Origin: an uncultured Pirellulaceae bacterium
GTDB taxonomy: Bacteria > Planctomycetota > Planctomycetia > Pirellulales > Pirellulaceae
Reading direction: 5' to 3'
DNA: 64,000 nt
Assembly (NCBI GenBank): GCA_937921995.1
Contig: CAKZVF010000065.1
Coordinates: forward strand, 62,001-126,000
The position numbers and the translations under genes are program-made. A model generated the notes under the pieces. The model searched no databases, had not been told where the DNA came from, and was given only the letters and a program-made list of their open reading frames with translations. Positions 1 through 64,000 of this stretch are shown one piece after another; positions within the stretch are counted from its first letter, which is position 1; the number at the start of each line of letters is the position of its first letter.

Positions 1-842
1 ACGCGTTCAGGTTTCACGCCTAAGAAGGCCTGTTCTCCAAATTCGGTCGATCGCGGTTGAACGGAATAGGTGCCGATCGCCAGCAGTGCGTCTTCGCCGG
101 GCGTCAGCACAAAACTGCCGGGTTGAATGGTTGCGGCCGGTTCCTCCGGAACCGAGTTCCAGTCGATGGGCGTTAATTCTTTAGTTTCGACTTTGACCAG
201 AGCAACGTCGTTTTCTTTGTCAATGCGCACCAACGTGACCGGCAGGTGTTCGCCGCCGATCAAACAGGTGACGGGGGCTCGTTTTTGTATCTCGGATGCC
301 TTGGTCACGATGTGTCCGCCTTTGTGAACGACCACGCCGAGCGCAATATTTCGATCATCTTTCCAGAAGGAAACGACGCTCCGAAAGACCGCCGCGGCGA
401 CAGGTTCAACCTCGGCAAGCAATTGGCTTGATTGACGTTCCTTGTCCACGATCCGCCGATTGCGAAGGCTGGGCAGTTCAAAGTTCAGCGCGATATCCCC
501 CGAATTGGCCGGAGGATTGATGCGGAGCAGATCTTCGAAAGGGTTGATTGGGTTGTCGCGGAAACGTTTAAATTCGTCCAGCGTAAAAACTACGGTGGAA
601 GTTTCGTTGTCGATCGCGGCTTGGAATCGCAAACGCAAATCCGGTTCGAGGTCGTCCAGCAGACGTTCGAATTGATCATGCAAGTCGCGCGGTAGTTGAG
701 CTTGCGCGGCAGAAGAGAGCAGCAGCGCCGTTGCAACAGCCGACACGCATGCGATGCCGAGCAGCAGAATACTTCTACGTATACGTATGCGTTGCAGGGT
801 GTTCATCGTGAACATCGGACGAATTGGGATGTGGTTGGTCAT
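1..842 (-). CDS. HtrA-like (trypsin-fold) secreted protein, probably non-catalytic; C-terminus beyond window edge
   Basis: The ORF track misses this gene because it runs off the left edge. Reading the minus strand from the ATG at 842 gives an open frame of about 280 residues. It starts with a signal-peptide-like segment (two runs of Arg, then ILLLGIACVSAVATALLLSS and a cleavage-like AAQAQ). An extension of about 100 residues follows, then a trypsin-like core: GVVVHKGGHIVTKASEI, and ENDVALVKV at the position of the Asp motif. The usual T-N/A-x-H-V His motif reads TKASEI, so the catalytic His appears to be missing. The last visible residues (FLGVKPE) look like the start of a PDZ domain. AAGGAT precedes the ATG at normal spacing. 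It lies 42 bp downstream of a second HtrA-like gene on the same strand, so the two are probably an operon. Inference: a pseudoprotease or substrate-binding partner. The Ser region lies outside the window. Confidence 0.8.
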   Translation of the reverse strand, partial: MTNHIPIRPMFTMNTLQRIRIRRSILLLGIACVSAVATALLLSSAAQAQLPRDLHDQFERLLDDLEPDLRLRFQAAIDNETSTVVFTLDEFKRFRDNPINPFEDLLRINPPANSGDIALNFELPSLRNRRIVDKERQSSQLLAEVEPVAAAVFRSVVSFWKDDRNIALGVVVHKGGHIVTKASEIQKRAPVTCLIGGEHLPVTLVRIDKENDVALVKVETKELTPIDWNSVPEEPAATIQPGSFVLTPGEDALLAIGTYSVQPRSTEFGEQAFLGVKPER

Positions 843-884
843 TTGTTATCCTTAACAAATTTCTGCCGAGTTTTCGGCGATGGC

Positions 885-1922
885 TTATTGCAAACGCACT
901 TCTAAATCCAGTATTTCGTCGTTGCGGTCAATCTTGATGAAGCAGGTGTCCGCAGGAACGTGTTTTTGAACGGCGCGAATCAGATGCCGGCTGTCGGTGA
1001 TGATTTCGCCGTCGAATTGAATGACGACATCGTTGGGACGCAGACCGATTCGATCGGCAGGTGAGCCGCGTTTGACGAAGTTTATTTTGGCGCGGTCGGC
1101 TTTTAGATCTAACGTCACACCCAGTTTCGCTTTGCCTGAGGGGATCTTCTTAGCGACGAGCTCGGGCAGTTTACCCCACGAGTCGCCGCGTTTGAGCCGG
1201 TCCCAGTCTTGCAGGAATTCTTCGATTTGCGCGTGGCGATTTTGCGAAACCGCGTCGCCGATGGAACTGTGGATGCCGACCAATTCGCCGTTGAGGTTGA
1301 ACAACGGTCCGCCAGAATCTCCGCCAATCAAAACTGCGTCGGTGATCAACTGATGACCTTTTACTTCCAGTAGTCGCCCTGATCGCACCGGTGGTTTGCG
1401 GCCTAGTTCGAATCCGCCAGAGTGCCCCAGCGAAACAACCCAGTCGCCTTTTTGCAGCGCGTCGGAACTGCCGATTTCTACATGAGGCCAGTTACCGCCT
1501 TTGAGTTTGATCATGCCCGAATCAATATCCAGGTTCCGGCCCAGACGCGTGGCCATCGCGGATTTCCCGTTGGGAAAGTAAACCTCGTATTCGGCGTAGT
1601 CGGTGCTCATCACGTGGCCGGCGGTCAGAATCAAACCGTCGGGGCTGACGATGACGCCGCTGCCGACGCCGGACCCGTCAAAGATCGCCACGCAGGCGTC
1701 CATGTTTTTTTCCGCGACGCGCTGGATCGAAGCTTCGATTTTTGTCAGCTGTTCAAGCGGCGACTGTTGGGCCGATACAAACGCAGAACAAAGGAGAATC
1801 ACCGTCGGAACGAAGCAGAGGCTGCCGATGCGAGCCAGGATGAGGCGGCGGTGAATCAGACCGAACCGATGTTGCGTTCCGTTTCGAGTCAGCCAGCATT
1901 CCGTTGCTTGTGCTTGTCGCAT
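885..1922 (-). CDS. S1C (HtrA/Deg-like) serine protease with one PDZ domain
   Basis: This 345-residue protein is a periplasmic or secreted quality-control protease of the trypsin-PDZ type. A long basic N-terminus of about 34 residues leads into a hydrophobic segment (VPTVILLCSAFVSAQQ) with a plausible signal cleavage site. The protease domain has all three catalytic motifs: TAGHV (His), NLDIDSGMIKL (Asp) and GGDSGGPLF (Ser). A single PDZ domain fills the C-terminus (LGVTLDLK, then SPADRIGLRPNDVVIQFDG). AGGA lies about 8 nt before the ATG at 1922 and supports that start. One PDZ domain makes it shorter than DegP and closer to DegS in layout, but with a cleavable-looking signal. It is the first gene of a pair with the degenerate paralogue downstream. 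Specificity cannot be read from sequence. Confidence 0.9.
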   Translation of the reverse strand: MRQAQATECWLTRNGTQHRFGLIHRRLILARIGSLCFVPTVILLCSAFVSAQQSPLEQLTKIEASIQRVAEKNMDACVAIFDGSGVGSGVIVSPDGLILTAGHVMSTDYAEYEVYFPNGKSAMATRLGRNLDIDSGMIKLKGGNWPHVEIGSSDALQKGDWVVSLGHSGGFELGRKPPVRSGRLLEVKGHQLITDAVLIGGDSGGPLFNLNGELVGIHSSIGDAVSQNRHAQIEEFLQDWDRLKRGDSWGKLPELVAKKIPSGKAKLGVTLDLKADRAKINFVKRGSPADRIGLRPNDVVIQFDGEIITDSRHLIRAVQKHVPADTCFIKIDRNDEILDLEVRLQ

Positions 1923-2007
1923 AACCTATCCTGACATTCTAAAATCGACGCGTGCACGAGATTCTATCGCGTTACCGAGTTTCAAATCAAACCCAGTCCA
2001 ACAACGC

Positions 2008-2451
2008 ATGCGTTCAATGCTAATCCGCTGCTTACTAGTTATATGGGCCAGCCCTAATACCTTGCTAGGGTTGTCGCTGGGAGTGCTAGCACTTGTGACC
2101 GGTGGCCGGATGCAAATCGAACGCGGTTGCGTTGAGGTCTATGGAGGATTTGTGCAGTGGGCGTTGCAAAGAATGTTGGGCGGACGCGGAGCGGCGGCGA
2201 TGACGTTGGGGCATTCGATTTTAGGGCAAACGCAAAACACGTTGCGCGTCGCGCGCGATCACGAGCACGTGCATGTCAGGCAGTACGAACGGTGGGGACC
2301 GTTTTTCCTGCCGGCGTACTTGGGTTGGTCAGCGGCGTTGTGGATGCGCGGCAAGGATGCGTATCTGGATAACCCCTTTGAGGTCGAAGCGTACGATGTT
2401 TCCAACCCCATGTTCTCCGAAGAAGATTTTGAAGAATCGGATGACGATTGA
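2008..2451 (+). CDS. Small membrane-associated conserved hypothetical with HEHVHVRQYE motif
   Basis: This 147-residue protein has a hydrophobic N-terminal stretch (LLGLSLGVLALVTGG) and a central histidine-rich motif, DHEHVHVRQYERWG. A second hydrophobic patch (FFLPAYLGWSAALW) follows, then an acidic tail (FSEEDFEESDDD). HEHVH followed by Q resembles the HExxH metal site of zinc peptidases. The later NPFEVEAYD could supply a third ligand, but this is inference from spacing only. The gene starts 85 bp from the divergent HtrA gene at 1922 and is followed by a glycosyltransferase gene on the same strand. I do not recognise a named family. It could equally be a non-enzymatic membrane protein. Confidence 0.75.
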   Translation: MRSMLIRCLLVIWASPNTLLGLSLGVLALVTGGRMQIERGCVEVYGGFVQWALQRMLGGRGAAAMTLGHSILGQTQNTLRVARDHEHVHVRQYERWGPFFLPAYLGWSAALWMRGKDAYLDNPFEVEAYDVSNPMFSEEDFEESDDD

Positions 2452-2658
2452 TCGCATTCTCCCGCAGCAGCTGCTGAAAATGCCATGCTCGTGCGTTCGG
2501 GGTAGGATTCGATCTGCGATAACTGTGAGTTGGCGAACGAAAGTCTATCCGCCGTACCACAGAAAATTCAAAATTTGATAGACTGCCGTGTAGTTTACGC
2601 TCCCCCGGGCGTCCAATCACCAATTCACGAAATCCATTCTGTCTTTCAATTCGCTTCG

Positions 2659-4593
2659 ATGCCGCAATCGCCCCAATCAATAGATCAATCGCGACGGTGG
2701 CATTTGTTGTTCTTCGGCGTGTTGATGCTGTTGGTCTATTCGGCGATCAGTTGGCTAAGTTTCGATTGCCAGCAATCCGACCCCGAAAAGGAGCGGCCGC
2801 TGCTGTGGGTGTTGGCGCTGTTCACGATCGCTGGGGTGGGCTATCTGTTCGCATGTCGTCAAATGATCTGGAAGCACGCAACCGACCGATCGAGCACTGC
2901 GGGGGCATCGAGAGCCGGTCTTCTTACGATGGTCGTTGGATTTGGGGTGCTGTTTCGGTTGGTGCTGTTGTTTTCGGTGCCGATCCAAGAAGTCGATCTC
3001 TACCGTTATCTCTGGGATGGCATTGTCGTTTCGCAAGGGATCAGCCCTTATGAGTATTCGCCCACAGAAGTCGAACTGGTCCCAAGTAAAGGAATTCCCA
3101 ACTATCGAACCAAGTTGACCGAGCGAGAGGATCTGGAGCGTCTGTCACGGTTGGCGACTGCGCCTGGGATTGAAAAGACCTTCAAAGGCGTGCACTTCGA
3201 AGATTACACCACGCCGTATCCACTGACCAATCAGATTCCGTTTGCGATCGCGGCTACGATTGGCAAATTCATTGGAAGCTACTGGGGCATGCTGTTCGCG
3301 ATGAAGGGCGTGTTGATCGTTTTTGATTTGGCGACGGCGTTTTTGTTAGTGCTGTTGCTCAAGCGATTGTCATTGCCAAGCGTTTGGGTGGTGGCCTATT
3401 TGTGGTGCCCGTTGCTGCTGAAGGAAATCGCCAACAGCGGGCATTTGGATTCGATCGCCGTCTTCTTCAACGTCGCGGCTGTTTACGTCATGGTCGTGTC
3501 GTATTGGCGGATCGCGCGCCCGGTCGATGTCACCGCCGGGGAGGGCGGTGTCGAGGTTCTGTTGACGTCGTCGTTTTTGGGCAGCTGCCTCGCGGCGGTG
3601 TTATTAGCGCTGGGCGTTGGTGCGAAATTATTCCCGATCATCCTTGGACCGATTTGGGCTTTGCTGATGTTCAAACGCATGCGATTGGCTGCGGTCGTCC
3701 CGCTGATTATTTTTTGGGTCGTGACCGCGGCGCTGTTATGGCCAATGATCGGCAAGACGAAGTACGTGCATGATTCGGTGGAACATGCGAAATCGCTGGT
3801 GGCGGATTTTAGGGACGACCACGACTTTGAGAAACAACCTTTGAATGTTGGGCCACCGGCGGGGATTGAAGCGTTCGTCAGTCGCTGGGAGATGAATGAC
3901 TTTATCTTCATGGTCATTATCGAGAATCTCAAACCCTACGGAAGTTCCGCCCAGCAGTATGCTCAGGAGAATGAATCAACCGCGTCGAAAGTGTGGTTCG
4001 TGAAGACCAGCAACCAGTGGCGGCATCGGTTTGCGGATTGGTATTGCGAATTGACCGGCGGTCCAAAGGCGTCGGCTCCTTTTTCGTTCACGCGTCGGTT
4101 GACATTGGTGATATTTACTTTGATCGTGGCTTGGACGTGCGTTCGGCTCTGGAGGCAGGACGATCCTTTGGTGCTTTTAGAGATGGTGTTTCTGACGATC
4201 GCCTGGTTTTGGCTATTGGCACCAACGCAGAACCCTTGGTATTGGACGTGGGCATTGCCGTGGTTGGTGTTCTGCCGCAGTCGGATTTGGTACGGCGTGG
4301 CGATCGTTACGATGGCCTATTACCTACGATTCTATTTCGAGTACCACGGTGTTTTTGATCCAAATGCCCCAGGGCTTCTGTGGGGGATGGCTTTCTACCT
4401 ACAATTCTTATTGCAGCACTACGGTGTGGTTACTCTCAATGGACCGGGTCTGGTGGGAACGCCTTACGCCGGAACGGCCTTTTTCGATTTCATCTTCCCG
4501 GTGCTGGAGTTCGCGCCGATCCTGTTGGCTTTATTGGTCGGCTGCGGCGTCCGATTTTTGCCCCGATCTCGGCGGATGGGGCCGGTCAAATAG
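2659..4593 (+). CDS. Polytopic GT-C-like glycosyltransferase (polyprenyl-phosphate sugar user)
   Basis: This integral membrane protein of about 644 residues has roughly a dozen hydrophobic segments spread over its whole length. The first large loop carries EVDLYRYLWDGIV, like the acidic D-x-Y-R-Y-x-W-D-G signature after the first membrane span of bacterial GT-C mannosyltransferase-type enzymes (GT87/DUF2029 region). Such enzymes move a sugar from a polyprenyl-phosphate donor to an acceptor outside the membrane; donor and acceptor here are unknown. The ORF track starts at a TTG at 2530, but the first in-frame ATG is at 2659, just before the first membrane span, and I prefer it. A hairpin at 4655-4672 follows the stop. 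It is isolated from the glycosyltransferase cluster at 20-27 kb. Confidence 0.75.
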   Translation: MPQSPQSIDQSRRWHLLFFGVLMLLVYSAISWLSFDCQQSDPEKERPLLWVLALFTIAGVGYLFACRQMIWKHATDRSSTAGASRAGLLTMVVGFGVLFRLVLLFSVPIQEVDLYRYLWDGIVVSQGISPYEYSPTEVELVPSKGIPNYRTKLTEREDLERLSRLATAPGIEKTFKGVHFEDYTTPYPLTNQIPFAIAATIGKFIGSYWGMLFAMKGVLIVFDLATAFLLVLLLKRLSLPSVWVVAYLWCPLLLKEIANSGHLDSIAVFFNVAAVYVMVVSYWRIARPVDVTAGEGGVEVLLTSSFLGSCLAAVLLALGVGAKLFPIILGPIWALLMFKRMRLAAVVPLIIFWVVTAALLWPMIGKTKYVHDSVEHAKSLVADFRDDHDFEKQPLNVGPPAGIEAFVSRWEMNDFIFMVIIENLKPYGSSAQQYAQENESTASKVWFVKTSNQWRHRFADWYCELTGGPKASAPFSFTRRLTLVIFTLIVAWTCVRLWRQDDPLVLLEMVFLTIAWFWLLAPTQNPWYWTWALPWLVFCRSRIWYGVAIVTMAYYLRFYFEYHGVFDPNAPGLLWGMAFYLQFLLQHYGVVTLNGPGLVGTPYAGTAFFDFIFPVLEFAPILLALLVGCGVRFLPRSRRMGPVK

Positions 4594-4654
4594 TCGGATT
4601 TCTGCGGGGAATCGAGGCGATCCTGATCCCGGTTGAAATTCGGCAGGCTCTAAA

Positions 4655-4672
4655 ACCCTGTTTTTGCAGGGT
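4655..4672 (+). terminator. Hairpin terminator candidate after the GT-C gene
   Basis: ACCCTG and CAGGGT form a 6-bp stem around a six-base T-rich loop, followed by GTTTTGCTT. It lies about 60 bp after the stop at 4593. The T-run is short, so this is a moderate rather than strong rho-independent terminator. Confidence 0.45.
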
Positions 4673-4822
4673 GTTTTGCTTCTTTGTCCGCTCGTTGGCG
4701 AAATATGGCTTTTATTTTCACCCGTCAAACAACATAACCTATATTCCTTCAAGCATCGGCGTCACGGCTGATGTAAACGAGTTTTCTATACCACTAAAGA
4801 CACTCACCATCCTTCGCCAAAC

Positions 4823-5158
4823 ATGTCCGACCAAACCGCTCCCTTACAAAAGTTCTACGTTCAATCCGAAGACCATCGCTGGGTCCTATTGGCACCGGAC
4901 GTCGAAGCGGCCGCCCTACGATTCACTCAACTGGTCTTTCGCGGTTGCGTACGCGGCAAGCAATCCGTTTCGCCGACGATGCGACTGATTGACGAAGCGC
5001 GTTACCAAAAAATCGCGATGACATTTGGCGAAACCGTCAACGTCAGCGAATCAGGATTCAATGGCGAACACGTTGGCATCTTCAATCGCGATGACGTCAT
5101 CGAACTGTGGAAGCAGCAGATGGAATCGCTCGAGTCGATCATCCGCAAGATGGAATAA
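4823..5158 (+). CDS. Small conserved hypothetical protein
   Basis: This soluble protein of 111 residues has no signal peptide or membrane segment. It begins at an ATG (MSDQTAPLQKFYVQSEDHRW) and reads as a compact mixed alpha/beta domain. The C-terminus is helical and charged (DDVIELWKQQMESLESIIRKME). Codon use matches its neighbours, and no competing long frame on the other strand explains it. It converges with apbE, leaving only 34 bp between the two stops. I do not recognise a family or function. Confidence 0.65.
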   Translation: MSDQTAPLQKFYVQSEDHRWVLLAPDVEAAALRFTQLVFRGCVRGKQSVSPTMRLIDEARYQKIAMTFGETVNVSESGFNGEHVGIFNRDDVIELWKQQMESLESIIRKME

Positions 5159-5192
5159 GAATCGGCGGAATTAGATAGACGGAGCAACGAGC

Positions 5193-6314
5193 CTACGCGC
5201 GTTGCCAGTCGTCATCGCCGAGATTGAACCAAACCAATTCTACGTCGCCGCGCCCTGCCGCTGGATCGCCGATCGTGATTACCGTCGCAACGTCCGTGTG
5301 TTTTCGACAGTAGGCTTCGATCTCCTCAAGCGTCATCACAAAGAAGGCGGTGGCCAAGGCATCGCTGAGTGCAGCGGACGGCGAAATCACCGTCGTCGAT
5401 AGAAAATTATCCGCGGGCCATCCGGTTCTGGGGTCGATGATGTGACCATACCGTTTGCCTTGGTGAAAAAAGCCTTGCCGGCCTGAACCCGATGTTCCGA
5501 GCGCCTGATCTTTGAGATGAAAGGTCGCCAAACGGATTTCCGGTAACACGGGATGGCTGAGCCCGATTGGCCATCCGGACTGCGTGTTGGAGCTTGAGTT
5601 GTCGTCGAGCGTGACGTTGTCGCCGGCGCAGAGCACGCTGCTTTGACCGCCGTGGATGGCGAAATCGCTGATCCCTTCCATGCGGAGTAAGCTGCTGGTC
5701 CGGTCGATCGCGTATCCTTTTCCAATGCCGCCGAGGTTGATCTTGATTCCGTCGATCGCGAAGGAAACGGTGTTTGCGTCTTCGTCCAAGGTGATGTGTT
5801 GCATGCCGACGGTTTGGAGTGCGGCTTGGAGTGCTTGGGTGTCGGGAATCTGTGCCGAACGTTGTTCGAATCCCCAGAGTTTGGAGAGCTGGCCTGCGGT
5901 GATGTCGAAGGCTCCGCCAGTTTCCTGGTGAACTCTTTCAGCGGTCTGCAGAAGTTCGAATAAACGACGTTCCACTTTGACCGGTTGGTGAAATGCCGTG
6001 CGATTGAGTTGACTGATTTCGCTGTGGTCGCGGTAGACAGTCATCTGATCTTCTAAAGCGTCGATCAGTTCAAACGCTTCTCCGGTCGCGGATCCCGATT
6101 GCGGATACTGATGCATGTTCAGCAGTAATTGAAATTGGCAGGCCATTGCCGGTTTAGAGTATTCTTCCAGGTAAGCCGATTGGCGCTGGAGGGAGCCGGC
6201 CGCGGCGTTGGTTGGCGGTTCGGTGGCGGAAAGTGAATTGATCGCATCGCCGATCGCGCGAGCCGCAGATCTGCCCGAGAGGAAGTCGCGACGGTTGGTT
6301 GGGCGATCGGACAT
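5193..6314 (-). CDS. apbE: FAD:protein FMN transferase (ApbE family)
   Basis: This 373-residue protein has the ApbE signature. Its family attaches FMN covalently to a Thr/Ser of exported flavoproteins such as Na+-translocating NADH:quinone reductase or RNF subunits, outside the cytoplasmic membrane. Visible motifs are LGGIGKGYAIDRT in the middle, an HIIDPRTGWPA segment that belongs to the FAD/metal site, and SALSDALATAFFVM near the C-terminus. The N-terminus carries RRDFLSG, like a twin-arginine motif, but no clear hydrophobic segment follows, so export is uncertain. No RNF or Nqr genes are in the window to identify the target. The gene lies downstream of ffh on the same strand, separated by a heptanucleotide repeat tract. 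Confidence 0.92.
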   Translation of the reverse strand: MSDRPTNRRDFLSGRSAARAIGDAINSLSATEPPTNAAAGSLQRQSAYLEEYSKPAMACQFQLLLNMHQYPQSGSATGEAFELIDALEDQMTVYRDHSEISQLNRTAFHQPVKVERRLFELLQTAERVHQETGGAFDITAGQLSKLWGFEQRSAQIPDTQALQAALQTVGMQHITLDEDANTVSFAIDGIKINLGGIGKGYAIDRTSSLLRMEGISDFAIHGGQSSVLCAGDNVTLDDNSSSNTQSGWPIGLSHPVLPEIRLATFHLKDQALGTSGSGRQGFFHQGKRYGHIIDPRTGWPADNFLSTTVISPSAALSDALATAFFVMTLEEIEAYCRKHTDVATVITIGDPAAGRGDVELVWFNLGDDDWQRA

Positions 6315-6323
6315 GGGGGAGGA

Positions 6324-6449
6324 GAATTTAGAATTTAGAATTTAGAATTTAGAAATTAGAAATTAGAAATTAGAAATTAGAATTTGGAAATTAGAATTTG
6401 GAATTTGGAATTTGGAATTTGGAAATCGGAAATTGGAAATTGGAAATTA
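6324..6449. repeat. 18-unit heptanucleotide tandem repeat between ffh and apbE
   Basis: The tract reads as 18 consecutive 7-bp units with no gap: four GAATTTA, four GAAATTA, then mixed GAATTTG, GAAATTA, GAAATCG and GAAATTG. Units of the same type are adjacent, which suggests expansion by slippage or unequal exchange. It fills most of the 163 bp between ffh (stop 6478) and apbE (start 6314). It contains no spacers, so it is not a CRISPR array. Confidence 0.9.
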
Positions 6450-6477
6450 TAAATTTCTGCTTCCTACCTTGTCCCTA

Positions 6478-7956
6478 CTATTTCTTCTTATTCTTCTTCA
6501 TCAGCTTGAGCTGCTTCGCGCGTTCTTTCTGCGCCTTCTTGCGCTGTTTCGGCGTTAGACGTTTCCCGGTGGATTTTTTCATCTTAGGCATGCCCATTCC
6601 CGGATTCATGGCACCGGATTGAAGCTCCTGCATCTTCTGCATTTTTTCCGTCGCACCCATACCCGCCATTCCGGTCATGACGTTCTTCATCATGTCAAAA
6701 TTCTTAAGCAGATCACTGACCACCTTGGGCTCGACACCGGCACCTTTGGCGATGCGTTGCTTCCGCCGTACATCAACGACCGAAGGGTCTATGCGTTCGG
6801 CGGCGGTCATCGAATCAATAACGCCGACCATGCGTTTCATCTGCCCCGAGGTGTCGGAGTTGTTCATCATTTTGCTGATTTCGCCCATGTTGGGCATGCC
6901 CGGCAGCAGTCCCATCATCTTCTGCATCAAACCGGGCTTGGCCATCTTCTCCATGTGGCTGCGGAAATCGTTAAGGGTGAAACGCCCCTTCTCCATCGCT
7001 TCCTGCAACCGCGCCTGTTCCTTTTCGTCGACCAACTTGTTCGCTTCGTCAACCAACGCCAACATATCGCCCATGCCCAAAATTCGGCTGGCCATGCCTT
7101 CGGGGCGGAACACCTCTAAGTTATCCAAGTGTTCGCCGGTACCGATGAATCGAATCGGCACGCCCGTCACGTGTTTCACCGAAAGCAATGCACCACCGCG
7201 GGCATCACCGTCCAGTTTCGTCATGATGACGCCGTTGAGCTCTAACGCTTCATGGAAAGCGCCGGCGCTGCGGACCGCGTCCTGACCGGTCATACCATCG
7301 ACGACCAACATCACTTGATCGGGTTGGACCTTCCTGTCGATCGTTTTCAACTGCTCCATCAGTTCTTCGTCGATCGCCAATCGGCCGGCGGTGTCGAGGA
7401 TAACGACTTTGCAGTTTTCGGCTTTGGCTTTGGCGACCGCATTGGTGCAAACCTTGACCGGATCCTGTTCTCCCTGTTCACTGTAGACGGGCACGCCAAG
7501 CTCTTCCCCCAGCACATGCAGCTGTTGGATCGCGGCGGGGCGCTGCAGGTCGGCGGCGACCAGCATCGGCGTAATGTTTTCGCGCTGCAGAAGTTTGGCC
7601 AGTTTTCCACAGGTGGTCGTCTTTCCCGAACCCTGCAGACCGCACAACATGATGATGTTGACGTCTTTGTTGAATTCAATCGAACTATCGACGGGCCCAA
7701 GAAGCTTGATCAGTTCCTCGTTGACGATCCCGACCAGTTGCTCTTCGGGCTTGAGCGATAAGAGCACTTTTTCGCCAAGTGCCTGTTCGGTGACGCTGCC
7801 CATGAATGACCGTACGACGTCGATGCTGACGTCGGCATCGAGCAACGATTGTTCGACCATCTTGAGGCCGTCTCGCATGTTGCCTTCGGTCAGCTTACCT
7901 TTTCCGCGCAGTGATTTAAAAGCGCCTTTTAGGCCGTCTTGCAATGAGTCGAACAT
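6478..7956 (-). CDS. ffh: Signal recognition particle protein Ffh
   Basis: This 492-residue GTPase is the protein subunit of the signal recognition particle. It binds signal peptides and SRP RNA and delivers ribosomes to FtsY at the membrane. The N domain is helical. The G domain has GLQGSGKTTTCGKLA (P-loop), DTAGRL and TKLDGDARGG. The C-terminal M domain is rich in Met (for example MMKNVMTGMAGMG). An added lysine-rich tail (LKLMKKNKKK) makes the protein somewhat longer than the usual 450 or so residues. The start at 7956 (MFDSLQDGLKGAFK) fits the family. No SRP RNA gene was recognised nearby. The 294 bp upstream, shared with the divergent HEAT-like gene, show no feature I can name. Confidence 0.97.
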   Translation of the reverse strand: MFDSLQDGLKGAFKSLRGKGKLTEGNMRDGLKMVEQSLLDADVSIDVVRSFMGSVTEQALGEKVLLSLKPEEQLVGIVNEELIKLLGPVDSSIEFNKDVNIIMLCGLQGSGKTTTCGKLAKLLQRENITPMLVAADLQRPAAIQQLHVLGEELGVPVYSEQGEQDPVKVCTNAVAKAKAENCKVVILDTAGRLAIDEELMEQLKTIDRKVQPDQVMLVVDGMTGQDAVRSAGAFHEALELNGVIMTKLDGDARGGALLSVKHVTGVPIRFIGTGEHLDNLEVFRPEGMASRILGMGDMLALVDEANKLVDEKEQARLQEAMEKGRFTLNDFRSHMEKMAKPGLMQKMMGLLPGMPNMGEISKMMNNSDTSGQMKRMVGVIDSMTAAERIDPSVVDVRRKQRIAKGAGVEPKVVSDLLKNFDMMKNVMTGMAGMGATEKMQKMQELQSGAMNPGMGMPKMKKSTGKRLTPKQRKKAQKERAKQLKLMKKNKKK

Positions 7957-8250
7957 GAATCTCGGTTTTGTGTTGAACAGTCGTGAATTTGCGAGAATCT
8001 AAGAGTTTACACCACGGTAAAATCTTTTGTAAATGGTGTGTTGCGTCCAATCGGTTTCTTTGTCGCGCTCTGCGGCAGTTTGTGCCTATTATGGGCTTGG
8101 TTTGCCGATCCCCCGCTGCATCAATCGGCTTCGGATTGTTATGCTAATGCTGCTGTTACACCAACGCTGATATCATCGGAAGCGTTACCCCGATGACTTA
8201 AGGCAAGTCAGATTCTCTTATTTTTGTTGCTTGAAGATCGAACTGTTCCC

Positions 8251-9408
8251 ATGCGCGAAATTTCGCTTATCACTGGCCAGCTGCATCGCGCGATCTACAA
8301 TCTCAACGATGAAGCGCGTCGCACGGCCAATCAGAAGTTCGAAAGCGGTCTGATTTCCGCGCCGGAGCGCAGTCTCAAAAAAGCCTTTGATCAGTTCCGC
8401 GATTCGTTGAGAAACGGCGATTCGCAGGTCCGACGCCGGACGGCAGCGCTCCTGGTGACGCTGATTCGGTCGTTTGAGCAAATCGTCCCTGCGCTGCAGC
8501 CAGATATTCTGGAGATGATCGAAGTCGGTTTGGCGGACGACGATCCGCTGGTGCGCGAGGCGACGGTGGAAAGCTACAGCTTGCTGCTGGAGAAGATTGA
8601 TGAACACAAACTCTCCAGCGACATGCCTGCTGATGACGTTCCCGCCGGAGATGACAAAGAGGTTTGCGATTATTCGATCGAAGCGCTGAATCGCATTTTG
8701 CAGATAGCAATCTCAGATCCTGCCGAAATTGTACGTGAGGCGGCGGCCGTCGGGGTTGCGGTCCAGAAATCCGAAGCCGTACAAAATGCCGGCATCAATT
8801 TTTTGCTTGAACATGTCAACGATCGGCGGTATCGCTTCGCGTGTCGGAGTATTGCTTCGCTGGCCGAGTTTCCTGCGTTGCAATCGCGGTACATTGATCC
8901 GCTGAATGGTTTTCTCAATGATGGCGATCGTCGATTTCGCCACGCTGCGCTAGCGTCGGCGCTGCGCCTGGCGAAACTTGAATCTCTGCCGCAGGCATTG
9001 TTGCCCAACGTCACGCGCCGGATGTTCGATAGCGAACCCGCAATCGCCGCGGCCGCCAATAAAGTCGTGCAAACGGCGATCGTGGCGATCGCGCGGACCC
9101 GTCCTTCCATTGGTGAATTTCTCACCGAGTGTTTATGGTTGGCGAAACAGGAAGCGCCCGATCAGCATCTGCCGGCAATCTTTGAAACGAATTTGGTGCG
9201 TGAGAATTTTGCGTCGTGTCAAAAACTTTGCAGCGATCGGCTGGCTTGGCTGCGTCAGAAAAAGTCGGTAGCAGCGCCGGCGACAACCGATGATGGTGAT
9301 TCCGACATGAGCGGCCTTTTGAACGTGGCTGATGAGTTGGTGGCGCTGGATGGTCGTTCAGCGATCGGTTGGATGACAGCGGCGTTTATTCGAACGGCCG
9401 CGGAGTAA
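8251..9408 (+). CDS. HEAT-repeat-like helical protein
   Basis: This protein of about 385 residues is almost entirely amphipathic helix. Repeating blocks of about 40 residues resemble HEAT/armadillo repeats, for example SQVRRRTAALLVTLIRSFEQ and DPLVREATVESYSLLLEK. The family usually acts as a protein-binding scaffold; no partner can be named here. It has no signal peptide, so it is probably cytoplasmic. The ORF track begins at a TTG at 8224. I prefer the ATG at 8251 (MREISLITGQLHRAIY), which starts the first helix. The next gene begins 49 bp downstream on the same strand. Confidence 0.7.
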   Translation: MREISLITGQLHRAIYNLNDEARRTANQKFESGLISAPERSLKKAFDQFRDSLRNGDSQVRRRTAALLVTLIRSFEQIVPALQPDILEMIEVGLADDDPLVREATVESYSLLLEKIDEHKLSSDMPADDVPAGDDKEVCDYSIEALNRILQIAISDPAEIVREAAAVGVAVQKSEAVQNAGINFLLEHVNDRRYRFACRSIASLAEFPALQSRYIDPLNGFLNDGDRRFRHAALASALRLAKLESLPQALLPNVTRRMFDSEPAIAAAANKVVQTAIVAIARTRPSIGEFLTECLWLAKQEAPDQHLPAIFETNLVRENFASCQKLCSDRLAWLRQKKSVAAPATTDDGDSDMSGLLNVADELVALDGRSAIGWMTAAFIRTAAE

Positions 9409-9457
9409 TTTTGATTCGAAGTGTATTTCATTTTTTTCCGCAGAGTGAAACCTTTTT

Positions 9458-10684
9458 ATGGCCGATAACACTCAACCTCCCAATGCACTCTGCGTCGGCA
9501 CAGGTGAATATAGCACCGGTTACGTTGGCGGGCAGGCCAGCGCGTCGGACAAAAGCGCTGGTGTGGTTGGGCTGAGCCTCTTCGACCAACGTGCTCTGGG
9601 GCAGTTGAATCGCGTTCTGCTTGCGGGAACCAACGGCACCAAATTTCCTGGCATTCGCGAGCACCTCAAAACGGTGATCGACGGCACCTACCGCAACGTG
9701 TCGTCCGAATTCGAAAGTTTCCCCTCGGACGACTGTGCCCGAGATGTGACGGCTTATTTGACCGCGATGGACAGTCTCGACCCCGGCGATTGCGTGTTGA
9801 TCTTTACGCCCGACGACACTCATTTTGAAATTGCGATGGCGGCAATTGAACGATCGTTGCATGTGCTGGTTGCCAAACCGATCGTGAAAACGGTCGACCA
9901 GCATCGACGCCTCATAGACGCCGCGGCTGCTAAGGGTGTGATTGTGGCGATGGAGGTTCATAAACGTTGGGATCCGATTTATGCCGATGCGCGCGATCGG
10001 ATTCGGGCTTTGGGCGATTTCAGTTTCTTTAATTCTTACATGAGCCAGCCGAAATCTCAGTTGGAGACGTTCCGCGCGTGGGCGGGCAAGTCCAGCGATA
10101 TCAGCTATTACCTGAATGCTCATCATATTGATTTTCACAATTGGTCGGTGGGCGGATTGGCGGTGCCCGTCAGTGTTTCGGCAATCGCCGCTACGGGAGT
10201 GGCTCATGCGATCGAGATTCCTGCGGAGGACACGATCAGTCTTTTGGTGCAATGGAAAAATGTCGCCAGCGGAAATCTCGGCGTGGCGATTTATACGGCG
10301 TCGTGGATCGCACCGACCAGTGACGTGCACTCGCAGCAACGTTTTCACTACATGGGGCAAGACGGCGAGATCCAAATTGATCAAGCGCATCGTGGCTATC
10401 AGATGGCCACCGACGATGCCGGATACAGTTCACCAAATCCGTTGTTCATGAAGTATCGGCCCAACGCCGAGGGTGATTTTGCGGGGCAAGCGGGTTACGG
10501 GTACCAGAGCATTGCGGCTTTCGTTGCTGCGGTGCGGTCGATACACGCGGGTAAGACAACGGCTGCCGATTGGGAGCATCGTTTGGCATCTGCCAAACAA
10601 ACATTGCCGGTGACTCAAATTTTAGAAGCCGGGCGAAAGAGTTTGGAAGTTTGCGGAAAGACGGTTGAGATTGAACACGCGTGA
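9458..10684 (+). CDS. Gfo/Idh/MocA-family NAD(P)-dependent oxidoreductase
   Basis: This 408-residue protein matches the glucose-fructose oxidoreductase/inositol dehydrogenase family, whose members oxidise or reduce sugars and cyclitols with NAD(P). The N-terminal Rossmann region has a glycine motif (CVGTGEYSTGYVGG). It continues with VLIFTPDDTHFEIAMAAIERSLHVLVAKP, whose Lys-Pro is the typical catalytic lysine motif (E/A-K-P). The C-terminal sheet domain contains AHHIDFHNW with conserved histidines near the substrate site. The insertion between the Gly motif and the TPDDTH strand (about 70 residues) is longer than usual. Substrate is unknown. A CGATGCT/AGCATCG hairpin at 10692-10713 follows the stop but has no T-run. 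Confidence 0.88.
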   Translation: MADNTQPPNALCVGTGEYSTGYVGGQASASDKSAGVVGLSLFDQRALGQLNRVLLAGTNGTKFPGIREHLKTVIDGTYRNVSSEFESFPSDDCARDVTAYLTAMDSLDPGDCVLIFTPDDTHFEIAMAAIERSLHVLVAKPIVKTVDQHRRLIDAAAAKGVIVAMEVHKRWDPIYADARDRIRALGDFSFFNSYMSQPKSQLETFRAWAGKSSDISYYLNAHHIDFHNWSVGGLAVPVSVSAIAATGVAHAIEIPAEDTISLLVQWKNVASGNLGVAIYTASWIAPTSDVHSQQRFHYMGQDGEIQIDQAHRGYQMATDDAGYSSPNPLFMKYRPNAEGDFAGQAGYGYQSIAAFVAAVRSIHAGKTTAADWEHRLASAKQTLPVTQILEAGRKSLEVCGKTVEIEHA

Positions 10685-10888
10685 GTGATGACGATGCTCG
10701 GTGAGTAGCATCGCGCCGAACTTTCGAGTCCGATGCAACTACCGAAAGAGACGACGATTAAGGACCGCAAATGGACGTTAATGAAGTAGCTGGAATTTAT
10801 TTGCGTTTAAAGCTCTTCGATCAAAGGTGTTCAAGATCTGTCGATTGATAAAACGGGTGGCGATGAGCGAGACCTATCTGAGCGAACA

Positions 10889-13800
10889 CTACTTCTTCTG
10901 CATCTCCAGCTTCGTCATTCGCACTTCTTCTTTACCCAGTTCCTTACGTTTCTTCTCCGCTTCGATCGCTTGTTCGGTCAAACTTTCGAAATCAGTGGCT
11001 AACTGTGGTACCACCGGAGCCGGCAAAACCTCTTTTTTCAAACGTTTAAAAGAACTGCCGTCGTTCAGCGCTGCAACTGGTTGAGGCGCTGTTGTAACGT
11101 CTCCCAGATGAAACCGCGCTCTCAAGGCCGATACTTGCAATTCGATGGATTGTTTTGGATCATCATCAGAACCGGAATAGCAGATGACGCGGTAGAAGAC
11201 GTTATCACGTACAGCAACGGTGAAAAGTTCGTTCGCCTTGAGTTTCCCCGATTTCAAATCTACCATCGCAACTTGAATTCGGTTTTGGGGTCTTTGCGAT
11301 TGATAGACGTTCTTTCGTATCAAAAACAAAAACGGAGAATCCCATGGCAAACTTTCCAGCTGTTGGAATTGTTGTACCGGAATCGGATACTTCCAAACGG
11401 CTTGGCCTGTGGCGGCGTCAAGCGCGACGATGTGTCCTTTGATAAATGCGTTGCTTTTTTGAATAGGCTGAAACGCTATGCGTCTGCCATCTTGAGACAC
11501 TGGTTGCTGCTGGGACCGCGAATAGACCGTTACGACGTACAGCCCGTTAAATTTATCAACCGTGATTGACGAGACGACGCTCTTGGCGAGTTCGGGGATG
11601 CTGGTTTCGAACTTGAGTTCGCCCGACCGCATGTCCATCATCGAAAATACGCCGTCACCCGAGAGCACCAACAAATTGTCTTGGTCAACCAAGGCTGGTT
11701 TTGCGGAGACGACATCTTTTGTCCAAAGTACTTTTTGTTGGTTGAAGTCAAACAGGTTTAGTTCGTCCGTCTTGTTTTTACTGCTGATGGGTTGAGTGCC
11801 AAATATTGCGTCCACCGCGTCGTCTTCATTAGACGCGTTTGGCTCTGTTTCTTTGTCCGTGCGGAACAGTTGAAGGTCCTTGGAGAACACAGAAGCATAT
11901 CTCAATTTGATATCCATTTTCCCACAGGCCAACAGGCGACCGACCATGGGATCAATTTTGTCATGGGAGCGTGGTTGAGTCCGACTCCAAAGAGTTATCG
12001 ATTGGTCACCCTCGAGCAACGTCAACCTGGACGAAACTCGACTTCGTTGCCACAACACCTCTCCTGTGAAAGGACTCAGGCTCATCAACATCCCGTCACT
12101 TTTCACGGCGATGCCCTGCCTATTCCCGTCGGTGAGTCCGCTGGAGGAACACTCCACATTGTCGGCGTACCAAAGCAGTGCGGCCTTGCCGCGAATAAAC
12201 TTCTCCCAGTCGATTGCGAATATCTCGCTGGCGAATTTTTCATTTTCGATACAAAGCAGCAACAGCGATCTGTGCAGGAAGATTCTTCCTTTGGCCCCCT
12301 GTTTGGTCCCCAGGAAATTGCCGTCAGGATCTAAGTAAATTTTGTGCACGAGCCGACCTAAGCGATCGTACATTTGAAATTCACGAAATTCGTCGATGTA
12401 TCGGAAGCTGAGCGTGTTGAGTTCGGGCTGATCTGTCGAAACGATCTCGCAGAAGTGCTGGGTGCTGATGAAGTAGTTGCTTAGTTTCTCCTGTTCCATA
12501 GAAGTAACATCGCGCGACCAGTCGGCGCTGATTTCATCTGTTCGCAATATTTTTCCATCCCTGGAATTGTTTGATTGGATCTCATAAAGGTCCGGTGCAA
12601 GAATCGAACGCTCGGCCGATCGCACGGTCTGAAGCTTGGCGATGGTGTCTTTTAGCAGTTCAATTTCGTCGCGACCGCAGCCTGTGTCTACCATCTTTGC
12701 CAGCATCGCTTCCGCCCGCGGCAAAACGCCTTGGGTCGTGTCGCTGGTCGAACCTTCACCGCTGGTGTCAACGTCGGCGTTTTCAAACGCGTCTTCCATC
12801 AAACTGTTGGCTCGTACGTAGTCGCCCGCCGCCAGCAGCCGAGCCGCGGTTTCCATCACAATGCCTTCTTCCAGCGCCTGTCCGGGAAACAGTCGCATGC
12901 GATCGTGGCGTAACGTTAGCGGGTCATTTTGGAACGACTTTAGATGTTTGGCGACAGCACTGCGATACATTTGCTGCGATTGTGCGTCGCTGGATTGGTA
13001 GACGTCGTTCAGTTTCCAGCGTAACCACTGCGCTAACGTCATTGTCAGTTCGGCGTTGGATGAATCTTTTGCCAGTGATTCGGCTTGGTCGACCGAGGCC
13101 GCGATCATCATGATGCTGTTCTCATCATCAATTTTCTGGGCGGCGGATTTAATCGAGGCAGTTTTGGTCGAAGTGGACGTGAGGTCCATCGTCTGTGCGA
13201 TGGTGAGTAAAGTTTCGAAGGATTCTTCTAAACGATTCAATTTCATCAACCCCTTCACCTTGCCTTGCAGCAGGCGATGGAGATCCTGTTTCTGGAACAA
13301 GTTCTGGTAGCGGTCCGAAACGCGCTCCGCCCGCGCAAAATCGACGTTGATCAAATGCGTCAACGCCTGCACAAGCACGCCGGCGTAATTGGAGTTGGGG
13401 AACAGATCGTAAGCACGGCTGATCGCCTCCACGGATTGGGCGTATTCGCCGTCAAGCAAATGTAGCTGAGCCTTAATCGCCAATCGAGAATGATCGTCCG
13501 AGGGCGTTTCTGTTTCCTGAGCCAGCATCAGGCGACTGGGTTCATCACGTGGATAGGCCGTAAGGTGGTCCGCGCCGTGAGAGATCACATCGCCGCGGTA
13601 GCTGATCAAGTTCCCCAGTATCTTTTCGGTGATCACAGCGCCATCAATTTCGCCGGTGGCAATGTCGATACGCAGGACTTTCTTTGACGTGGTGGGGATG
13701 AAGCAGTGGTTGCCGCTGACGTATCCTCGACCGCTGACAATCCCATAGTCTCTCAAACGTGTTTCCCACGCCTTTTCGCCCGTTGACAGTTCAATCGCTT

Positions 13801-15844
13801 TCAAACGATCAGAATAAGTGATAACAATTTTGCCATCACGCACCGTTTCGATGTGCATGGGTTTGTAAGATCTGCGCGATGTTGTTCTTCGCAGGTTGTC
13901 CCACACCGAATCGCCTGTCTGAAGATTCAAACAATAGACTTCGGAAGAATTAATCGGTGAGTAGAGGACCACACCGCCGGCCAAGGTGACGGTCGCGTCT
14001 CGCCATGTCATATCCCATTTTTCCACTTGATCGGCCAGATCAACCCGCGCTGATTTGGGTTTGCCAAATTGAAATCCCCAGCTGAGTGATTGGGTCGCTA
14101 AATCGACCGCGACAATTGCGTCCAGACCTGTTGGGCAAACGAGAACGCCGTTGGCATGCGAAGGAGTCGCGCCGGCCAGACGTCGCAAACGGTCCTCGCG
14201 AAAGCTGACCGATTCTTCGGTGGAAGCCAAGTCGCGTGCCCATTGAAGTCGGCCAGTTTCTACGTCCAGAACGACCAGCCGGACGCTTTGATCTTGCAGA
14301 CAGATCGCGTAAAGGCGGTCGCCGATGGGTAAAGGAGCGCCGAGGAAAAACGTTTTGGCTAGTTTCGGTTCATCCAATCCCGATTCGCCCCCGACCTCCC
14401 ACTGCAACGCGCCTTGCTGTTTTAGGTCGAGTGAGTTGAGTTCGTTGTATCGACGTAGATCGGTCGGCTCATCATAGAACTGCTGTGGGTAACCTCGCCA
14501 ATCGTCACGGTCGGTTGAAATGCCTGGGTTGGGGATCAGGAAAATTGACTTCCCGTCGCTTGATATCTGGCCGTACAGCGTGTCCAACCAGAGGCGTTCG
14601 CGCAATTTGTCTTGGTGCAGTTTGCGCGAGGGACGCTCAAGAGAATCTTTGGCTTGTTCTGCGCCTGAGCGAAACATGTTCGCCGGTGGATAACTCCAAA
14701 TGCGTTTCCCATTATCGGCATCGACCCCGAACATTCTGTTTTCGGTCCGAATCACCAGCGTTTTCCCAATCGCCAACGGGTGGACTTTGGGCATCGGAGA
14801 GATTTTGGATTGAATCAACTTCTGCCGATCTTCTAAGATGCCCTCTTCATCGACGGGATCGGTCACCGTCCGGATTGACCAGCGCGGGCTGTGCAGCGGA
14901 TAACCGGAACCGCTTTGGGCATTGCGTTGGGGATTGCCGCGAAAGACCAGCCACTGATTGACGATTGAGTGAGACTCAAGCGGCGTCGAAGCGACGATTT
15001 GTTTTAGCCAATTCTGCAGCGATGAATTTTGGTCCGAACTCGTCTTGGTAGAAAACAGTGGTTTTTCACCTTCGATGATCGAATTGTTTAGCAGCGAAGC
15101 GTCTGCGTCGAACAGAGGAACGGTCTTGCCATAGAATCGAACCTGAGCGTCGCCATTTTTCTCTTTCAACGCCTTCAGCAATTCGGCGCTCCGGTCGTTG
15201 GATCCGTTCAAAGCCCAACTGACGGCTGCCAACAGCGTCGCCTCGGGATCAAAACGGCGACTGCCTTGCGGTTGCAGAGCGACCTTTTCAAACGCGACAG
15301 CTGCCATGACCGCGCGGCCCTCGGCCAAATGATTGTGGCCGACCAACATGGTTGCCTCTAATCCGGCACGTGTGTGGAAATACAACCTGCTGGTCATCGC
15401 AATCGTTTGCGTGTCGTTGGCTTGGATCGCCTTTTGCAGCATCACCTTCGCCTTGACGCCGTACTTCTCTTCGTAGCTTGTGCGTTTCTCCAGAGGGATC
15501 TGGCCAAGCAACTGTTCGGCTTTTTGGCGGAGACTGATCGCGTGGGTTGTGTTGCCTTTTTGTTTCCCGTCGGGAATCAGATACTCGTTCAACATCGAAT
15601 CGGCCAACAATTCTCCCAGCAACGCGGTGGCTTGTTGGAAGTCACCGTCCTCAATCGCCTTTTCCGCGATCTTCAGCGGACGCGTCGATTCGCGCGGAGC
15701 GATCGCAAACACGGTGCTTGTGTCGTTTCTTAGGTTGCCCAGCGCCAGTTGAGCCGCTGCGGGCGTGAGGCAACCTATGGCAACAAAAGCCAATGCGAAG
15801 GCTGCGATCAACGTAGACCGTATGGTCGTCGAGTAAAAAGTCAT
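10889..15844 (-). CDS. Giant secreted PQQ-like beta-propeller and TPR protein
   Basis: This exported protein of 1651 residues has an N-terminal signal peptide (STLIAAFALAFVAIGCLTPAAAQ). Residues to about 300 are helical and TPR-like. Residues about 310-860 form a first PQQ-type propeller with repeated blade motifs such as GKRIWSYP, GRLQWARDL, GDSVWDNL and GEKAWETR. A second helical TPR stretch follows to about 1150. A second propeller region comes next (GEVLWQRSR, QQKVLWTKD, GQAVWKYP). BamB-type and PQQ-dehydrogenase propellers share these W-motif blades; no dehydrogenase catalytic residues were recognised, so a scaffold or assembly role is more likely. It starts 6 bp after the stop of ylqF and is probably co-transcribed with it. 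The C-terminus is rich in Lys/Glu. Confidence 0.85.
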   Translation of the reverse strand: MTFYSTTIRSTLIAAFALAFVAIGCLTPAAAQLALGNLRNDTSTVFAIAPRESTRPLKIAEKAIEDGDFQQATALLGELLADSMLNEYLIPDGKQKGNTTHAISLRQKAEQLLGQIPLEKRTSYEEKYGVKAKVMLQKAIQANDTQTIAMTSRLYFHTRAGLEATMLVGHNHLAEGRAVMAAVAFEKVALQPQGSRRFDPEATLLAAVSWALNGSNDRSAELLKALKEKNGDAQVRFYGKTVPLFDADASLLNNSIIEGEKPLFSTKTSSDQNSSLQNWLKQIVASTPLESHSIVNQWLVFRGNPQRNAQSGSGYPLHSPRWSIRTVTDPVDEEGILEDRQKLIQSKISPMPKVHPLAIGKTLVIRTENRMFGVDADNGKRIWSYPPANMFRSGAEQAKDSLERPSRKLHQDKLRERLWLDTLYGQISSDGKSIFLIPNPGISTDRDDWRGYPQQFYDEPTDLRRYNELNSLDLKQQGALQWEVGGESGLDEPKLAKTFFLGAPLPIGDRLYAICLQDQSVRLVVLDVETGRLQWARDLASTEESVSFREDRLRRLAGATPSHANGVLVCPTGLDAIVAVDLATQSLSWGFQFGKPKSARVDLADQVEKWDMTWRDATVTLAGGVVLYSPINSSEVYCLNLQTGDSVWDNLRRTTSRRSYKPMHIETVRDGKIVITYSDRLKAIELSTGEKAWETRLRDYGIVSGRGYVSGNHCFIPTTSKKVLRIDIATGEIDGAVITEKILGNLISYRGDVISHGADHLTAYPRDEPSRLMLAQETETPSDDHSRLAIKAQLHLLDGEYAQSVEAISRAYDLFPNSNYAGVLVQALTHLINVDFARAERVSDRYQNLFQKQDLHRLLQGKVKGLMKLNRLEESFETLLTIAQTMDLTSTSTKTASIKSAAQKIDDENSIMMIAASVDQAESLAKDSSNAELTMTLAQWLRWKLNDVYQSSDAQSQQMYRSAVAKHLKSFQNDPLTLRHDRMRLFPGQALEEGIVMETAARLLAAGDYVRANSLMEDAFENADVDTSGEGSTSDTTQGVLPRAEAMLAKMVDTGCGRDEIELLKDTIAKLQTVRSAERSILAPDLYEIQSNNSRDGKILRTDEISADWSRDVTSMEQEKLSNYFISTQHFCEIVSTDQPELNTLSFRYIDEFREFQMYDRLGRLVHKIYLDPDGNFLGTKQGAKGRIFLHRSLLLLCIENEKFASEIFAIDWEKFIRGKAALLWYADNVECSSSGLTDGNRQGIAVKSDGMLMSLSPFTGEVLWQRSRVSSRLTLLEGDQSITLWSRTQPRSHDKIDPMVGRLLACGKMDIKLRYASVFSKDLQLFRTDKETEPNASNEDDAVDAIFGTQPISSKNKTDELNLFDFNQQKVLWTKDVVSAKPALVDQDNLLVLSGDGVFSMMDMRSGELKFETSIPELAKSVVSSITVDKFNGLYVVTVYSRSQQQPVSQDGRRIAFQPIQKSNAFIKGHIVALDAATGQAVWKYPIPVQQFQQLESLPWDSPFLFLIRKNVYQSQRPQNRIQVAMVDLKSGKLKANELFTVAVRDNVFYRVICYSGSDDDPKQSIELQVSALRARFHLGDVTTAPQPVAALNDGSSFKRLKKEVLPAPVVPQLATDFESLTEQAIEAEKKRKELGKEEVRMTKLEMQKK

Positions 15845-15850
15845 CTTCGG

Positions 15851-16816
15851 TTAATCCTTACGCTTGAACTTACCCTTTGACGCGGCACGATCGGATTTGC
15901 GTTTGGCCCGTCGAATCTCTTTTCGACTGGCCTTCCTTTCCGCTTTGGCGGCCGACGTGATGGCGACCTGCTTCTTCTCCTCGATCATCATCTCGGGCGT
16001 TTCGAGCGTTACTAAACCAATTTTCCCCGATCGAAAATCGGTAAGCAAAATACGCGCCGTGCGGTCCCAATCCACGATGCCGCCTTTGCCCAAGCACCCG
16101 CGTTTCTTTCCGATTTCGTCCATCAGTTCGATGATGTTGGGCGAAACCTCGTCCAGTTTGTAACGCTCCTTGAGCAATTCCGGATAGGCCGCGGTTAAAT
16201 ACTTACCCAAAAAGAATCCCACCTCCGCATAGTCCATCGCGGTGTCTTTGATCGAACCGATCGCGGCCAACCGCGATCCGCTGTTGGGGTTTTCGACGTT
16301 AGGCCACATCACGCCGGGCGTATCCAAGAGACTGACGCCGTCGCCGATGTTGATTCGTTGCTGGCCTTTGGTGACGGCCGGTTCGTTGCCGGTCTTGGCC
16401 ACCGGTTTGCCGGCGAGTGTATTGATCAGCGTTGACTTTCCGACGTTAGGTATGCCGACGATCATCGCCATAATGGGGCGACCAGATTCTTTTTTGGCCG
16501 GCAAGATCTCGTGGCAAAGGTCCTTGATCCGGAGAATCGAAGCCGGGTTGGTGGTCGAGATGGCTTTGGCTTTGGTGTTGTGCTGGGTGTTGAGATACTG
16601 TTGCCATCGTTTGAGCAAGCTGACGTCGGCAAGGTCGCTTTTACTTAGCAGTTTCAGCACCGGTTTGCCGTCACGTAATTCGGCCAGCATGGGGTTTTCG
16701 CTGCTGTAGGGAATCCGCGCATCGAGCAGTTCGATGAATAGATCGACCTTGGGCTGAGCGGCTTTGATCTGCAGCCGCGCCTTGTGCATGTGTCCGGGGA
16801 ACCACTGAATTTGCAT
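15851..16816 (-). CDS. ylqF: Ribosome biogenesis GTPase YlqF/RbgA
   Basis: This 321-residue circularly permuted GTPase is needed for late large-subunit assembly in the bacteria where it has been studied. The G-motif order is permuted: LSKSDLAD (G4) comes first, then GIPNVGKSTLINTLAG (P-loop) and DTPGVMWP (G3). The N-terminus (IQWFPGHMHKARLQI) is the family signature. A lysine/arginine-rich tail of about 40 residues extends beyond the usual helical C-domain and may bind rRNA (inference). It is the upstream gene of a two-gene run with the giant propeller protein. Confidence 0.94.
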   Translation of the reverse strand: MQIQWFPGHMHKARLQIKAAQPKVDLFIELLDARIPYSSENPMLAELRDGKPVLKLLSKSDLADVSLLKRWQQYLNTQHNTKAKAISTTNPASILRIKDLCHEILPAKKESGRPIMAMIVGIPNVGKSTLINTLAGKPVAKTGNEPAVTKGQQRINIGDGVSLLDTPGVMWPNVENPNSGSRLAAIGSIKDTAMDYAEVGFFLGKYLTAAYPELLKERYKLDEVSPNIIELMDEIGKKRGCLGKGGIVDWDRTARILLTDFRSGKIGLVTLETPEMMIEEKKQVAITSAAKAERKASRKEIRRAKRKSDRAASKGKFKRKD

Positions 16817-16957
16817 CGTAAGCCGCGTTAGTTCAAAGGTGTCAGGAGACGGAAATGCGCCGAGCGATTATCAACCGGGAAAAGGGCGTCTCGCCTGTTC
16901 AGTTTAATCGCTGACGCGTAGGCCTCGTCCGGCGAGTTCCGGCATTGGCGGAATAAT

Positions 16958-17431
16958 TTACAAGAAGTCTTGCGACTGAGGGTCGTAACTGATGCCGTCA
17001 CAGGTTGCCGCGATCTTCTGCAGCACCAGCAACAGCCCGCCGGGGTCAAGAAATTCATCTTCGTTGTTGGCGTTTTTTTCCTCGAAATGAAACACATCGT
17101 AACGCGCCGTCGACTTCAGCATTTTCTTGAGCGTATCTTGTTCTCCGCCGTGCAAAGTCATGTGCCGAAGGTCATCGCCCAGCGTCTTCATTTGGTCGGC
17201 AACTTCATCGCCCGAAACAAAGGTCAAATCCATGCCCGAAAAATCAGCCGGCGATCTCACGGTGGCCGATACGAACTTGCCGTCGACTTCTTTGACATTC
17301 TCAACGACGTACCGCGGTCCAAGTTCGGCCAAAGCCGCCTCTACTGCCTTCGCCGTCGGCACGTTCTCTTCTTGGAGAAAAACGAAGAACGTATCGCAGT
17401 ACTCGTACAAACTATTTTCAAACAGAGACAT
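16958..17431 (-). CDS. Conserved hypothetical soluble protein
   Basis: This protein has about 157 residues if it starts at the ATG at 17431 (MSLFENSLYEYCDTFFVFL), which has GGAG six bases upstream. The track start at 17449 adds six residues and has no ribosome binding site. There is no signal peptide. The sequence suggests two alpha/beta halves and an acidic segment (FEEKNANNEDEFLDPGG). I do not recognise a family. It lies about 140 bp upstream of ylqF on the same strand. Confidence 0.65.
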   Translation of the reverse strand: MSLFENSLYEYCDTFFVFLQEENVPTAKAVEAALAELGPRYVVENVKEVDGKFVSATVRSPADFSGMDLTFVSGDEVADQMKTLGDDLRHMTLHGGEQDTLKKMLKSTARYDVFHFEEKNANNEDEFLDPGGLLLVLQKIAATCDGISYDPQSQDFL

Positions 17432-18268
17432 GACGAACTCCAACTGCATCTTAAAAACGGAGCTCTCGACGGGAGGCAGTCCTTGACACGAGAACTTGCG
17501 ACGAAAACCGCATTGGTATCGCCAAAGTATAACGATTTACGCCGGCTTTAGAAGCTGCTTGCAACAAAGTTCGCCCCATCGAGAAAGTCGCCGGTCAAAT
17601 AACGCATCGCACCAATACACCGCAAACCATGCCGTCGCCATTGGTCGCTGGTGAACCGTCAGGAGAACTGCAAAGTAGAAATTTGCGAACCAAGAGTTGA
17701 TTTGTGACGTAACACGGTCGCTTTCTGACTTTTTTGGAAGGATCCATGATGTCTGCAACCGCCAGCTTATTAGAAGTATTCTCTCAGTAAGATGATCCGC
17801 GTAAACCACGCGGCGTCCGTCACCCTTTTGCGGGCAGTGTGTCACTGACACTTCTGGGCATGCTTGCCCGAATTCGCGAGATGGAAGTCTTAGTTCGCTG
17901 GGCGACGGTTCACTGGGATTCGTTGCGCGATCCGCTGGGATCTGATCGCAATACGCCGCCCTGCGCCACGACCAGCTTTCTTTAAAAGATTGAGTCTATT
18001 GGCCGTCGATCGAAGGGATATCAGAAACTTTGGGGTCGTGACTGATCGAGTACTGGCGCGTGTTGTGGATGGGAGCTTTGGTTTGCGGGCATGTCTGACA
18101 GCTGCCGATGCGGCTCAGCAACAGACTGCCCATGAAACTTTTACTTTCTCACCTTGCTGGTTTAGCACAACCCAATGCCCCGAATGAAACAGGGATATCA
18201 ATTTTACCAGAGCACAGGCTACTTTTGCTGGTCTGCCTCCGGAGGCCGTGGCGAGACGTTCTTTTGCG
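17432..18268. other. Gene-poor stretch of about 840 bp with no supported gene
   Basis: All frames are broken; the longest ORF (17537-17851, minus) has no family resemblance and atypical composition. A perfect palindrome GTGTCACTGACAC sits at 17839-17851. I see no tRNA, no terminator with a T-run and no recognisable transposase remnant. It may be decayed coding sequence. Confidence 0.6.
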
Positions 18269-20134
18269 CTACGGATTCTCGATCGGTTCAACAGGCTTAG
18301 TTGATTCAACAGGCTCCGTTGGTTCAACAGGCTCTGCGAGCTGAACCGCCGCGTCAGGTTCAACCGACGGGTCAGGTTCATCTCGTTCAAGGGTCGGGCC
18401 GTTGGGTGGAGATAGAACCGGTGCCGGTTGCGAATCTTCTGTCGACTTGACGTAGCGACTATAAAACTGCATCTCAAATGCCAGCAACAGCGATAGTATC
18501 ACGAAACCGATAAACCAATAGCGCGGCCACATGCGCGGGGCGCGGACGCTGTCACCGTCAGCAGATTTCACCAGCCGCGTATTAATTCCCACCGCCCAAA
18601 ACGTCACCGCCGTCCCCAACACGATCGCCACAATGTTGGTAAAGAACAAAAGCGCCGCTCCGCCGCTGAGCACAAAATCGCCCATCGTCAACGACATGCC
18701 TGAAGTTGCGATCGGCGGAACCAGCGCCGCCGCAATCGCCACCCCTGGCAGCGCCGACAACAGATTCGGCCGGCTCATCGCATACGCACCCGCCACTCCG
18801 CTGAACAATGCCACAAACAGATCCACCAAACTGGGCGTGTCGCGACTGGCCATCTGCGGACTGATCCCCAGTGAACTCAACAACGTCACCAGCAACCCCA
18901 ACAACGCGCTGATCCCAAACGCCACTGCGAAACCAAAACACACCGATTTAATCGACGTCTTCATCAGTCTTTCGTTCGCCTGAATCAGCGCAAACCCCAT
19001 CCCCACCAATGGCGTCATCAGCGGTGCCACCAACATAGCCCCGATCACAACCGCCGCTGAATTATCCAACAACCCCAGCGCCGCAATAATCGTCGACAGC
19101 GATATTAAGGAAATGAAATCAAAATTGAACGTCGATCCCGACTGCAGACGATCGACCAACTGCACGCGATCGGCTTTGTCCAACTGCGGAACCACACGCC
19201 GGACCCAAATTTGAAAATTTCGTTTGACAAAATTGCCCAACGGCACCGCGGGCCTCATCGTCGCCAGCGCCGTTCTCTTTTCACTGACGGTCGATTCGTC
19301 ATCGGTTTGATTCGAATCCTTGACCTTAAATCGAAAGAAGCTTTTGATGGTCTTCAGATGACGCGTGCCCATCAGGACAAGATTGATCCCCGCAAAGTCT
19401 TTCTCCTCCAACACCTTCAACAGGCTATCTGCGAGCACGATTTCCGTTTGGACACATTTGCCGGCCGACCCCAACTTGGCAAGAATCTTCTGTGTATGCA
19501 CCTCCCCAATCGATTCAGCGACCTCGTCATCGTTGGGCCGCACATACAAAAACCGGACACTGCCGTCTTCATCCTCGGAGACCAAGCAGCACGCACGTTT
19601 GAGCGCCGCTTCGGCCAAGCTTTCCTGATGACAGACGACCAAAACATTCATTCCGCCCGCCGGTGGTCCACCGCGCACCATCATCGTTTCGCAAGGCGCT
19701 GTTTCGTACAGGCGCTGGGCCCACTGGGCATCGTTGGAGTTCGGTTTGATCTCCGAAGCGACTGGAAGAATCAACCGCGTGATGTCCATCTTCTCGATTT
19801 CCTGAACAAACGCGTCCTCGGGTTGCTGGGCAACCAATTCGATCGTCTCAATCAGCACGCGGTCATGATCCGAAGACGCGAAACCGGCGGTGATCTGTTC
19901 TTTGAGCACAACTTCGTCGCGCGAGTGACTTTCGATGGCTTCGAAAACGGCGTTGAAGACTTCCGCTTCTTCGCGCTCGCTCAATTCCAGCGGATCGAAT
20001 TTGGGTTCCGCTTGCTTCTGCCGCCTGGGTACGACGACGATCAGGTTCGTCACGTCAGCCCGAGCAAAACGAATGCCCCACGACACCAGCGCATGGGCTT
20101 CGGAAGCTTGATTAATATAAACAGCGACAGACAT
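18269..20134 (-). CDS. USP-like domain fused to DUF389 membrane domain
   Basis: This protein of about 621 residues joins a soluble half to a membrane half. Residues 1-290 look like one or two universal-stress-protein folds (MSVAVYINQASEAHALVSWG; later MNVLVVCHQESLAEAALKRA). Residues about 330-560 form five or six membrane spans with the DUF389 core (FISLISLSTIIAALGLL, AAVVIGAMLVAPLMTPLVG). The tail is a Pro/Glu-rich hexapeptide repeat (EPVEPT type). DUF389 proteins have no agreed transport substrate. The track start at 20140 is a TTG; the ATG at 20134 is preferred. It ends the minus-strand run that begins with the glycosyltransferase cluster, 124 bp downstream of a GT2 gene. Confidence 0.85.
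   Translation of the reverse strand: MSVAVYINQASEAHALVSWGIRFARADVTNLIVVVPRRQKQAEPKFDPLELSEREEAEVFNAVFEAIESHSRDEVVLKEQITAGFASSDHDRVLIETIELVAQQPEDAFVQEIEKMDITRLILPVASEIKPNSNDAQWAQRLYETAPCETMMVRGGPPAGGMNVLVVCHQESLAEAALKRACCLVSEDEDGSVRFLYVRPNDDEVAESIGEVHTQKILAKLGSAGKCVQTEIVLADSLLKVLEEKDFAGINLVLMGTRHLKTIKSFFRFKVKDSNQTDDESTVSEKRTALATMRPAVPLGNFVKRNFQIWVRRVVPQLDKADRVQLVDRLQSGSTFNFDFISLISLSTIIAALGLLDNSAAVVIGAMLVAPLMTPLVGMGFALIQANERLMKTSIKSVCFGFAVAFGISALLGLLVTLLSSLGISPQMASRDTPSLVDLFVALFSGVAGAYAMSRPNLLSALPGVAIAAALVPPIATSGMSLTMGDFVLSGGAALLFFTNIVAIVLGTAVTFWAVGINTRLVKSADGDSVRAPRMWPRYWFIGFVILSLLLAFEMQFYSRYVKSTEDSQPAPVLSPPNGPTLERDEPDPSVEPDAAVQLAEPVEPTEPVESTKPVEPIENP
18287..18340. repeat. Three 18-bp tandem repeats in the C-terminal tail of the DUF389 gene
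   Basis: TTCAACAGGCT recurs at exact 18-bp spacing three times, with variable ends (TAGTTGA, CCGTTGG, CTGCGAG). On the coding strand this gives Pro/Glu hexapeptides (AEPVEP, TEPVES, TKPVEP). A looser fourth and fifth copy (TTCAACCGACGG) continue beyond. It is a likely length-variable tract. Confidence 0.75.
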
Positions 20135-20258
20135 ATCCAACCCGAACAGAAATGGAGGACCGTGAAAATGACACAGTCAAAATTTCACTCGTTCCGGTTT
20201 GTCATGTCAACCATAGCAACGGTCGTTCTCAGACCTAGGCAACAAATGACAAGCCCTC

Positions 20259-21509
20259 CTACAGAGACATTGGCGATTTTGCGTGCGCGTCTGCTTGGTA
20301 AGGCTGATACTCCATCAGTTCCACCGTTTTGCCTTGCAACGCGTACTCAATGCCACGCCATTTGACGGATGTCGCCTTAGCCGCTCGAAAGCAACCGTAA
20401 AAATACAACAGCTGCACCAACCACATCCGTACCCCCAACGCCACCAAGTCGGCGCGATCAAGCGGCTTGAGTTCCGGCAAACCGCGACTTTTGAGACTGA
20501 CCGAAACCGCTTCACGGACCAGCCAATATCCCCCCACCATCATCGCCGACGCCAGCCCGAACGTCAGCAAACAAAAGAACAGCCATACGACATCCAGTGT
20601 CAGCACCGCCATAATCGTGGCGCTGAACAAACAGAACACAAAAAATGCACTCAACCCGGCATGCACGCACGTCAGCACAAACGTTGGTTCGTAGATCTTT
20701 GACCAAGTCAGCATCCGCGCAATCCATGAGGTCGCAAATTTGGTGGTACAGTCCTCCCGATTCACCATCAACAGTTTGGGCGAGACAAAGATTTGGCCGT
20801 TCATCAATTTCGAAAAATCGGTCATCGGCCCGTCGTCGACGATCGCCGTTTTCCAATCGTCGATCAATCTGCTGACGATCAGGTCTTCATAGCGCACCGC
20901 CATTGACCCCGCCCAAGCGTGTTCCAGTAGAACCGAAGGCACGATGGCACCCGCGTTCCAAATCGAACGCAGCAGCGCCCCAGTGGATTTGCGGTCGTTC
21001 GGTTCAAACCATTGATTGCCCGTCGAAACACAAACCTTGGGGTTGGTCAGTGGACCTAAAATGTCGGCCAACCAATTCGCATGGACCTCCACATCGGCGT
21101 CCACGAACGCAATCCACTGAGTCTCCACCGGCAGCGCTTCGACGGCGCCGATGATGGCGTTGCACTTCAAACTGCAATTGAGCCGAGGAGGGTCCATCTC
21201 TGTGATCAACAACCGATTCTCGCGATCCGATCCCACTTTGATGCGCTGAAGCACATCCCAAGCCGGGTCGGATTTGTTATCGACCACCACCACGATTCGG
21301 TAGTTTCGGAAATTCTGATTTAGCAAACCCGCAACGGTTTTCTCAAGCGTCGGATCGCAACCACGCACCGACATGATGACAACGGCGTCCTCTTGCTGGT
21401 CAAGCGGAAGCGCGGGTGATTTGGCGAATCGTACGAGGTAATAAAACCTCGCCGCGCACGCAACGTTCACTAACGCACCGATCAGAATTATCCAGAAAAT
21501 GAAGGACAT
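20259..21509 (-). CDS. Membrane-anchored family 2-like glycosyltransferase
   Basis: This protein has about 416 residues. An N-terminal span (IFWIILIGALVNVACAARFYYL) is followed by a GT-A domain: DAVVIMSVRGCDP, VVVVDNKSDP and FVDADVEV (the D-x-D). Two or three C-terminal spans come next (FFVFCLFSATIMAVLTL, LLTFGLASAMMVGG). The layout resembles ceramide glucosyltransferase/HpnI-type processive or lipid-directed enzymes. The third acidic motif reads DDGPMTDF and no clear QxxRW is visible, so it may be a non-processive lipid glycosyltransferase. A GTG at 21530 is an alternative start. It is the last glycosyltransferase of the cluster, 212 bp after the preceding gene. Confidence 0.82.
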   Translation of the reverse strand: MSFIFWIILIGALVNVACAARFYYLVRFAKSPALPLDQQEDAVVIMSVRGCDPTLEKTVAGLLNQNFRNYRIVVVVDNKSDPAWDVLQRIKVGSDRENRLLITEMDPPRLNCSLKCNAIIGAVEALPVETQWIAFVDADVEVHANWLADILGPLTNPKVCVSTGNQWFEPNDRKSTGALLRSIWNAGAIVPSVLLEHAWAGSMAVRYEDLIVSRLIDDWKTAIVDDGPMTDFSKLMNGQIFVSPKLLMVNREDCTTKFATSWIARMLTWSKIYEPTFVLTCVHAGLSAFFVFCLFSATIMAVLTLDVVWLFFCLLTFGLASAMMVGGYWLVREAVSVSLKSRGLPELKPLDRADLVALGVRMWLVQLLYFYGCFRAAKATSVKWRGIEYALQGKTVELMEYQPYQADAHAKSPMSL

Positions 21510-21721
21510 GCAAATCCACTTAAGCAACACGGGAAAATAAAAGAGAACGGGTCTCGATGGCGGGCGAAAAAGACGCTTGGTCGGCCGAATTCAATTATCG
21601 CCCAAACTCGGGGCGGTTAACGCGGCACGTAAAATCCTGCCCTGATTCTTGGGGAAGGCATTGGGAACGAATTTTTTACTCCGGACGCAAGGATAGCTTA
21701 AACCTGAACAGCGTCTAGTTT

Positions 21722-22711
21722 TCAGCCAAAAAATAATCGACGAACAAGCCGAACGAACTGAGGTAGATCTCGCCAGAAGGCCAAGTTCAGCCCAGTCAAA
21801 CGATTCTTGACCACTCCGTCTTCGGTTAAACGATGCGTGGCGGTGGCACCGGAAATCACATGTTTCCCATTGGCCAACCTCTGGTTCTCACGGGCCTCAA
21901 GCCCTGAAAGGTAGCAATGTTTGCGTCGCCGTTGGATGTCGGATTCTGTTTGCGTTGCAGTGCCGACATGTTGGTAGTCGTGATTTTGATGGATGGCAGT
22001 GACTTGATTTGATAGATCAATCACCGGCACGCCAGCGCTTTTGGTATTGGCCACCATCCAATTGTCCCAATTCCCGCGTCCAACGGCAAACGGCGGAAGA
22101 TGATCAAATTGACCACGCCTGAACGCAAAATACTCTTTGCAAACGATCGGAGCCGGCGTGCCTTCGGCGGCGGTCTGCTGCAACAATTTTTGCACGGCAA
22201 CACGGTCTCCAAAATCAACGCTTTGCCGCAAATCCAAATTTGTTCGTCGCCCGATCGCGAGAAATCTCTGATCAAAATCCGTGCGTAGAATCTGCAACAG
22301 CGCGTGTTTAAAATCCTGCAGCAGAATCACATCCGCATTGCAGAAAACAAGTACCTCGGCTTCGGTCGCGGCCGCTGCAATCTTAAACGCATCATCGACC
22401 AGCGGCGTTTGATGTTCGTTACGTTGGACTTGACCGGAATGGATCGCACCCAGTTCGTCCGCTGTTTCGGCGATGCCCGATTCGTTGCCGATGAGTATGA
22501 CTTCGACGTCGTCACCGAGCGCTTTCCAAGACGCGATGGCGTTGCGTTGGATGCAAGCAATGTGCGGATCGTCAAACGGTTTTGGCAAACTGAAAATCGC
22601 AAACGTCGGCTTTGCGATCGCATCTGAAGCATGGGTCGCTTGCACAGCGCTTTGTGCATCATTCGGCGGCAACGGCAGCAGATCTGATTGTGTTCTTCCT
22701 TTGGCGTTCAT
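21722..22711 (-). CDS. GT-A-type glycosyltransferase-like protein of the surface-glycan cluster
   Basis: This protein has about 329 residues when it starts at the ATG at 22711. That ATG overlaps the stop of the upstream GT8 gene as ATGA, so translation is probably coupled. The longer track start at 22741 would overlap more and is not preferred. The fold reads as GT-A: FAIFSLPKPFDDPHIACIQRNAI, VEVILIGNES, and VLVFCNADVILL, in which NAD takes the place of D-x-D. A GNWDNWMVANT segment is likely part of the acceptor site. There is no membrane span. Donor and acceptor are unknown. Confidence 0.75.
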   Translation of the reverse strand: MNAKGRTQSDLLPLPPNDAQSAVQATHASDAIAKPTFAIFSLPKPFDDPHIACIQRNAIASWKALGDDVEVILIGNESGIAETADELGAIHSGQVQRNEHQTPLVDDAFKIAAAATEAEVLVFCNADVILLQDFKHALLQILRTDFDQRFLAIGRRTNLDLRQSVDFGDRVAVQKLLQQTAAEGTPAPIVCKEYFAFRRGQFDHLPPFAVGRGNWDNWMVANTKSAGVPVIDLSNQVTAIHQNHDYQHVGTATQTESDIQRRRKHCYLSGLEARENQRLANGKHVISGATATHRLTEDGVVKNRLTGLNLAFWRDLPQFVRLVRRLFFG

Positions 22712-23787
22712 CGCACCGCCCTTTTGCGAAACGAGAACCATCGCCGGTAGTTCACGACACCACGCCGGATCAATTGCACAATGTTAAACGTCCACCAGTC
22801 GCCAAACCGAAACCCAGGATCCTCCGGACGCCAACCCGCAAACGCGGTCTGGTCCAGATGCTCATAAAAAAGGTCTCTCTGTGGATGGTGAACGCGGTGC
22901 TGCCACGGCTTGTATTCGGTCGTGTAGTGCACAATCGACGGATTGTTACACATCTTAGAGAATTGTTCGGCATCAATCGGGCATTGCTCAGGGCCCGGAT
23001 ACTCGTGAACATGCATCCCCTGATTCCATTTGGGCTCCAGCGGTATCCACTTCCCCGAAAACACTACGTTCAGGGCGTACTGATCCCAGCACCATACATG
23101 TTCGCGATTCTCACGAAGGCATTCAAACAGCTTCCGCGAAATATCGTCTTGCCGCCAGCGTTCCAAATTCAGCACCATCACACCGCTGTTGAAATAAGCG
23201 GCACTGCCGTCGATCCCCAGTTCCCGCCAATTCGCGATCGGAGAAATGGCCGCGACGTAGGGCACCGAACCAAAGTCAGCGATTGCATCTTCGGCGACGG
23301 CGAAATGTTCACGGGCATCGACGAATGGGCAAGCGATGTCAATGGCCGCCGCACAATAGGCATCGCCCAATTCCATTTGCCACAACTTCGTGACGTCATC
23401 CAAAACCAACAAATCGGAATCCAAGTAGACGACTCTCTCCACATACTCCGGCAACAGCTTCGACGCCAACAGACGCAGGTACGCCGCGTGACTGATGTGA
23501 TGAGACGTCATCAAATCAGAAACTTGGTCCAAATCCGGCCGTATCACCTGCACCGAAATCGGCAGTCCCACCAGCGTCTCTCTCAGCGCTGCCCAACTTG
23601 ATTCCGATATTCCGCCGTCCAACAGCACAACCTGCAACTGGTGCCCGTCTGCCAGATTCGAAGCCGCCGAATACAGCGTCACCGCTAAAGGTTTCACATA
23701 GTTCTCGTCGGCGGCGCACAGCACAATCGGAGATGTCGCGGTGACATCCAATTGCAGCGTGCGTTGTTGGGACGTGATTTGAATCAT
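22708..23787 (-). CDS. Family 8 (LgtC-like) glycosyltransferase
   Basis: This 359-residue protein fits GT8, whose retaining enzymes add galactose or glucose to lipopolysaccharide-like glycans. It opens with IVLCAADENYVKPLAVTLYSA, the family N-terminal nucleotide-sugar site. The metal-binding VVYLDSDLLVLDD holds the D-x-D. YFNSGVMVLNLERWR and DQYALNVVFSGKW are further GT8 hallmarks. A late IVHYTTEYKPWQ segment carries the conserved His. It starts 5 bp after the preceding gene and its stop overlaps the next start by 4 bp, giving a tight operon. Confidence 0.92.
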   Translation of the reverse strand: MIQITSQQRTLQLDVTATSPIVLCAADENYVKPLAVTLYSAASNLADGHQLQVVLLDGGISESSWAALRETLVGLPISVQVIRPDLDQVSDLMTSHHISHAAYLRLLASKLLPEYVERVVYLDSDLLVLDDVTKLWQMELGDAYCAAAIDIACPFVDAREHFAVAEDAIADFGSVPYVAAISPIANWRELGIDGSAAYFNSGVMVLNLERWRQDDISRKLFECLRENREHVWCWDQYALNVVFSGKWIPLEPKWNQGMHVHEYPGPEQCPIDAEQFSKMCNNPSIVHYTTEYKPWQHRVHHPQRDLFYEHLDQTAFAGWRPEDPGFRFGDWWTFNIVQLIRRGVVNYRRWFSFRKRAVR

Positions 23788-23792
23788 GAGTC

Positions 23793-25103
23793 TTATGATG
23801 TACTGTCGGGATGAGCTTTGGGTCGAATGTTCTGCAGCGCCGCCAGCACACGTTCACGGATTCTGACAATCGGACCGGCGATCGGATGTTCGTGGATCTC
23901 ATCAAAGATCTGATGGGCTTGTTTTAGTTCTGCTTCCAGTTCTTGGATGCGAAAATTCAAATGGTCAACATGCCGGCGGGCGTGAGCCAGTTGAGCCTGC
24001 GTTTCCACCAGATCCGTTTCAGCAAACTCAGGCATGGTTGGAAACAGCGCCCGAGAATCAAAATGCGTCACAGATGTGGCTGGCATCGGCAATAGATTAG
24101 ACGGAAAGCTCAACGTCTGACCCGACGCAACTTGTTCTACCGCCAATTCCTGAACGCAGCGCACCAATTCAATCAAACGATCCGAAGCTCGTGACTCCCG
24201 ATACAGAATCTGTTGCAACTGCTGGTCTTGAAAATGAAGCTTACGCGGTTCGGGCTGTCGCAACTGATCGACAACCGTCGGCAGTTGCGAAGCATGACTG
24301 ACGTTCCAAGCCAAATTAAGGTAGCTGGGGCAGTCAAAGTAATTCAGCAACGCCGTCGGTTTCCCGCAAAGCATCGACTCAACAACCGCCGTCGATGGCG
24401 TGCTGAGCACCGCGTCCACTTCCTTCAACTGATCATGCAACTGGATCCCGGTCAGATCAGACGCTGAATTTTCAACGCTGATGTGTTCATCCAAACCGCC
24501 CGTCAATCGCCAGAGGACTTCGACCGAATCAGCATGCTGATCGGCGTACTTTTTACAGTCGGCGATCGCTTGTCCGACGGTAATCCACTGCCCATCGGTG
24601 AAGGCAGGCGTTTTGGCGGTCATCACCAACAAACGAAAACGATCGTGTTTCTGATTGTGTTTTTCTGGCGCGGATTGTGGTGAAGTTCCAGTCGCGTAAC
24701 GATCAAACCGAGGCACGCCCACGATTTCGGTTTTGCCGTCGTTGCCCCAACCGTTGAGAACACGCGCCTGATTCTCTCCGATACAGGCCACCTTGTGCGA
24801 AAGCACCGGCCGCATCGCAAACGGACACGCGACCTCGTCCGGACGGTTCTCCCACGCGTTCCGCCATTCAAGGATTCCGTCGATCATATAGATCGTCGCG
24901 ACGTTCTTTTGTTTCAGTTCCGTGATGGCTTGGCGGAAACGATCAAAGTGCTCCGAAAAGAACATCGCCACGTCACCCTCTTTGGCGATGCCTACGATTT
25001 GGTCGGCGTCAACAATTCGCACATCCAGCGCATCGGACACCGACCGGATGTGATGTTCGACCTCTGCGGAGGTTCCAACAAAAAAGACGTTTGATGTTCG
25101 CAT
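23793..25103 (-). CDS. GT-B-like glycan-synthesis protein with C-terminal coiled coil
   Basis: This protein has about 436 residues. The track start at 25169 adds 22 Arg/Cys/Trp-rich residues that do not look like protein, so I use the ATG at 25103 (MRTSNVFFVGTSAEVEHHI). A Rossmann-like first half is followed by DAVLSTPSTAVVESMLCGKPTALL, which resembles the donor-binding segment of GT-B enzymes and CDP-glycerol glycerophosphotransferase-like capsule proteins. Residues about 355-410 form a charged coiled coil (AQLAHARRHVDHLNFRIQ). The coiled coil may hold other enzymes of the cluster (inference). It begins 20 bp after the DUF1559 gene. Confidence 0.7.
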   Translation of the reverse strand: MRTSNVFFVGTSAEVEHHIRSVSDALDVRIVDADQIVGIAKEGDVAMFFSEHFDRFRQAITELKQKNVATIYMIDGILEWRNAWENRPDEVACPFAMRPVLSHKVACIGENQARVLNGWGNDGKTEIVGVPRFDRYATGTSPQSAPEKHNQKHDRFRLLVMTAKTPAFTDGQWITVGQAIADCKKYADQHADSVEVLWRLTGGLDEHISVENSASDLTGIQLHDQLKEVDAVLSTPSTAVVESMLCGKPTALLNYFDCPSYLNLAWNVSHASQLPTVVDQLRQPEPRKLHFQDQQLQQILYRESRASDRLIELVRCVQELAVEQVASGQTLSFPSNLLPMPATSVTHFDSRALFPTMPEFAETDLVETQAQLAHARRHVDHLNFRIQELEAELKQAHQIFDEIHEHPIAGPIVRIRERVLAALQNIRPKAHPDSTS

Positions 25104-25123
25104 TGCTTGGATCCAGTCAGCCC

Positions 25124-26089
25124 TTAGAAGGCACTGGCATCGAGGACGGTGCCATCGTTGCGCGAACATAACTGAAAAAGTGCCTCCGCCGAAACGTCGA
25201 CCGAAACGGAGTGAACGCTGGCATCTCCAAAAACAAAATTGACGGTGCCAGGATGAGCACTGCCAAAAAGTGGCGTGATCCCAACAGCAACATTTTCCTT
25301 GGGCGATTTTGCCAGTCCAAGATAACCACCGCCTAATCGCATAAAGGTGCCCGGTTCGTCACCGTTGTAGATGCTGCCATCACCAAAGCCACCGGACAGC
25401 CCGAAGTGTTCGGGGTTAACAAATTTTTCGCCAACAAAGATCGTGCTGGAAGAACCATCGGTCAGATCTTGAAAGCCGTATCTTCCTTTGATCGTTTTAG
25501 TCAACCTGTTGTTGCTGACGGGATTGTCACGTTTTAATCCGCTATTGAAGACGCCATCGACCGGTTCGGTGAACAGCGCCCACTGAAAGGTTGGATGGTG
25601 CAAGTGAGTGCCTGCGTTGCCTGCATAGTCGCCGACGGCCCCCGTTAATCGTCCATCTTTTTCGGATACGCTCAACATCGGTCCGGCGCGGCGTGTTGGG
25701 CAAAGCATTCCCGGCACGCTTTCGGTGATCACGTTCGGATCCTGATCAGCGTACAGCGCTTGAGAATCAAACCGGTTGGCGAGATTCTCTTGATCCAGAT
25801 ACGGCATCAGCAAAACAGGCCAAGTCAGAAATCCATCGGCCGGTCGCGATGGAGGAATGCGAGTGATCGAACTTTCGTAATTTAGCGTCGCAAGCCCGAT
25901 CTGTTTTAGATTGTTCAAGCATTGCGTCCCCCGCGCGGCCTCGCGTACGTTCTGAACCGCGGGCAGCAACATGCCGATCAAGACACCAATTATGGCGATC
26001 GTGACCAGCAGTTCGACGAGCGTAAAAGCGGTTCGTTGGTGGGGCATGGATGAAGCAGATGCGTAAGTCAAGGATGTTCGAAGTGTCAT
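25124..26089 (-). CDS. DUF1559 prepilin-like (type II/IV pseudopilin-type) protein
   Basis: This protein of 321 residues carries a class III prepilin leader: RTAFTLVELLVTIAIIGVLIGMLLPA, cut before Phe and followed by the hydrophobic helix. The remainder is the globular DUF1559 domain with conserved Cys pairs (GTQCLNNL). The C-terminal HPGTVNFVFGDASVHSV corresponds to the H-x9-D-G motif of the family. DUF1559 proteins are hugely expanded in planctomycetes and likely form surface or secretion-system pseudopili. A second ATG at 26047 gives a shorter leader (MPHQR) that is more typical and may be the true start. Its position inside a glycosyltransferase operon is unusual. Confidence 0.92.
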   Translation of the reverse strand: MTLRTSLTYASASSMPHQRTAFTLVELLVTIAIIGVLIGMLLPAVQNVREAARGTQCLNNLKQIGLATLNYESSITRIPPSRPADGFLTWPVLLMPYLDQENLANRFDSQALYADQDPNVITESVPGMLCPTRRAGPMLSVSEKDGRLTGAVGDYAGNAGTHLHHPTFQWALFTEPVDGVFNSGLKRDNPVSNNRLTKTIKGRYGFQDLTDGSSSTIFVGEKFVNPEHFGLSGGFGDGSIYNGDEPGTFMRLGGGYLGLAKSPKENVAVGITPLFGSAHPGTVNFVFGDASVHSVSVDVSAEALFQLCSRNDGTVLDASAF

Positions 26090-26255
26090 ATTCTAGGTGA
26101 AAAGTAGATCGCACAAGTCAAAAATCACCCGTTCCTTAAAATCACTCCGCTAACGTGCGCTGTGTTGTACCGTTTTTCTCGATTTTCGGCGATTAGAAGC
26201 AATTTGGCAGCGCGTTGGCCAGCATACAAACTCAAAAATGGCGCATCAACAACCC

Positions 26256-27470
26256 TCACTCCAACAGCTCCAACAACGGTCGATACGTTTCAACAACAGA
26301 CCGTTTTGCCTGAGCGCAGGCCGCCAGCCTGACCTCCTCAAATGACTGGCGATCTTTCAACCATTGAACGATTACTTCTCTCATCGCCGATAATTGCGGG
26401 ACCACCGTCACGCTACCGGCGGTACTCCCGACCCACCCAGCGGTCGTGCAGAGCAAAGGCTTGCCGTAAGCGATGGCTTCGACCGACTTTATCTTCAACC
26501 CGGTTCCATAACCAACGGGATTGATTACCGCATCGACGGAAGCGTAGAAATCGCTCACGTCGCCAACGCGGCCTAACAACTCGACATTCCCAAACCGAAA
26601 TTCTGGAACGACTTCGTTGGAGACATTCCCCGCCACGACCAATCGGATACGGGGCTGATCCTGCAAGTCACGCCAGACCACGTCCAGGAATTCATTGACG
26701 CCGTCAACATTCGAAGCGTTGCTGGATCCAAGATAACCGAGCGTGAAAACTTCCGGATCGCTTGACGTTTTGCATTCACTCGCATCGGCACCCAACGTTT
26801 GATGCCCCACAACGATGACGGATCTGCCAGGTGCCATTTTCGAAAAAGTATTGGCTTCGTCGTCTTGGATTGCGATGATGGTGTCGAACGCGCGAAGCGC
26901 CGCGGCCTCTTCTTCTTCAGAAACTGCGATCCAATGCGGCTGTCCATGGTCGGTGAATACTTGTTGACGACGAGACAACAAATCGTGAGTGTCAACCAAA
27001 CAGTGGATCTTCGACCTCAGATCAACAGGAATTGACTCCACCAAGTATGCCATCGTGATGTACTCGCAGACGATTGCCTGGGCCGCAAATTCGATCACCG
27101 TTTTTTTAAACGCGTCCTCGGCCCAAGGCCACCGAAAGTCACTCAATTTAAGTGGACCTTTATGATCGTCCGCCGGATCACGACCACCGGCAAGGTTCTC
27201 AACGGCGTGTTTCAGCGCGTCCATCTGCCACTTGATTCTTCCCGCAAATGATTCATCGGCCGAGGAAGCTTGATCAGATCTGTGAAACGCGACGTCCAAA
27301 CCAAGCTGATCAGCCGCCGCGTGGTCCGATGATTCCGCGTGACCGGGAAAGAAAATGCGGACCTGATGTCCGTGGGTCATGAGGGCTTTGACCATCGAAA
27401 AAATGCGCTGTTGCGCGCCTGTTTCGCGATTCCAAAAAGGCACGATCGTCGCAAACAGAATTTTTTTCAT
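26256..27470 (-). CDS. Family 4 (group 1) glycosyltransferase
   Basis: This protein has about 404 residues and starts at the ATG at 27470 (MKKILFATIVPFWNRETGAQQR); the track start two codons earlier is a GTG. It has a GT-B fold: an N-terminal G-A-x-x-R acceptor motif with MVKALMTHGHQVRIF. The C-terminal half begins at TLGYLGSSNASNVDGVNEFL and includes VINPVGYGTGLKIKSVEAIAYGKPLLCT. That is the E-x7-E donor-binding region (here with a Lys-Ser-Val-Glu core). It transfers a sugar from an NDP donor to a glycan or lipid. It heads the minus-strand cluster and is downstream of the repeat island. Confidence 0.9.
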   Translation of the reverse strand: MKKILFATIVPFWNRETGAQQRIFSMVKALMTHGHQVRIFFPGHAESSDHAAADQLGLDVAFHRSDQASSADESFAGRIKWQMDALKHAVENLAGGRDPADDHKGPLKLSDFRWPWAEDAFKKTVIEFAAQAIVCEYITMAYLVESIPVDLRSKIHCLVDTHDLLSRRQQVFTDHGQPHWIAVSEEEEAAALRAFDTIIAIQDDEANTFSKMAPGRSVIVVGHQTLGADASECKTSSDPEVFTLGYLGSSNASNVDGVNEFLDVVWRDLQDQPRIRLVVAGNVSNEVVPEFRFGNVELLGRVGDVSDFYASVDAVINPVGYGTGLKIKSVEAIAYGKPLLCTTAGWVGSTAGSVTVVPQLSAMREVIVQWLKDRQSFEEVRLAACAQAKRSVVETYRPLLELLE

Positions 27471-27568
27471 AGCCACTTAATGTTCTGGTCGTGGATTCAG
27501 TCTCGACAAACAACCATGACGCCGGGACGAGCGAATTAGAATGTATCGACAATATAGAACAGCGCGTA

Positions 27569-27734
27569 GGGCCGTTTCCTACCGGCCGCGCCCAACTTTA
27601 CCCAAAACGGCCGTTAGGAACCGGCCGCATAGGATGAGGTTGCCCTTTGTCAATCACGAAGTGATGACAGGTAGTAGACCCGGACGCAAGTCCGGGGGAC
27701 GGTTAATCATTGGCTCCGTTAGTCCTGAAAGGAC
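27569..27734. repeat. Palindromic repeat island: one large imperfect inverted repeat plus three small hairpins
   Basis: Arms 27569-27587 and 27609-27627 match in inverted orientation at 16 of 19 positions (GGCCG, TTCCTA core). Three hairpins follow at short spacing: ATCAC-GAA-GTGAT (27653-27665), CCCGGAC-GCAA-GTCCGGG (27679-27696) and GTCCT-GAA-AGGAC (27722-27734). All three loops start with G and end with A. No ORF is supported. It resembles the REP-like intergenic repeats of planctomycete genomes, but copy number cannot be judged from one window. Confidence 0.75.
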
Positions 27735-27743
27735 GGCATGAAT

Positions 27744-27874
27744 CTAGTGCTTTGTCAGGGATGGAAGTTAGAGTGTGTCGTCGTAGCCGGAGTCGCCAGA
27801 CTTCGGTTTTATACTGCTGAACTGAATTCTGGCGAATCCAGCTACCCTAAAATTAAATGTTGACAGAGCACTAG
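27744..27874. mobile_element. MITE-like element, 131 bp, with 14-bp terminal inverted repeats
   Basis: The ends read CTAGTGCTTTGTCA and TGACAGAGCACTAG, which are inverted copies with one mismatch. An inner inverted pair (27783-27802 and 27826-27845; GTAGCCGGAGTCGCCAGACT against ATTCTGGCGAATCCAGCTAC) matches at 17 of 20 positions, so the transcript could fold into a long hairpin. It has no coding capacity and would need a transposase in trans. I see no clear target-site duplication. Confidence 0.7.
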
Positions 27875-27962
27875 CCATCAAGGTTGTTGGCTAAAGCAGA
27901 GAATTCATTCAGAACACATGGAACAGGTGACATAAATCGCTAAGCTGAACACTCCCACCACA

Positions 27963-28000
27963 CAAAAAAACAGCCGCGAAACAAATCGCGGCTGTTTTTG
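27963..28000 (-). terminator. Strong bidirectional rho-independent terminator downstream of rpmE
   Basis: CAGCCGCGA (27971-27979) pairs with TCGCGGCTG (27986-27994) in a perfect 9-bp GC-rich stem with a six-base loop. It is flanked by an A-run on one side and a T-run on the other. It therefore works as a terminator in both directions. It lies about 40 bp after the rpmE stop. Confidence 0.9.
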
Positions 28001-28041
28001 TGAATTGAGTTGGTCGGTCACGAATTGATCGTGGCGATTGA

Positions 28042-28311
28042 CTACTTCTTCTCTTTTTTCTTGCCGTAGCTTCCGCCGAACTTCTTCTTGAACTTCTCGA
28101 CGCGACCCAACGTATCAACGAATTGTTGCTTGCCGGTGTAGAACGGATGCGATTCGCTGGAAATGTCGACGAAGTACACGGGGTACTCGTTGCCGTCTTC
28201 CCATTTGATCGTGTCTTTGGTCTTGATCGTTGAACGAGTGAGAATCGCGTAATCGGCTTTGTTGTCTTTGAACACAACGGGGCGATAATCAGGATGAATG
28301 TCAGACTTCAT
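28042..28311 (-). CDS. rpmE: 50S ribosomal protein L31, type B (zinc-free form)
   Basis: This 89-residue ribosomal protein starts at the ATG at 28311 ([16 protein letters not shown]). The track frame extends to 28629, but that extension runs through the tRNA-Ala gene and is not real. [20 protein letters not shown] and [24 protein letters not shown] are the L31 signatures. The Cys residues of the zinc-binding form are absent, so this is the C-minus (type B) paralogue that other bacteria use under zinc limitation. Whether a zinc form exists elsewhere cannot be told. A lysine-rich tail and a strong terminator follow. Confidence 0.95.
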
Positions 28312-28355
28312 AGTACCAGCGGCCGTAAGCCGAAAATAGAGATCAGAAACTAAAA

Positions 28356-28428
28356 TGGAGACGAGGGGGCTCGAACCCCTAACCCCTGCCTTGCAAAGGC
28401 AGTGCTCTCCCAATTGAGCTACGTCCCC
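28356..28428 (-). tRNA. tRNA-Ala (anticodon TGC)
   Basis: The minus strand folds into a complete 73-nt cloverleaf. The acceptor arm is GGGGACG/CGTCTCC, including the G3:U70 pair that marks alanine tRNAs. The anticodon stem is CTGCC/GGCAG around TTTGCAA, and the T-loop is TTCGAGC. CCA is not encoded (A is the discriminator). It lies 44 bp upstream of rpmE. Confidence 0.97.
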
Positions 28429-28633
28429 GAAGACTTGGTCTGCGGTGAATCGCTTCACCCCAACCAACCACATCGAGTCGCCGATTATAGATTGCCGAAG
28501 CAAATACAATAGGCCTACCAGAGAAATTTCTCTGTTCAAATATGAAACTTTGCCGAACAAACCGATTTGAGTTCGACTACCGCGTGTTTCGCCTTGCCGG
28601 AACAGCCGGTTGTGGGCGAAACATCGCAACTAG

Positions 28634-28707
28634 TGGTCGTGCCAAGATTCGAACTTGGGACCTCGTCGTTATCAGCGACGCGCTCTAACCAACTGAGCTA
28701 CACGACC
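28634..28707 (-). tRNA. tRNA-Ile (anticodon GAT)
   Basis: This is a complete 74-nt cloverleaf on the minus strand. The acceptor stem is GGTCGTG/CACGACC, the anticodon loop CTGATAA sits in a CGTCG/CGACG stem, and the T-loop is TTCGAAT. It lies 205 bp upstream of tRNA-Ala, in the same order as in a standard 16S-23S spacer, but no rRNA is present here. Confidence 0.97.
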
Positions 28708-29068
28708 ATGGTTTCCATTTGAAAGATCGACATTTTAGGGACAAGCCAATCGGTGTCAAACGGAGTTCTTACGTTTTTCGGCTTTTGGCCCCAAGATTTT
28801 GAAGCAAACTCGACTTTCTTGGCAATTCCTGAGACTCCCGGCAATCCGGTGGATGACTGACAACGAAAGTAACGGCAGTGTTCGCCTCATTTGTCCATTC
28901 AAAACATTTTAACATTCTGCAAGTTACAAATTGGGCGAAATGCACCACGCCCACCTATCGAAATTATTCAGGGGCCTTACTTTGAAGAACATCTCGATCG
29001 TCTCGAAAAACGTTTTTTGGTATGATCCTGCCAGCCCCCTTTTTAGATATCAGTTTACAGGTTTGATT
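28708..29068. other. Intergenic region between tRNA-Ile and the redoxin-like gene
   Basis: It is AT-rich and has no supported gene. The track frame starting at 28931 (TTG) is only an upstream extension of the redoxin ORF. TATGAT at 29021-29026 is a possible -10 box for that gene, but no good -35 hexamer sits at the right distance, so no promoter is called. The promoter of the minus-strand tRNA genes should also lie here. Confidence 0.5.
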
Positions 29069-31003
29069 ATGATCCCCTCGGTTGTCACCGTTTTAAGAAT
29101 CACCGTGTTGTCGTCGATTGTCACTTGCATGGCCTTTTTAGGCACGTCTGCGAACGCTCAGAATCAAGTGGAGAAGTCGTTCAACATCAAGCCCAAGCAG
29201 CCCGGCGTTGACTGCGACATGCCCGACGCAGCGGCGCGGAACAAGTGCAAGGTTGAAATGGCCAACGAAAAGTTTGGTTTACCTGGGTTTGTCGTGTTTG
29301 ACGATACCGAACGGATTCTTCGATTGTTTCTCGATCGCAACAAGGACGGGAAGTTGGACCGATGGTCGTACTACAAAGACGGCATCGAAGTCTATCGCGA
29401 CAGCGACAACGATTACGACGGGAAACTGGACGAGTTCCGTTGGCTTGGCAGCGGTGGAACTCGAAAAGGTGTTGATCCCAACGAAGATGGTGAGATTGAT
29501 CGCTGGGAGCTGATCTCGGTGCAAGAGGTGGCCGAAGAGGCGTTTTACGCGATCCAAAACCGAGACAACGTACGCTTTGGTCGCTTGCTGATTTCGGACG
29601 AAGAGTTCAGGTCGCTGGGACTAAAAGGTAAGGTAGGAAGTGAATTTGCCAAGCGCGTCGATGCTGCTCGGAAGGGTTTCAGCTCGATGGCCCGCGGCCA
29701 AAAGCAAATCGGCAAGTCGACAAATTTTGTGTACTCTGGGCCGGGCCAACCAGGCGTTGCCGCCGCTAGTGAGCGCGATGGAATTACAAAAGACATCGTT
29801 TGCTACGACCACGCTTCGGTGGTGTATAAGAATGGTCAGACCACGGGTAACTTGGCTCTGGGCACCATCATTAAAGTCAACGATACTTGGCGTTTAATGG
29901 AACTCCCGGAGATCGTTGATCCCAACAAAGCGATTCAAACCGGAGGGGCACTGTTTCCAATGCAATTGTACACAGTAGACCCGGTAATCCCTGGGGGAGA
30001 TGACCCAAGGCTTGCCAACGCTTATGAGGAGTTCGAAAAAATCGACAAAACGTTGCAGGGACTCTTAGAAGAGGGTAATCCAAAAAAGAATGCCGTCCGC
30101 ATCGCTTCGCTTCATGAGGAAAAAGCAATGGCTGGCATCGCGATCTACAACTTGGTGCCCAAAGACCAAAAGTACAGTTGGCTGCAGAATATCGCGGACA
30201 CTGTTTCTGATGCCTATCAGAAAGAAGAGTACCCGCGCGGACTTTCCTTCTTGAAGGAATTTAGTGATAAGTTGAGTGCCGCCAAACGCACCGAAGGTTT
30301 GGACTACATTCGCTGGCGTTCGGTATTTGCGAAGTACCAACTGATCATTCAGGTGAAGGACAGTCAGGCGCGAAGAGCAGCGTTAAAGGACCTGATGGAC
30401 GATTTAAAGAAGTTTGTCAACCAATATCCCAACAGCGAATTCGCCCCCGATGCACTGTTCCAACTTGGATTCAACAGTGAAATCGATAACGGCGGGGACA
30501 ACACTGAAGCCATCAAAATGTATACGTTATTGGCGCGAAAATATGGCGACACTAATTTTGGCAAACGTGCCAAGGGCGCACTGGCAAGGCTTCAGGGTAA
30601 GGGGAAGCCGATTTCGTTTAAGGGCAAAACGACCGATGGAAAACTTTTTGATTCTGCGTCGCAAAGAGGCAAGATCGTGCTGATTCACTTTTGGAATACC
30701 GATGCCACAAACGGACTCAACGAAATTCAGAAGCTCAACGCGAAGTATGACAAGGAATTAGTAGTCATTGGAGCGAACATCAATATGCAAACCAAGGATT
30801 TCCAAGCGTACATGAGACAAAATCGTGAAATCAATTGGACTCAATTGCATTCGCCCGGCGGAATGGATAAAAGCGAGTTAGCCATGCAAATTGGCTTGGT
30901 CTCTTTGCCAATGGCTTTGTTGATCGATAAAGAAGGTAAATTGATCGAGACGAACTTGCCTTTCCCAGACTTAGATCGCGAAATCCAACGATTGTCTCGA
31001 TAG
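29069..31003 (+). CDS. Secreted redoxin-fold protein without redox cysteines, with Asp-rich Ca-binding-like repeats
   Basis: This protein has about 644 residues from the ATG at 29069, which opens a clean signal peptide (VLRITVLSSIVTCMAFLGTSANAQ); the track start at 28931 would bury it. Residues about 60-150 hold loops rich in Asp/Gly, such as DRNKDGKLDRW, DSDNDYDGKLDEF and DPNEDGEIDRW. These look like EF-hand or thrombospondin-type calcium loops. A TPR-like helical part follows. The C-terminal 130 residues are an AhpC/TlpA-type thioredoxin fold (GKIVLIHFWNTDATNG). The CxxC site reads TDAT, so the redox centre is lost. It probably works in the periplasm as a binding or structural protein. Confidence 0.8.
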   Translation: MIPSVVTVLRITVLSSIVTCMAFLGTSANAQNQVEKSFNIKPKQPGVDCDMPDAAARNKCKVEMANEKFGLPGFVVFDDTERILRLFLDRNKDGKLDRWSYYKDGIEVYRDSDNDYDGKLDEFRWLGSGGTRKGVDPNEDGEIDRWELISVQEVAEEAFYAIQNRDNVRFGRLLISDEEFRSLGLKGKVGSEFAKRVDAARKGFSSMARGQKQIGKSTNFVYSGPGQPGVAAASERDGITKDIVCYDHASVVYKNGQTTGNLALGTIIKVNDTWRLMELPEIVDPNKAIQTGGALFPMQLYTVDPVIPGGDDPRLANAYEEFEKIDKTLQGLLEEGNPKKNAVRIASLHEEKAMAGIAIYNLVPKDQKYSWLQNIADTVSDAYQKEEYPRGLSFLKEFSDKLSAAKRTEGLDYIRWRSVFAKYQLIIQVKDSQARRAALKDLMDDLKKFVNQYPNSEFAPDALFQLGFNSEIDNGGDNTEAIKMYTLLARKYGDTNFGKRAKGALARLQGKGKPISFKGKTTDGKLFDSASQRGKIVLIHFWNTDATNGLNEIQKLNAKYDKELVVIGANINMQTKDFQAYMRQNREINWTQLHSPGGMDKSELAMQIGLVSLPMALLIDKEGKLIETNLPFPDLDREIQRLSR

Positions 31004-31016
31004 TCGGATCATCAAT

Positions 31017-31036
31017 CGCCCCGGGAAACCGGGGCG
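31017..31036 (+). terminator. GC hairpin with GAAA loop after the redoxin-like gene
   Basis: CGCCCCGG-GAAA-CCGGGGCG is a perfect 8-bp stem with a GNRA tetraloop, 13 bp after the stop at 31003. The following TTCATCGTTT is only weakly T-rich. It may act as a terminator or belong to the neighbouring palindromic repeat. Confidence 0.5.
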
Positions 31037-31042
31037 TTCATC

Positions 31043-31115
31043 GTTTAACGACGAGCCGGAAGGCGACCGTGTTTGGCGGGGCAAAACGCCGACGCCTGCC
31101 GGCTAGTCGTTAAAC
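31043..31115. repeat. Palindromic intergenic repeat with 23-bp arms
   Basis: GTTTAACGACGAGCCGG-type sequence (31043-31065) pairs with 31093-31115 at 21 of 23 positions in inverted orientation, around a 27-bp centre. A small hairpin GGGCG-GTTT-CGCCC follows at 31146-31159. The regularity resembles a dispersed planctomycete repeat; copy number is untested. Because the ABC gene's track frame starts (TTG 31120) inside this repeat region, that start is unlikely. Confidence 0.75.
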
Positions 31116-31266
31116 AGGGTTGAGTCATGCCACCGGTCGTTGGATGGGCGGTTTCGCCCGTTCGAATGCTTCCATTGCGGTCGAGCGTTGCCAAGCTGCG
31201 ATTAAATCGACAGTCCCTGAAGATCCGTCACTCAATAGCGGCATGGGTAATTATACTTCTTACGAC

Positions 31267-32046
31267 ATGCTACTAAATTTTCAAAACATCTCTGCCTATC
31301 GAGGGCTGAATCTGGCCCTCGATTCGATTTCTTTCCAAGTCGCATCTGAGCAGAACACCGTCATTCTTGGCCCCAACGGTGCCGGGAAGTCGACGTTGTT
31401 GAAGTTGATGGCGCGGGAACTATATCCGGTCGTTGCTGACGACTCTGAATTGAAGATCTTTGGCGAAGACCGCTGGAGCATCTGGGATCTGCGCAAACGA
31501 TTAGGGTTCGTTTCTCCAGACGTGCAGTTTCGATACAACGGTCACGTCGTCGGTTTGGATGTGATCCTGTCCGGATTCGATGCAACCATTGGTCACGTCG
31601 ATCGGTCGGAATTGACGACCGCACAAATCGACCGCGGCCACCAAGTCGCCGATGAACTGGGCATTACTGACCTGCTGGAAAAGCCCTACCGAAAAATGTC
31701 TTCGGGGCAGCAGCGCCGGTTTATCTTAGGACGCGCCTTAGTTCACCAACCCGAACTATTGATCTTCGACGAACCGACGACGGGGTTGGATCTCAGAGGC
31801 GTCTATGAATTTCACAAACGCACGTCGCGGTTGATCGCCAGTGGGGCGACGGTGCTGCTGGTGACGCATCATTTGCATGAAATTTCGCCAGAGATCGACC
31901 GCGTGATTCTTTTGAAAGAGGGCAGGATTTTTCAAGAGGGCACCAAAGCCGAAACGTTGACCGATGCCAATCTGAGTGAACTGTTTGGGTTTCCTTTGGT
32001 CGTTAGCTGCGACGAAGGTTTCTATCACGCGGTGTCCAAGGCTTAG
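31267..32046 (+). CDS. ABC transporter ATP-binding protein
   Basis: This protein has about 259 residues from the ATG at 31267 (MLLNFQNISAYRGLNLALD), where the domain begins. An ATG at 31243 is an alternative, and the TTG at 31120 lies in repeat DNA. It has LGPNGAGKSTLLKL (Walker A), KMSSGQQRRFILGRAL (signature), LLIFDEPTTGLDLRG (Walker B) and VTHHLHEI (H-loop). The general shape fits ATPases of small importers or of YlmA-like molybdate/iron families. No permease or binding protein is adjacent, so it may act with a membrane partner elsewhere or be a soluble ABC protein. It is followed by 408 bp that hold a SulP promoter candidate and no gene. Confidence 0.88.
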   Translation: MLLNFQNISAYRGLNLALDSISFQVASEQNTVILGPNGAGKSTLLKLMARELYPVVADDSELKIFGEDRWSIWDLRKRLGFVSPDVQFRYNGHVVGLDVILSGFDATIGHVDRSELTTAQIDRGHQVADELGITDLLEKPYRKMSSGQQRRFILGRALVHQPELLIFDEPTTGLDLRGVYEFHKRTSRLIASGATVLLVTHHLHEISPEIDRVILLKEGRIFQEGTKAETLTDANLSELFGFPLVVSCDEGFYHAVSKA

Positions 32047-32326
32047 CCGTAGATCGTGCAAACTCGATCGCTTGTTTCAGCCGTCCGCCAATGGAACTCT
32101 CTTTCATTGTTCGTGCTGCAATTGGCATTGGCCCCAACAACTGCTTTATGCGTTTCAATTCCGCGATTAAAAGTGGAATAACAAAAAGTGCTATTCCGCG
32201 GCTCTAGGACGGTCATCGCGGGCGAGCGCTACCTGAGAGGTCGCTAAGGGGGCTGTGGTGTTGCTAAGGCGTAGTTTTGAAGCTTAATTCCGAATTTGTC
32301 AATGTTGTAAGCTTGTTAAGGCGATA

Positions 32327-32354
32327 TTGACGAACATTGCCTTCCTTTTATTAT
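32327..32354 (+). promoter_or_regulatory. Sigma-70-like promoter for the SulP gene
   Basis: TTGACG (32327-32332) and TATTAT (32349-32354) each match consensus at five of six positions, with a 16-bp spacer. Transcription would begin near 32361 and leave a leader of about 95 nt before the ATG at 32455. The rest of the 408-bp intergenic region shows only a weak inverted pair (GTGGAATA/TATTCCGC). Confidence 0.5.
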
Positions 32355-32454
32355 CTACCACTTCAAGAATCTCTTAATTCCAAGAGGCCACCGATTCGCA
32401 CTACGGAACCGCAGCGCATCGGTCTAGAAAAACGCCGCTACCAGAAACCTCTCA

Positions 32455-34239
32455 ATGCTACAGCAATCTCCTGAGAAGCAACTCGACGCCACACAAATCA
32501 AAAATGACGTTCTTTCGGGCCTGACCGTTGCATTGGCCCTTGTGCCTGAAGCAGTCGCCTTCGCGTTCATCGCCGGCGTCGACCCGGTCATCGGGCTCTA
32601 TTCGGCCTTCTTCATCGGCCTGATCACTGCCGTGTTCGGCGGACGACCGGGCATGATCTCCGGAGCCACCGGCGCGATGGCGGTTGTCGTCATCGGTTTG
32701 GTATCGATTCACGGGATCGAGTACCTGTTCCCAACGGTCATTCTTTGCGGGATTCTACAGATCTTGGTCGGTACCGCGCGACTGGGGAAGTTGATCCGAA
32801 TGGTTCCGCACCCGGTGATGCTTGGTTTTGTCAACGGTTTGGCGATCGTCATTTTCTTGGCTCAGTTCGGAAGCTTCAAAGGATTCAATGCCTCCACCGG
32901 TACGCTTCAGTATCTTGGCGGATCGCAGATGGGCATCATGCTGGGGTTGGTCGCGCTGACGATGCTGATCATCTGGGGGCTGCCGAAGCTGACCAAAGCT
33001 TTCCCCTCTTCGTTGGCCGCGATTTTGATCGTTACTTTTCTTTCGATCGCGATCAACAATTCCCAAGCCCTCAAACCGTCGGCCTCTACCGATGGAGGCA
33101 ATGTGGTGGCAACCGTTGGCGACATGCTGTTGGACAACTCAAAAGCCAAAGCCGTCCAAAATGCAGCTCGTGCCAAAGCCGTCCAAGACGCTGCCACCGC
33201 TGGCCGAACATCGGTTGCGGCCCATGCCCACGGTCACGCTCCGGCGGTGAGTGAACTCAATTCCGAGGAACGAGTTGCGGCCATTGCGTCGGTTGACCCT
33301 GAGAGCGCTAGTATTAAAGCGGGTTTGCCGAAGTTGTTTTTCAACGACGCGTCTCTCCCAGCCACGCCGCCGGTGAATTGGACGACATTGGCCATCATCT
33401 TCCCGTTTGCTCTGACGCTGTGCGGTGTGGGGTTGATTGAATCGTTGATGACGCTGACGCTGATCGACGAAATTACAGAAACGCGCGGCCAAGGTAATCG
33501 CGAATGCTTCGGGCAGGGACTGGCCAATATTATCTGCGGATTGTTTGGTGGAATGGGCGGCTGTGCGATGATCGGTCAGTCGCTGATCAACGTGAATTCG
33601 GGCGGACGAGGACGACTTTCAGGGATCGTCGCGGCCGTGTGCTTGTTGCTGTTCGTGCTGTTCATGTCGTCGTGGATCGAGGTCATTCCGATGGCGGCGT
33701 TGGTTGGTGTGATGTTCATGGTTGTGATTGGGACGTTCGAGTGGGCGTCGCTGAAACTGTTCCGAAAAATTCCTTTGGCTGACATTCTTGTCATGGTGTT
33801 GGTTGCGGGTTACACCGTTGTGATGCACGATCTGGCGACCGCCGTTATTTTGGGTGTCGTCGTTTCGGCATTAGTTTTTGCATGGCAGCACGCGACGCAT
33901 ATCGGTTCTCAGGTCAGCCACAACGAATTCGGCAGTAAGATCCATCAGGTTCACGGGCCGCTATTCTTCGCGTCGGCTCAATCTTTCAAAGAGATTTTTG
34001 ATCCCAAGAACGACCCTGATGATGTTGTGATCGACTTCTACTATTCGCGCGTCTACGACCAGTCAGGCTTGGAAGCCATCAACAGCATCGCCGAACGCTA
34101 CGATGCTCTGGGCAAACGTATTCACCTCACGCATCTTTCACCCGAGTGTCGCAAATTGCTGGACCGCGCGGACGATCTGGTCGAGGTGAATCTGTCGGAA
34201 GATCCCCAGTATCACGTTGCGACAGATCGCTTGGCGTAG
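32455..34239 (+). CDS. SulP-family anion transporter with STAS domain
   Basis: This 594-residue membrane protein has the SulP core: a first span ending in [23 protein letters not shown], then [33 protein letters not shown], the family signature. About a dozen spans follow. A C-terminal STAS domain ([38 protein letters not shown]) sits in the cytoplasm and regulates transport in the family. Substrates known for SulP include sulfate, bicarbonate and other anions; this one's is not evident. An unusual Ala-rich insert at about residues 200-285 contains the duplicated [18 protein letters not shown] and a histidine-rich HAHGHA. No carbonic anhydrase is adjacent. Confidence 0.93.
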
Positions 34240-34403
34240 GCGAGCGGAGCAGAGCCAACGTGTTAAACTTTGCCGAATGTGCAGCTGGTTCTAGGCGATC
34301 GCTTTAGATCCGATGATTCGGGCTGTTACGGTTGCAGCAAACGCAACGAATGATTCGATGACACCCTTGGTGTTTCTATATCGTTTCCACTAGTTGTCAT
34401 TCA

Positions 34404-35726
34404 ATGTCCCGACGACAGATTCTCTTGTTTGTGCTGATGGTCGCTAGCAGTCTGAGCTCAGGCTGCTGCTGGCGTCGAGATGTACCAGCGCGGTGCTGTC
34501 CTCCGCTGACGTCACAACAGGTGCCGCTGTCGGTCAGTCCCAAAATCGAAGGCGCTGGCGTGGAAGCCTCTTTCGATGCGTTGCCCCGGTACGAAACGAT
34601 CAGACAATCCATTTTGGCCCAGGTTGCCGCCGATGGCGTGCTCGCGATCAACCTCGACGAGGTCATTTGTTTGGCGGCTCAGAATTCTCAATTGGCCGAA
34701 GTGATCGACCAAGAACGGCAACTGTTGGATTGCCAGGACGGCCAGCATTGCGAAAAAACGGCCCTGGAGATTGCTTTGCAAGGCGAGAGTCTTGAGCAGC
34801 GGAATGTGGTTGCCGGAGCAGCGGGGGAACTGTTTCTGGGGTTGGTCCAGATTTCGCTGCAACTTGAACTGCTGGAAGAAGCAAACGCTCACCTCGACGA
34901 TTTACAAATAAAGGTCGATGCCGCTGACGAAGCCGGGTTTGCGACAGCCGAAGGGAAAAACGAAGTTGAAAAGGGCAGGCTGGAATTGCAGAAGCAACGG
35001 GTTGAACTCGATAGCGCCCATCAAAAGTTGACTTGGCAACTCAACATGCTGCTCAACCCCGGTAGCGATACCGCAGTTATATTCCAGCCGGTCCACCATT
35101 TGGATCCTCAGCCCGTTTCAACCGATGTGCGGTATCAAACCGGATTGGCTGAAACAAACCGGCCCGGCGTGAGAGCCACGGAGATGGCGTTGGCAGCTGA
35201 TCGAAGCGGTGTTGCTGCGTATCAGTTATTGAAACTGTTTGATAGTCGATTGGGCACGCAATTGGACGCCAGTCCGATCAAAAAACGATTGCTGAGAAAT
35301 CAAATCGTCGAAATTATTAGCCGGTCGGAAACGCCTGACCCGACGTTGCGAAGTCGCCAAGAACAGGCCAATCGAGTAGTGGAACTTCGTAAACGCGAAG
35401 CCGCCGTCAGTGCGGGTAAGGCGTTGCTTGACCGGCAAACGGCGTTTGAGAAACTGACCGTCATTCAGGCCGACATACAGCGACTGCAGGAACGATCGGA
35501 GACACTTGTCGCCAGCAAGGAAATTGATGCCAAGGACGTGTATCTCAAAGAAAACCAGAATTGGATTGAACTTCAAAAGGCGCGTTCAGAACGCATCTCC
35601 GCGGCCATCGACTTCGAAGTGGCTGACCTAAAACTCAAACAGGCCCAAGGCAAGCTGATTGAATCGTGCGGGTTCCAGCTGGAATCTGGATCTTCTTGTT
35701 GCGTCAACCAATGCAACTGCCAATAA
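34404..35726 (+). CDS. TolC-like outer-membrane efflux protein
   Basis: This protein of 440 residues has a signal peptide (ILLFVLMVASSLSSG) followed by a Cys cluster. The Cys after SSG could be lipid-modified, but position -3 is Ser, so the lipobox is weak. The body shows the two long coiled-coil halves of the OEP family: residues about 130-220 (ELFLGLVQISLQLELLEEAN, FATAEGKNEVEKGRLELQKQ) and about 330-430 (VIQADIQRLQERSETLVASK). Beta-barrel strands are short, so it may be a minimal or lipid-anchored version. It lies 426 bp upstream of the HlyD-DevC-DevC-DevA genes on the same strand and probably forms the outer-membrane channel of that exporter (inference). It ends with a Cys-rich tail. Confidence 0.78.
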   Translation: MSRRQILLFVLMVASSLSSGCCWRRDVPARCCPPLTSQQVPLSVSPKIEGAGVEASFDALPRYETIRQSILAQVAADGVLAINLDEVICLAAQNSQLAEVIDQERQLLDCQDGQHCEKTALEIALQGESLEQRNVVAGAAGELFLGLVQISLQLELLEEANAHLDDLQIKVDAADEAGFATAEGKNEVEKGRLELQKQRVELDSAHQKLTWQLNMLLNPGSDTAVIFQPVHHLDPQPVSTDVRYQTGLAETNRPGVRATEMALAADRSGVAAYQLLKLFDSRLGTQLDASPIKKRLLRNQIVEIISRSETPDPTLRSRQEQANRVVELRKREAAVSAGKALLDRQTAFEKLTVIQADIQRLQERSETLVASKEIDAKDVYLKENQNWIELQKARSERISAAIDFEVADLKLKQAQGKLIESCGFQLESGSSCCVNQCNCQ

Positions 35727-35740
35727 TGCAACTGCCAATA
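35711..35740. repeat. Perfect 15-bp tandem duplication across the stop codon of the TolC-like gene
   Basis: ATGCAACTGCCAATA occurs twice in direct succession. The TAA stop of the gene (35724-35726) spans the junction of the two copies, so the duplication made or moved the stop. Confidence 0.9.
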
Positions 35741-36152
35741 GCGTGTTTTGGGGGGGCTGGCTGAATCCGACACCGGTCTTTCATCCATGTTGCTGCCGAT
35801 ACGCTATACTTCTTTCGTAACCGTTCACGGTCATTGTCGCTCGATTCTCCCAGTCGTAAGCGTGCCGATGTGAAAAGTGTTCCAATTCTTACCTCATTGC
35901 CCGAAATTAAACCAAACGTGCTCACGCTATCAGCTTGGAAAGCTGAGCGACAATGAGTGATTCGAGTCATGGTCGTGAACGGATGCCTTCCTTCGTCGAT
36001 TAGACGAAAAATAGGCAAACGAACCCTTTATATATTGGCTCAACATTTCATCTCGAACTACGCTGAAAAGACGCGGTTCGACGAGACGACCGGGCCACGG
36101 AAACGCTCGCAAGCAAAGGTTCGATGGGTATTATTGGGTTGATCAATAAATC
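35741..36152. other. Intergenic region before the exporter genes
   Basis: No ORF with a family resemblance is present. TATATT near 36037 is the only promoter-like hexamer, without a good -35 partner. A short CGTC-GATTA-GACG hairpin occurs near 35995. The promoter of the exporter operon is expected here but not identified. Confidence 0.45.
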
Positions 36153-37337
36153 ATGCGTACATTTTTAACCATACTTATCATCACGGTGCTCGCTGGTAGC
36201 GGCTATTACGCTTCGATGATGCAGAAGTCGAGCCCCGGAGCGGCGGCTGAAGAGGCATCGGTCACGCAAACATCAAACGTCGATTCGACTGAACAGGTTG
36301 TTGGTGATGTGATTCGCTGTCAGGGGAAATTGGAACCGGCATCGGGGCTGATCAATATCGTTGCCCCGGTCGGTTCAAGAATTTCCGGTTTGATAGACGT
36401 CCCCGTCGGGGGAACCGTGGCCGAGGGCGATGTGTTGGTGACGTTGCAGAGCCGCGAAATACGACTGCAAGAGTTGAAGCTGGCGCAGGCACGACGCACC
36501 GATGCGATCAGCAACGCGGATTTCGAAAAGGATCAAGCACAGTACAAGCTTTCTTCGGCAAAACTGGCGGTGGAAGAAGCGGGTGCCGCCGATGAGAAAA
36601 TCGCAACCGAAAAACAGAAGATTCAGTTGTTGCGGCGACAGTGCGAATCGAGCGAAATGTTGCTGGGCCGTTTGCGATCACTTCGGTCCAATCCGGCAAC
36701 ACAAGACTTGCTGAACCAGACCGATCTTGAGAAACAGCAATTGGTCGTCGAACAACTGCGCATGCAAATTGAACAGGCGGAACTTACGGTCGAACTGAGC
36801 AAGAAAAGCGCTGCCAGAGCAAAGCAGGCAGCAGAGAACAGCGTCCGCACGATCGAAAGCTCTCTGGAGAATTCTGACAAAGCCGTTCCCATGACGACGC
36901 TGGACGCGGCCGTCGAAATGGCCCAGGCAGCGCTGGACATGACCGAAATCAAATCGCCGATTGAGAATGCAACAATTTTGGACATCATCGTCCGCGAAGG
37001 AGATTCGGTCACCAACAAACCCGTGATGGTGATTGGCGATACTTCTCAGATGCACTGTGTCGCTGAAGTCAGTGATCAATTTCTGCATCTTATCGACCTC
37101 GAGGAGAATCCAAACCTGGTCGCCAAGATCTCCGCATCAGCGCTCCCCGAAACCCTCTCGGGAAAAATTATTTCCAAGGGCGTAATGATCGGTGCTGCAT
37201 CGCTCAGCGACCCCAACCCTTTCGGCAAGGTCGATCGTTCAACTGGAAACGTGACGATCAAACTGGATGACCCCTCGGCGGCGGCCCAGCTGGTCAATTT
37301 GCAAGTCAATGTGGAAATAGAAATTCAAAAAGACTAA
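36153..37337 (+). CDS. HlyD/DevB-like periplasmic adaptor (membrane-fusion protein)
   Basis: This protein has 394 residues. A single N-terminal membrane anchor (FLTILIITVLAGSGYYASMM) leads to the periplasm. A lipoyl half-motif follows (VAPVGSRISGLIDVPVGGTVAEGDVLVTLQ). A long alpha-helical hairpin covers residues about 110-260 (EKDQAQYKLSSAKLAVEEAG ...). The second lipoyl half reads ATILDIIVREGDSVTNKPVMVIG. A beta-barrel part ends the protein. DevB-type adaptors bridge DevAC to TolC. The gene starts the exporter run, with 97 bp to the first permease gene. Confidence 0.9.
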   Translation: MRTFLTILIITVLAGSGYYASMMQKSSPGAAAEEASVTQTSNVDSTEQVVGDVIRCQGKLEPASGLINIVAPVGSRISGLIDVPVGGTVAEGDVLVTLQSREIRLQELKLAQARRTDAISNADFEKDQAQYKLSSAKLAVEEAGAADEKIATEKQKIQLLRRQCESSEMLLGRLRSLRSNPATQDLLNQTDLEKQQLVVEQLRMQIEQAELTVELSKKSAARAKQAAENSVRTIESSLENSDKAVPMTTLDAAVEMAQAALDMTEIKSPIENATILDIIVREGDSVTNKPVMVIGDTSQMHCVAEVSDQFLHLIDLEENPNLVAKISASALPETLSGKIISKGVMIGAASLSDPNPFGKVDRSTGNVTIKLDDPSAAAQLVNLQVNVEIEIQKD

Positions 37338-37434
37338 CCTCGTTGTCAGGAAGTGTTGAGGTGAGTCTGACCTTAGTCGATCAGGTGCCACCCCGCATTG
37401 CGATCGACGGTTTGAAGATTCGAGCGACACAACT

Positions 37435-38625
37435 ATGGCAACTCCGCTTTCTATCTATAACCTGAAAGAAGGCGGCTGGCGCACGGTTCTGTCGATCAGC
37501 GGAATCAGCATTGCCGTTACCCTGATTTTCATGCAGTTGGGGTTTCTTGGTGCGGTATTGGATACCGCGGTGCTGTTTTACAACAACCTGAAGTTCGATC
37601 TGGTCGTCCGGTCGCCAAATTATTACCATTTCTGCGACGCGAATAAATTTCAGCGCTCCCATTTGGACGTGATTCTCAACGACACCGCGGTTGATGCGAT
37701 TCAGCCCTTTCACATCAGCCTTGGCAAATGGAACTACGCCGAAGTGGCGACACAGCGTGGTATTCTGATCATGGGTGTCGCTCCGCAGGGAGAAACGTTC
37801 TCCCCGCACAATAGTTACGTCGATCTTCCAGACCTCAAAAAGCTCGACCGTCCACGTGCCATTCTGGTTGACAAGAAATCACGGCCTCAGTTCTTAGGCG
37901 CAGAGAATCGAGAACGATTCAATGCAGATCAAATCGGATTGAAGGTCGAACTGAATCAAAAGACGTGTGAACTCACTGGGCTCTTTGAACTGGGGACGGG
38001 TTTAGCGGCCAACGGTGCTTCGGTCATTCACGAAAACGATTTCCGGGATCTTTTTCCAAATTATGGAGAAGAAGATCTCTCGTTGGGATTGGTGCAGTTT
38101 TCGAAATCCGGCAGTCATGATCCGGCGACCGTTCGAAAACGCATCTATGAAATGATGGGCGTCAAAAATGGTCAGACACCGGAGGTAGAAGTCCTCACGC
38201 GCGACGAAGTGGTTTATCGCGAGGTCATGCACTGGATTGGCAACACGCCGATCGGATTCATTTTCATCGCAGGCGTCGTTGTGGCGTTGATTGTCGGGGC
38301 GATCGTCGTCTACATCGTGCTTTCTTCGGACATCAGCAAACAGATCGGCGAATATGCAACGCTTAAGGCGATGGGTTACCGCAATAGTTATCTGTCGCGC
38401 GTGGTGCTGGAACAAGCCGTGATCTTGGGCGTGATCAGCTACGTGGTGGCGTTTGCGGTTTCGCTGGTTCTTTACGAGGTGGTCGGTAAAGCCGCGAATT
38501 TGCCGATCACGATGAGCCTCCAGCGGCAGGTGATCGTCTTTTCGGCCACGATCATCATGTGTTGTGTTTCGGGTTCAATCGCGATGAAAAAGTTAACCAA
38601 GGCCGACCCCGCGGATTTGTTCTAG
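37435..38625 (+). CDS. FtsX/DevC-like ABC permease (first copy)
   Basis: This protein of 396 residues has the MacB/DevC layout. An N-terminal span (VLSISGISIAVTLIFMQLGFLGAVLDTAV) is followed by a large extracytoplasmic domain (about 40-270). Three C-terminal spans follow (PIGFIFIAGVVVALIVGAIVVYIVL, VVLEQAVILGVISYVVAFAVSLVL, IVFSATIIMCCVSGSIAM). The loop EYATLKAMGYRNSYLSRVV is the FtsX-type coupling segment that docks on the ATPase. It is followed after 2 bp by a second permease, so the pair probably forms a heterodimer. Confidence 0.92.
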   Translation: MATPLSIYNLKEGGWRTVLSISGISIAVTLIFMQLGFLGAVLDTAVLFYNNLKFDLVVRSPNYYHFCDANKFQRSHLDVILNDTAVDAIQPFHISLGKWNYAEVATQRGILIMGVAPQGETFSPHNSYVDLPDLKKLDRPRAILVDKKSRPQFLGAENRERFNADQIGLKVELNQKTCELTGLFELGTGLAANGASVIHENDFRDLFPNYGEEDLSLGLVQFSKSGSHDPATVRKRIYEMMGVKNGQTPEVEVLTRDEVVYREVMHWIGNTPIGFIFIAGVVVALIVGAIVVYIVLSSDISKQIGEYATLKAMGYRNSYLSRVVLEQAVILGVISYVVAFAVSLVLYEVVGKAANLPITMSLQRQVIVFSATIIMCCVSGSIAMKKLTKADPADLF

Positions 38626-38627
38626 CC

Positions 38628-39806
38628 ATGCATCTATTCCTCGCCGCAAAACTCGCTTGGTCCAACACGACTGCAGACATGCAGCGGTTGTTGGTGCGCT
38701 GTTCGGGAGTGACGTTTGCGGTCGTGTTGATGTTCATGCAAACCGGATTTCGCAACGCGCTGTTTGACAGCAACGTGCGAATCATGGAAGAGAAAATCAC
38801 GGCCGACATTGTGATCCGCATCAAGTCGCGATTCATGCTGTCCAGTGGTCAGCAAATGCCTTTGCAGGATGTAATCACGGCGCGGTCTTGCGAGGGTGTT
38901 GCGGCAGCCGAACCCGTTTACATCGAAAACGTTCTGTCTGATTTTCACCGCGTTGGCTTGGCGTCGAGGAAGATCAGGGTTCTCGGTTTCGATCCCTCCG
39001 ATCCATTGTTTGAGAACTTTGGACTGAAACCACTGGCCGATAAACTGAATCAGCCCATGACCGCTGCCGTGGACGTGAAGAGCAAATCAATGTTCGGTCT
39101 GCCGGTGAACAAGAACGAGCTGGCCGAACAGCCTTTTGCTGAACTGGTCAACAAAAAGCTGGAATTGGTGGGATTGTTTCAATGCGGAATCAATTTCTCC
39201 AACGATGGCACGATCGCCATGACGCCGGAGAATTTTGCCAAGTATTTTTCCGTCCGTGGAGGCGGGAAGCCTCTCTCCAAAGTCGATTACGGCGTCGTGA
39301 AATGTCATCCCGACGCCAATCCCGATGTTGTCGCGCATCGGCTGCAGCGCATGTTGGGCCCGCACTTGATCGTTCAGACACACGCCGATTTTTTAAAATC
39401 TGAGCGAAACTTCTGGGGCAAAAACACGCCTATCGGTTTGATTTTTTGGGTAGGGACGATGATCGGTTTCGTGGTGGGACTGATTATCTGTTACCAAGTT
39501 TTAGCGACCGACATTGGCGACCACATGGGAGAATTCGCGACGCTTAAAGCGATGGGATATCCAACATCGTTTTTCACCTCCGTCGTTGTGGTCCAAGCGC
39601 TGTTGCTTTCGCTGATCTCGTTTGTGCCGGGATTCTTGATCGCGCTGACGGCATTTAACATTATCAACATCAGTTCGGGCCTGATCATGTTCCTCAACGT
39701 TCAACGAACCGCGCTTGTGCTGGGCCTGACCGTGGCGATGTGTGTGATCTCGGGCGTCATTGCGTTGCGGCGGCTATTATCAGCAGACCCGGCCAGCCTT
39801 TTTTAA
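38628..39806 (+). CDS. FtsX/DevC-like ABC permease (second copy)
   Basis: This protein has about 392 residues from the ATG at 38628, 2 bp after the first permease stop; the track start at 38559 would overlap that gene. It has the same layout as its neighbour: a span at the N-terminus (LVRCSGVTFAVVLMFMQTGFRNALF), a large periplasmic domain, and three C-terminal spans. The coupling loop reads EFATLKAMGYPTSFFTSVVVV and matches the first copy closely, while the periplasmic domains differ more. Two distinct permeases with one ATPase gene suggest a heterodimeric transporter. Confidence 0.92.
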   Translation: MHLFLAAKLAWSNTTADMQRLLVRCSGVTFAVVLMFMQTGFRNALFDSNVRIMEEKITADIVIRIKSRFMLSSGQQMPLQDVITARSCEGVAAAEPVYIENVLSDFHRVGLASRKIRVLGFDPSDPLFENFGLKPLADKLNQPMTAAVDVKSKSMFGLPVNKNELAEQPFAELVNKKLELVGLFQCGINFSNDGTIAMTPENFAKYFSVRGGGKPLSKVDYGVVKCHPDANPDVVAHRLQRMLGPHLIVQTHADFLKSERNFWGKNTPIGLIFWVGTMIGFVVGLIICYQVLATDIGDHMGEFATLKAMGYPTSFFTSVVVVQALLLSLISFVPGFLIALTAFNIINISSGLIMFLNVQRTALVLGLTVAMCVISGVIALRRLLSADPASLF

Positions 39807-39821
39807 AAACCAAACACTACA

Positions 39822-40943
39822 ATGGTTGCGACCATGAACAAATTTTCAAAAGACGCCCCTGTTATTGAAGTCGATGGCTTGAACCATTTTTTTGGTTCCG
39901 GCGACTCCAAGACGCAAGCACTGTTCGACAACAAGCTCAAGGTGCGTCCTGGCGAAATCGTTATCATGACCGGGCCATCGGGGTCAGGTAAAACGACTTT
40001 GTTGACCCTGATCGGCACATTACGCACCGTCCAAAGTGGCAGCTTGAAAATACTCGGCGAAGAACTTAACGGCATGTCCCAGGCCGGTTTGACAGCAGTT
40101 CGAAAAAAGATCGGCTTCATTTTCCAAGCCCACAACCTATTCGGTTCATTGACGGCCTATCAAAACGTGAAGATGGCAACCGAACTGGTAGGCCAAAAGA
40201 ACAAGGAAGTAAAACCGCGCATCGAACAACTGCTGACGCGGCTTGGGATGGGAGAACGCATCCACTACAAACCAAAGTCACTCTCCGGCGGACAGAAGCA
40301 ACGTGTGGCGGTCGCACGTGGTTTGATCCATAGCCCACGCATTGTGCTGGCCGATGAACCAACGGCGGCGTTGGACGAAGAATCCGGTCGCGCGGCGGTG
40401 ACGCTTCTCCGAGAGATGGCCGATCGTGATGGCTGCACGGTGCTGATTGTCACCCACGACAATCGAATCTTGGACGTTGCCGATCGCATCATCAACATGG
40501 TCGCGGGCCGTATCAAGAACGATTCGGATATTCACGAAACCGAAAAGATCTGCGAATTTTTACAAGCGACCGAATTCTTTTCGGACCTTACGCCGCGCAC
40601 GTTGGCTGACGTCGCGAATAACATCGAAGCACGCGTTTTCGAACCTGGCGAAGCGATCGTGTCCCAAGGGGACGATGGGCTGGAGTTCTTCATGATTAAC
40701 GAAGGCAGTGTGACCGTCGAGCGCACCGACGTCGCTGGCAAGACGGAGACGCTTAAGCAATTAGACAAAGGCAGTTACTTCGGCGAAGTGGCTCTGATCA
40801 AGAATCAGCCTCGTAATGCGTCCGTGATCGCTAAGACAAAAACAACCTGCTACGTGCTGGACCGGGAAGAATTCCGCGCGGTGGTGGACACGAGCGATTC
40901 GTTTGAATCCGAATTGCGGAAAGCGCTGTTCGAAAGGAACTAG
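39822..40943 (+). CDS. DevA-like ABC ATPase fused to a cyclic-nucleotide-binding domain
   Basis: This 373-residue protein is a fusion. Residues about 10-230 are a MacB/DevA-type ATPase: MTGPSGSGKTTLLTLIGTLR (Walker A), SLSGGQKQRVAVARGL (signature), VLADEPTAALDEE (Walker B) and VTHDNR (H-loop). Residues about 240-373 are a cyclic-nucleotide-binding domain: PGEAIVSQGDDGLEFFMINEG, then the phosphate-binding cassette FGEVALIKNQPRNASV. It keeps the Glu and Arg that contact the ribose and cyclic phosphate and resembles the PKA regulatory-subunit cassette. Transport may therefore respond to cAMP or cGMP (inference). It lies 15 bp after the second permease. Confidence 0.93.
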   Translation: MVATMNKFSKDAPVIEVDGLNHFFGSGDSKTQALFDNKLKVRPGEIVIMTGPSGSGKTTLLTLIGTLRTVQSGSLKILGEELNGMSQAGLTAVRKKIGFIFQAHNLFGSLTAYQNVKMATELVGQKNKEVKPRIEQLLTRLGMGERIHYKPKSLSGGQKQRVAVARGLIHSPRIVLADEPTAALDEESGRAAVTLLREMADRDGCTVLIVTHDNRILDVADRIINMVAGRIKNDSDIHETEKICEFLQATEFFSDLTPRTLADVANNIEARVFEPGEAIVSQGDDGLEFFMINEGSVTVERTDVAGKTETLKQLDKGSYFGEVALIKNQPRNASVIAKTKTTCYVLDREEFRAVVDTSDSFESELRKALFERN

Positions 40944-40985
40944 TTCAGCGCTATGCGTTCACATTAAGTAGTGGAAGAGGCCACG

Positions 40986-42377
40986 CTAAGGTTGCGGCTG
41001 CAGTTTGTTAGGTCCATCCAGCGCTTTCTCAAGCGCTTCAATCGTAGGCGGCGAAGGTTTTACACTGCCGGGGCGCTTGCCGTGGCCGATGTCGAACGGC
41101 GACCACGTAAATTTGTTTTTGTGATTCCATTTTTCGGGATCGGCACCCAGCGACGCCAGCAATTCGATCGCTTTGGGGTAGGCTCGATAAGCAGCGCCGT
41201 GCATCGGCGTTTCGAGGTTGTCGTCCACCGCGTTGACGTCCAGTCCAAGTTCAACCAGCAATTCAATCGCGGCGCAAACCTCGGGTTCGGAAGCCGGTTC
41301 TTCGCCAACGGCCACCGAACCGATTCCCGCTGCGGCGATCAACGCCGTGCAGCCATCGGCGTTGGTGATCTTTGGGTCCGCGCCGCGTTTGAGCAGAAGT
41401 TTCATCAAAGGCAAATCTGCCGTTTGCGATGCCAGTAAAAACGGTGTCGCCCCTTTAGGATTTAAATTTGCCTTGCCTGTTTTTCCACCAGTCAGCTGCA
41501 AATTCACATCAGCGCCTCGGTCGATGATTTGATCAACAAATTGCAGGCTTGTGATTTTTCCCGAACCGCGCGGCGCAGGGTCGCCCAAAGGGTTGTCGCC
41601 AAGCTTGGTCCGCCGCACCCATGACACCGCGTGCAGTGGAGCGTAACCGCTGCGTTGATCGTTGGGGTCCGCACCGGCGTCCACCAGCGCGATCGCAAGC
41701 TCAAAATGAGCACTCTCAACCGCCAGTAATAAGGCTGACATCTTTTTCCGCGGGTTGCGACCGCCGCCCTTTTTGGTTTCCATAACCGAATTGACATCAA
41801 AACCACCATCTAAGAATTGCTTGACGACTTCGATTCTGCCTTCGCGCGCCGCGAAGTGAAACGCGCTGAACCCAGACGGATCCAAGCAGTAATCAACGTC
41901 GGCCCCTGCCTCGATCAGCAAATCAATAACCTCGACGTTCCCCGCCGCAGAAGCCCACATCAGCGCGGTTTGTCCGCTGTTATCGCGGTGGTCTACTTCG
42001 GCTCCTGCCTTGATCAATGCTCTTACAACTTCGACGTTGCCGTGGCGAGCAGCTAACATCAATGGCGTCTCCATTCCTAAGCGCGGAGATTCAACGTCAG
42101 CCTTTGCGTCGATCAACTTCTGGGCGATCGCCGCGTATCCGAACTCACAAGCCAAACTTAGCGCTGTCACTTGGTAAGGGTTCGCTTCGTCGACATCAGC
42201 CCCTGAGGCGAGAAGCTGATTCAGCGTTTCAAGATTGTTATTGAAGACGGCAGTTAAAAGGGGCTGGGTACCAATAGGCAGATTCGTGTCAGTGGATTGC
42301 GCAAAAGTTTGATGGGCCGAGAGTGCGATCACACAAATGAGGACCGCGAAAGAAATAAAATCAAATTTCAAATTCAT
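40986..42377 (-). CDS. Secreted ankyrin-repeat protein
   Basis: This protein has about 463 residues from the ATG at 42377; the track start at 42392 is a TTG. A signal peptide (FISFAVLICVIALSAHQTFAQ) is followed by eight or nine ankyrin repeats, each with the G-A-D-V/P and T-P/A-L-x-x-A pattern. Examples are LLASGADVDEANPYQVTALS and LIKAGAEVDHRDNSGQTALMWA. The last repeat ends in a more divergent segment (GADPEKWNHKNKFTWSPFDIG). Ankyrin repeats bind proteins; no partner can be named. It lies downstream of the DUF1552 gene on the same strand, in a trio that I believe recurs in planctomycetes. Confidence 0.92.
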   Translation of the reverse strand: MNLKFDFISFAVLICVIALSAHQTFAQSTDTNLPIGTQPLLTAVFNNNLETLNQLLASGADVDEANPYQVTALSLACEFGYAAIAQKLIDAKADVESPRLGMETPLMLAARHGNVEVVRALIKAGAEVDHRDNSGQTALMWASAAGNVEVIDLLIEAGADVDYCLDPSGFSAFHFAAREGRIEVVKQFLDGGFDVNSVMETKKGGGRNPRKKMSALLLAVESAHFELAIALVDAGADPNDQRSGYAPLHAVSWVRRTKLGDNPLGDPAPRGSGKITSLQFVDQIIDRGADVNLQLTGGKTGKANLNPKGATPFLLASQTADLPLMKLLLKRGADPKITNADGCTALIAAAGIGSVAVGEEPASEPEVCAAIELLVELGLDVNAVDDNLETPMHGAAYRAYPKAIELLASLGADPEKWNHKNKFTWSPFDIGHGKRPGSVKPSPPTIEALEKALDGPNKLQPQP

Positions 42378-42390
42378 GATTTCGAATTTC
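42363..42390. repeat. Heptad-like AT repeat overlapping the ankyrin gene start
   Basis: The minus strand reads as GAAATTC, GAAATCA, TGAATTT and GAAATTT in sequence, units very similar to those of the ffh-apbE tract. The ankyrin ATG at 42377 lies inside it. Confidence 0.55.
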
Positions 42391-42509
42391 AAAATTGGTC
42401 GTAGTGGATTTTGTTAAAAATCCCAGCCGATGCTTTACCCGAAAACACCTTGCTGATTCTCCTAGCGAATTCCCCGCAGGATCTTTAACAAGATCCACTA
42501 CGCTTCTGC

Positions 42510-43853
42510 CTAAAGATTTACGGGGTCAAACAACTCGTCGACGGTTCCGGTGCTGTCGGAAAAAGTCTCCAGCGGTACGCCGACTTTATTCAGCAGCGTC
42601 AAATGCACGTTCGACAGCGGGCATGGGTCGTCGTACTGAATGTGGCGGCCGCCCTTGAGTTTTTGAGATGCTCCACCGGCGATCAGGATCGGCAAATTCG
42701 TGTGGTCGTGCTTGTCGGGATCTCCCATGCCGCTGCCATACATGTAAACCGAATGGTCCAACAAATTGCCGTTGCCCTCGGGGATGGACTTCAGCTTCTC
42801 CAAAAATTCGGCGAACAGAGACACGTGAAATTGATTGATCTTGGCGACCTTCTCAAGCTTGTTCGGATTGTTGCCATGATGAGAAATCGGATGATGAGGC
42901 TCCGGCACGCCGATCTCCGGATAGCTGCGCGTGCTTGCCTCGCGCGCCAATTGAAATGAGACCACGCGCGTAATGTCGCCTTGGAACGCCAGCAGTTGCA
43001 AGTCAAACATTAGCCGAGCATGTTCGCTGTACGCTTCCGGTACACCGACAGGGCGATCGAGATCGGGAAGCGGGTTATCTTTTGCGTTGGCTTCGGCCAA
43101 TTGGATCCGGCGTTCGACTTCTCGAATACTGGTCAAGTACTGTTCGATTTTATTCCGATCCGAAGGGCCAACGCTGCGTTTCATGCGCTTGATTTCAAGA
43201 TTCACCGAATCCAAAAGACTGGCCCGTTTGGTCAGCGCTGCGGCGCGACGCTCAGGCGAACCACCGGCTCCAAACAGCATCTCAAACACCAGACGTGGAT
43301 GAGCCTCCGAAGGCAACGGTTGCGTGGGCGACGCCCAAGAAAGGTTGTTCTGATAAACGCAAGCGTAACCATTGTCACACTGCCCCACAGTCGAAAGCAA
43401 ATCCATCGAAAGCTCGATCGACGGCAGTTGCGTCTGTTGGCCGATCTGTTTGGCGGCGATCTGGTCAACGGTGATGCCGTTGTAATAGTCTGCGCTTTCG
43501 GTTCGTTTGGCGCGAGCGGCACTTAAGAAAGCGGAGTTGGACGTGGCGTGGGAACCGGGATAAGCGTTTTGCAGATCTGTGTTAGTAATGACCGTTAGTT
43601 GGTCCTTCACCCTCTCCAGCGGCGCGAGGCTGGAGGGCAGTTCCTTCAGCGCGTCGCCATCGGGAATCCATTTTTTCGGATTGAATCCCATCGGAACATA
43701 GACGTAGCCGATTCGTTTCAGATTTTTCGCCGCGGCAGCCGTATCCGCCATCGCCGTCATCGCGGGTACCATTGCATCCAACAGCGGCAGCGCGACTCCA
43801 ACCCCAGCACCGCGCAGAATAGTTCGGCGAGAGATAGATTTGCGTCGAATCAT
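42510..43853 (-). CDS. DUF1552 Tat-exported protein
   Basis: This protein of 447 residues has a Tat signal at its N-terminus (SRRTILRGAGVGVALPLLDAM). The body is the DUF1552 domain (YVYVPMGFNPKKWIPDG, VSFQLAREASTRSYPEIGVPEPHHPISHH, GSGMGDPDKHDHTNLPILIAGG). The family belongs to the sulfatase/alkaline-phosphatase-like group by shape, but its activity is unknown. Its ATG overlaps the stop of the DUF1592 gene as ATGA, so the two are co-translated, and the proteins probably work together in the periplasm. Confidence 0.95.
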   Translation of the reverse strand: MIRRKSISRRTILRGAGVGVALPLLDAMVPAMTAMADTAAAAKNLKRIGYVYVPMGFNPKKWIPDGDALKELPSSLAPLERVKDQLTVITNTDLQNAYPGSHATSNSAFLSAARAKRTESADYYNGITVDQIAAKQIGQQTQLPSIELSMDLLSTVGQCDNGYACVYQNNLSWASPTQPLPSEAHPRLVFEMLFGAGGSPERRAAALTKRASLLDSVNLEIKRMKRSVGPSDRNKIEQYLTSIREVERRIQLAEANAKDNPLPDLDRPVGVPEAYSEHARLMFDLQLLAFQGDITRVVSFQLAREASTRSYPEIGVPEPHHPISHHGNNPNKLEKVAKINQFHVSLFAEFLEKLKSIPEGNGNLLDHSVYMYGSGMGDPDKHDHTNLPILIAGGASQKLKGGRHIQYDDPCPLSNVHLTLLNKVGVPLETFSDSTGTVDELFDPVNL

Positions 43854-46258
43854 TTCTTACTCCTGAATCTGAATGGCTTGCTTAAAACAATTCCTTCAAC
43901 GATCTCCGAAAACCGATAGTCCGATGGTTCCGCGTTTCGAACGATTTTTCGCACCGCCGGCCCGTCGGAAGCTTCAACAGAGCGTCCCAATCCGAACGTC
44001 ATCAATTTTTCGGTGACGGTCATCGCGAAAACTTCCGGACGCTCAAGTATACCTTGTTCCAGCTGCGAAACGTTATCGATTTCTTTTCCGTCAGGCATCG
44101 TGCCCGAGGAATCCACGCTTATTTCGCCCTCATAGTCTCTCCATCGACCAACCGCATCGTAGTTTTCCAGTGCAAATCCAATCGGATCCATCAAATCATG
44201 ACACGCCGCGCACGCGGGGTTCTCTCGATGTTGCGCCAGCCGCTGGCGTACCGACGTCGCGGCGAGCGTACTGTTTTCCTTGAGATTGGGCACGTCCGGC
44301 GGAGGCGGTGGGGCAGGGGTGCCCAGCAAATTCTCTAGCACCCAGTTTCCACGAATCGTCGGCGCGGTGCGCGTGGCGTACGAGGTGACCATGAGGATGC
44401 TGCCATGTCGAAGGATACCGCCGCGCCGACTATCGCGTGGCAAGTCGACTTTGCGGAAGTGGCTGCCAGTGACGTTTGGAATTCCGTAGTGCGTGGCCAA
44501 TCGCTGGTTCAGAAATGTGAAGTCCGAATCGATCAGATCCAGCACCGACGCATTCGCTTTGACGATGTGCCGAAACAAATGTTCCGTTTCGGCGCGGAAG
44601 GACTGTCGCAAGTTGTCGTCGAAGTCAGGAAAGAGTCGCAAGTCGGGGCGAATAGAATCAAGGTTCCGCAGATACAACCATTGCGACGCAAAATTTTTGA
44701 TCAAGGATTCCGAGCGCGGGTCGTCCAACATCTGTCGAACCTGTTGTCTGAGAACCTCGTCAGACAATAGTTGATTCGACTGAGCCAATTCGAGCAATTC
44801 TTCATCGGGAAGGCTGCTCCATAAGAAGTAGGACAGACGCGTCGCAAGTTCGAATGCGCTGATCTGAAAACTCGCGCCCGAATCAAGTTCCTCCGGCGAT
44901 TGCTCGATGCGAAAGAGGAAGTTCGGATTCACTAAAATCGACGCCGTCGCGAACTCGATCGCCGATTCGAAGCCGTCGCGCGGCAACGATTGTTCAAACA
45001 ACCGCATCGGCGTGGTGAAATCGTCTTCGCCAACCGATCGCCGGTAGGCACGGCGCATCAGATTGCCCAGCACCGTCCGCGCGGCCTGCGTTTGTTGGTT
45101 CTGCTGCGGCAACTGATCCGCGTAGTCGCCCAACAACTTCTTGCGGCTGGGCGTTGCGCCGACCTTGCTTTCAGACAGCGGGCCAATCAACGAAACTTGA
45201 AACAAGGCTGGCGTTTGGCGCGGATGTCGGTGGCGGTTGAAACTGGCGTCAAAGGGCTGGCGTTTGATCGTGCGCAGAGACGCACTGTTGTGAGGAAACG
45301 TTACGATGATCTCATGTGTGCCCGGCGTGATCTCAAATCGCGTGTTCAGATGAGCGTCAGATTTTGAGTAATCGCGGTAGTCTTGCCGGTTCTTGTGCTT
45401 GGGCGGTGGCGTTAATGGAAATCGCTTGATCAGTTTGCCATCCAGCAGAACGTCGATGTCGTGAGGTTGGTCCAAACCTTCCACCTTCTCATCGCGATCA
45501 CGGGTCAGCTTCAGTTCGATCTCGTACTGTCCGCCGCGGGGGAATTGCCGAGTGAATTTTGTGCCGCCGCGCGAACCGAATGGCAAACCTTCGACGTGAG
45601 TTTCTTGCGTCCGGTCAGCGGGAATGCGGACTGTCAGGCCGGTGGGACCACCGTCGCTGCCGCCAATCGCGGCGCGGCTGATCGATTCGGCGGCGCTGAG
45701 GTAGCGATTGAGCAACAGAGGCGACAGGCCTTCGACGGTGATGTTGTCAAAACCATGGCTGGAAGGGTCTTCTGGAAGAAACTCGGACGCATCAATTTCA
45801 ACCGCCAGCAGATCACGGATCGAATTCTGATACTCCGTCCTTGTCAGCCGCCGAATCGTTCCGCCCGAACTGTATCTTGGAAACTCCGACTGACGCTGCT
45901 CCAGCAGATGGCCCAAAGCAGAAACAGCTTTTTGGGTTTCTTGAACGTCAGGTTGAAAAGCGTCCGGCGGTGGCATTTGCCCGGCGGCAACCTTCTTCAG
46001 TATTTTCTCATAAGGACCCGCCGCGAAGTCTTGCGCGGCAAACGCGTCCGCACTGAATTCGAGCCCTTCGATATCAAATCCCAATTCAGGATCTGCTGAC
46101 CCGTGGCAGTCAAGACAATGGGCGGATACAAACTCGGATACGTTGGCGAGATTCTCTGTTCGCGCGGAAGCCGTTTGCTGACAGTGTGCGTTGGGTTGGT
46201 CAAGCGTTAGCGCCAACAACGGCAGGGCAAGCATCGTGATGATGTTGAGTCTGATCAT
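43850..46258 (-). CDS. DUF1592-type multi-domain protein with c-type haem motifs
   Basis: This protein has about 802 residues from the ATG at 46258, which opens a signal peptide (MLALPLLALTLDQPNAHCQ). The track start adds 59 residues without support. The first CxxCH (HCLDCHG) is a cytochrome-like motif near the N-terminus (PSD1 region). The middle has the DUF1587/DUF1595/DUF1592 segments (RRLTRTEYQNSIRDLL, FRIEQSPEELDSGASFQISAFELATRLSYFLWSSLPDEEL). DUF1588 and DUF1585 lie at the end (HGSILMVTSYATRTAPTIRGNWVLENLLG). A second CxxCH (ACAACHDLMDPIG) follows. A carbohydrate-binding-like part may be present (EIELKLTRDRDEKVEG). These proteins are periplasmic and of unknown activity. Confidence 0.95.
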   Translation of the reverse strand: MIRLNIITMLALPLLALTLDQPNAHCQQTASARTENLANVSEFVSAHCLDCHGSADPELGFDIEGLEFSADAFAAQDFAAGPYEKILKKVAAGQMPPPDAFQPDVQETQKAVSALGHLLEQRQSEFPRYSSGGTIRRLTRTEYQNSIRDLLAVEIDASEFLPEDPSSHGFDNITVEGLSPLLLNRYLSAAESISRAAIGGSDGGPTGLTVRIPADRTQETHVEGLPFGSRGGTKFTRQFPRGGQYEIELKLTRDRDEKVEGLDQPHDIDVLLDGKLIKRFPLTPPPKHKNRQDYRDYSKSDAHLNTRFEITPGTHEIIVTFPHNSASLRTIKRQPFDASFNRHRHPRQTPALFQVSLIGPLSESKVGATPSRKKLLGDYADQLPQQNQQTQAARTVLGNLMRRAYRRSVGEDDFTTPMRLFEQSLPRDGFESAIEFATASILVNPNFLFRIEQSPEELDSGASFQISAFELATRLSYFLWSSLPDEELLELAQSNQLLSDEVLRQQVRQMLDDPRSESLIKNFASQWLYLRNLDSIRPDLRLFPDFDDNLRQSFRAETEHLFRHIVKANASVLDLIDSDFTFLNQRLATHYGIPNVTGSHFRKVDLPRDSRRGGILRHGSILMVTSYATRTAPTIRGNWVLENLLGTPAPPPPPDVPNLKENSTLAATSVRQRLAQHRENPACAACHDLMDPIGFALENYDAVGRWRDYEGEISVDSSGTMPDGKEIDNVSQLEQGILERPEVFAMTVTEKLMTFGLGRSVEASDGPAVRKIVRNAEPSDYRFSEIVEGIVLSKPFRFRSKK

Positions 46259-46520
46259 GGGCTTGGTTTGTTCCCTGTGAAATTCCAAGAGCGAAGAGCT
46301 TAATCCCGAAGCAAAGGTTTCCGTCGCCCATTGGTAGCGGCACTGACCCCTTAATACTCGTTTATAACCAACAATTCCCTCGTTCGTCGCGGTCAATGCT
46401 CGAAATTTTTGCCCATCGAGCGAAACTGATCTCAATAGCGCTCGCTACGTCACTATCGGTTGCTCAAGGCGTCTATTAAAATTGTGGCTTAAATGGAAAT
46501 CGCTTAAAGGACGTCTCTTA

Positions 46521-48317
46521 ATGCAACACATTCGCAATTTTTGCATCATTGCCCACATCGACCATGGCAAATCGACGCTCGCCGACCGCTTAATCCAGAC
46601 CTGCGGCGGAGTGACTCAGCGCGAACTGCACGCCCAGATGCTCGATTCGATGGACATTGAACGCGAACGTGGTATCACGATCAAAAGCAACACGATCTCG
46701 CTGGACTACACAGCGCCCGACGGAAAGAAGTATCTGCTCAACCTCATCGACACCCCCGGACACGTCGATTTCTCCCACGAAGTCCGGCGGTCACTGATGG
46801 CGGGCGATGGTGCTCTGATCATCGTCGACGCGTCTCAGGGCGTTGAGGCTCAGACGGTCGCCAATCTGTTTTTGGCGATGGAGCACGATCTGGATTTGTT
46901 ACCGATCATCAATAAGATCGACCTCCCATCGGCCGACATTGATCGCGCCCAAATCGCGATCGAAGGTGAATTGGGGCTCGATCCATTCGAAGCCATCCCC
47001 GTTTCGGCCAAAACTGGCGAAGGCATAGAAGCGGTGCTCGAAGGAATCGTGGCAAAACTTCCACCGCCAACGGGTGATCCCAACGCACCGTTGAAAGCGC
47101 TGATCTTTGATGCTCACTTTGATAAGTACCGCGGTGTGATTTTGCAGTGCCGCGTCATGGAAGGCACGCTAAAGACCAAAGACACCATCCACTTCATGCA
47201 CGCCGATCGAGATTTCACGGTGGATGAGTTAGGCTATAACCAGTTGAAGCTGATGCCTAAGAGCCAATTGGCTGCCGGCGAGGTTGGCTATATTGTGGCG
47301 GGCGTGAAGAGCGTTCAAGATATCGAAATTGGGGACACGATCACGTTGGTCAATAATCCTGCCGCTGAACCGATCCCCGGTTACCAAGAAGCGCGGCAAG
47401 TTGTGTTTTCGTCGATTTACCCGATGAGCACCGATCAATATGTTGACTTGACTAAGGCGTTGGAGAAACTTGCAATCAACGATGCCGCGCTGACGTTTGA
47501 AAAGGATTCGTCGGCAGCGCTTGGGTTTGGTTTTCGCTGTGGATTTCTTGGGCTGCTTCATTTGGATGTTATTCAGGAACGACTGCAAAGAGAATTCGAC
47601 ATCGGGTTGGTCATTTCAGCTCCGTCGGTCAGCTATAAACTGACGCTTAAAGACGGTAAAGAATTGGAAGTCGACAACCCCAGTTACTGGCCTGATCCGA
47701 TGTCGATTGAGTCCGTGACCGAGCCATATATTAAGGCTTCGATTCTGACGCCCGAAGAAAACGTCGGCCCCGTGATGGAGTTGTGTCGCGAACATCGCTC
47801 GGACAGCCAGACGATCAATTACCTTTCGGCGGGACGGCTGGAAGTGATCAGCGAAATGCCATTGGGTGAAGTCCTTTTTGATTTCTATGGCAAACTAAAG
47901 ATGATCACGCGTGGATACGGATCGTTTGACTATGACCCAATCGAATATCGTAAAACCGACGTTGTTAAAGTTGATATTTTGGTCAACAAGGAGCCCGTCG
48001 ATACGCTATCGTATTTGGTCCATCGGGACAAAGCCCGCGATCGGGCTTTGCATTACTGTGAACGCTTGGCCAAAGAGATTCCTCGCCATCAGTTTAAAAT
48101 CCCCGTCCAAGGCGTGATTGGCGGCACCGTGATCGCGCGATCAACGATCGCACCGTTCCGCAAAGATGTGACAGCGAAACTGTACGGTGGCGACGTGACG
48201 CGGAAGAAAAAGTTGCTGGAGAAGCAGAAAAAGGGTAAGGCCAAGATGAAACAATTCGGTTCGGTGAACATTCCGCAGAAGGCGTTTGTGTCAGTTCTTC
48301 GCGCCGATCAAGATTAG
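46521..48317 (+). CDS. lepA: Elongation factor 4 (LepA)
   Basis: This 598-residue GTPase back-translocates or monitors the ribosome in the model bacteria studied. It starts at the ATG at 46521 (MQHIRNFCIIAHIDHGKST), with AAAGGA upstream; the track start at 46482 is 13 codons longer. P-loop AHIDHGKST, DTPGHVDF and NKIDLP are intact. The later EF-G-like domains and the LepA-specific C-terminal domain (TAKLYGGDVTRKKKLLEKQ) complete the family length of about 600. Confidence 0.98.
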   Translation: MQHIRNFCIIAHIDHGKSTLADRLIQTCGGVTQRELHAQMLDSMDIERERGITIKSNTISLDYTAPDGKKYLLNLIDTPGHVDFSHEVRRSLMAGDGALIIVDASQGVEAQTVANLFLAMEHDLDLLPIINKIDLPSADIDRAQIAIEGELGLDPFEAIPVSAKTGEGIEAVLEGIVAKLPPPTGDPNAPLKALIFDAHFDKYRGVILQCRVMEGTLKTKDTIHFMHADRDFTVDELGYNQLKLMPKSQLAAGEVGYIVAGVKSVQDIEIGDTITLVNNPAAEPIPGYQEARQVVFSSIYPMSTDQYVDLTKALEKLAINDAALTFEKDSSAALGFGFRCGFLGLLHLDVIQERLQREFDIGLVISAPSVSYKLTLKDGKELEVDNPSYWPDPMSIESVTEPYIKASILTPEENVGPVMELCREHRSDSQTINYLSAGRLEVISEMPLGEVLFDFYGKLKMITRGYGSFDYDPIEYRKTDVVKVDILVNKEPVDTLSYLVHRDKARDRALHYCERLAKEIPRHQFKIPVQGVIGGTVIARSTIAPFRKDVTAKLYGGDVTRKKKLLEKQKKGKAKMKQFGSVNIPQKAFVSVLRADQD

Positions 48318-48389
48318 TCTCTTCGGGACGGTTCTCGCGGGCCGTTGCTCAGTGTGAAACAGAAACGTTGCAATCCTAATGCGGAATGA

Positions 48390-49103
48390 ATGAAGAAGCT
48401 TGCACCAATATTTTCGCTTCTGGTCGTTTTTTGGGCCAACTGCGTTTTCGCACAAGGTCGGCAGAACTTTGAGATTGTGATTTCTGGTGAGATTGCCTCA
48501 AAGCTTGAGCCGGGATCCAGCATCAGCGCCGGCACAACCGGTAGCGGCAAGGTCCCACCCTGCGGGTTGACGACGACCATCGAAGCCTTGCCAATGCAAC
48601 TCCCGGCAAAACATTTCGGAGGGCGATGGGTTCAACTTACTTTCGGCTCACCTCATCCACGAGAAAAGCTGTTCTCGATCCTGTTGTCGCCAGATCTGTT
48701 TGACAAACCTCGCAAGATTAATGTGCGTTTAGCAAAACCAACTCCCACCATCAGGCCGTTCTGGGGTGGCCGCGAGCTAAAGTATACACCCAGCATTACA
48801 AAACGAATGTCGTATCGGGACTTGCCAAACTGGGATGCCAAGACGGAACGGCTTGTCCCCGCAAAATCTCCTCCCGTTCTAAAAATGTCCGACAGTACCG
48901 GTAACTTAATTCTCAGCCAAGAAATGGGAGACGGGTGCATGGGGGCGAAATGGTTTACCAGATTGAAGGATGTGTCAGCAAACGATAAACCGCATACATT
49001 TATCTTCTCAGTGCTCTACGAATCTGGCGGGCTTTTTGAACCAATTGAGACCAACTTAAGGTTCGAGTACGACCCTGAACTTCATGGTAAACCTTTTCCC
49101 TGA
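48390..49103 (+). CDS. Secreted hypothetical protein
   Basis: This protein of 237 residues has a clean signal peptide (LAPIFSLLVVFWANCVFAQ). The rest is soluble and beta-rich, with no membrane segment and no recognised domain. Two Cys (PPCGL and GDGCMGA) could pair. It starts 73 bp after lepA. Function unknown. Confidence 0.7.
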   Translation: MKKLAPIFSLLVVFWANCVFAQGRQNFEIVISGEIASKLEPGSSISAGTTGSGKVPPCGLTTTIEALPMQLPAKHFGGRWVQLTFGSPHPREKLFSILLSPDLFDKPRKINVRLAKPTPTIRPFWGGRELKYTPSITKRMSYRDLPNWDAKTERLVPAKSPPVLKMSDSTGNLILSQEMGDGCMGAKWFTRLKDVSANDKPHTFIFSVLYESGGLFEPIETNLRFEYDPELHGKPFP

Positions 49104-49124
49104 GTCACAAAGTTCGATGACGAG

Positions 49125-49661
49125 TCATGAAGCGATCATCGACGCCAATTTTTCAACGGTCGCGTAGTTTCTTGCGGTCGCAGCCACACATAATTTTCGT
49201 TCAACCGAGGACGCCAGTTTCGATTTTCCAAACCCCTCAGGAGCGTGAAGGTAGAAAACGCGACCGATCAATTCGAATTGCTCCGAGTCCACCGCGAGTT
49301 TGCCAATGCTTTTAAGGCAATCCGAGCTCGGTTCTGCGTCAAGGAAGAAGAAATGCAGCGTCTTCGGCTGAGAGATGGCCGACGGAAACGGATTGTTTGA
49401 AATCGCGTCGCGCAACTGTTGCTCCGGCAGCAGAATCAAGTTTGGGCGAAAACCAAAATCATGATCAATCTGGTCAATCACTTTCTTATGTAGTGTCTTG
49501 TTGTTTTTGATTCTCGAATTGAAAACGACGTTCCCGCTTTGGATATAGGTCTGGACCCGAGAGCAAGAGATAGATTCCAATGACTGCTTCAACTTAGCCA
49601 TCGGCATAACGTTTCTTCCCCCGACGTTGATGCCGCGTAAAAGAGCGATCCAAGTTGGCAT
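49125..49661 (-). CDS. DUF1697 family protein
   Basis: This 178-residue cytoplasmic protein opens with WIALLRGINVGGRNVMPMAKLKQ and continues with VQTYIQSGNVVFNS, the DUF1697 signature. The fold of solved family members is two alpha/beta ferredoxin-like halves; the biochemical role is unknown. The first half is well conserved and the C-terminus is shorter. It is isolated from its neighbours and converges with the secreted gene upstream at 49103. Confidence 0.9.
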   Translation of the reverse strand: MPTWIALLRGINVGGRNVMPMAKLKQSLESISCSRVQTYIQSGNVVFNSRIKNNKTLHKKVIDQIDHDFGFRPNLILLPEQQLRDAISNNPFPSAISQPKTLHFFFLDAEPSSDCLKSIGKLAVDSEQFELIGRVFYLHAPEGFGKSKLASSVERKLCVAATARNYATVEKLASMIAS

Positions 49662-49741
49662 GTTAGAATCCTTGTTCGTTAAGAATTGATTTTGTATGGC
49701 GGTAAATTGAACTGATCGCTCTGGCCGTAAATTTTAATGAA

Positions 49742-51127
49742 ATGATTTTGATGCACGACAGCTTTGAAACAAGATGCAAACTTTTCGCAATCTGCCTGCT
49801 GCTTTTCGCGACACTGCCAGCAACGATGCTAAATGGTCAACAAACCAGCGCTGCATCAGCAACGAAGGACTGGCCAAGGTTTCTTGGTGCTAACATCGAC
49901 GGCATTTCTCCAGCAACTGGAATCTTGAGAGATTGGTCTGATGGAAAACTGGAACTGCTTTGGCAAAAGGATCTCGGAGAAGGGTATTCGATGTGTTCGG
50001 TCGCGGATGGACTGGCTTATCAGTTTGACAAATCCGATGGCAAGGGACGATTGCGATGCATTGATGCCTCCACGGGTGAAACTCAATGGAAGTTCGAATA
50101 CGAATCAAACTATCGCGACATGTACGGGTATGACACCGGTCCGCGATCAAGCCCGTTGATTGATGGCGATCGAATCTACCTTTTCGGCGTTGAAGGCATG
50201 CTGATCTGCGTGGATAAAAATACTCATGAGGCAATCTGGCAAGTCGACACGGCAGAGAAATTTGGTGTGGTGCAAAATTTCTTTGGCGTGGCAAGCTCTC
50301 CGGTGATCTACGAAGACAAACTGCTGGTGATGATCGGTGGTTCTCCACCAGAATCGCAAGACGTCCCGCCGGGGCAGCTGGATCGCGTGAAGCCCAACGG
50401 TTCAGCCGTCGTTGCGTTTGATAAACTTACCGGGGCCGTCATCTACGAAACGGGCGATGATTTGGCCAGTTATACCTCGTTGACTTGGATGGGCGATGGA
50501 GACGAGCGATTGCTGTTAACGTGGGCGCGAGACAATCTTTGGGGGATCGAGCCGGGGCAGGGCGGTGTGAAATTCAAGTTTCCTTATCGCTCGAAGAAAC
50601 TGGAAAGTGTTAACGCCATGACGCCCGTTTCGGTGGGTAACCAGATATTTCTGTCGGAGTGCTATGAGAATGGTTCAGCGCTGCTGGAATTTAAAGACGG
50701 CAAAGTTGAAGCGCGATGGCGTGACGTTGGCAAAAGGAAGAAAGCAATGCAGTCACATTGGTGCACGCCCGTCATCTCAGACGGTTTTCTTTATGGCTGC
50801 AGTGGCCGCAATTCAGGGTCTGCCGAACTGCGATGTATTGAAATGAGCACCGGTGAAGTGCAGTGGTCACAATCCGGCTTCAATCGTTGCTCAGCGCTGC
50901 TGATCGACGATCATTTAATCGTCGTCGGCGAACGCGGGCGGCTCGCGCTGGTGAAGGCCGATCCGGAGAAGTTCGAATTGGTTACCGAAAGGCTGCCGGA
51001 CGAACAATTGAAATTCGTCCCGAATTGCTGGTCCGCGCCGGTGGTGGCTGGTGGCCGACTGTTTGTTCGAGGCGGGAAAAAACTGGCCTGTTTTCAATTG
51101 ATTCCAATTGAACAAGATCGCGAATAG
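49742..51127 (+). CDS. Secreted PQQ-like beta-propeller protein
   Basis: This 461-residue protein has a signal peptide (FAICLLLFATLPATMLNGQQ) and a WPRFLG motif that starts many planctomycete propellers. The blades hold repeated motifs: GETQWKFEYE, THEAIWQVDT, GEVQWSQSG. The family ranges from BamB-type scaffolds to quinoprotein dehydrogenases; the catalytic Asp/Ca2+ pattern of the latter was not recognised. An ATG at 49751 is an alternative start. It is not in an obvious operon. Confidence 0.88.
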   Translation: MILMHDSFETRCKLFAICLLLFATLPATMLNGQQTSAASATKDWPRFLGANIDGISPATGILRDWSDGKLELLWQKDLGEGYSMCSVADGLAYQFDKSDGKGRLRCIDASTGETQWKFEYESNYRDMYGYDTGPRSSPLIDGDRIYLFGVEGMLICVDKNTHEAIWQVDTAEKFGVVQNFFGVASSPVIYEDKLLVMIGGSPPESQDVPPGQLDRVKPNGSAVVAFDKLTGAVIYETGDDLASYTSLTWMGDGDERLLLTWARDNLWGIEPGQGGVKFKFPYRSKKLESVNAMTPVSVGNQIFLSECYENGSALLEFKDGKVEARWRDVGKRKKAMQSHWCTPVISDGFLYGCSGRNSGSAELRCIEMSTGEVQWSQSGFNRCSALLIDDHLIVVGERGRLALVKADPEKFELVTERLPDEQLKFVPNCWSAPVVAGGRLFVRGGKKLACFQLIPIEQDRE

Positions 51128-51398
51128 ACGGCCGAGGATGTGGGTGACTGTTTACGCATGTCGTAGAGCATCTCCGAAGCGTTTGTCACCGAATGCTTAA
51201 ATTATAGCGCTCATTTTGTCGGCTTAAAATCCTATCAATCGGTAAGGATTTCCAATCTGATAACGCTAGCGTTTGATTGGGTGACGGCTGTTACGATTCT
51301 TTCCTTCAAACTAACGCGTCGCCAAAATAGAAGTCGATAGCGCTGCTATAAGGAATTGCATTTAGAACACCCCTAAGATATCTGCGCCGGATTCAGCG

Positions 51399-53783
51399 AT
51401 GTTGGATTTTTCTCAGCTTGAATTTTTTGCAGACACAAAACTTAATGCGGTGGATTCAGCGGTCGATCGGCGAACGATCCTTAAATCCTGTCTGCCGGCA
51501 ACTCTCCTTTGCCTTGGATTATTCAATCGCTTCGGGGCAAAGTCGCAAGAGTTAGAGATTCCCGACGATCCACTTTCCATCGTCCGGGCCAAACGCCTTC
51601 CGGCGCTGACCGCAATGGTGAACGCTCAAGTGGATGTGCTGTGGTGCGGCAGCCATCACTGCCGCGACAATGTCGGCGAAATCGTCGAAGATATACTCGT
51701 CTACATGTCGTATCTGCCGAAACGGATCCAGCAAGGCAGCAACATGGCGTTGTTGTGGCTGGATACCTATGCGGTCAAACACACCGGTCGCCGGCTGCAT
51801 AAACTATCGCCGACGCGTATCAGACAACTTCTCAACCAAGGCGAAATTGCTCGCCGGTCGCCGATGTCTCCCCCACTGATTCTTTGGGAGAATGACCATC
51901 TGCTTCACCTGGCCGCCAGCGGAGTGTTCATGCTGGGCCGGATGGTGATCTTTTCTCGCCAGCCGGCCAGAGGGCTAATTGGATTCAGTTGGTCCAAGCC
52001 CTGCGAGAATGCGGATAACTTAGTCTCAGTCCCCAAGCCACCGCTGGCGGATCTTTGTCAAAAGTATGACGTCTGCATTATCGGAAGCGGCGCGGGTGGC
52101 GCTACGGTGGCCCAACGACTTACAGCGGCCGGAAAACGAGTTTTGATTATCGACACCGGCGACTTTGTCAGCCCCGACGCGCTGATTAAAAAGCTTCCTC
52201 AGCCCGATGGCAGCGTTAAACTAAGCCCGCCACGCAGTGACGAAGTCCTTTATCGGCTTTATAAAGATGCCGGTGCTCAGATTTCCGGAGGGCTGAGCAA
52301 CGTGAATTCAAAATTAGATCTGGCGCTGCCCAATCGCAGAAAGAAGATCGAGCCAAAGCAATCGGTCAACATCGTTCAGGCGCGCGTTTTCGGTGGTGGT
52401 CCTTATGTCAACAACGCCATTCATCTTCCAATTTCCGAGTCCGTTTACAATGAAAAATGGGCAGGCCGCCAACCGGCGGGACTGCCGTACGAGGCGTTCG
52501 CGGAGGTCATGTCAACGATTCAAGGTGAATTGGGCGTGAACACTAAGGTCACGAAAACCCAAATCAGCGACCGCAGCCTGCGGTTTCGCGCCGGCGCTGA
52601 AAACCTTGGGCAGGTCGTTCATCCTCTGCCGGTTGCGATTCGTGAATCCAGTGAGGGCTGCGGAAGCGACAATTCGGTCGACAGTTTCGGCGACCACATT
52701 GGAGGCATTCATCCCTATTCAGAAGATGGCCCAAACAGTTTTTTAGTCCAAGCGATGCACGGTCACACGCCAGCGAATGTGTCATACCGCACAACGGCCA
52801 ATAGAATCCAAATTTGCAGAGACGAATTTGGAGGCTTAAGCGTGACGGGTGTGGACGTCGAGCGTATTGAGGACAATGGTTGCACGACTACGGCGACGGT
52901 TTGTGCTGATGAATATGTCGTGACAACGGGTGTTGGTCAAACGACGCGACTGATTGGGCAAGGGCTAAGTTGTGGTGGGCTGAGCAACCGGCATATTGGA
53001 CAGCGTCTCACGGCAAATGTGGGTTCGGTCGTTTATGCGATGTATGACAAACCCATTTGGCCGTCCAACAGTGGCAATCCCGAACCGGGCGTCACGCAGT
53101 GTTATCTGGTTGATGAAAGATGGGTGGAACGCGACGGCAAAGTCGTTAAAGAACCGGCGCTAGAAAATTGGTTTCATTTTCCAGGCACCGTGGCGGTCGC
53201 GCTATGCGGTTGGTTTCAGGAATTCGCTTGTGCGATGAAGAAGTTTAATCATCTTTCCATGGCCGGCATCGTTGTACCCACCAAAGTTCGTTGCAGCAAT
53301 TTTGCCGACCTCGATGGGAAAGTCCACCTTCAGCTTGATGACCAAGAGTTTGATTTGTTATTGCAAGGAATGCGTCGAATCGCTGAAATCTTTCTGGCAG
53401 CGCAGAAACCCGGCGATGGAGTCAGCCTCTACTTACCCACCAAATCCGTGTTGCTCAGGGACGGCTGTCCGTTTCGCGTGCGGACGATGGACGATTTTCA
53501 GTGGGCGATGTGCGAAATACGAAAACGCGGACCAGCCTTTGTTAGTCTGCTTTCGACTCATCCTCAGGGCGGGGTAAGTCTAGGCGATGTCGTTGACCCC
53601 CACACGTTCCAGGTAAAAACGGATTGCGATGAAAAGGTCCGCAATTTGACGGTCGCCGATGCGACCCTGTTTCCGGCCGGTTGTGAAATCAATCCACAAC
53701 TGACCACCAAAGCACTCGCAACGCTTGCGTCCAATCAAATCATTGATCGCACGACCGGCCAAACGGCATCCTTGGACAATTGA
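51399..53783 (+). CDS. GMC-family oxidoreductase with Tat-like N-terminus
   Basis: This protein of 794 residues is longer than most GMC oxidoreductases (about 550). The N-terminal 200 residues form an added domain with DRRTILKSCLPATLLCLGLF (Tat-like, with the Arg pair about 24 residues in). The FAD-binding YDVCIIGSGAGGATVAQRL starts near residue 225. The C-terminal GMC signature (STHPQGGVSLGDVVDPHTF and VADATLFPAGCEINPQLT) places the catalytic His region and the FAD contact, in a cholesterol-oxidase-like style. It oxidises an alcohol or sugar with FAD, substrate unknown. No cytochrome or small partner subunit adjoins it. Confidence 0.88.
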   Translation: MLDFSQLEFFADTKLNAVDSAVDRRTILKSCLPATLLCLGLFNRFGAKSQELEIPDDPLSIVRAKRLPALTAMVNAQVDVLWCGSHHCRDNVGEIVEDILVYMSYLPKRIQQGSNMALLWLDTYAVKHTGRRLHKLSPTRIRQLLNQGEIARRSPMSPPLILWENDHLLHLAASGVFMLGRMVIFSRQPARGLIGFSWSKPCENADNLVSVPKPPLADLCQKYDVCIIGSGAGGATVAQRLTAAGKRVLIIDTGDFVSPDALIKKLPQPDGSVKLSPPRSDEVLYRLYKDAGAQISGGLSNVNSKLDLALPNRRKKIEPKQSVNIVQARVFGGGPYVNNAIHLPISESVYNEKWAGRQPAGLPYEAFAEVMSTIQGELGVNTKVTKTQISDRSLRFRAGAENLGQVVHPLPVAIRESSEGCGSDNSVDSFGDHIGGIHPYSEDGPNSFLVQAMHGHTPANVSYRTTANRIQICRDEFGGLSVTGVDVERIEDNGCTTTATVCADEYVVTTGVGQTTRLIGQGLSCGGLSNRHIGQRLTANVGSVVYAMYDKPIWPSNSGNPEPGVTQCYLVDERWVERDGKVVKEPALENWFHFPGTVAVALCGWFQEFACAMKKFNHLSMAGIVVPTKVRCSNFADLDGKVHLQLDDQEFDLLLQGMRRIAEIFLAAQKPGDGVSLYLPTKSVLLRDGCPFRVRTMDDFQWAMCEIRKRGPAFVSLLSTHPQGGVSLGDVVDPHTFQVKTDCDEKVRNLTVADATLFPAGCEINPQLTTKALATLASNQIIDRTTGQTASLDN

Positions 53784-53863
53784 GTTGCCCAAATGCTTGT
53801 TCGCCACTATCTTTGCGTAACGCAGTTTTCAAACGCAAGTGATCTTTCTGAAAGCCGGAAGCG

Positions 53864-54118
53864 ATGAGCAATTTCCTTATTACGTCAATCGTCGGATCAA
53901 TTGTATTGACGTTGCTGCTGAATCTTTTGCCTCTTCTTTTCCCCAATCAAGCTGCAGGTCTTCAACGTAAAGTGCAAGAGCACGCCAGACGTTCGATCGA
54001 GCAACATGAAGACGAAAACCAGCCGATTGTGAAGGTGTTTTTCCCGTGGAAAGCAATGATCGTAATTTCGATCATCCTCACCGTGTTGGTGAACGTGATC
54101 AGCTATTTCGCTCGTTGA
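53864..54118 (+). CDS. Small two-span membrane protein
   Basis: This protein of 84 residues has two membrane spans: LITSIVGSIVLTLLLNLLPLLF and AMIVISIILTVLVNVISYF. A charged linker (QRKVQEHARRSIEQHEDENQ) joins them. Its codon use and start (ATG at 53864) look genuine. It sits 81 bp after the GMC gene and could be its membrane partner, but no family is recognised. Confidence 0.65.
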   Translation: MSNFLITSIVGSIVLTLLLNLLPLLFPNQAAGLQRKVQEHARRSIEQHEDENQPIVKVFFPWKAMIVISIILTVLVNVISYFAR

Positions 54119-54290
54119 ATCGAGCGACAAAGGCCGAGAACGGTTACGATATTTCTCTGTTTGAATCGAGTTGCAGTTTTGTGCACCAGCACAAGGTGCC
54201 GATAACAATTACCACATCAATTTGGAATTTGTCCCTTTTTCTGTAAGTCCGTAGCTCTGGCATGTGCCGGCGATTGGACGACTGAATTCT

Positions 54291-55076
54291 ATGTCCTCGA
54301 TTCGCCCTTTTTCAGACCAACCGCGCCGATGGCCGATGCGGCTTTGGCTGGCGACTCCCGATTGGTTGTTTCGTGTTGTTGGGGTGGCGTTCTTTGTGAC
54401 CTATCTGTGGAATCGGGCGCAAACATATTTAACGTTGCCTGTCTCTGAGTGGGGGCCGTACTGTGTGTTCCCGGACCATATTTTTGGTGGAATGCGGTTG
54501 GACATGCCTTGGGTTCCCATTTTGGTCGACATGACTTTTTTGTTGATCATCCTAAGCTTCTGCTTTCGGTTGACTACCAGTCGTCGCGCCGAGAATGGAT
54601 GGGTGATTTTCGTTTCTCTGCTGGCGGCTTATCTGCCGTTGCTTGTGTTTTGGACGGGGCCGGCGCTGGGTTGGATTGATGCTGACTGGCAGCGCACTTT
54701 CAACGACTTTGCTTGGCGAAAGCAGTACACGTGGTATTTAGCGTTCATCTTCGGCACCCTCATTGCCGTCGGAAACGCGCTAGATGTTTGGGGCTACGGC
54801 ACTCTTTTTCGCAGCTTCAGTATCGTCCCTGAACCGCGTGCGCTGAAGACAACCGGGCCCTATCGCTTCGTCAGACATCCGGTCTACTTAGGTCAGTTCA
54901 TGGCACAAGCAGCCGTGTTTCTGATCGCCTTTCGCCCTCACGTCATCTGGTGGTGCGTCTACGTTATCTTCGTCGCATTGCAACTTTACCGCTGCAAGCT
55001 GGAGGATCGCGTTTTAGAGAAAGCATTCGGCCAAACGTACCTTGATTACAAAGAAAAAACCTTTTGGTTCGTTTGA
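54291..55076 (+). CDS. Isoprenylcysteine carboxylmethyltransferase-like membrane methyltransferase
   Basis: This protein has about 261 residues from the ATG at 54291; the track uses a GTG at 54264. It has five or six membrane spans. The C-terminal TTGPYRFVRHPVYLGQFMAQAAVFL and LEDRVLEKAFGQTYLDYKEK carry the SAM-binding pattern of ICMT/PEMT-like (NnrU/DUF1295-type) methyltransferases. Natural substrates of bacterial members are mostly unknown lipids. It is unlinked to a recognisable pathway. Confidence 0.85.
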   Translation: MSSIRPFSDQPRRWPMRLWLATPDWLFRVVGVAFFVTYLWNRAQTYLTLPVSEWGPYCVFPDHIFGGMRLDMPWVPILVDMTFLLIILSFCFRLTTSRRAENGWVIFVSLLAAYLPLLVFWTGPALGWIDADWQRTFNDFAWRKQYTWYLAFIFGTLIAVGNALDVWGYGTLFRSFSIVPEPRALKTTGPYRFVRHPVYLGQFMAQAAVFLIAFRPHVIWWCVYVIFVALQLYRCKLEDRVLEKAFGQTYLDYKEKTFWFV

Positions 55077-55162
55077 GGTGCACTGGCGACCAACGCAAAA
55101 ACGGTCCCCCCTTACTAAAGTAGCAAAGAAAAAGTAGCACTTGCCGAAAGGAGTTTTGGCGA

Positions 55163-55981
55163 TTACCGGTTCGCCTCTCGCCTTTTAAGTAGCTCTCCTT
55201 TGCAGATTCCCCCGACGGTCCATCCAAAGGCGTTAACTGCGTCGGCAATTTCTTGGTCGTCGTCAGAGTGTTTTTCTAATACTGGGATAATACTGCTGTC
55301 GCGTGAGCTAATTTCCTTACGGATCGCGGCGTTAGCCATATAGCCGTAGTAATAACGGTAGCCACCGGTTTTCTTAACCCTCGCGCCAGGCACAATTTCC
55401 GCGATCAATTCTTCATTGGATAATGTTTTAAGCTTCTCAGTAAGCAATTCAACATCCCTTTGAGCTTTCTCCAAGCCATCGTTTCCAGCGTCCTTCTTGC
55501 CCGACTTGGCGTCCACTGCAGGCAGTTGCTTCAAAAGCTCTTGTTTCAAGATTACGGTTACATCATCAATGGCAATGCGCGTGAACAACAAGGAGCTGTG
55601 GTAGCTCTCTCGCAATATGATGTCATATTTTCCTTCGAACGTTGTTTCGATCAATTCAAGCAAGTGTTTTTCGCAGAGCGCATCCACCTTTTTGCTCTCA
55701 CGTGACTCTCCATGCATGCCCAAAGAGGCCTCAAGAGGATTGAACTTTTCTCCGCTCAAAATTGCTTTCTGCATTTGCTTTTGCGCTTCTTCGATCTTCG
55801 CAACCTGCGCTTTGAATCGCTCACCTAGCTCCCTGTTCTCCGGTTTCGCCAAAACCACTGTTTCGACCAAGCTCTCAACCTCTGAATAGTCGACCTTCGC
55901 TACCCTTGTTTTAGCGTCTTGCGAGTAAGCAGGAGGCAATGCCAAGAGCAAGACACCGATAGTTGTGAGTAGTTTTATCAT
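55163..55981 (-). CDS. Secreted hypothetical protein with helical, coiled-coil-rich body
   Basis: This protein of 272 residues begins with a signal peptide (LLTTIGVLLLALPPAYSQ). Residues 25-100 are charged helix (RELGERFKAQVAKIEEAQKQ), loosely like OmpH/Skp chaperones. Residues about 185-210 form another coiled coil. The C-terminus has Tyr-rich VKKTGGYRYYYGYMAN. A Skp-like chaperone role is only a guess. No neighbour suggests a function. Confidence 0.65.
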   Translation of the reverse strand: MIKLLTTIGVLLLALPPAYSQDAKTRVAKVDYSEVESLVETVVLAKPENRELGERFKAQVAKIEEAQKQMQKAILSGEKFNPLEASLGMHGESRESKKVDALCEKHLLELIETTFEGKYDIILRESYHSSLLFTRIAIDDVTVILKQELLKQLPAVDAKSGKKDAGNDGLEKAQRDVELLTEKLKTLSNEELIAEIVPGARVKKTGGYRYYYGYMANAAIRKEISSRDSSIIPVLEKHSDDDQEIADAVNAFGWTVGGICKGELLKRREANR

Positions 55982-56318
55982 TTCAAAATTGCCTTATGGA
56001 AACTGAGCTTAAGGAACCGGAGGTAAGCTGACGCACTAATGGTACCAGAAGATTGCTGCGATGAATTACCGCCTGTTTGGAGAGCGAAAGGTGGGGAAAA
56101 CATAAGAGAATGGGTGGAGTGCTTTTTATCTCCGCCGGAAGTGACCAGCACGCTCATCGAACGGTCGCGCCGAATTCGTTGACGCCGCGAACATTGTACA
56201 GGTATAACAATTTTCACACTGCAATCTGGGATAATCGCCATTTGTTTTTCAAGCACCGAACTGGCTCCTGCCATCTCTTTTTGTCTGCAACTTGTGCTTA
56301 CTTGATAAGAGAGAAAAA
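55982..56318. other. Intergenic region of about 340 bp
   Basis: It separates divergent secreted genes. The minus ORF at 55978-56340 has no family resemblance and runs across the opposite gene's start. I see no terminator or promoter that stands out. Confidence 0.5.
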
Positions 56319-57665
56319 ATGATAACGAAACTATTGGCAACAGGATTGGCTATTACCGCAATACTGGCAGCGACAGCCGAACAAGCAGAATGCGACGTGA
56401 TGGGAGATACCTACGCCATTTCGGCTACGATGTTCTCCAATGACGGCGGCGGAATATTTACTGTCTTTCCAGACTCTTTGACATTCGACGGAACCACCAA
56501 AATTGTTGGCAACTCGTTTTGGGGTAATGCTGGTGATCAATTCGTCATCACTGAATCACAAACTGTTGTTGGTGACACCTTCACGGTCACGATTACCTTG
56601 ACCACTCAGGACGCTGCAGGAAACCTGACGACTTGGGCTGCTCCTGGCACAACTTTTGACAATGACGGCGATCCGAATACTGCACAGGTTCCGTTCGACC
56701 TTGCCCTGTTTAATATCGGCAATGATGGTGTAGACACGCTTGATGTGAACGTGGACGGTGGAACCTATGCATTCGACGTGGTTAACTCCGAAGCTTTTGT
56801 TGTCAACGCGGAAGGGGCGACATTTTCATTGGGTGCAGACGAAGTTTCCGCTACTGGTCCCTCGGGCGCGTTTGATCCGCTGGTGGGTTACCTTGCGGAA
56901 CCTGACATTGCCGAACCATTTGCGGCCCTCGATAACGAAGCTTTTGCGGGACTCGGTTTCACCTTCACCTACACAATCACTGCTCCGGATCCCAACGAGC
57001 TAATCGTCAACGGCTCGTTCGAAGAGGGGGATTTCGTGGGCGGGGAGTTCCGTCGTTTGGCACCTGGCGATACGGAATTGACAGGCTGGACGATTGGCGG
57101 TGTCGCAGTTGATTGGCACAACGCGGTTTCTTTTACATCGCCTAACAGCGGGGACAAGGTTCTCGACTTGCACTTGGACGGAGCTGCCGGAACACAAGGA
57201 ACAATCTCTCAGAGTTTTGCCACGGTCCCCGGAGAGCGCTACGAGCTTGTCTTTTTTCTGGCAGGCCCTGGCAGTAACCTCAACTTTCCCAACCCTCGGG
57301 CCGTTAATGTAAACATCGCTGGCCTTCAGCGGACCTTCTCTACTCCAGCGTCACTTAATACTGACTTGCAGTGGGAAATGCACAGATTGCTTTTCGATGC
57401 GACTGACTTGGTTACGACCCTCCAGTTTTCCAGTCCGCATGATGGCGCTGGTTTCTGGGGGCCTGTTCTCGACGACGTAAGTGTAACCACTTCTCTTGTG
57501 CCTGAGGGTGATCTAAATCAAGACGGCGCCGTGAACATGTCGGACATTGCACTCTTTATCTTAGTCCTTTTTACTGGCGACTACCTAGCTGAAGCAGACT
57601 TTAACGGAGACGGGGCTGTCAACTTTTTTGACATCCCGGCATTCATCGCATTATTGTCTCCGTAG
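56319..57665 (+). CDS. Secreted dockerin-containing protein with DUF642/choice-of-anchor-like domains
   Basis: This protein has about 448 residues from the ATG at 56319, which opens a signal peptide (LLATGLAITAILAATAEQAECD). Two beta-rich domains follow. The second begins NELIVNGSFEEG and continues GWTIGGVAVDWHNA, GDKVLDLHLDG, like the DUF642/choice-of-anchor-C carbohydrate-binding group. The C-terminus is a type I dockerin with two calcium repeats (GDLNQDGAVNMSDIALF and ADFNGDGAVNFFDIPAF). No PEP-CTERM sorting tail is visible. Planctomycetes have many dockerin ends without known cohesins, so the attachment partner is unclear. Confidence 0.88.
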   Translation: MITKLLATGLAITAILAATAEQAECDVMGDTYAISATMFSNDGGGIFTVFPDSLTFDGTTKIVGNSFWGNAGDQFVITESQTVVGDTFTVTITLTTQDAAGNLTTWAAPGTTFDNDGDPNTAQVPFDLALFNIGNDGVDTLDVNVDGGTYAFDVVNSEAFVVNAEGATFSLGADEVSATGPSGAFDPLVGYLAEPDIAEPFAALDNEAFAGLGFTFTYTITAPDPNELIVNGSFEEGDFVGGEFRRLAPGDTELTGWTIGGVAVDWHNAVSFTSPNSGDKVLDLHLDGAAGTQGTISQSFATVPGERYELVFFLAGPGSNLNFPNPRAVNVNIAGLQRTFSTPASLNTDLQWEMHRLLFDATDLVTTLQFSSPHDGAGFWGPVLDDVSVTTSLVPEGDLNQDGAVNMSDIALFILVLFTGDYLAEADFNGDGAVNFFDIPAFIALLSP

Positions 57666-57756
57666 GTTGGGAGAGCTTCGCCGGTGATCGTGGCAGGGAC
57701 GACTGCTTCAACCGCGCCCCGCACAGATCCGTGAGCGAAGTATTACCCCACATGGC

Positions 57757-58800
57757 TCATGACGCACGATCAAAACCCTGAAGCAGCGCGGCAACCGCAT
57801 AGGCCGGTCCACAGGTGTTGGCGGATGGGCTTAGCAAATTCGAGACGGCGACACGCGACAACTGGGGGAATCGTTCGGCTAAAACGCGTTCAGCGAAGAT
57901 GCTTCCTGAGCCCACCAGCAACACGGACGCGATCGAGTTCCCACTTCTTTGAAGAGCGTGATCAATGGCTTCGGTCAAGAGTTGCCGATAAGCCTCAATT
58001 CCTCCGTTTGCGATCTGCCCAATCAAGCTGCTGTCGATCTCCGCAACGTCACTGCACACCATTCGCGCCAAGCGATGTTTGACATGGCGAAGTGAATTCG
58101 AACGGCCGTCTGCCGAATTTTTGTCGTTGGAATCCTCCGGCACTAGCCCTGAGTAAATCAGTGCGTCATGGATCGTCGCGAAGAGTTCTCGCGCGAGCCC
58201 GATTTTTTGACCTCCTACGTCGACCGATTGAATCAAGCTGCAAATTGGCGTCCGGCCAATGCCGGCATAGATCAACTCAAAGTTCTTCAGCCTAGTGAAA
58301 TCAGTAGTGCCAATCGCCTGCGGAGTTCCGGCGATTACTGGTGTCACGTCGGTTGTGGTAGAGCCAACATCAATGATCAGGCCGGAGCGATTGGGCAGGA
58401 AACGAGCACCAAATTTTGCCATGGCATGCCAGTTGGATGCTGCAACCAGTTGCCAGTTACGCTCGACCGTTTCGAAGGACGCCCATTGCCCGTCGACTTG
58501 GTAGAACGAGACTGGTTTCTTGTCCGCTATCTTTCTGACGGCATCTGAGATGAAGGCAACGCCTTCTTTCTTGCTGGAAAAACAGTCGGCCAGTTCGCCG
58601 GTCATCGTGACGGCAATTTTTGCAGACTCAGCGTCAGGGTCGACTTGGTCTACGATTGCTTGGAGCGCTTCCGGTAATTCTGCCGACCGCGTCCACATTT
58701 CAAAAGCGACTTCTACAGCGCGGGCGTCTTCGCTATCGGATTCAGGCAGAAAGACAGCTTTGAGATTCGCCCCTCCAATATCAAAACCAATTGTACTCAT
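57757..58800 (-). CDS. MfnF-like / H4MPT-linked C1-transfer pathway protein (ASKHA fold)
   Basis: This protein of 347 residues belongs to the hydantoinase/oxoprolinase-like group described as H4MPT-linked C1 transfer protein (TIGR03123). MfnF, the methanofuran-biosynthesis enzyme of methanogens, falls in the same family as far as I recall. Motifs are FDIGGANLKAVF (phosphate-1) and LIIDVGSTTTDVTPV (phosphate-2). VLLVGSGSIFAERVL marks the adenosine region. Planctomycetes carry a formaldehyde-oxidation or -detoxification path with H4MPT and a methanofuran-like cofactor, so this gene fits there. Its ATG overlaps the stop of the TIGR01777 epimerase as ATGA. No other H4MPT gene is in the window. 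Confidence 0.88.
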   Translation of the reverse strand: MSTIGFDIGGANLKAVFLPESDSEDARAVEVAFEMWTRSAELPEALQAIVDQVDPDAESAKIAVTMTGELADCFSSKKEGVAFISDAVRKIADKKPVSFYQVDGQWASFETVERNWQLVAASNWHAMAKFGARFLPNRSGLIIDVGSTTTDVTPVIAGTPQAIGTTDFTRLKNFELIYAGIGRTPICSLIQSVDVGGQKIGLARELFATIHDALIYSGLVPEDSNDKNSADGRSNSLRHVKHRLARMVCSDVAEIDSSLIGQIANGGIEAYRQLLTEAIDHALQRSGNSIASVLLVGSGSIFAERVLAERFPQLSRVAVSNLLSPSANTCGPAYAVAALLQGFDRAS

Positions 58801-59699
58801 GAGTTCACAATGTCCGTCAGTGCCGCAGGTAATTCACTGAACTGAAATTCGAATCCCTCCGCAAGCGCCTTTTCAGGAACAACGTTCTGGGAAAAGAACA
58901 GGCTGTTGGCGAATTCCCCCAACGCCAGCTTCAAACCGAACTTCGGAGCCGGAAGCACTGCCCAGCGATTGACGGACTTGGCCAATTGCTGCGTGAATTC
59001 GGCGTTGCGAACAGGTGCCGGAGCAGTCGCGTTGAAAGCGCCGTTGGCAGAAGGCGTCGAGATCGCCCATTGAATCATCCGAGCTAAATCCGTGACGTGG
59101 ATCCAAGGGAACCACTGGTTGCCCGACCCAAGTTTTCCTCCCAGACCAAGCTTGAACAATGGGATCATTTTCTCTAACGCTCCCCCGTCAGGTCCCAGGA
59201 CGATTCCTATCCGCAGCTTCACCACACGCACGCCACTGTCAGCGATTTCGTCGGCTGCTTCCTCCCACTGCCGCGAAACGTCAGTCAAAAAACCCTTGCC
59301 GGCGGGATGGCTCTCGGTAACCACGGCTTCTCCAGCGTCACCGTAAAACCCAACGGCCGAAGCGGAAACGAAGACGTCTGGTTTTTGCTCCGAATCAATT
59401 AACCCGCGAATCAGGTTTTGTGTGCCCAGCACTCGGCTGTCGCGGATACGTTTCTTCTTCGCCGCATTCCAACGGCCTTCTGCGATGGAGTCACCCATCA
59501 GATTCACAACCGCCGAAATACGTTTGTCAGCAGGCAGTTCCACCGGACCGGCCATCGGATCCCACTGCACGACTTCGACGCCTGCGGGCAGCTTTTGTTT
59601 TGCTCGGGCTGCGTTTCGCGAGGTCACGATGACATCATCCAGCATCGGGAGCAGGTGATTGCCAACGAATCCGGTTCCGCCTGTTACTAATATCGACAT
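58797..59699 (-). CDS. TIGR01777-family NAD-dependent epimerase/dehydratase
   Basis: This 300-residue short-chain-like protein opens with SILVTGGTGFVGNHLL (Rossmann G-x-x-G-x-x-G) and continues VVNLMGDSIAEGRWNAAKKKRIRDSRVLGT, the YfcH/TIGR01777 signature. SASAVGFYGD holds the Ser-Tyr part of the active site. The C-terminal domain of the family (FSQNVVPEKALAEGFEF) is present. Activity is unknown for most members. Its last codon overlaps the start of the MfnF-like gene by 4 bp (ATGA), so the two are translated together. Confidence 0.93.
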   Translation of the reverse strand: MSILVTGGTGFVGNHLLPMLDDVIVTSRNAARAKQKLPAGVEVVQWDPMAGPVELPADKRISAVVNLMGDSIAEGRWNAAKKKRIRDSRVLGTQNLIRGLIDSEQKPDVFVSASAVGFYGDAGEAVVTESHPAGKGFLTDVSRQWEEAADEIADSGVRVVKLRIGIVLGPDGGALEKMIPLFKLGLGGKLGSGNQWFPWIHVTDLARMIQWAISTPSANGAFNATAPAPVRNAEFTQQLAKSVNRWAVLPAPKFGLKLALGEFANSLFFSQNVVPEKALAEGFEFQFSELPAALTDIVNS

Positions 59700-59909
59700 G
59701 ATTTCTGGGGGAAATTGATGAGCGGGTTAATCCTGTGAGTCTACCGCCAACCGGGTTTTGACAATAGATGCGGTAATCTCGTTCTGAGGCCCCAAGCTAT
59801 TCAGGCAAAAACCCAACGGCTATAATTAAAACCGCAGGGCAGCAAAAGTTTCAACACTCCCTCGCGATTCGAAGTTCAAGGTTGCGTTCGTTCGCCCAAC
59901 AGGAAACCC

Positions 59910-60956
59910 ATGTCTGAAAACTTGATTGGCCAAGACGCCATCGACCGACTGAAGCAATGTCGCCAAGAGATACTCACCGAGCTGTCTCAAGTCATCGTTG
60001 GCCAGCAAGAAGTGGTAGACCAGATTCTGATCACGATCTTCAGTCGCGGCCACTGTCTGCTCGAAGGCGTGCCCGGATTGGCGAAAACGCTGATGGTCAG
60101 CACCATCGCCAAGACGCTGAATCTCTCGTTCTCCCGGATCCAGTTCACGCCGGATTTAATGCCGGCCGATATTACCGGGACCGAGATCATTGAGGAGAAT
60201 AAATCCACCGGTGCTCGCGAGCGCAGATTCCTCGAAGGGCCCGTATTTTCGAACATCATTCTGGCCGATGAGATCAATCGCACGCCGCCCAAAACACAGG
60301 CGGCGCTTCTTGAAGCGATGCAGGAACGGACGGTGACCGTTGGACGCGTTCGCCATGATTTGGCGGATCCCTTTTTCGTGCTGGCGACGCAGAACCCCAT
60401 CGAACAGGAAGGGACCTATCCACTGCCTGAGGCCCAACAAGACCGGTTCATGTTCAAAGTGTTTGTGGAATACCCAACGTTCAATGATGAGCTTGAAATC
60501 GCTCGCCGAACGACGGCGCGAAACAAAGTCGAAGTGAAGCCCGTGCTCAGCGGCGAAGACATCTGTCAACTGCAGGACACCATCCGCGACGTGCCTGTTT
60601 CTGATCACGTAATCAAGTACGCGCTAACGCTGGTCCGCCAAACGCGCGTCGGCAACGAAGGTGTTCCTGATTTCGTCACCGACAGCGTTGGATGGGGAGC
60701 GGGCCCACGTGCGGTTCAATTTCTAATTTTGGGAGGTAAGACACGCGCCCTTTTACATGGCCGAACCCACGTCACCACCGAAGATATCGCCGAGCTTGCC
60801 AAACCCGTTCTGCGTCATCGTTTGGCGATCAATTTTGCCGCGCAAAGCGATGGAGTGACGTCCGACGACGTGATCGAGCAGCTTATTCAAAACACCCCGG
60901 CCAAAGAGGATGAATTAACTTCCGATGTCCGATTCCAAAAGATTTTTACATCCTGA
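59910..60956 (+). CDS. MoxR-family AAA+ ATPase
   Basis: This 348-residue chaperone-like ATPase works with VWA proteins to mature or insert partners. It has [18 protein letters not shown] (Walker A variant), [25 protein letters not shown] (Walker B plus pre-sensor) and [29 protein letters not shown] precedes the ATG at 59910. Its end overlaps the start of the DUF58 gene by 32 bp, so the two are tightly coupled. Confidence 0.96.
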
Positions 60957-61821
60957 AGCAATCAAGCGCATTGCCCGGATGGATCTGAGGGCGCGGCACA
61001 TCGTCGAGGGTTTTCTTTCGGGGATGCACCGCAGTCCGCACTTCGGGCAATCGGTTGAATTCCGTCAGCACCGCGAGTACACACCCGGGGATGACCTCCG
61101 GCACGTGGATTGGCAGGTCTGGGCACGGCAGGACCGGTTGTACGTCAAGCAGTTCGAAGCGGACACCAACATGCGTGTTAATCTGCTGGTCGACGTGTCA
61201 AATAGTATGGACTACGGGGACGGAGCGTTAACCAAGTTCGAATACGCTGCGACGATTGCCGTTTCGCTGACTTATTTGGTGCTCAAGCAACAGGATGCGA
61301 TTGGGTGCATGACGTTTGACGCCGAAGTTCGGTCGAGGATCCAAACGCTGTCACGAAAGACGCAGATGCAGTCCATCATGCAAGCCCTGCAGTCAACGCA
61401 ACCCGAGCGTAAAACCGACCTTTCAAACATCTTCAAACAAGCCGCCGAAATCTATCCAAAACGTGGGATGATGATCGTGATTTCGGATCTGTTGTCCGAT
61501 GTTGAATCAACGCTGAAGGGACTGCGATTGCTCCGACAGCGCGGTCACGATGTGCTGCTCTTTCACGTTATGGACAACGACGAAATTGATTTTCCGTTCT
61601 CAGGTCCCACGAAGTTTGAAGACCTCGAATCGGATACGAAATTGGCTTGCAATCCCAAGGCTCTGCGCGAAGGATATCTGGAATCGCTGGACGAGTTTCT
61701 GACTAGCGTTCGACGCGGTTGTGCGAAAGCGGCGGTTGATTACGCGCTGGTAAAGACGGCCGATCCGCTGGACGCCGTGTTGGCTAAGTTTTTCTCTTCA
61801 CGGATGGAGGTGCGTAGGTAG
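60925..61821 (+). CDS. DUF58 protein (VWA-like partner of MoxR)
   Basis: This 298-residue protein starts at 60925 ([21 protein letters not shown]), overlapping MoxR by 32 bp. The family core is visible: [34 protein letters not shown], a DUF58 signature. A VWA-like fold follows with [13 protein letters not shown] (MIDAS D-x-S-x-S). It has no membrane span, unlike many DUF58 proteins, so it is cytoplasmic. A BatA-like gene follows after 40 bp. Confidence 0.95.
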
Positions 61822-61861
61822 TCGTCGTTTTCAACGTCGATTCGATCTGCCGAATCCTTCT

Positions 61862-64000
61862 ATGTTCGATAATATTTTCTCATCTTCGCCAAACGTTTGG
61901 GCCGGGCTGATTTCCGGCGCGATCGCGATCCCGATCTTGATCCATTTGATTAACTTGGTTCGCCATAAAACGGTGCGCTGGGCGGCGATGGATTTTTTGC
62001 TCAAAAGCCACAAACGCAACCGCAACTACGTGTGGCTGAAACAAATGCTGCTGTTGTTGGCACGCATCGCTGTGTTGTTGATCGCGCTGTTTTTGCTGGG
62101 GCAAGTCGGTTGTAACGGGGATCGCATCGCGCGATTGCTGGGCGGCCGATCGACGCACCACTACGTTCTCTTGGACGATAGTTTCTCGATGGGGCAGCGC
62201 GGAGAGAACGAGAACGATCCTACCGCTTTTGATCGTGCTAAGGCAACGCTTTCATTGATTGCCGGCCGCGCCAAAGATCGGCAGAACCAGAAATTCACGC
62301 TGTTGCGATATTCGAGAGCCGTTGATCGAACCGATGCTTCTGACGCCATTGATAACGATATCGAATCCCCCGCTCGTCCGAATGCGGACATTGAAAACAT
62401 CTTGGTTGACAGTCAATTCAACGCGCTGCTGGAGACGGTGAAGGGAACCATGGAGGTGTCGTGGTTCAGTGGAGGCATCGAACCGGCGCTAACGCGCGTT
62501 AAAACCCTGATAGAGGAACGGTCCGACGAAAATGCGATTCTTTACGTTCTGTCTGATTTTCGGACCAAGGACTGGGACGCACCGAAGCAGGTTGCCAGTG
62601 ATCTGGCCGACATTCGTGGCACTGGCGGCGCGATTGAATTGATCAACTGTGCTACGACGAGTGATTCCAACGTTGCCATTATTGATCTTCAACCGGTCAG
62701 CAGCACCCGCGTGGCCGGAACTCCGTTGATGATGCAATTGAAAGTGAAGAACTATGGCAGCGACATCGCCACGAAAGTGCAAGCCAACATTTCGACCACT
62801 TCCTACAGCCAACCGACGATTGCTGAGAGCTTGAGTTTTCGCAAGGAGGATCTGCCGACAGTGTTCATCGCGGAGATTGCCGCTGGCGAGACTCAGACGC
62901 GCGTCTTTCCTGTGTTCTTCGACACACCCGGCACGCATGCCATTTCGGCTCGACTGAACCAAGACAGCCTATCCGCTGATGACCGGCGGGACTGCACCGT
63001 TGAGTTCGTGGTGGCATCCAGAGTGCTGGTCGTCGACAATGCTCAGCAACAGCACAGCAATTTCCTCAGCCTCGCACTGAGCCCGGATGGATCGACGGGC
63101 ATTGAACCTGTTTTTCGAACCAAGGATTTCCTGCGCGACGTTTCGACGGAAGACTTGGCAACGTTCGAGGTTATCTTTTTGCTCGACGTAGACAAATTGG
63201 ATGACGCGGCACTCAAAAACGTCCAAGCGTTCTGCCGCGCTGGCGGCGGCGTCGCTTTCTTTGCCGGACCAAAAACGGATTTCGGTTTCTATAACCAGAT
63301 GTACGATCAAGGGCAGGGGATCTACCCCATCGAATTGGAGCAATCCGTTGAGGTCATCGAAGACCCCAACTTTACCGGCCGGGACTTCCAAGTCGAATCC
63401 CATCCGGTTTTCGCGCCCGTTAACAGCCAGAAGACGACCCTGTTGGATTTGGTTGACATCGAACGCGTCATCGTTCCCACACGATCGTGGCTGCTGAAGA
63501 AACCGGCGGGTGTGGAAGTCATCGCCACCGTCCGCGGCGATGAGAAGCGGCCGCTGTTTGTGACCGGACGCTATGGTCAGGGACGTGTTATGGCCTGCAC
63601 CACGACCGCCGGACCCGTTTGGAATAATTGGGCTCGCAACGCCACCTTCCCGCCGATCATGCTGCTGATGCAAGACTATCTGGCGTCGGGTCGGCAATCG
63701 AGCAACGATCAACTGGTCCAGACGCCCTATACCATCACAGTCGATCGAAAAGAATATTTACCCAAGGCTCAGGTTCTCAAACCGGTCGCCGACGACCAAC
63801 CGCGCGAATTGGCCGATCTTATTCTTTTGAAAACTGAAGATGGGAAATTGAAAAACCAAATCGCGGGCGTTACCCCTAATCAAGCCGGAGATGATTTTGA
63901 AGTTGATCGCCCCGGCGTTTTTGATTTTTGGCTACAGCGCGTCTCTGGCGAATATTCTGTGATTCGAAAATCATTTAATGTTGACGTCTCCGAGAGCGAC
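61862..64000 (+). CDS. BatA-like membrane protein with VWA domain (C-terminus beyond window edge)
   Basis: The ORF track misses this gene because it stays open to the right edge. From the ATG at 61862 I read 713 codons without a stop. An N-terminal pair of spans encloses the BatA motif (IPILIHLINLVRHKTVRWAAMDFLL and MLLLLARIAVLLIALFLLGQVGC). A VWA-like domain (YVLLDDSFSMGQRGEN, MIDAS D-x-S-x-S) and long beta-rich segments follow. A GATase1-like segment (FCRAGGGVAFFAGPKTDFGF) is seen later. It completes a MoxR-DUF58-BatA run typical of the Bacteroides aerotolerance type. Its end and any BatB/BatD partner are outside the window. Confidence 0.9.
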   Translation, partial: MFDNIFSSSPNVWAGLISGAIAIPILIHLINLVRHKTVRWAAMDFLLKSHKRNRNYVWLKQMLLLLARIAVLLIALFLLGQVGCNGDRIARLLGGRSTHHYVLLDDSFSMGQRGENENDPTAFDRAKATLSLIAGRAKDRQNQKFTLLRYSRAVDRTDASDAIDNDIESPARPNADIENILVDSQFNALLETVKGTMEVSWFSGGIEPALTRVKTLIEERSDENAILYVLSDFRTKDWDAPKQVASDLADIRGTGGAIELINCATTSDSNVAIIDLQPVSSTRVAGTPLMMQLKVKNYGSDIATKVQANISTTSYSQPTIAESLSFRKEDLPTVFIAEIAAGETQTRVFPVFFDTPGTHAISARLNQDSLSADDRRDCTVEFVVASRVLVVDNAQQQHSNFLSLALSPDGSTGIEPVFRTKDFLRDVSTEDLATFEVIFLLDVDKLDDAALKNVQAFCRAGGGVAFFAGPKTDFGFYNQMYDQGQGIYPIELEQSVEVIEDPNFTGRDFQVESHPVFAPVNSQKTTLLDLVDIERVIVPTRSWLLKKPAGVEVIATVRGDEKRPLFVTGRYGQGRVMACTTTAGPVWNNWARNATFPPIMLLMQDYLASGRQSSNDQLVQTPYTITVDRKEYLPKAQVLKPVADDQPRELADLILLKTEDGKLKNQIAGVTPNQAGDDFEVDRPGVFDFWLQRVSGEYSVIRKSFNVDVSESD

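Follow-up and report, generated by a model that had tools for sequence, protein, structure and literature searches.

The window analysed here is a stretch of 64,000 nucleotides from an uncultured Pirellulaceae bacterium. At positions 34404-40943 of its forward strand we found five genes, which encode in this order an OMF-like lipoprotein, DevB, DevC1, DevC2 and a DevA carrying a C-terminal cyclic-nucleotide (CNB) domain (DevA-CNB). The features are as follows.

34404..35726, + strand: OMF-like lipoprotein with a predicted TolC/OprM fold, 440 aa (OEP matches in its family; fold matches to OprM, CmeC and TolC; Cys21 in 13/13)
34452..34466, + strand: lipobox-like LSSGC, residues 17-21 of the OMF-like protein, read from the sequence (Gly20 and Cys21 conserved)
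36153..37337, + strand: DevB-family periplasmic adaptor (TIGR02971 above cut-off)
37435..38625, + strand: DevC1 permease, FtsX/MacB-type (TIGR01185 end to end, PF02687; C1 clade SH-aLRT 100)
38628..39806, + strand: DevC2 permease (TIGR01185 end to end; C2 clade SH-aLRT 98)
39822..40943, + strand: DevA ATPase with C-terminal CNB domain, 373 aa (TIGR02982 and PF00027 above cut-off; AlphaFold mean pLDDT 82)
39861..40517, + strand: ABC nucleotide-binding domain, DevA residues 14-232 (TIGR02982)
40632..40892, + strand: CNB domain, DevA residues 271-357 (PF00027)
40779..40826, + strand: phosphate-binding cassette FGEVALIKNQPRNASV, DevA residues 320-335, with Glu322 and Arg331 (F320, G321, E322, R331 and A333 in 69/69)
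40863..40937, + strand: C-terminal helices after the CNB domain, DevA residues 348-372, a candidate lid (DSSP of the model; Ser358, Phe361 and Arg372 conserved)

DevB matches TIGR02971 with 145.3 bits (cut-off 129) and DevA matches TIGR02982 over residues 14-232 with 333.4 bits (cut-off 295.8), which places them in the DevB and DevA families. The two permeases match the DevC model TIGR01185 from end to end with 259.5 and 277.8 bits, a little short of the equivalog threshold (290.35); on these matches they are DevC homologues below the DevC equivalog level. DevC2 probably starts at the ATG at 38628, just past the DevC1 stop, rather than at the GTG at 38559, and 15 nt separate the DevC2 stop from the start of devA, so that DevC1, DevC2 and DevA are nearly contiguous. 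The original prediction of TolC-like, DevB-like, two DevC-like and DevA-like genes in order on one strand is thus borne out by the coordinates and the family matches. Upstream of the exporter, at 28931-32046, lie a thioredoxin-fold protein with a TPR-like region and a separate ABC ATPase; they do not recur beside the exporter in the compared loci.

The TolC-like label of the first gene rests on its family and its predicted fold. The window protein itself has no OEP (PF02321) match, although seven of the 13 members of its family do, and a search with the family profile gives a weak match to TolC (E 0.006). Its predicted fold matches OprM, CmeC and TolC by Foldseek with E values of 3e-5 to 2e-4 and a TM of about 0.5, and on this model the protein has a TolC/OprM fold. 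The lipobox cysteine, Cys21, is invariant in the 13 family sequences and Gly20 is conserved. In the model the barrel strands are absent, and at the position of the first outer-membrane hairpin all 13 aligned sequences have a short loop. The protein therefore likely lacks the outer-membrane beta hairpins and may be a barrel-less exit duct; we say likely rather than proven because the region of the second hairpin is modelled with low pLDDT. Homologues of this protein were found in 33 of 80 loci.

In the AlphaFold model of DevA both domains are folded, and the best solved matches are MacB-type ATPases, MacB being on top in fold and in sequence. Walker A, Q-loop, signature, Walker B and H-loop are invariant in the fused clade. 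Residues 271-357 match PF00027 with E 6.9e-24 and 84 bits against a cut-off of 27.5, and the best solved matches of the isolated CNB domain are apicomplexan PKG-type proteins and PKA regulatory subunits. In an alignment of 69 fused planctomycete DevA sequences, F320, G321, E322, R331 and A333 are invariant, and the cassette Glu and Arg are also kept in all seven further fusions (six verrucomicrobial, one pseudomonadotal), despite identities to the window DevA that go down to 44%. By its residues the domain carries the phosphate cassette of a CNB domain. The proposal that DevA ends in a PKA-type domain with the residues for cyclic phosphate agrees with these matches and with the strong constraint on the residues; loss of the Arg or Glu in orthologues, named with the proposal as what would speak against it, was not seen, since both are invariant in the 69 sequences and the seven other fusions. 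PKA and PKG regulatory domains are the best sequence matches of the window CNB domain and have the cassette Glu and Arg in common with it. The window domain differs in that it is single and is joined to an ABC ATPase rather than serving to regulate a kinase, and in residue 332, next to the cassette Arg, which is Asn in 66 of the 69 sequences and Lys in three, neither PKA's Ala nor PKG's Thr.

To follow the fusion, we surveyed DevA homologues, as had been suggested with the original prediction. Fused DevA is present in 15 of 60 relatives. At the level of the order it is widespread: 92 of 397 genomes match a DevA-CNB profile and 89 carry the fusion, a few of these being cut by contig ends or split. 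We also found it in 4/392 genomes of a phylum-wide sample, in 6/289 Verrucomicrobiota and in 1/195 Pseudomonadota. Since it recurs across dozens of genera with invariant ligand residues, the fusion is not a product of chance, and on this record it is old and conserved. In the planctomycete tree the fused ATPase domains form one clade (SH-aLRT 96). With a larger taxon set, one unfused sequence (L277) falls inside this clade, by either loss of the domain or long-branch attraction.

Among 194 cyanobacteria, DevA is common and nearly always unfused among the matches listed. In one genome, G1164, which has a single DevC at this locus, DevA bears two CNB domains in tandem (L299:7225-8667), the second of which has lost the cassette Arg; it is an independent fusion, because its DevA groups with unfused cyanobacterial DevA. 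In a Verrucomicrobia MAG (L049:7417-8805), DevA beside a single DevC has a C-terminal GAF domain instead of a CNB domain, a separate recruitment of a small-molecule sensor. Such separate CNB and GAF additions in other lineages suggest more than one origin of ligand gating in this exporter class. Three Verrucomicrobiota loci (L278, L279 and L283) carry a DevA with a C-terminal extension of about 200 residues; in L283, the one of the three that was scanned, no reported Pfam match covers it.

The fusion is accompanied by a second feature, the permease pair. Two adjacent DevC genes are present in 50 of 69 fused loci, and a single DevC in all ten intact unfused loci (an eleventh row, L215, is a fusion cut by a contig end and was left out). 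In trees the pairs split into a DevC1 and a DevC2 clade, in fixed order, with SH-aLRT values of 100 and 98; the Verrucomicrobiota pairs group with the same two clades, and the Pseudomonadota cassette has the gene order of the window. When strong DevC matches (E 1e-60) were counted genome-wide, at least two were found in 84 of the 397 genomes, all of them among the 89 with the fusion, and in none of the 308 without it (Fisher p about 1e-80, a value inflated by the relatedness of the sampled genomes). The five fused genomes with only one strong match are fragmented assemblies. The original prediction of two DevC-like permeases was right as to their presence and missed that, by these trees and counts, DevC1 and DevC2 are distinct paralogues of ancient divergence that go with the fusion. 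The gene content and its order, the fusion itself, the constraint on the ligand residues and the co-inheritance with the two permeases can all be read in the sequences.

We also considered that one DevC had been lost in some fused loci. In 16 fused genomes the pair beside devA is absent or incomplete; typing by profile recovered genes of both types, DevC1 and DevC2, at other sites or dispersed in 13 of them, so that dispersed genes or contig ends mostly account for these cases. The 13 include the complete chromosomes G638 and G756, and in G638 one gene of each type lie about 1 Mb apart. The exceptions are G651, with one DevC and an untyped fragment, G013, with one DevC and a truncated gene, and G120 (90% complete), with only one. 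In G058 (L036:9038-11704), DevA-CNB lies directly downstream of an MMPL-family gene and the DevC pair is on another contig.

As for the ligand, class III cyclase homologues are present in all 24 genomes searched, with and without the fusion, and a RelA_SpoT synthetase in one of the 24. Since RelA/SpoT was also published as zero in sampled Planctomycetes and Verrucomicrobia (PMC3153485), ppGpp is unlikely as ligand, and from the cyclase counts cAMP or cGMP is possible. The genome of the window (assembly 77% complete) has only one class III cyclase homologue, an FHA-GAF-cyclase-like protein, which keeps the metal and transition-state residues but in our reading lacks the canonical residues for base recognition, Asp and Pro standing in those positions. 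In the 80 loci, neither a cyclase gene nor biosynthetic genes, including those for glycolipids, recur beside the exporter, and only the four pump families do. In these loci no linked gene names ligand or cargo, and a heterocyst-type glycolipid as cargo is not supported.

Because sensor and permease pair are inherited together, a small signalling molecule appears to control export directly. We rather favour an exporter of the MacB/DevBCA type in which DevC1 and DevC2 pair as a heterodimer, with two DevA that each bear a CNB domain, and which a nucleotide-like ligand gates. We infer the heterodimer, the binding of a ligand and the regulation with its direction. DevC1 and DevC2 would form the inner-membrane permease. 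Two DevA copies, in which the CNB domain lies on the C-terminal side of the nucleotide-binding domain, would drive it, and DevB would join the pump to the TolC-fold lipoprotein duct, so that both cell membranes are spanned. LolC and LolE, with LolD, are a model for two permeases on one ATPase, and as in that pair the heterodimer may orient the pump or define a side of cargo entry. The ligand, a nucleotide-like molecule of the cytosol and in the simplest case cAMP or cGMP, would occupy the intact phosphate cassette and move the C-terminal helices, which would allow or block closure of the two ATPase domains; no new transcription would therefore be needed for export to follow the amount of ligand. 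In proposing that the two CNB domains as a pair would set how the ATPase domains close, we follow the analogy of BusA/OpuA, in which the transporter is locked by c-di-AMP bound to the CBS domains of its ATPase; c-di-AMP binds these domains on BusAA and OpuCA and inhibits BusA transport (PMC10243994). The likeness is a regulatory domain of the ATPase subunit as second-messenger site, binding being only predicted for the window protein; BusA/OpuA and OpuC differ as osmolyte importers with CBS domains for c-di-AMP (PMC10243994). In the window system, the tight coupling of the sensor with the permease pair gives a clear mechanistic prediction.

The narrower version is a widespread exporter family in which cAMP or cGMP would gate export directly, by way of a PKA/PKG-type domain of the ATPase, and which would require the asymmetric DevC1/DevC2 and, in the window's lineage, a barrel-less TolC-fold lipoprotein. 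We put this version forward tentatively; if true, it would be a post-translational control of envelope export in these bacteria. It is possible, to a similar degree, that the CNB domain binds another nucleotide or a phosphorylated metabolite, the exporter being ligand-gated by something other than a classical cyclic mononucleotide. The Asn next to the cassette Arg and the non-canonical base-recognition positions of the local cyclase homologue point that way, as does HetC, the peptidase-containing ABC exporter of Nostoc: its CNB domain is required for function and binds ppGpp (Kd 59 uM) and GTP, not cAMP (PMC10986499). However, ppGpp itself is unlikely here, as given above, and the residues that bind cyclic phosphate are all retained. 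HetC also differs from the window system in being a one-chain C39-peptidase transporter with the CNB domain at its N-terminus (PMC10986499); no C39 peptidase or transmembrane Pfam domain was found in the window DevA.

CNB folds can act as scaffolds, and conservation extends to some residues of the C-terminal helices as well, so the domain might serve dimerisation or docking without any ligand. We regard this as improbable, since Glu322 and Arg331 are absolute across 76 divergent sequences, which argues for a bound phosphate and ribose. It is still harder to believe that the system is an ordinary DevBCA glycolipid exporter, as the family membership of DevA, DevB and DevC might suggest, with the CNB domain as a neutral addition: the domain occurs widely with its ligand residues kept, and it goes with DevC1/DevC2, whereas unfused cassettes have a single DevC, and the 80 loci hold no recurrent glycolipid genes beside the exporter.

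The proposed ligand-gated exporter can be set beside its nearest known relatives. Like it, HgdD-DevBCA, the heterocyst glycolipid exporter of Anabaena PCC 7120, has a DevB adaptor, a DevC permease, a separate DevA and a TolC-type duct; the window system differs by its two DevC paralogues, the CNB domain on DevA and the divergent duct. The Anabaena exporter is not known to carry a CNB domain. For Anabaena a single DevC and a single DevA are described, both dimeric (PMC6161253). MacAB-TolC and LolCDE belong to the same ATPase/permease superfamily and differ in lacking a CNB domain, MacB being a fused homodimer and LolCDE not being tripartite. The arrangement had been thought uncharacterised, and a literature search on DevA and cyclic nucleotides in Planctomycetes turned up no description of DevA-CNB. 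As far as this literature shows, what is new is the CNB-fused DevA tied to a DevC1/DevC2 pair, the DevBCA/MacB kind itself being already known. In the favoured reading the motor of an ABC exporter would sense a nucleotide messenger by means of its CNB domain, in a group of bacteria for which little is known of signalling of this kind. The genome of the window holds another CNB protein (L235, G000:C149), in which, from our reading of the sequence, the domain is fused to an apparent patatin-type lipase.
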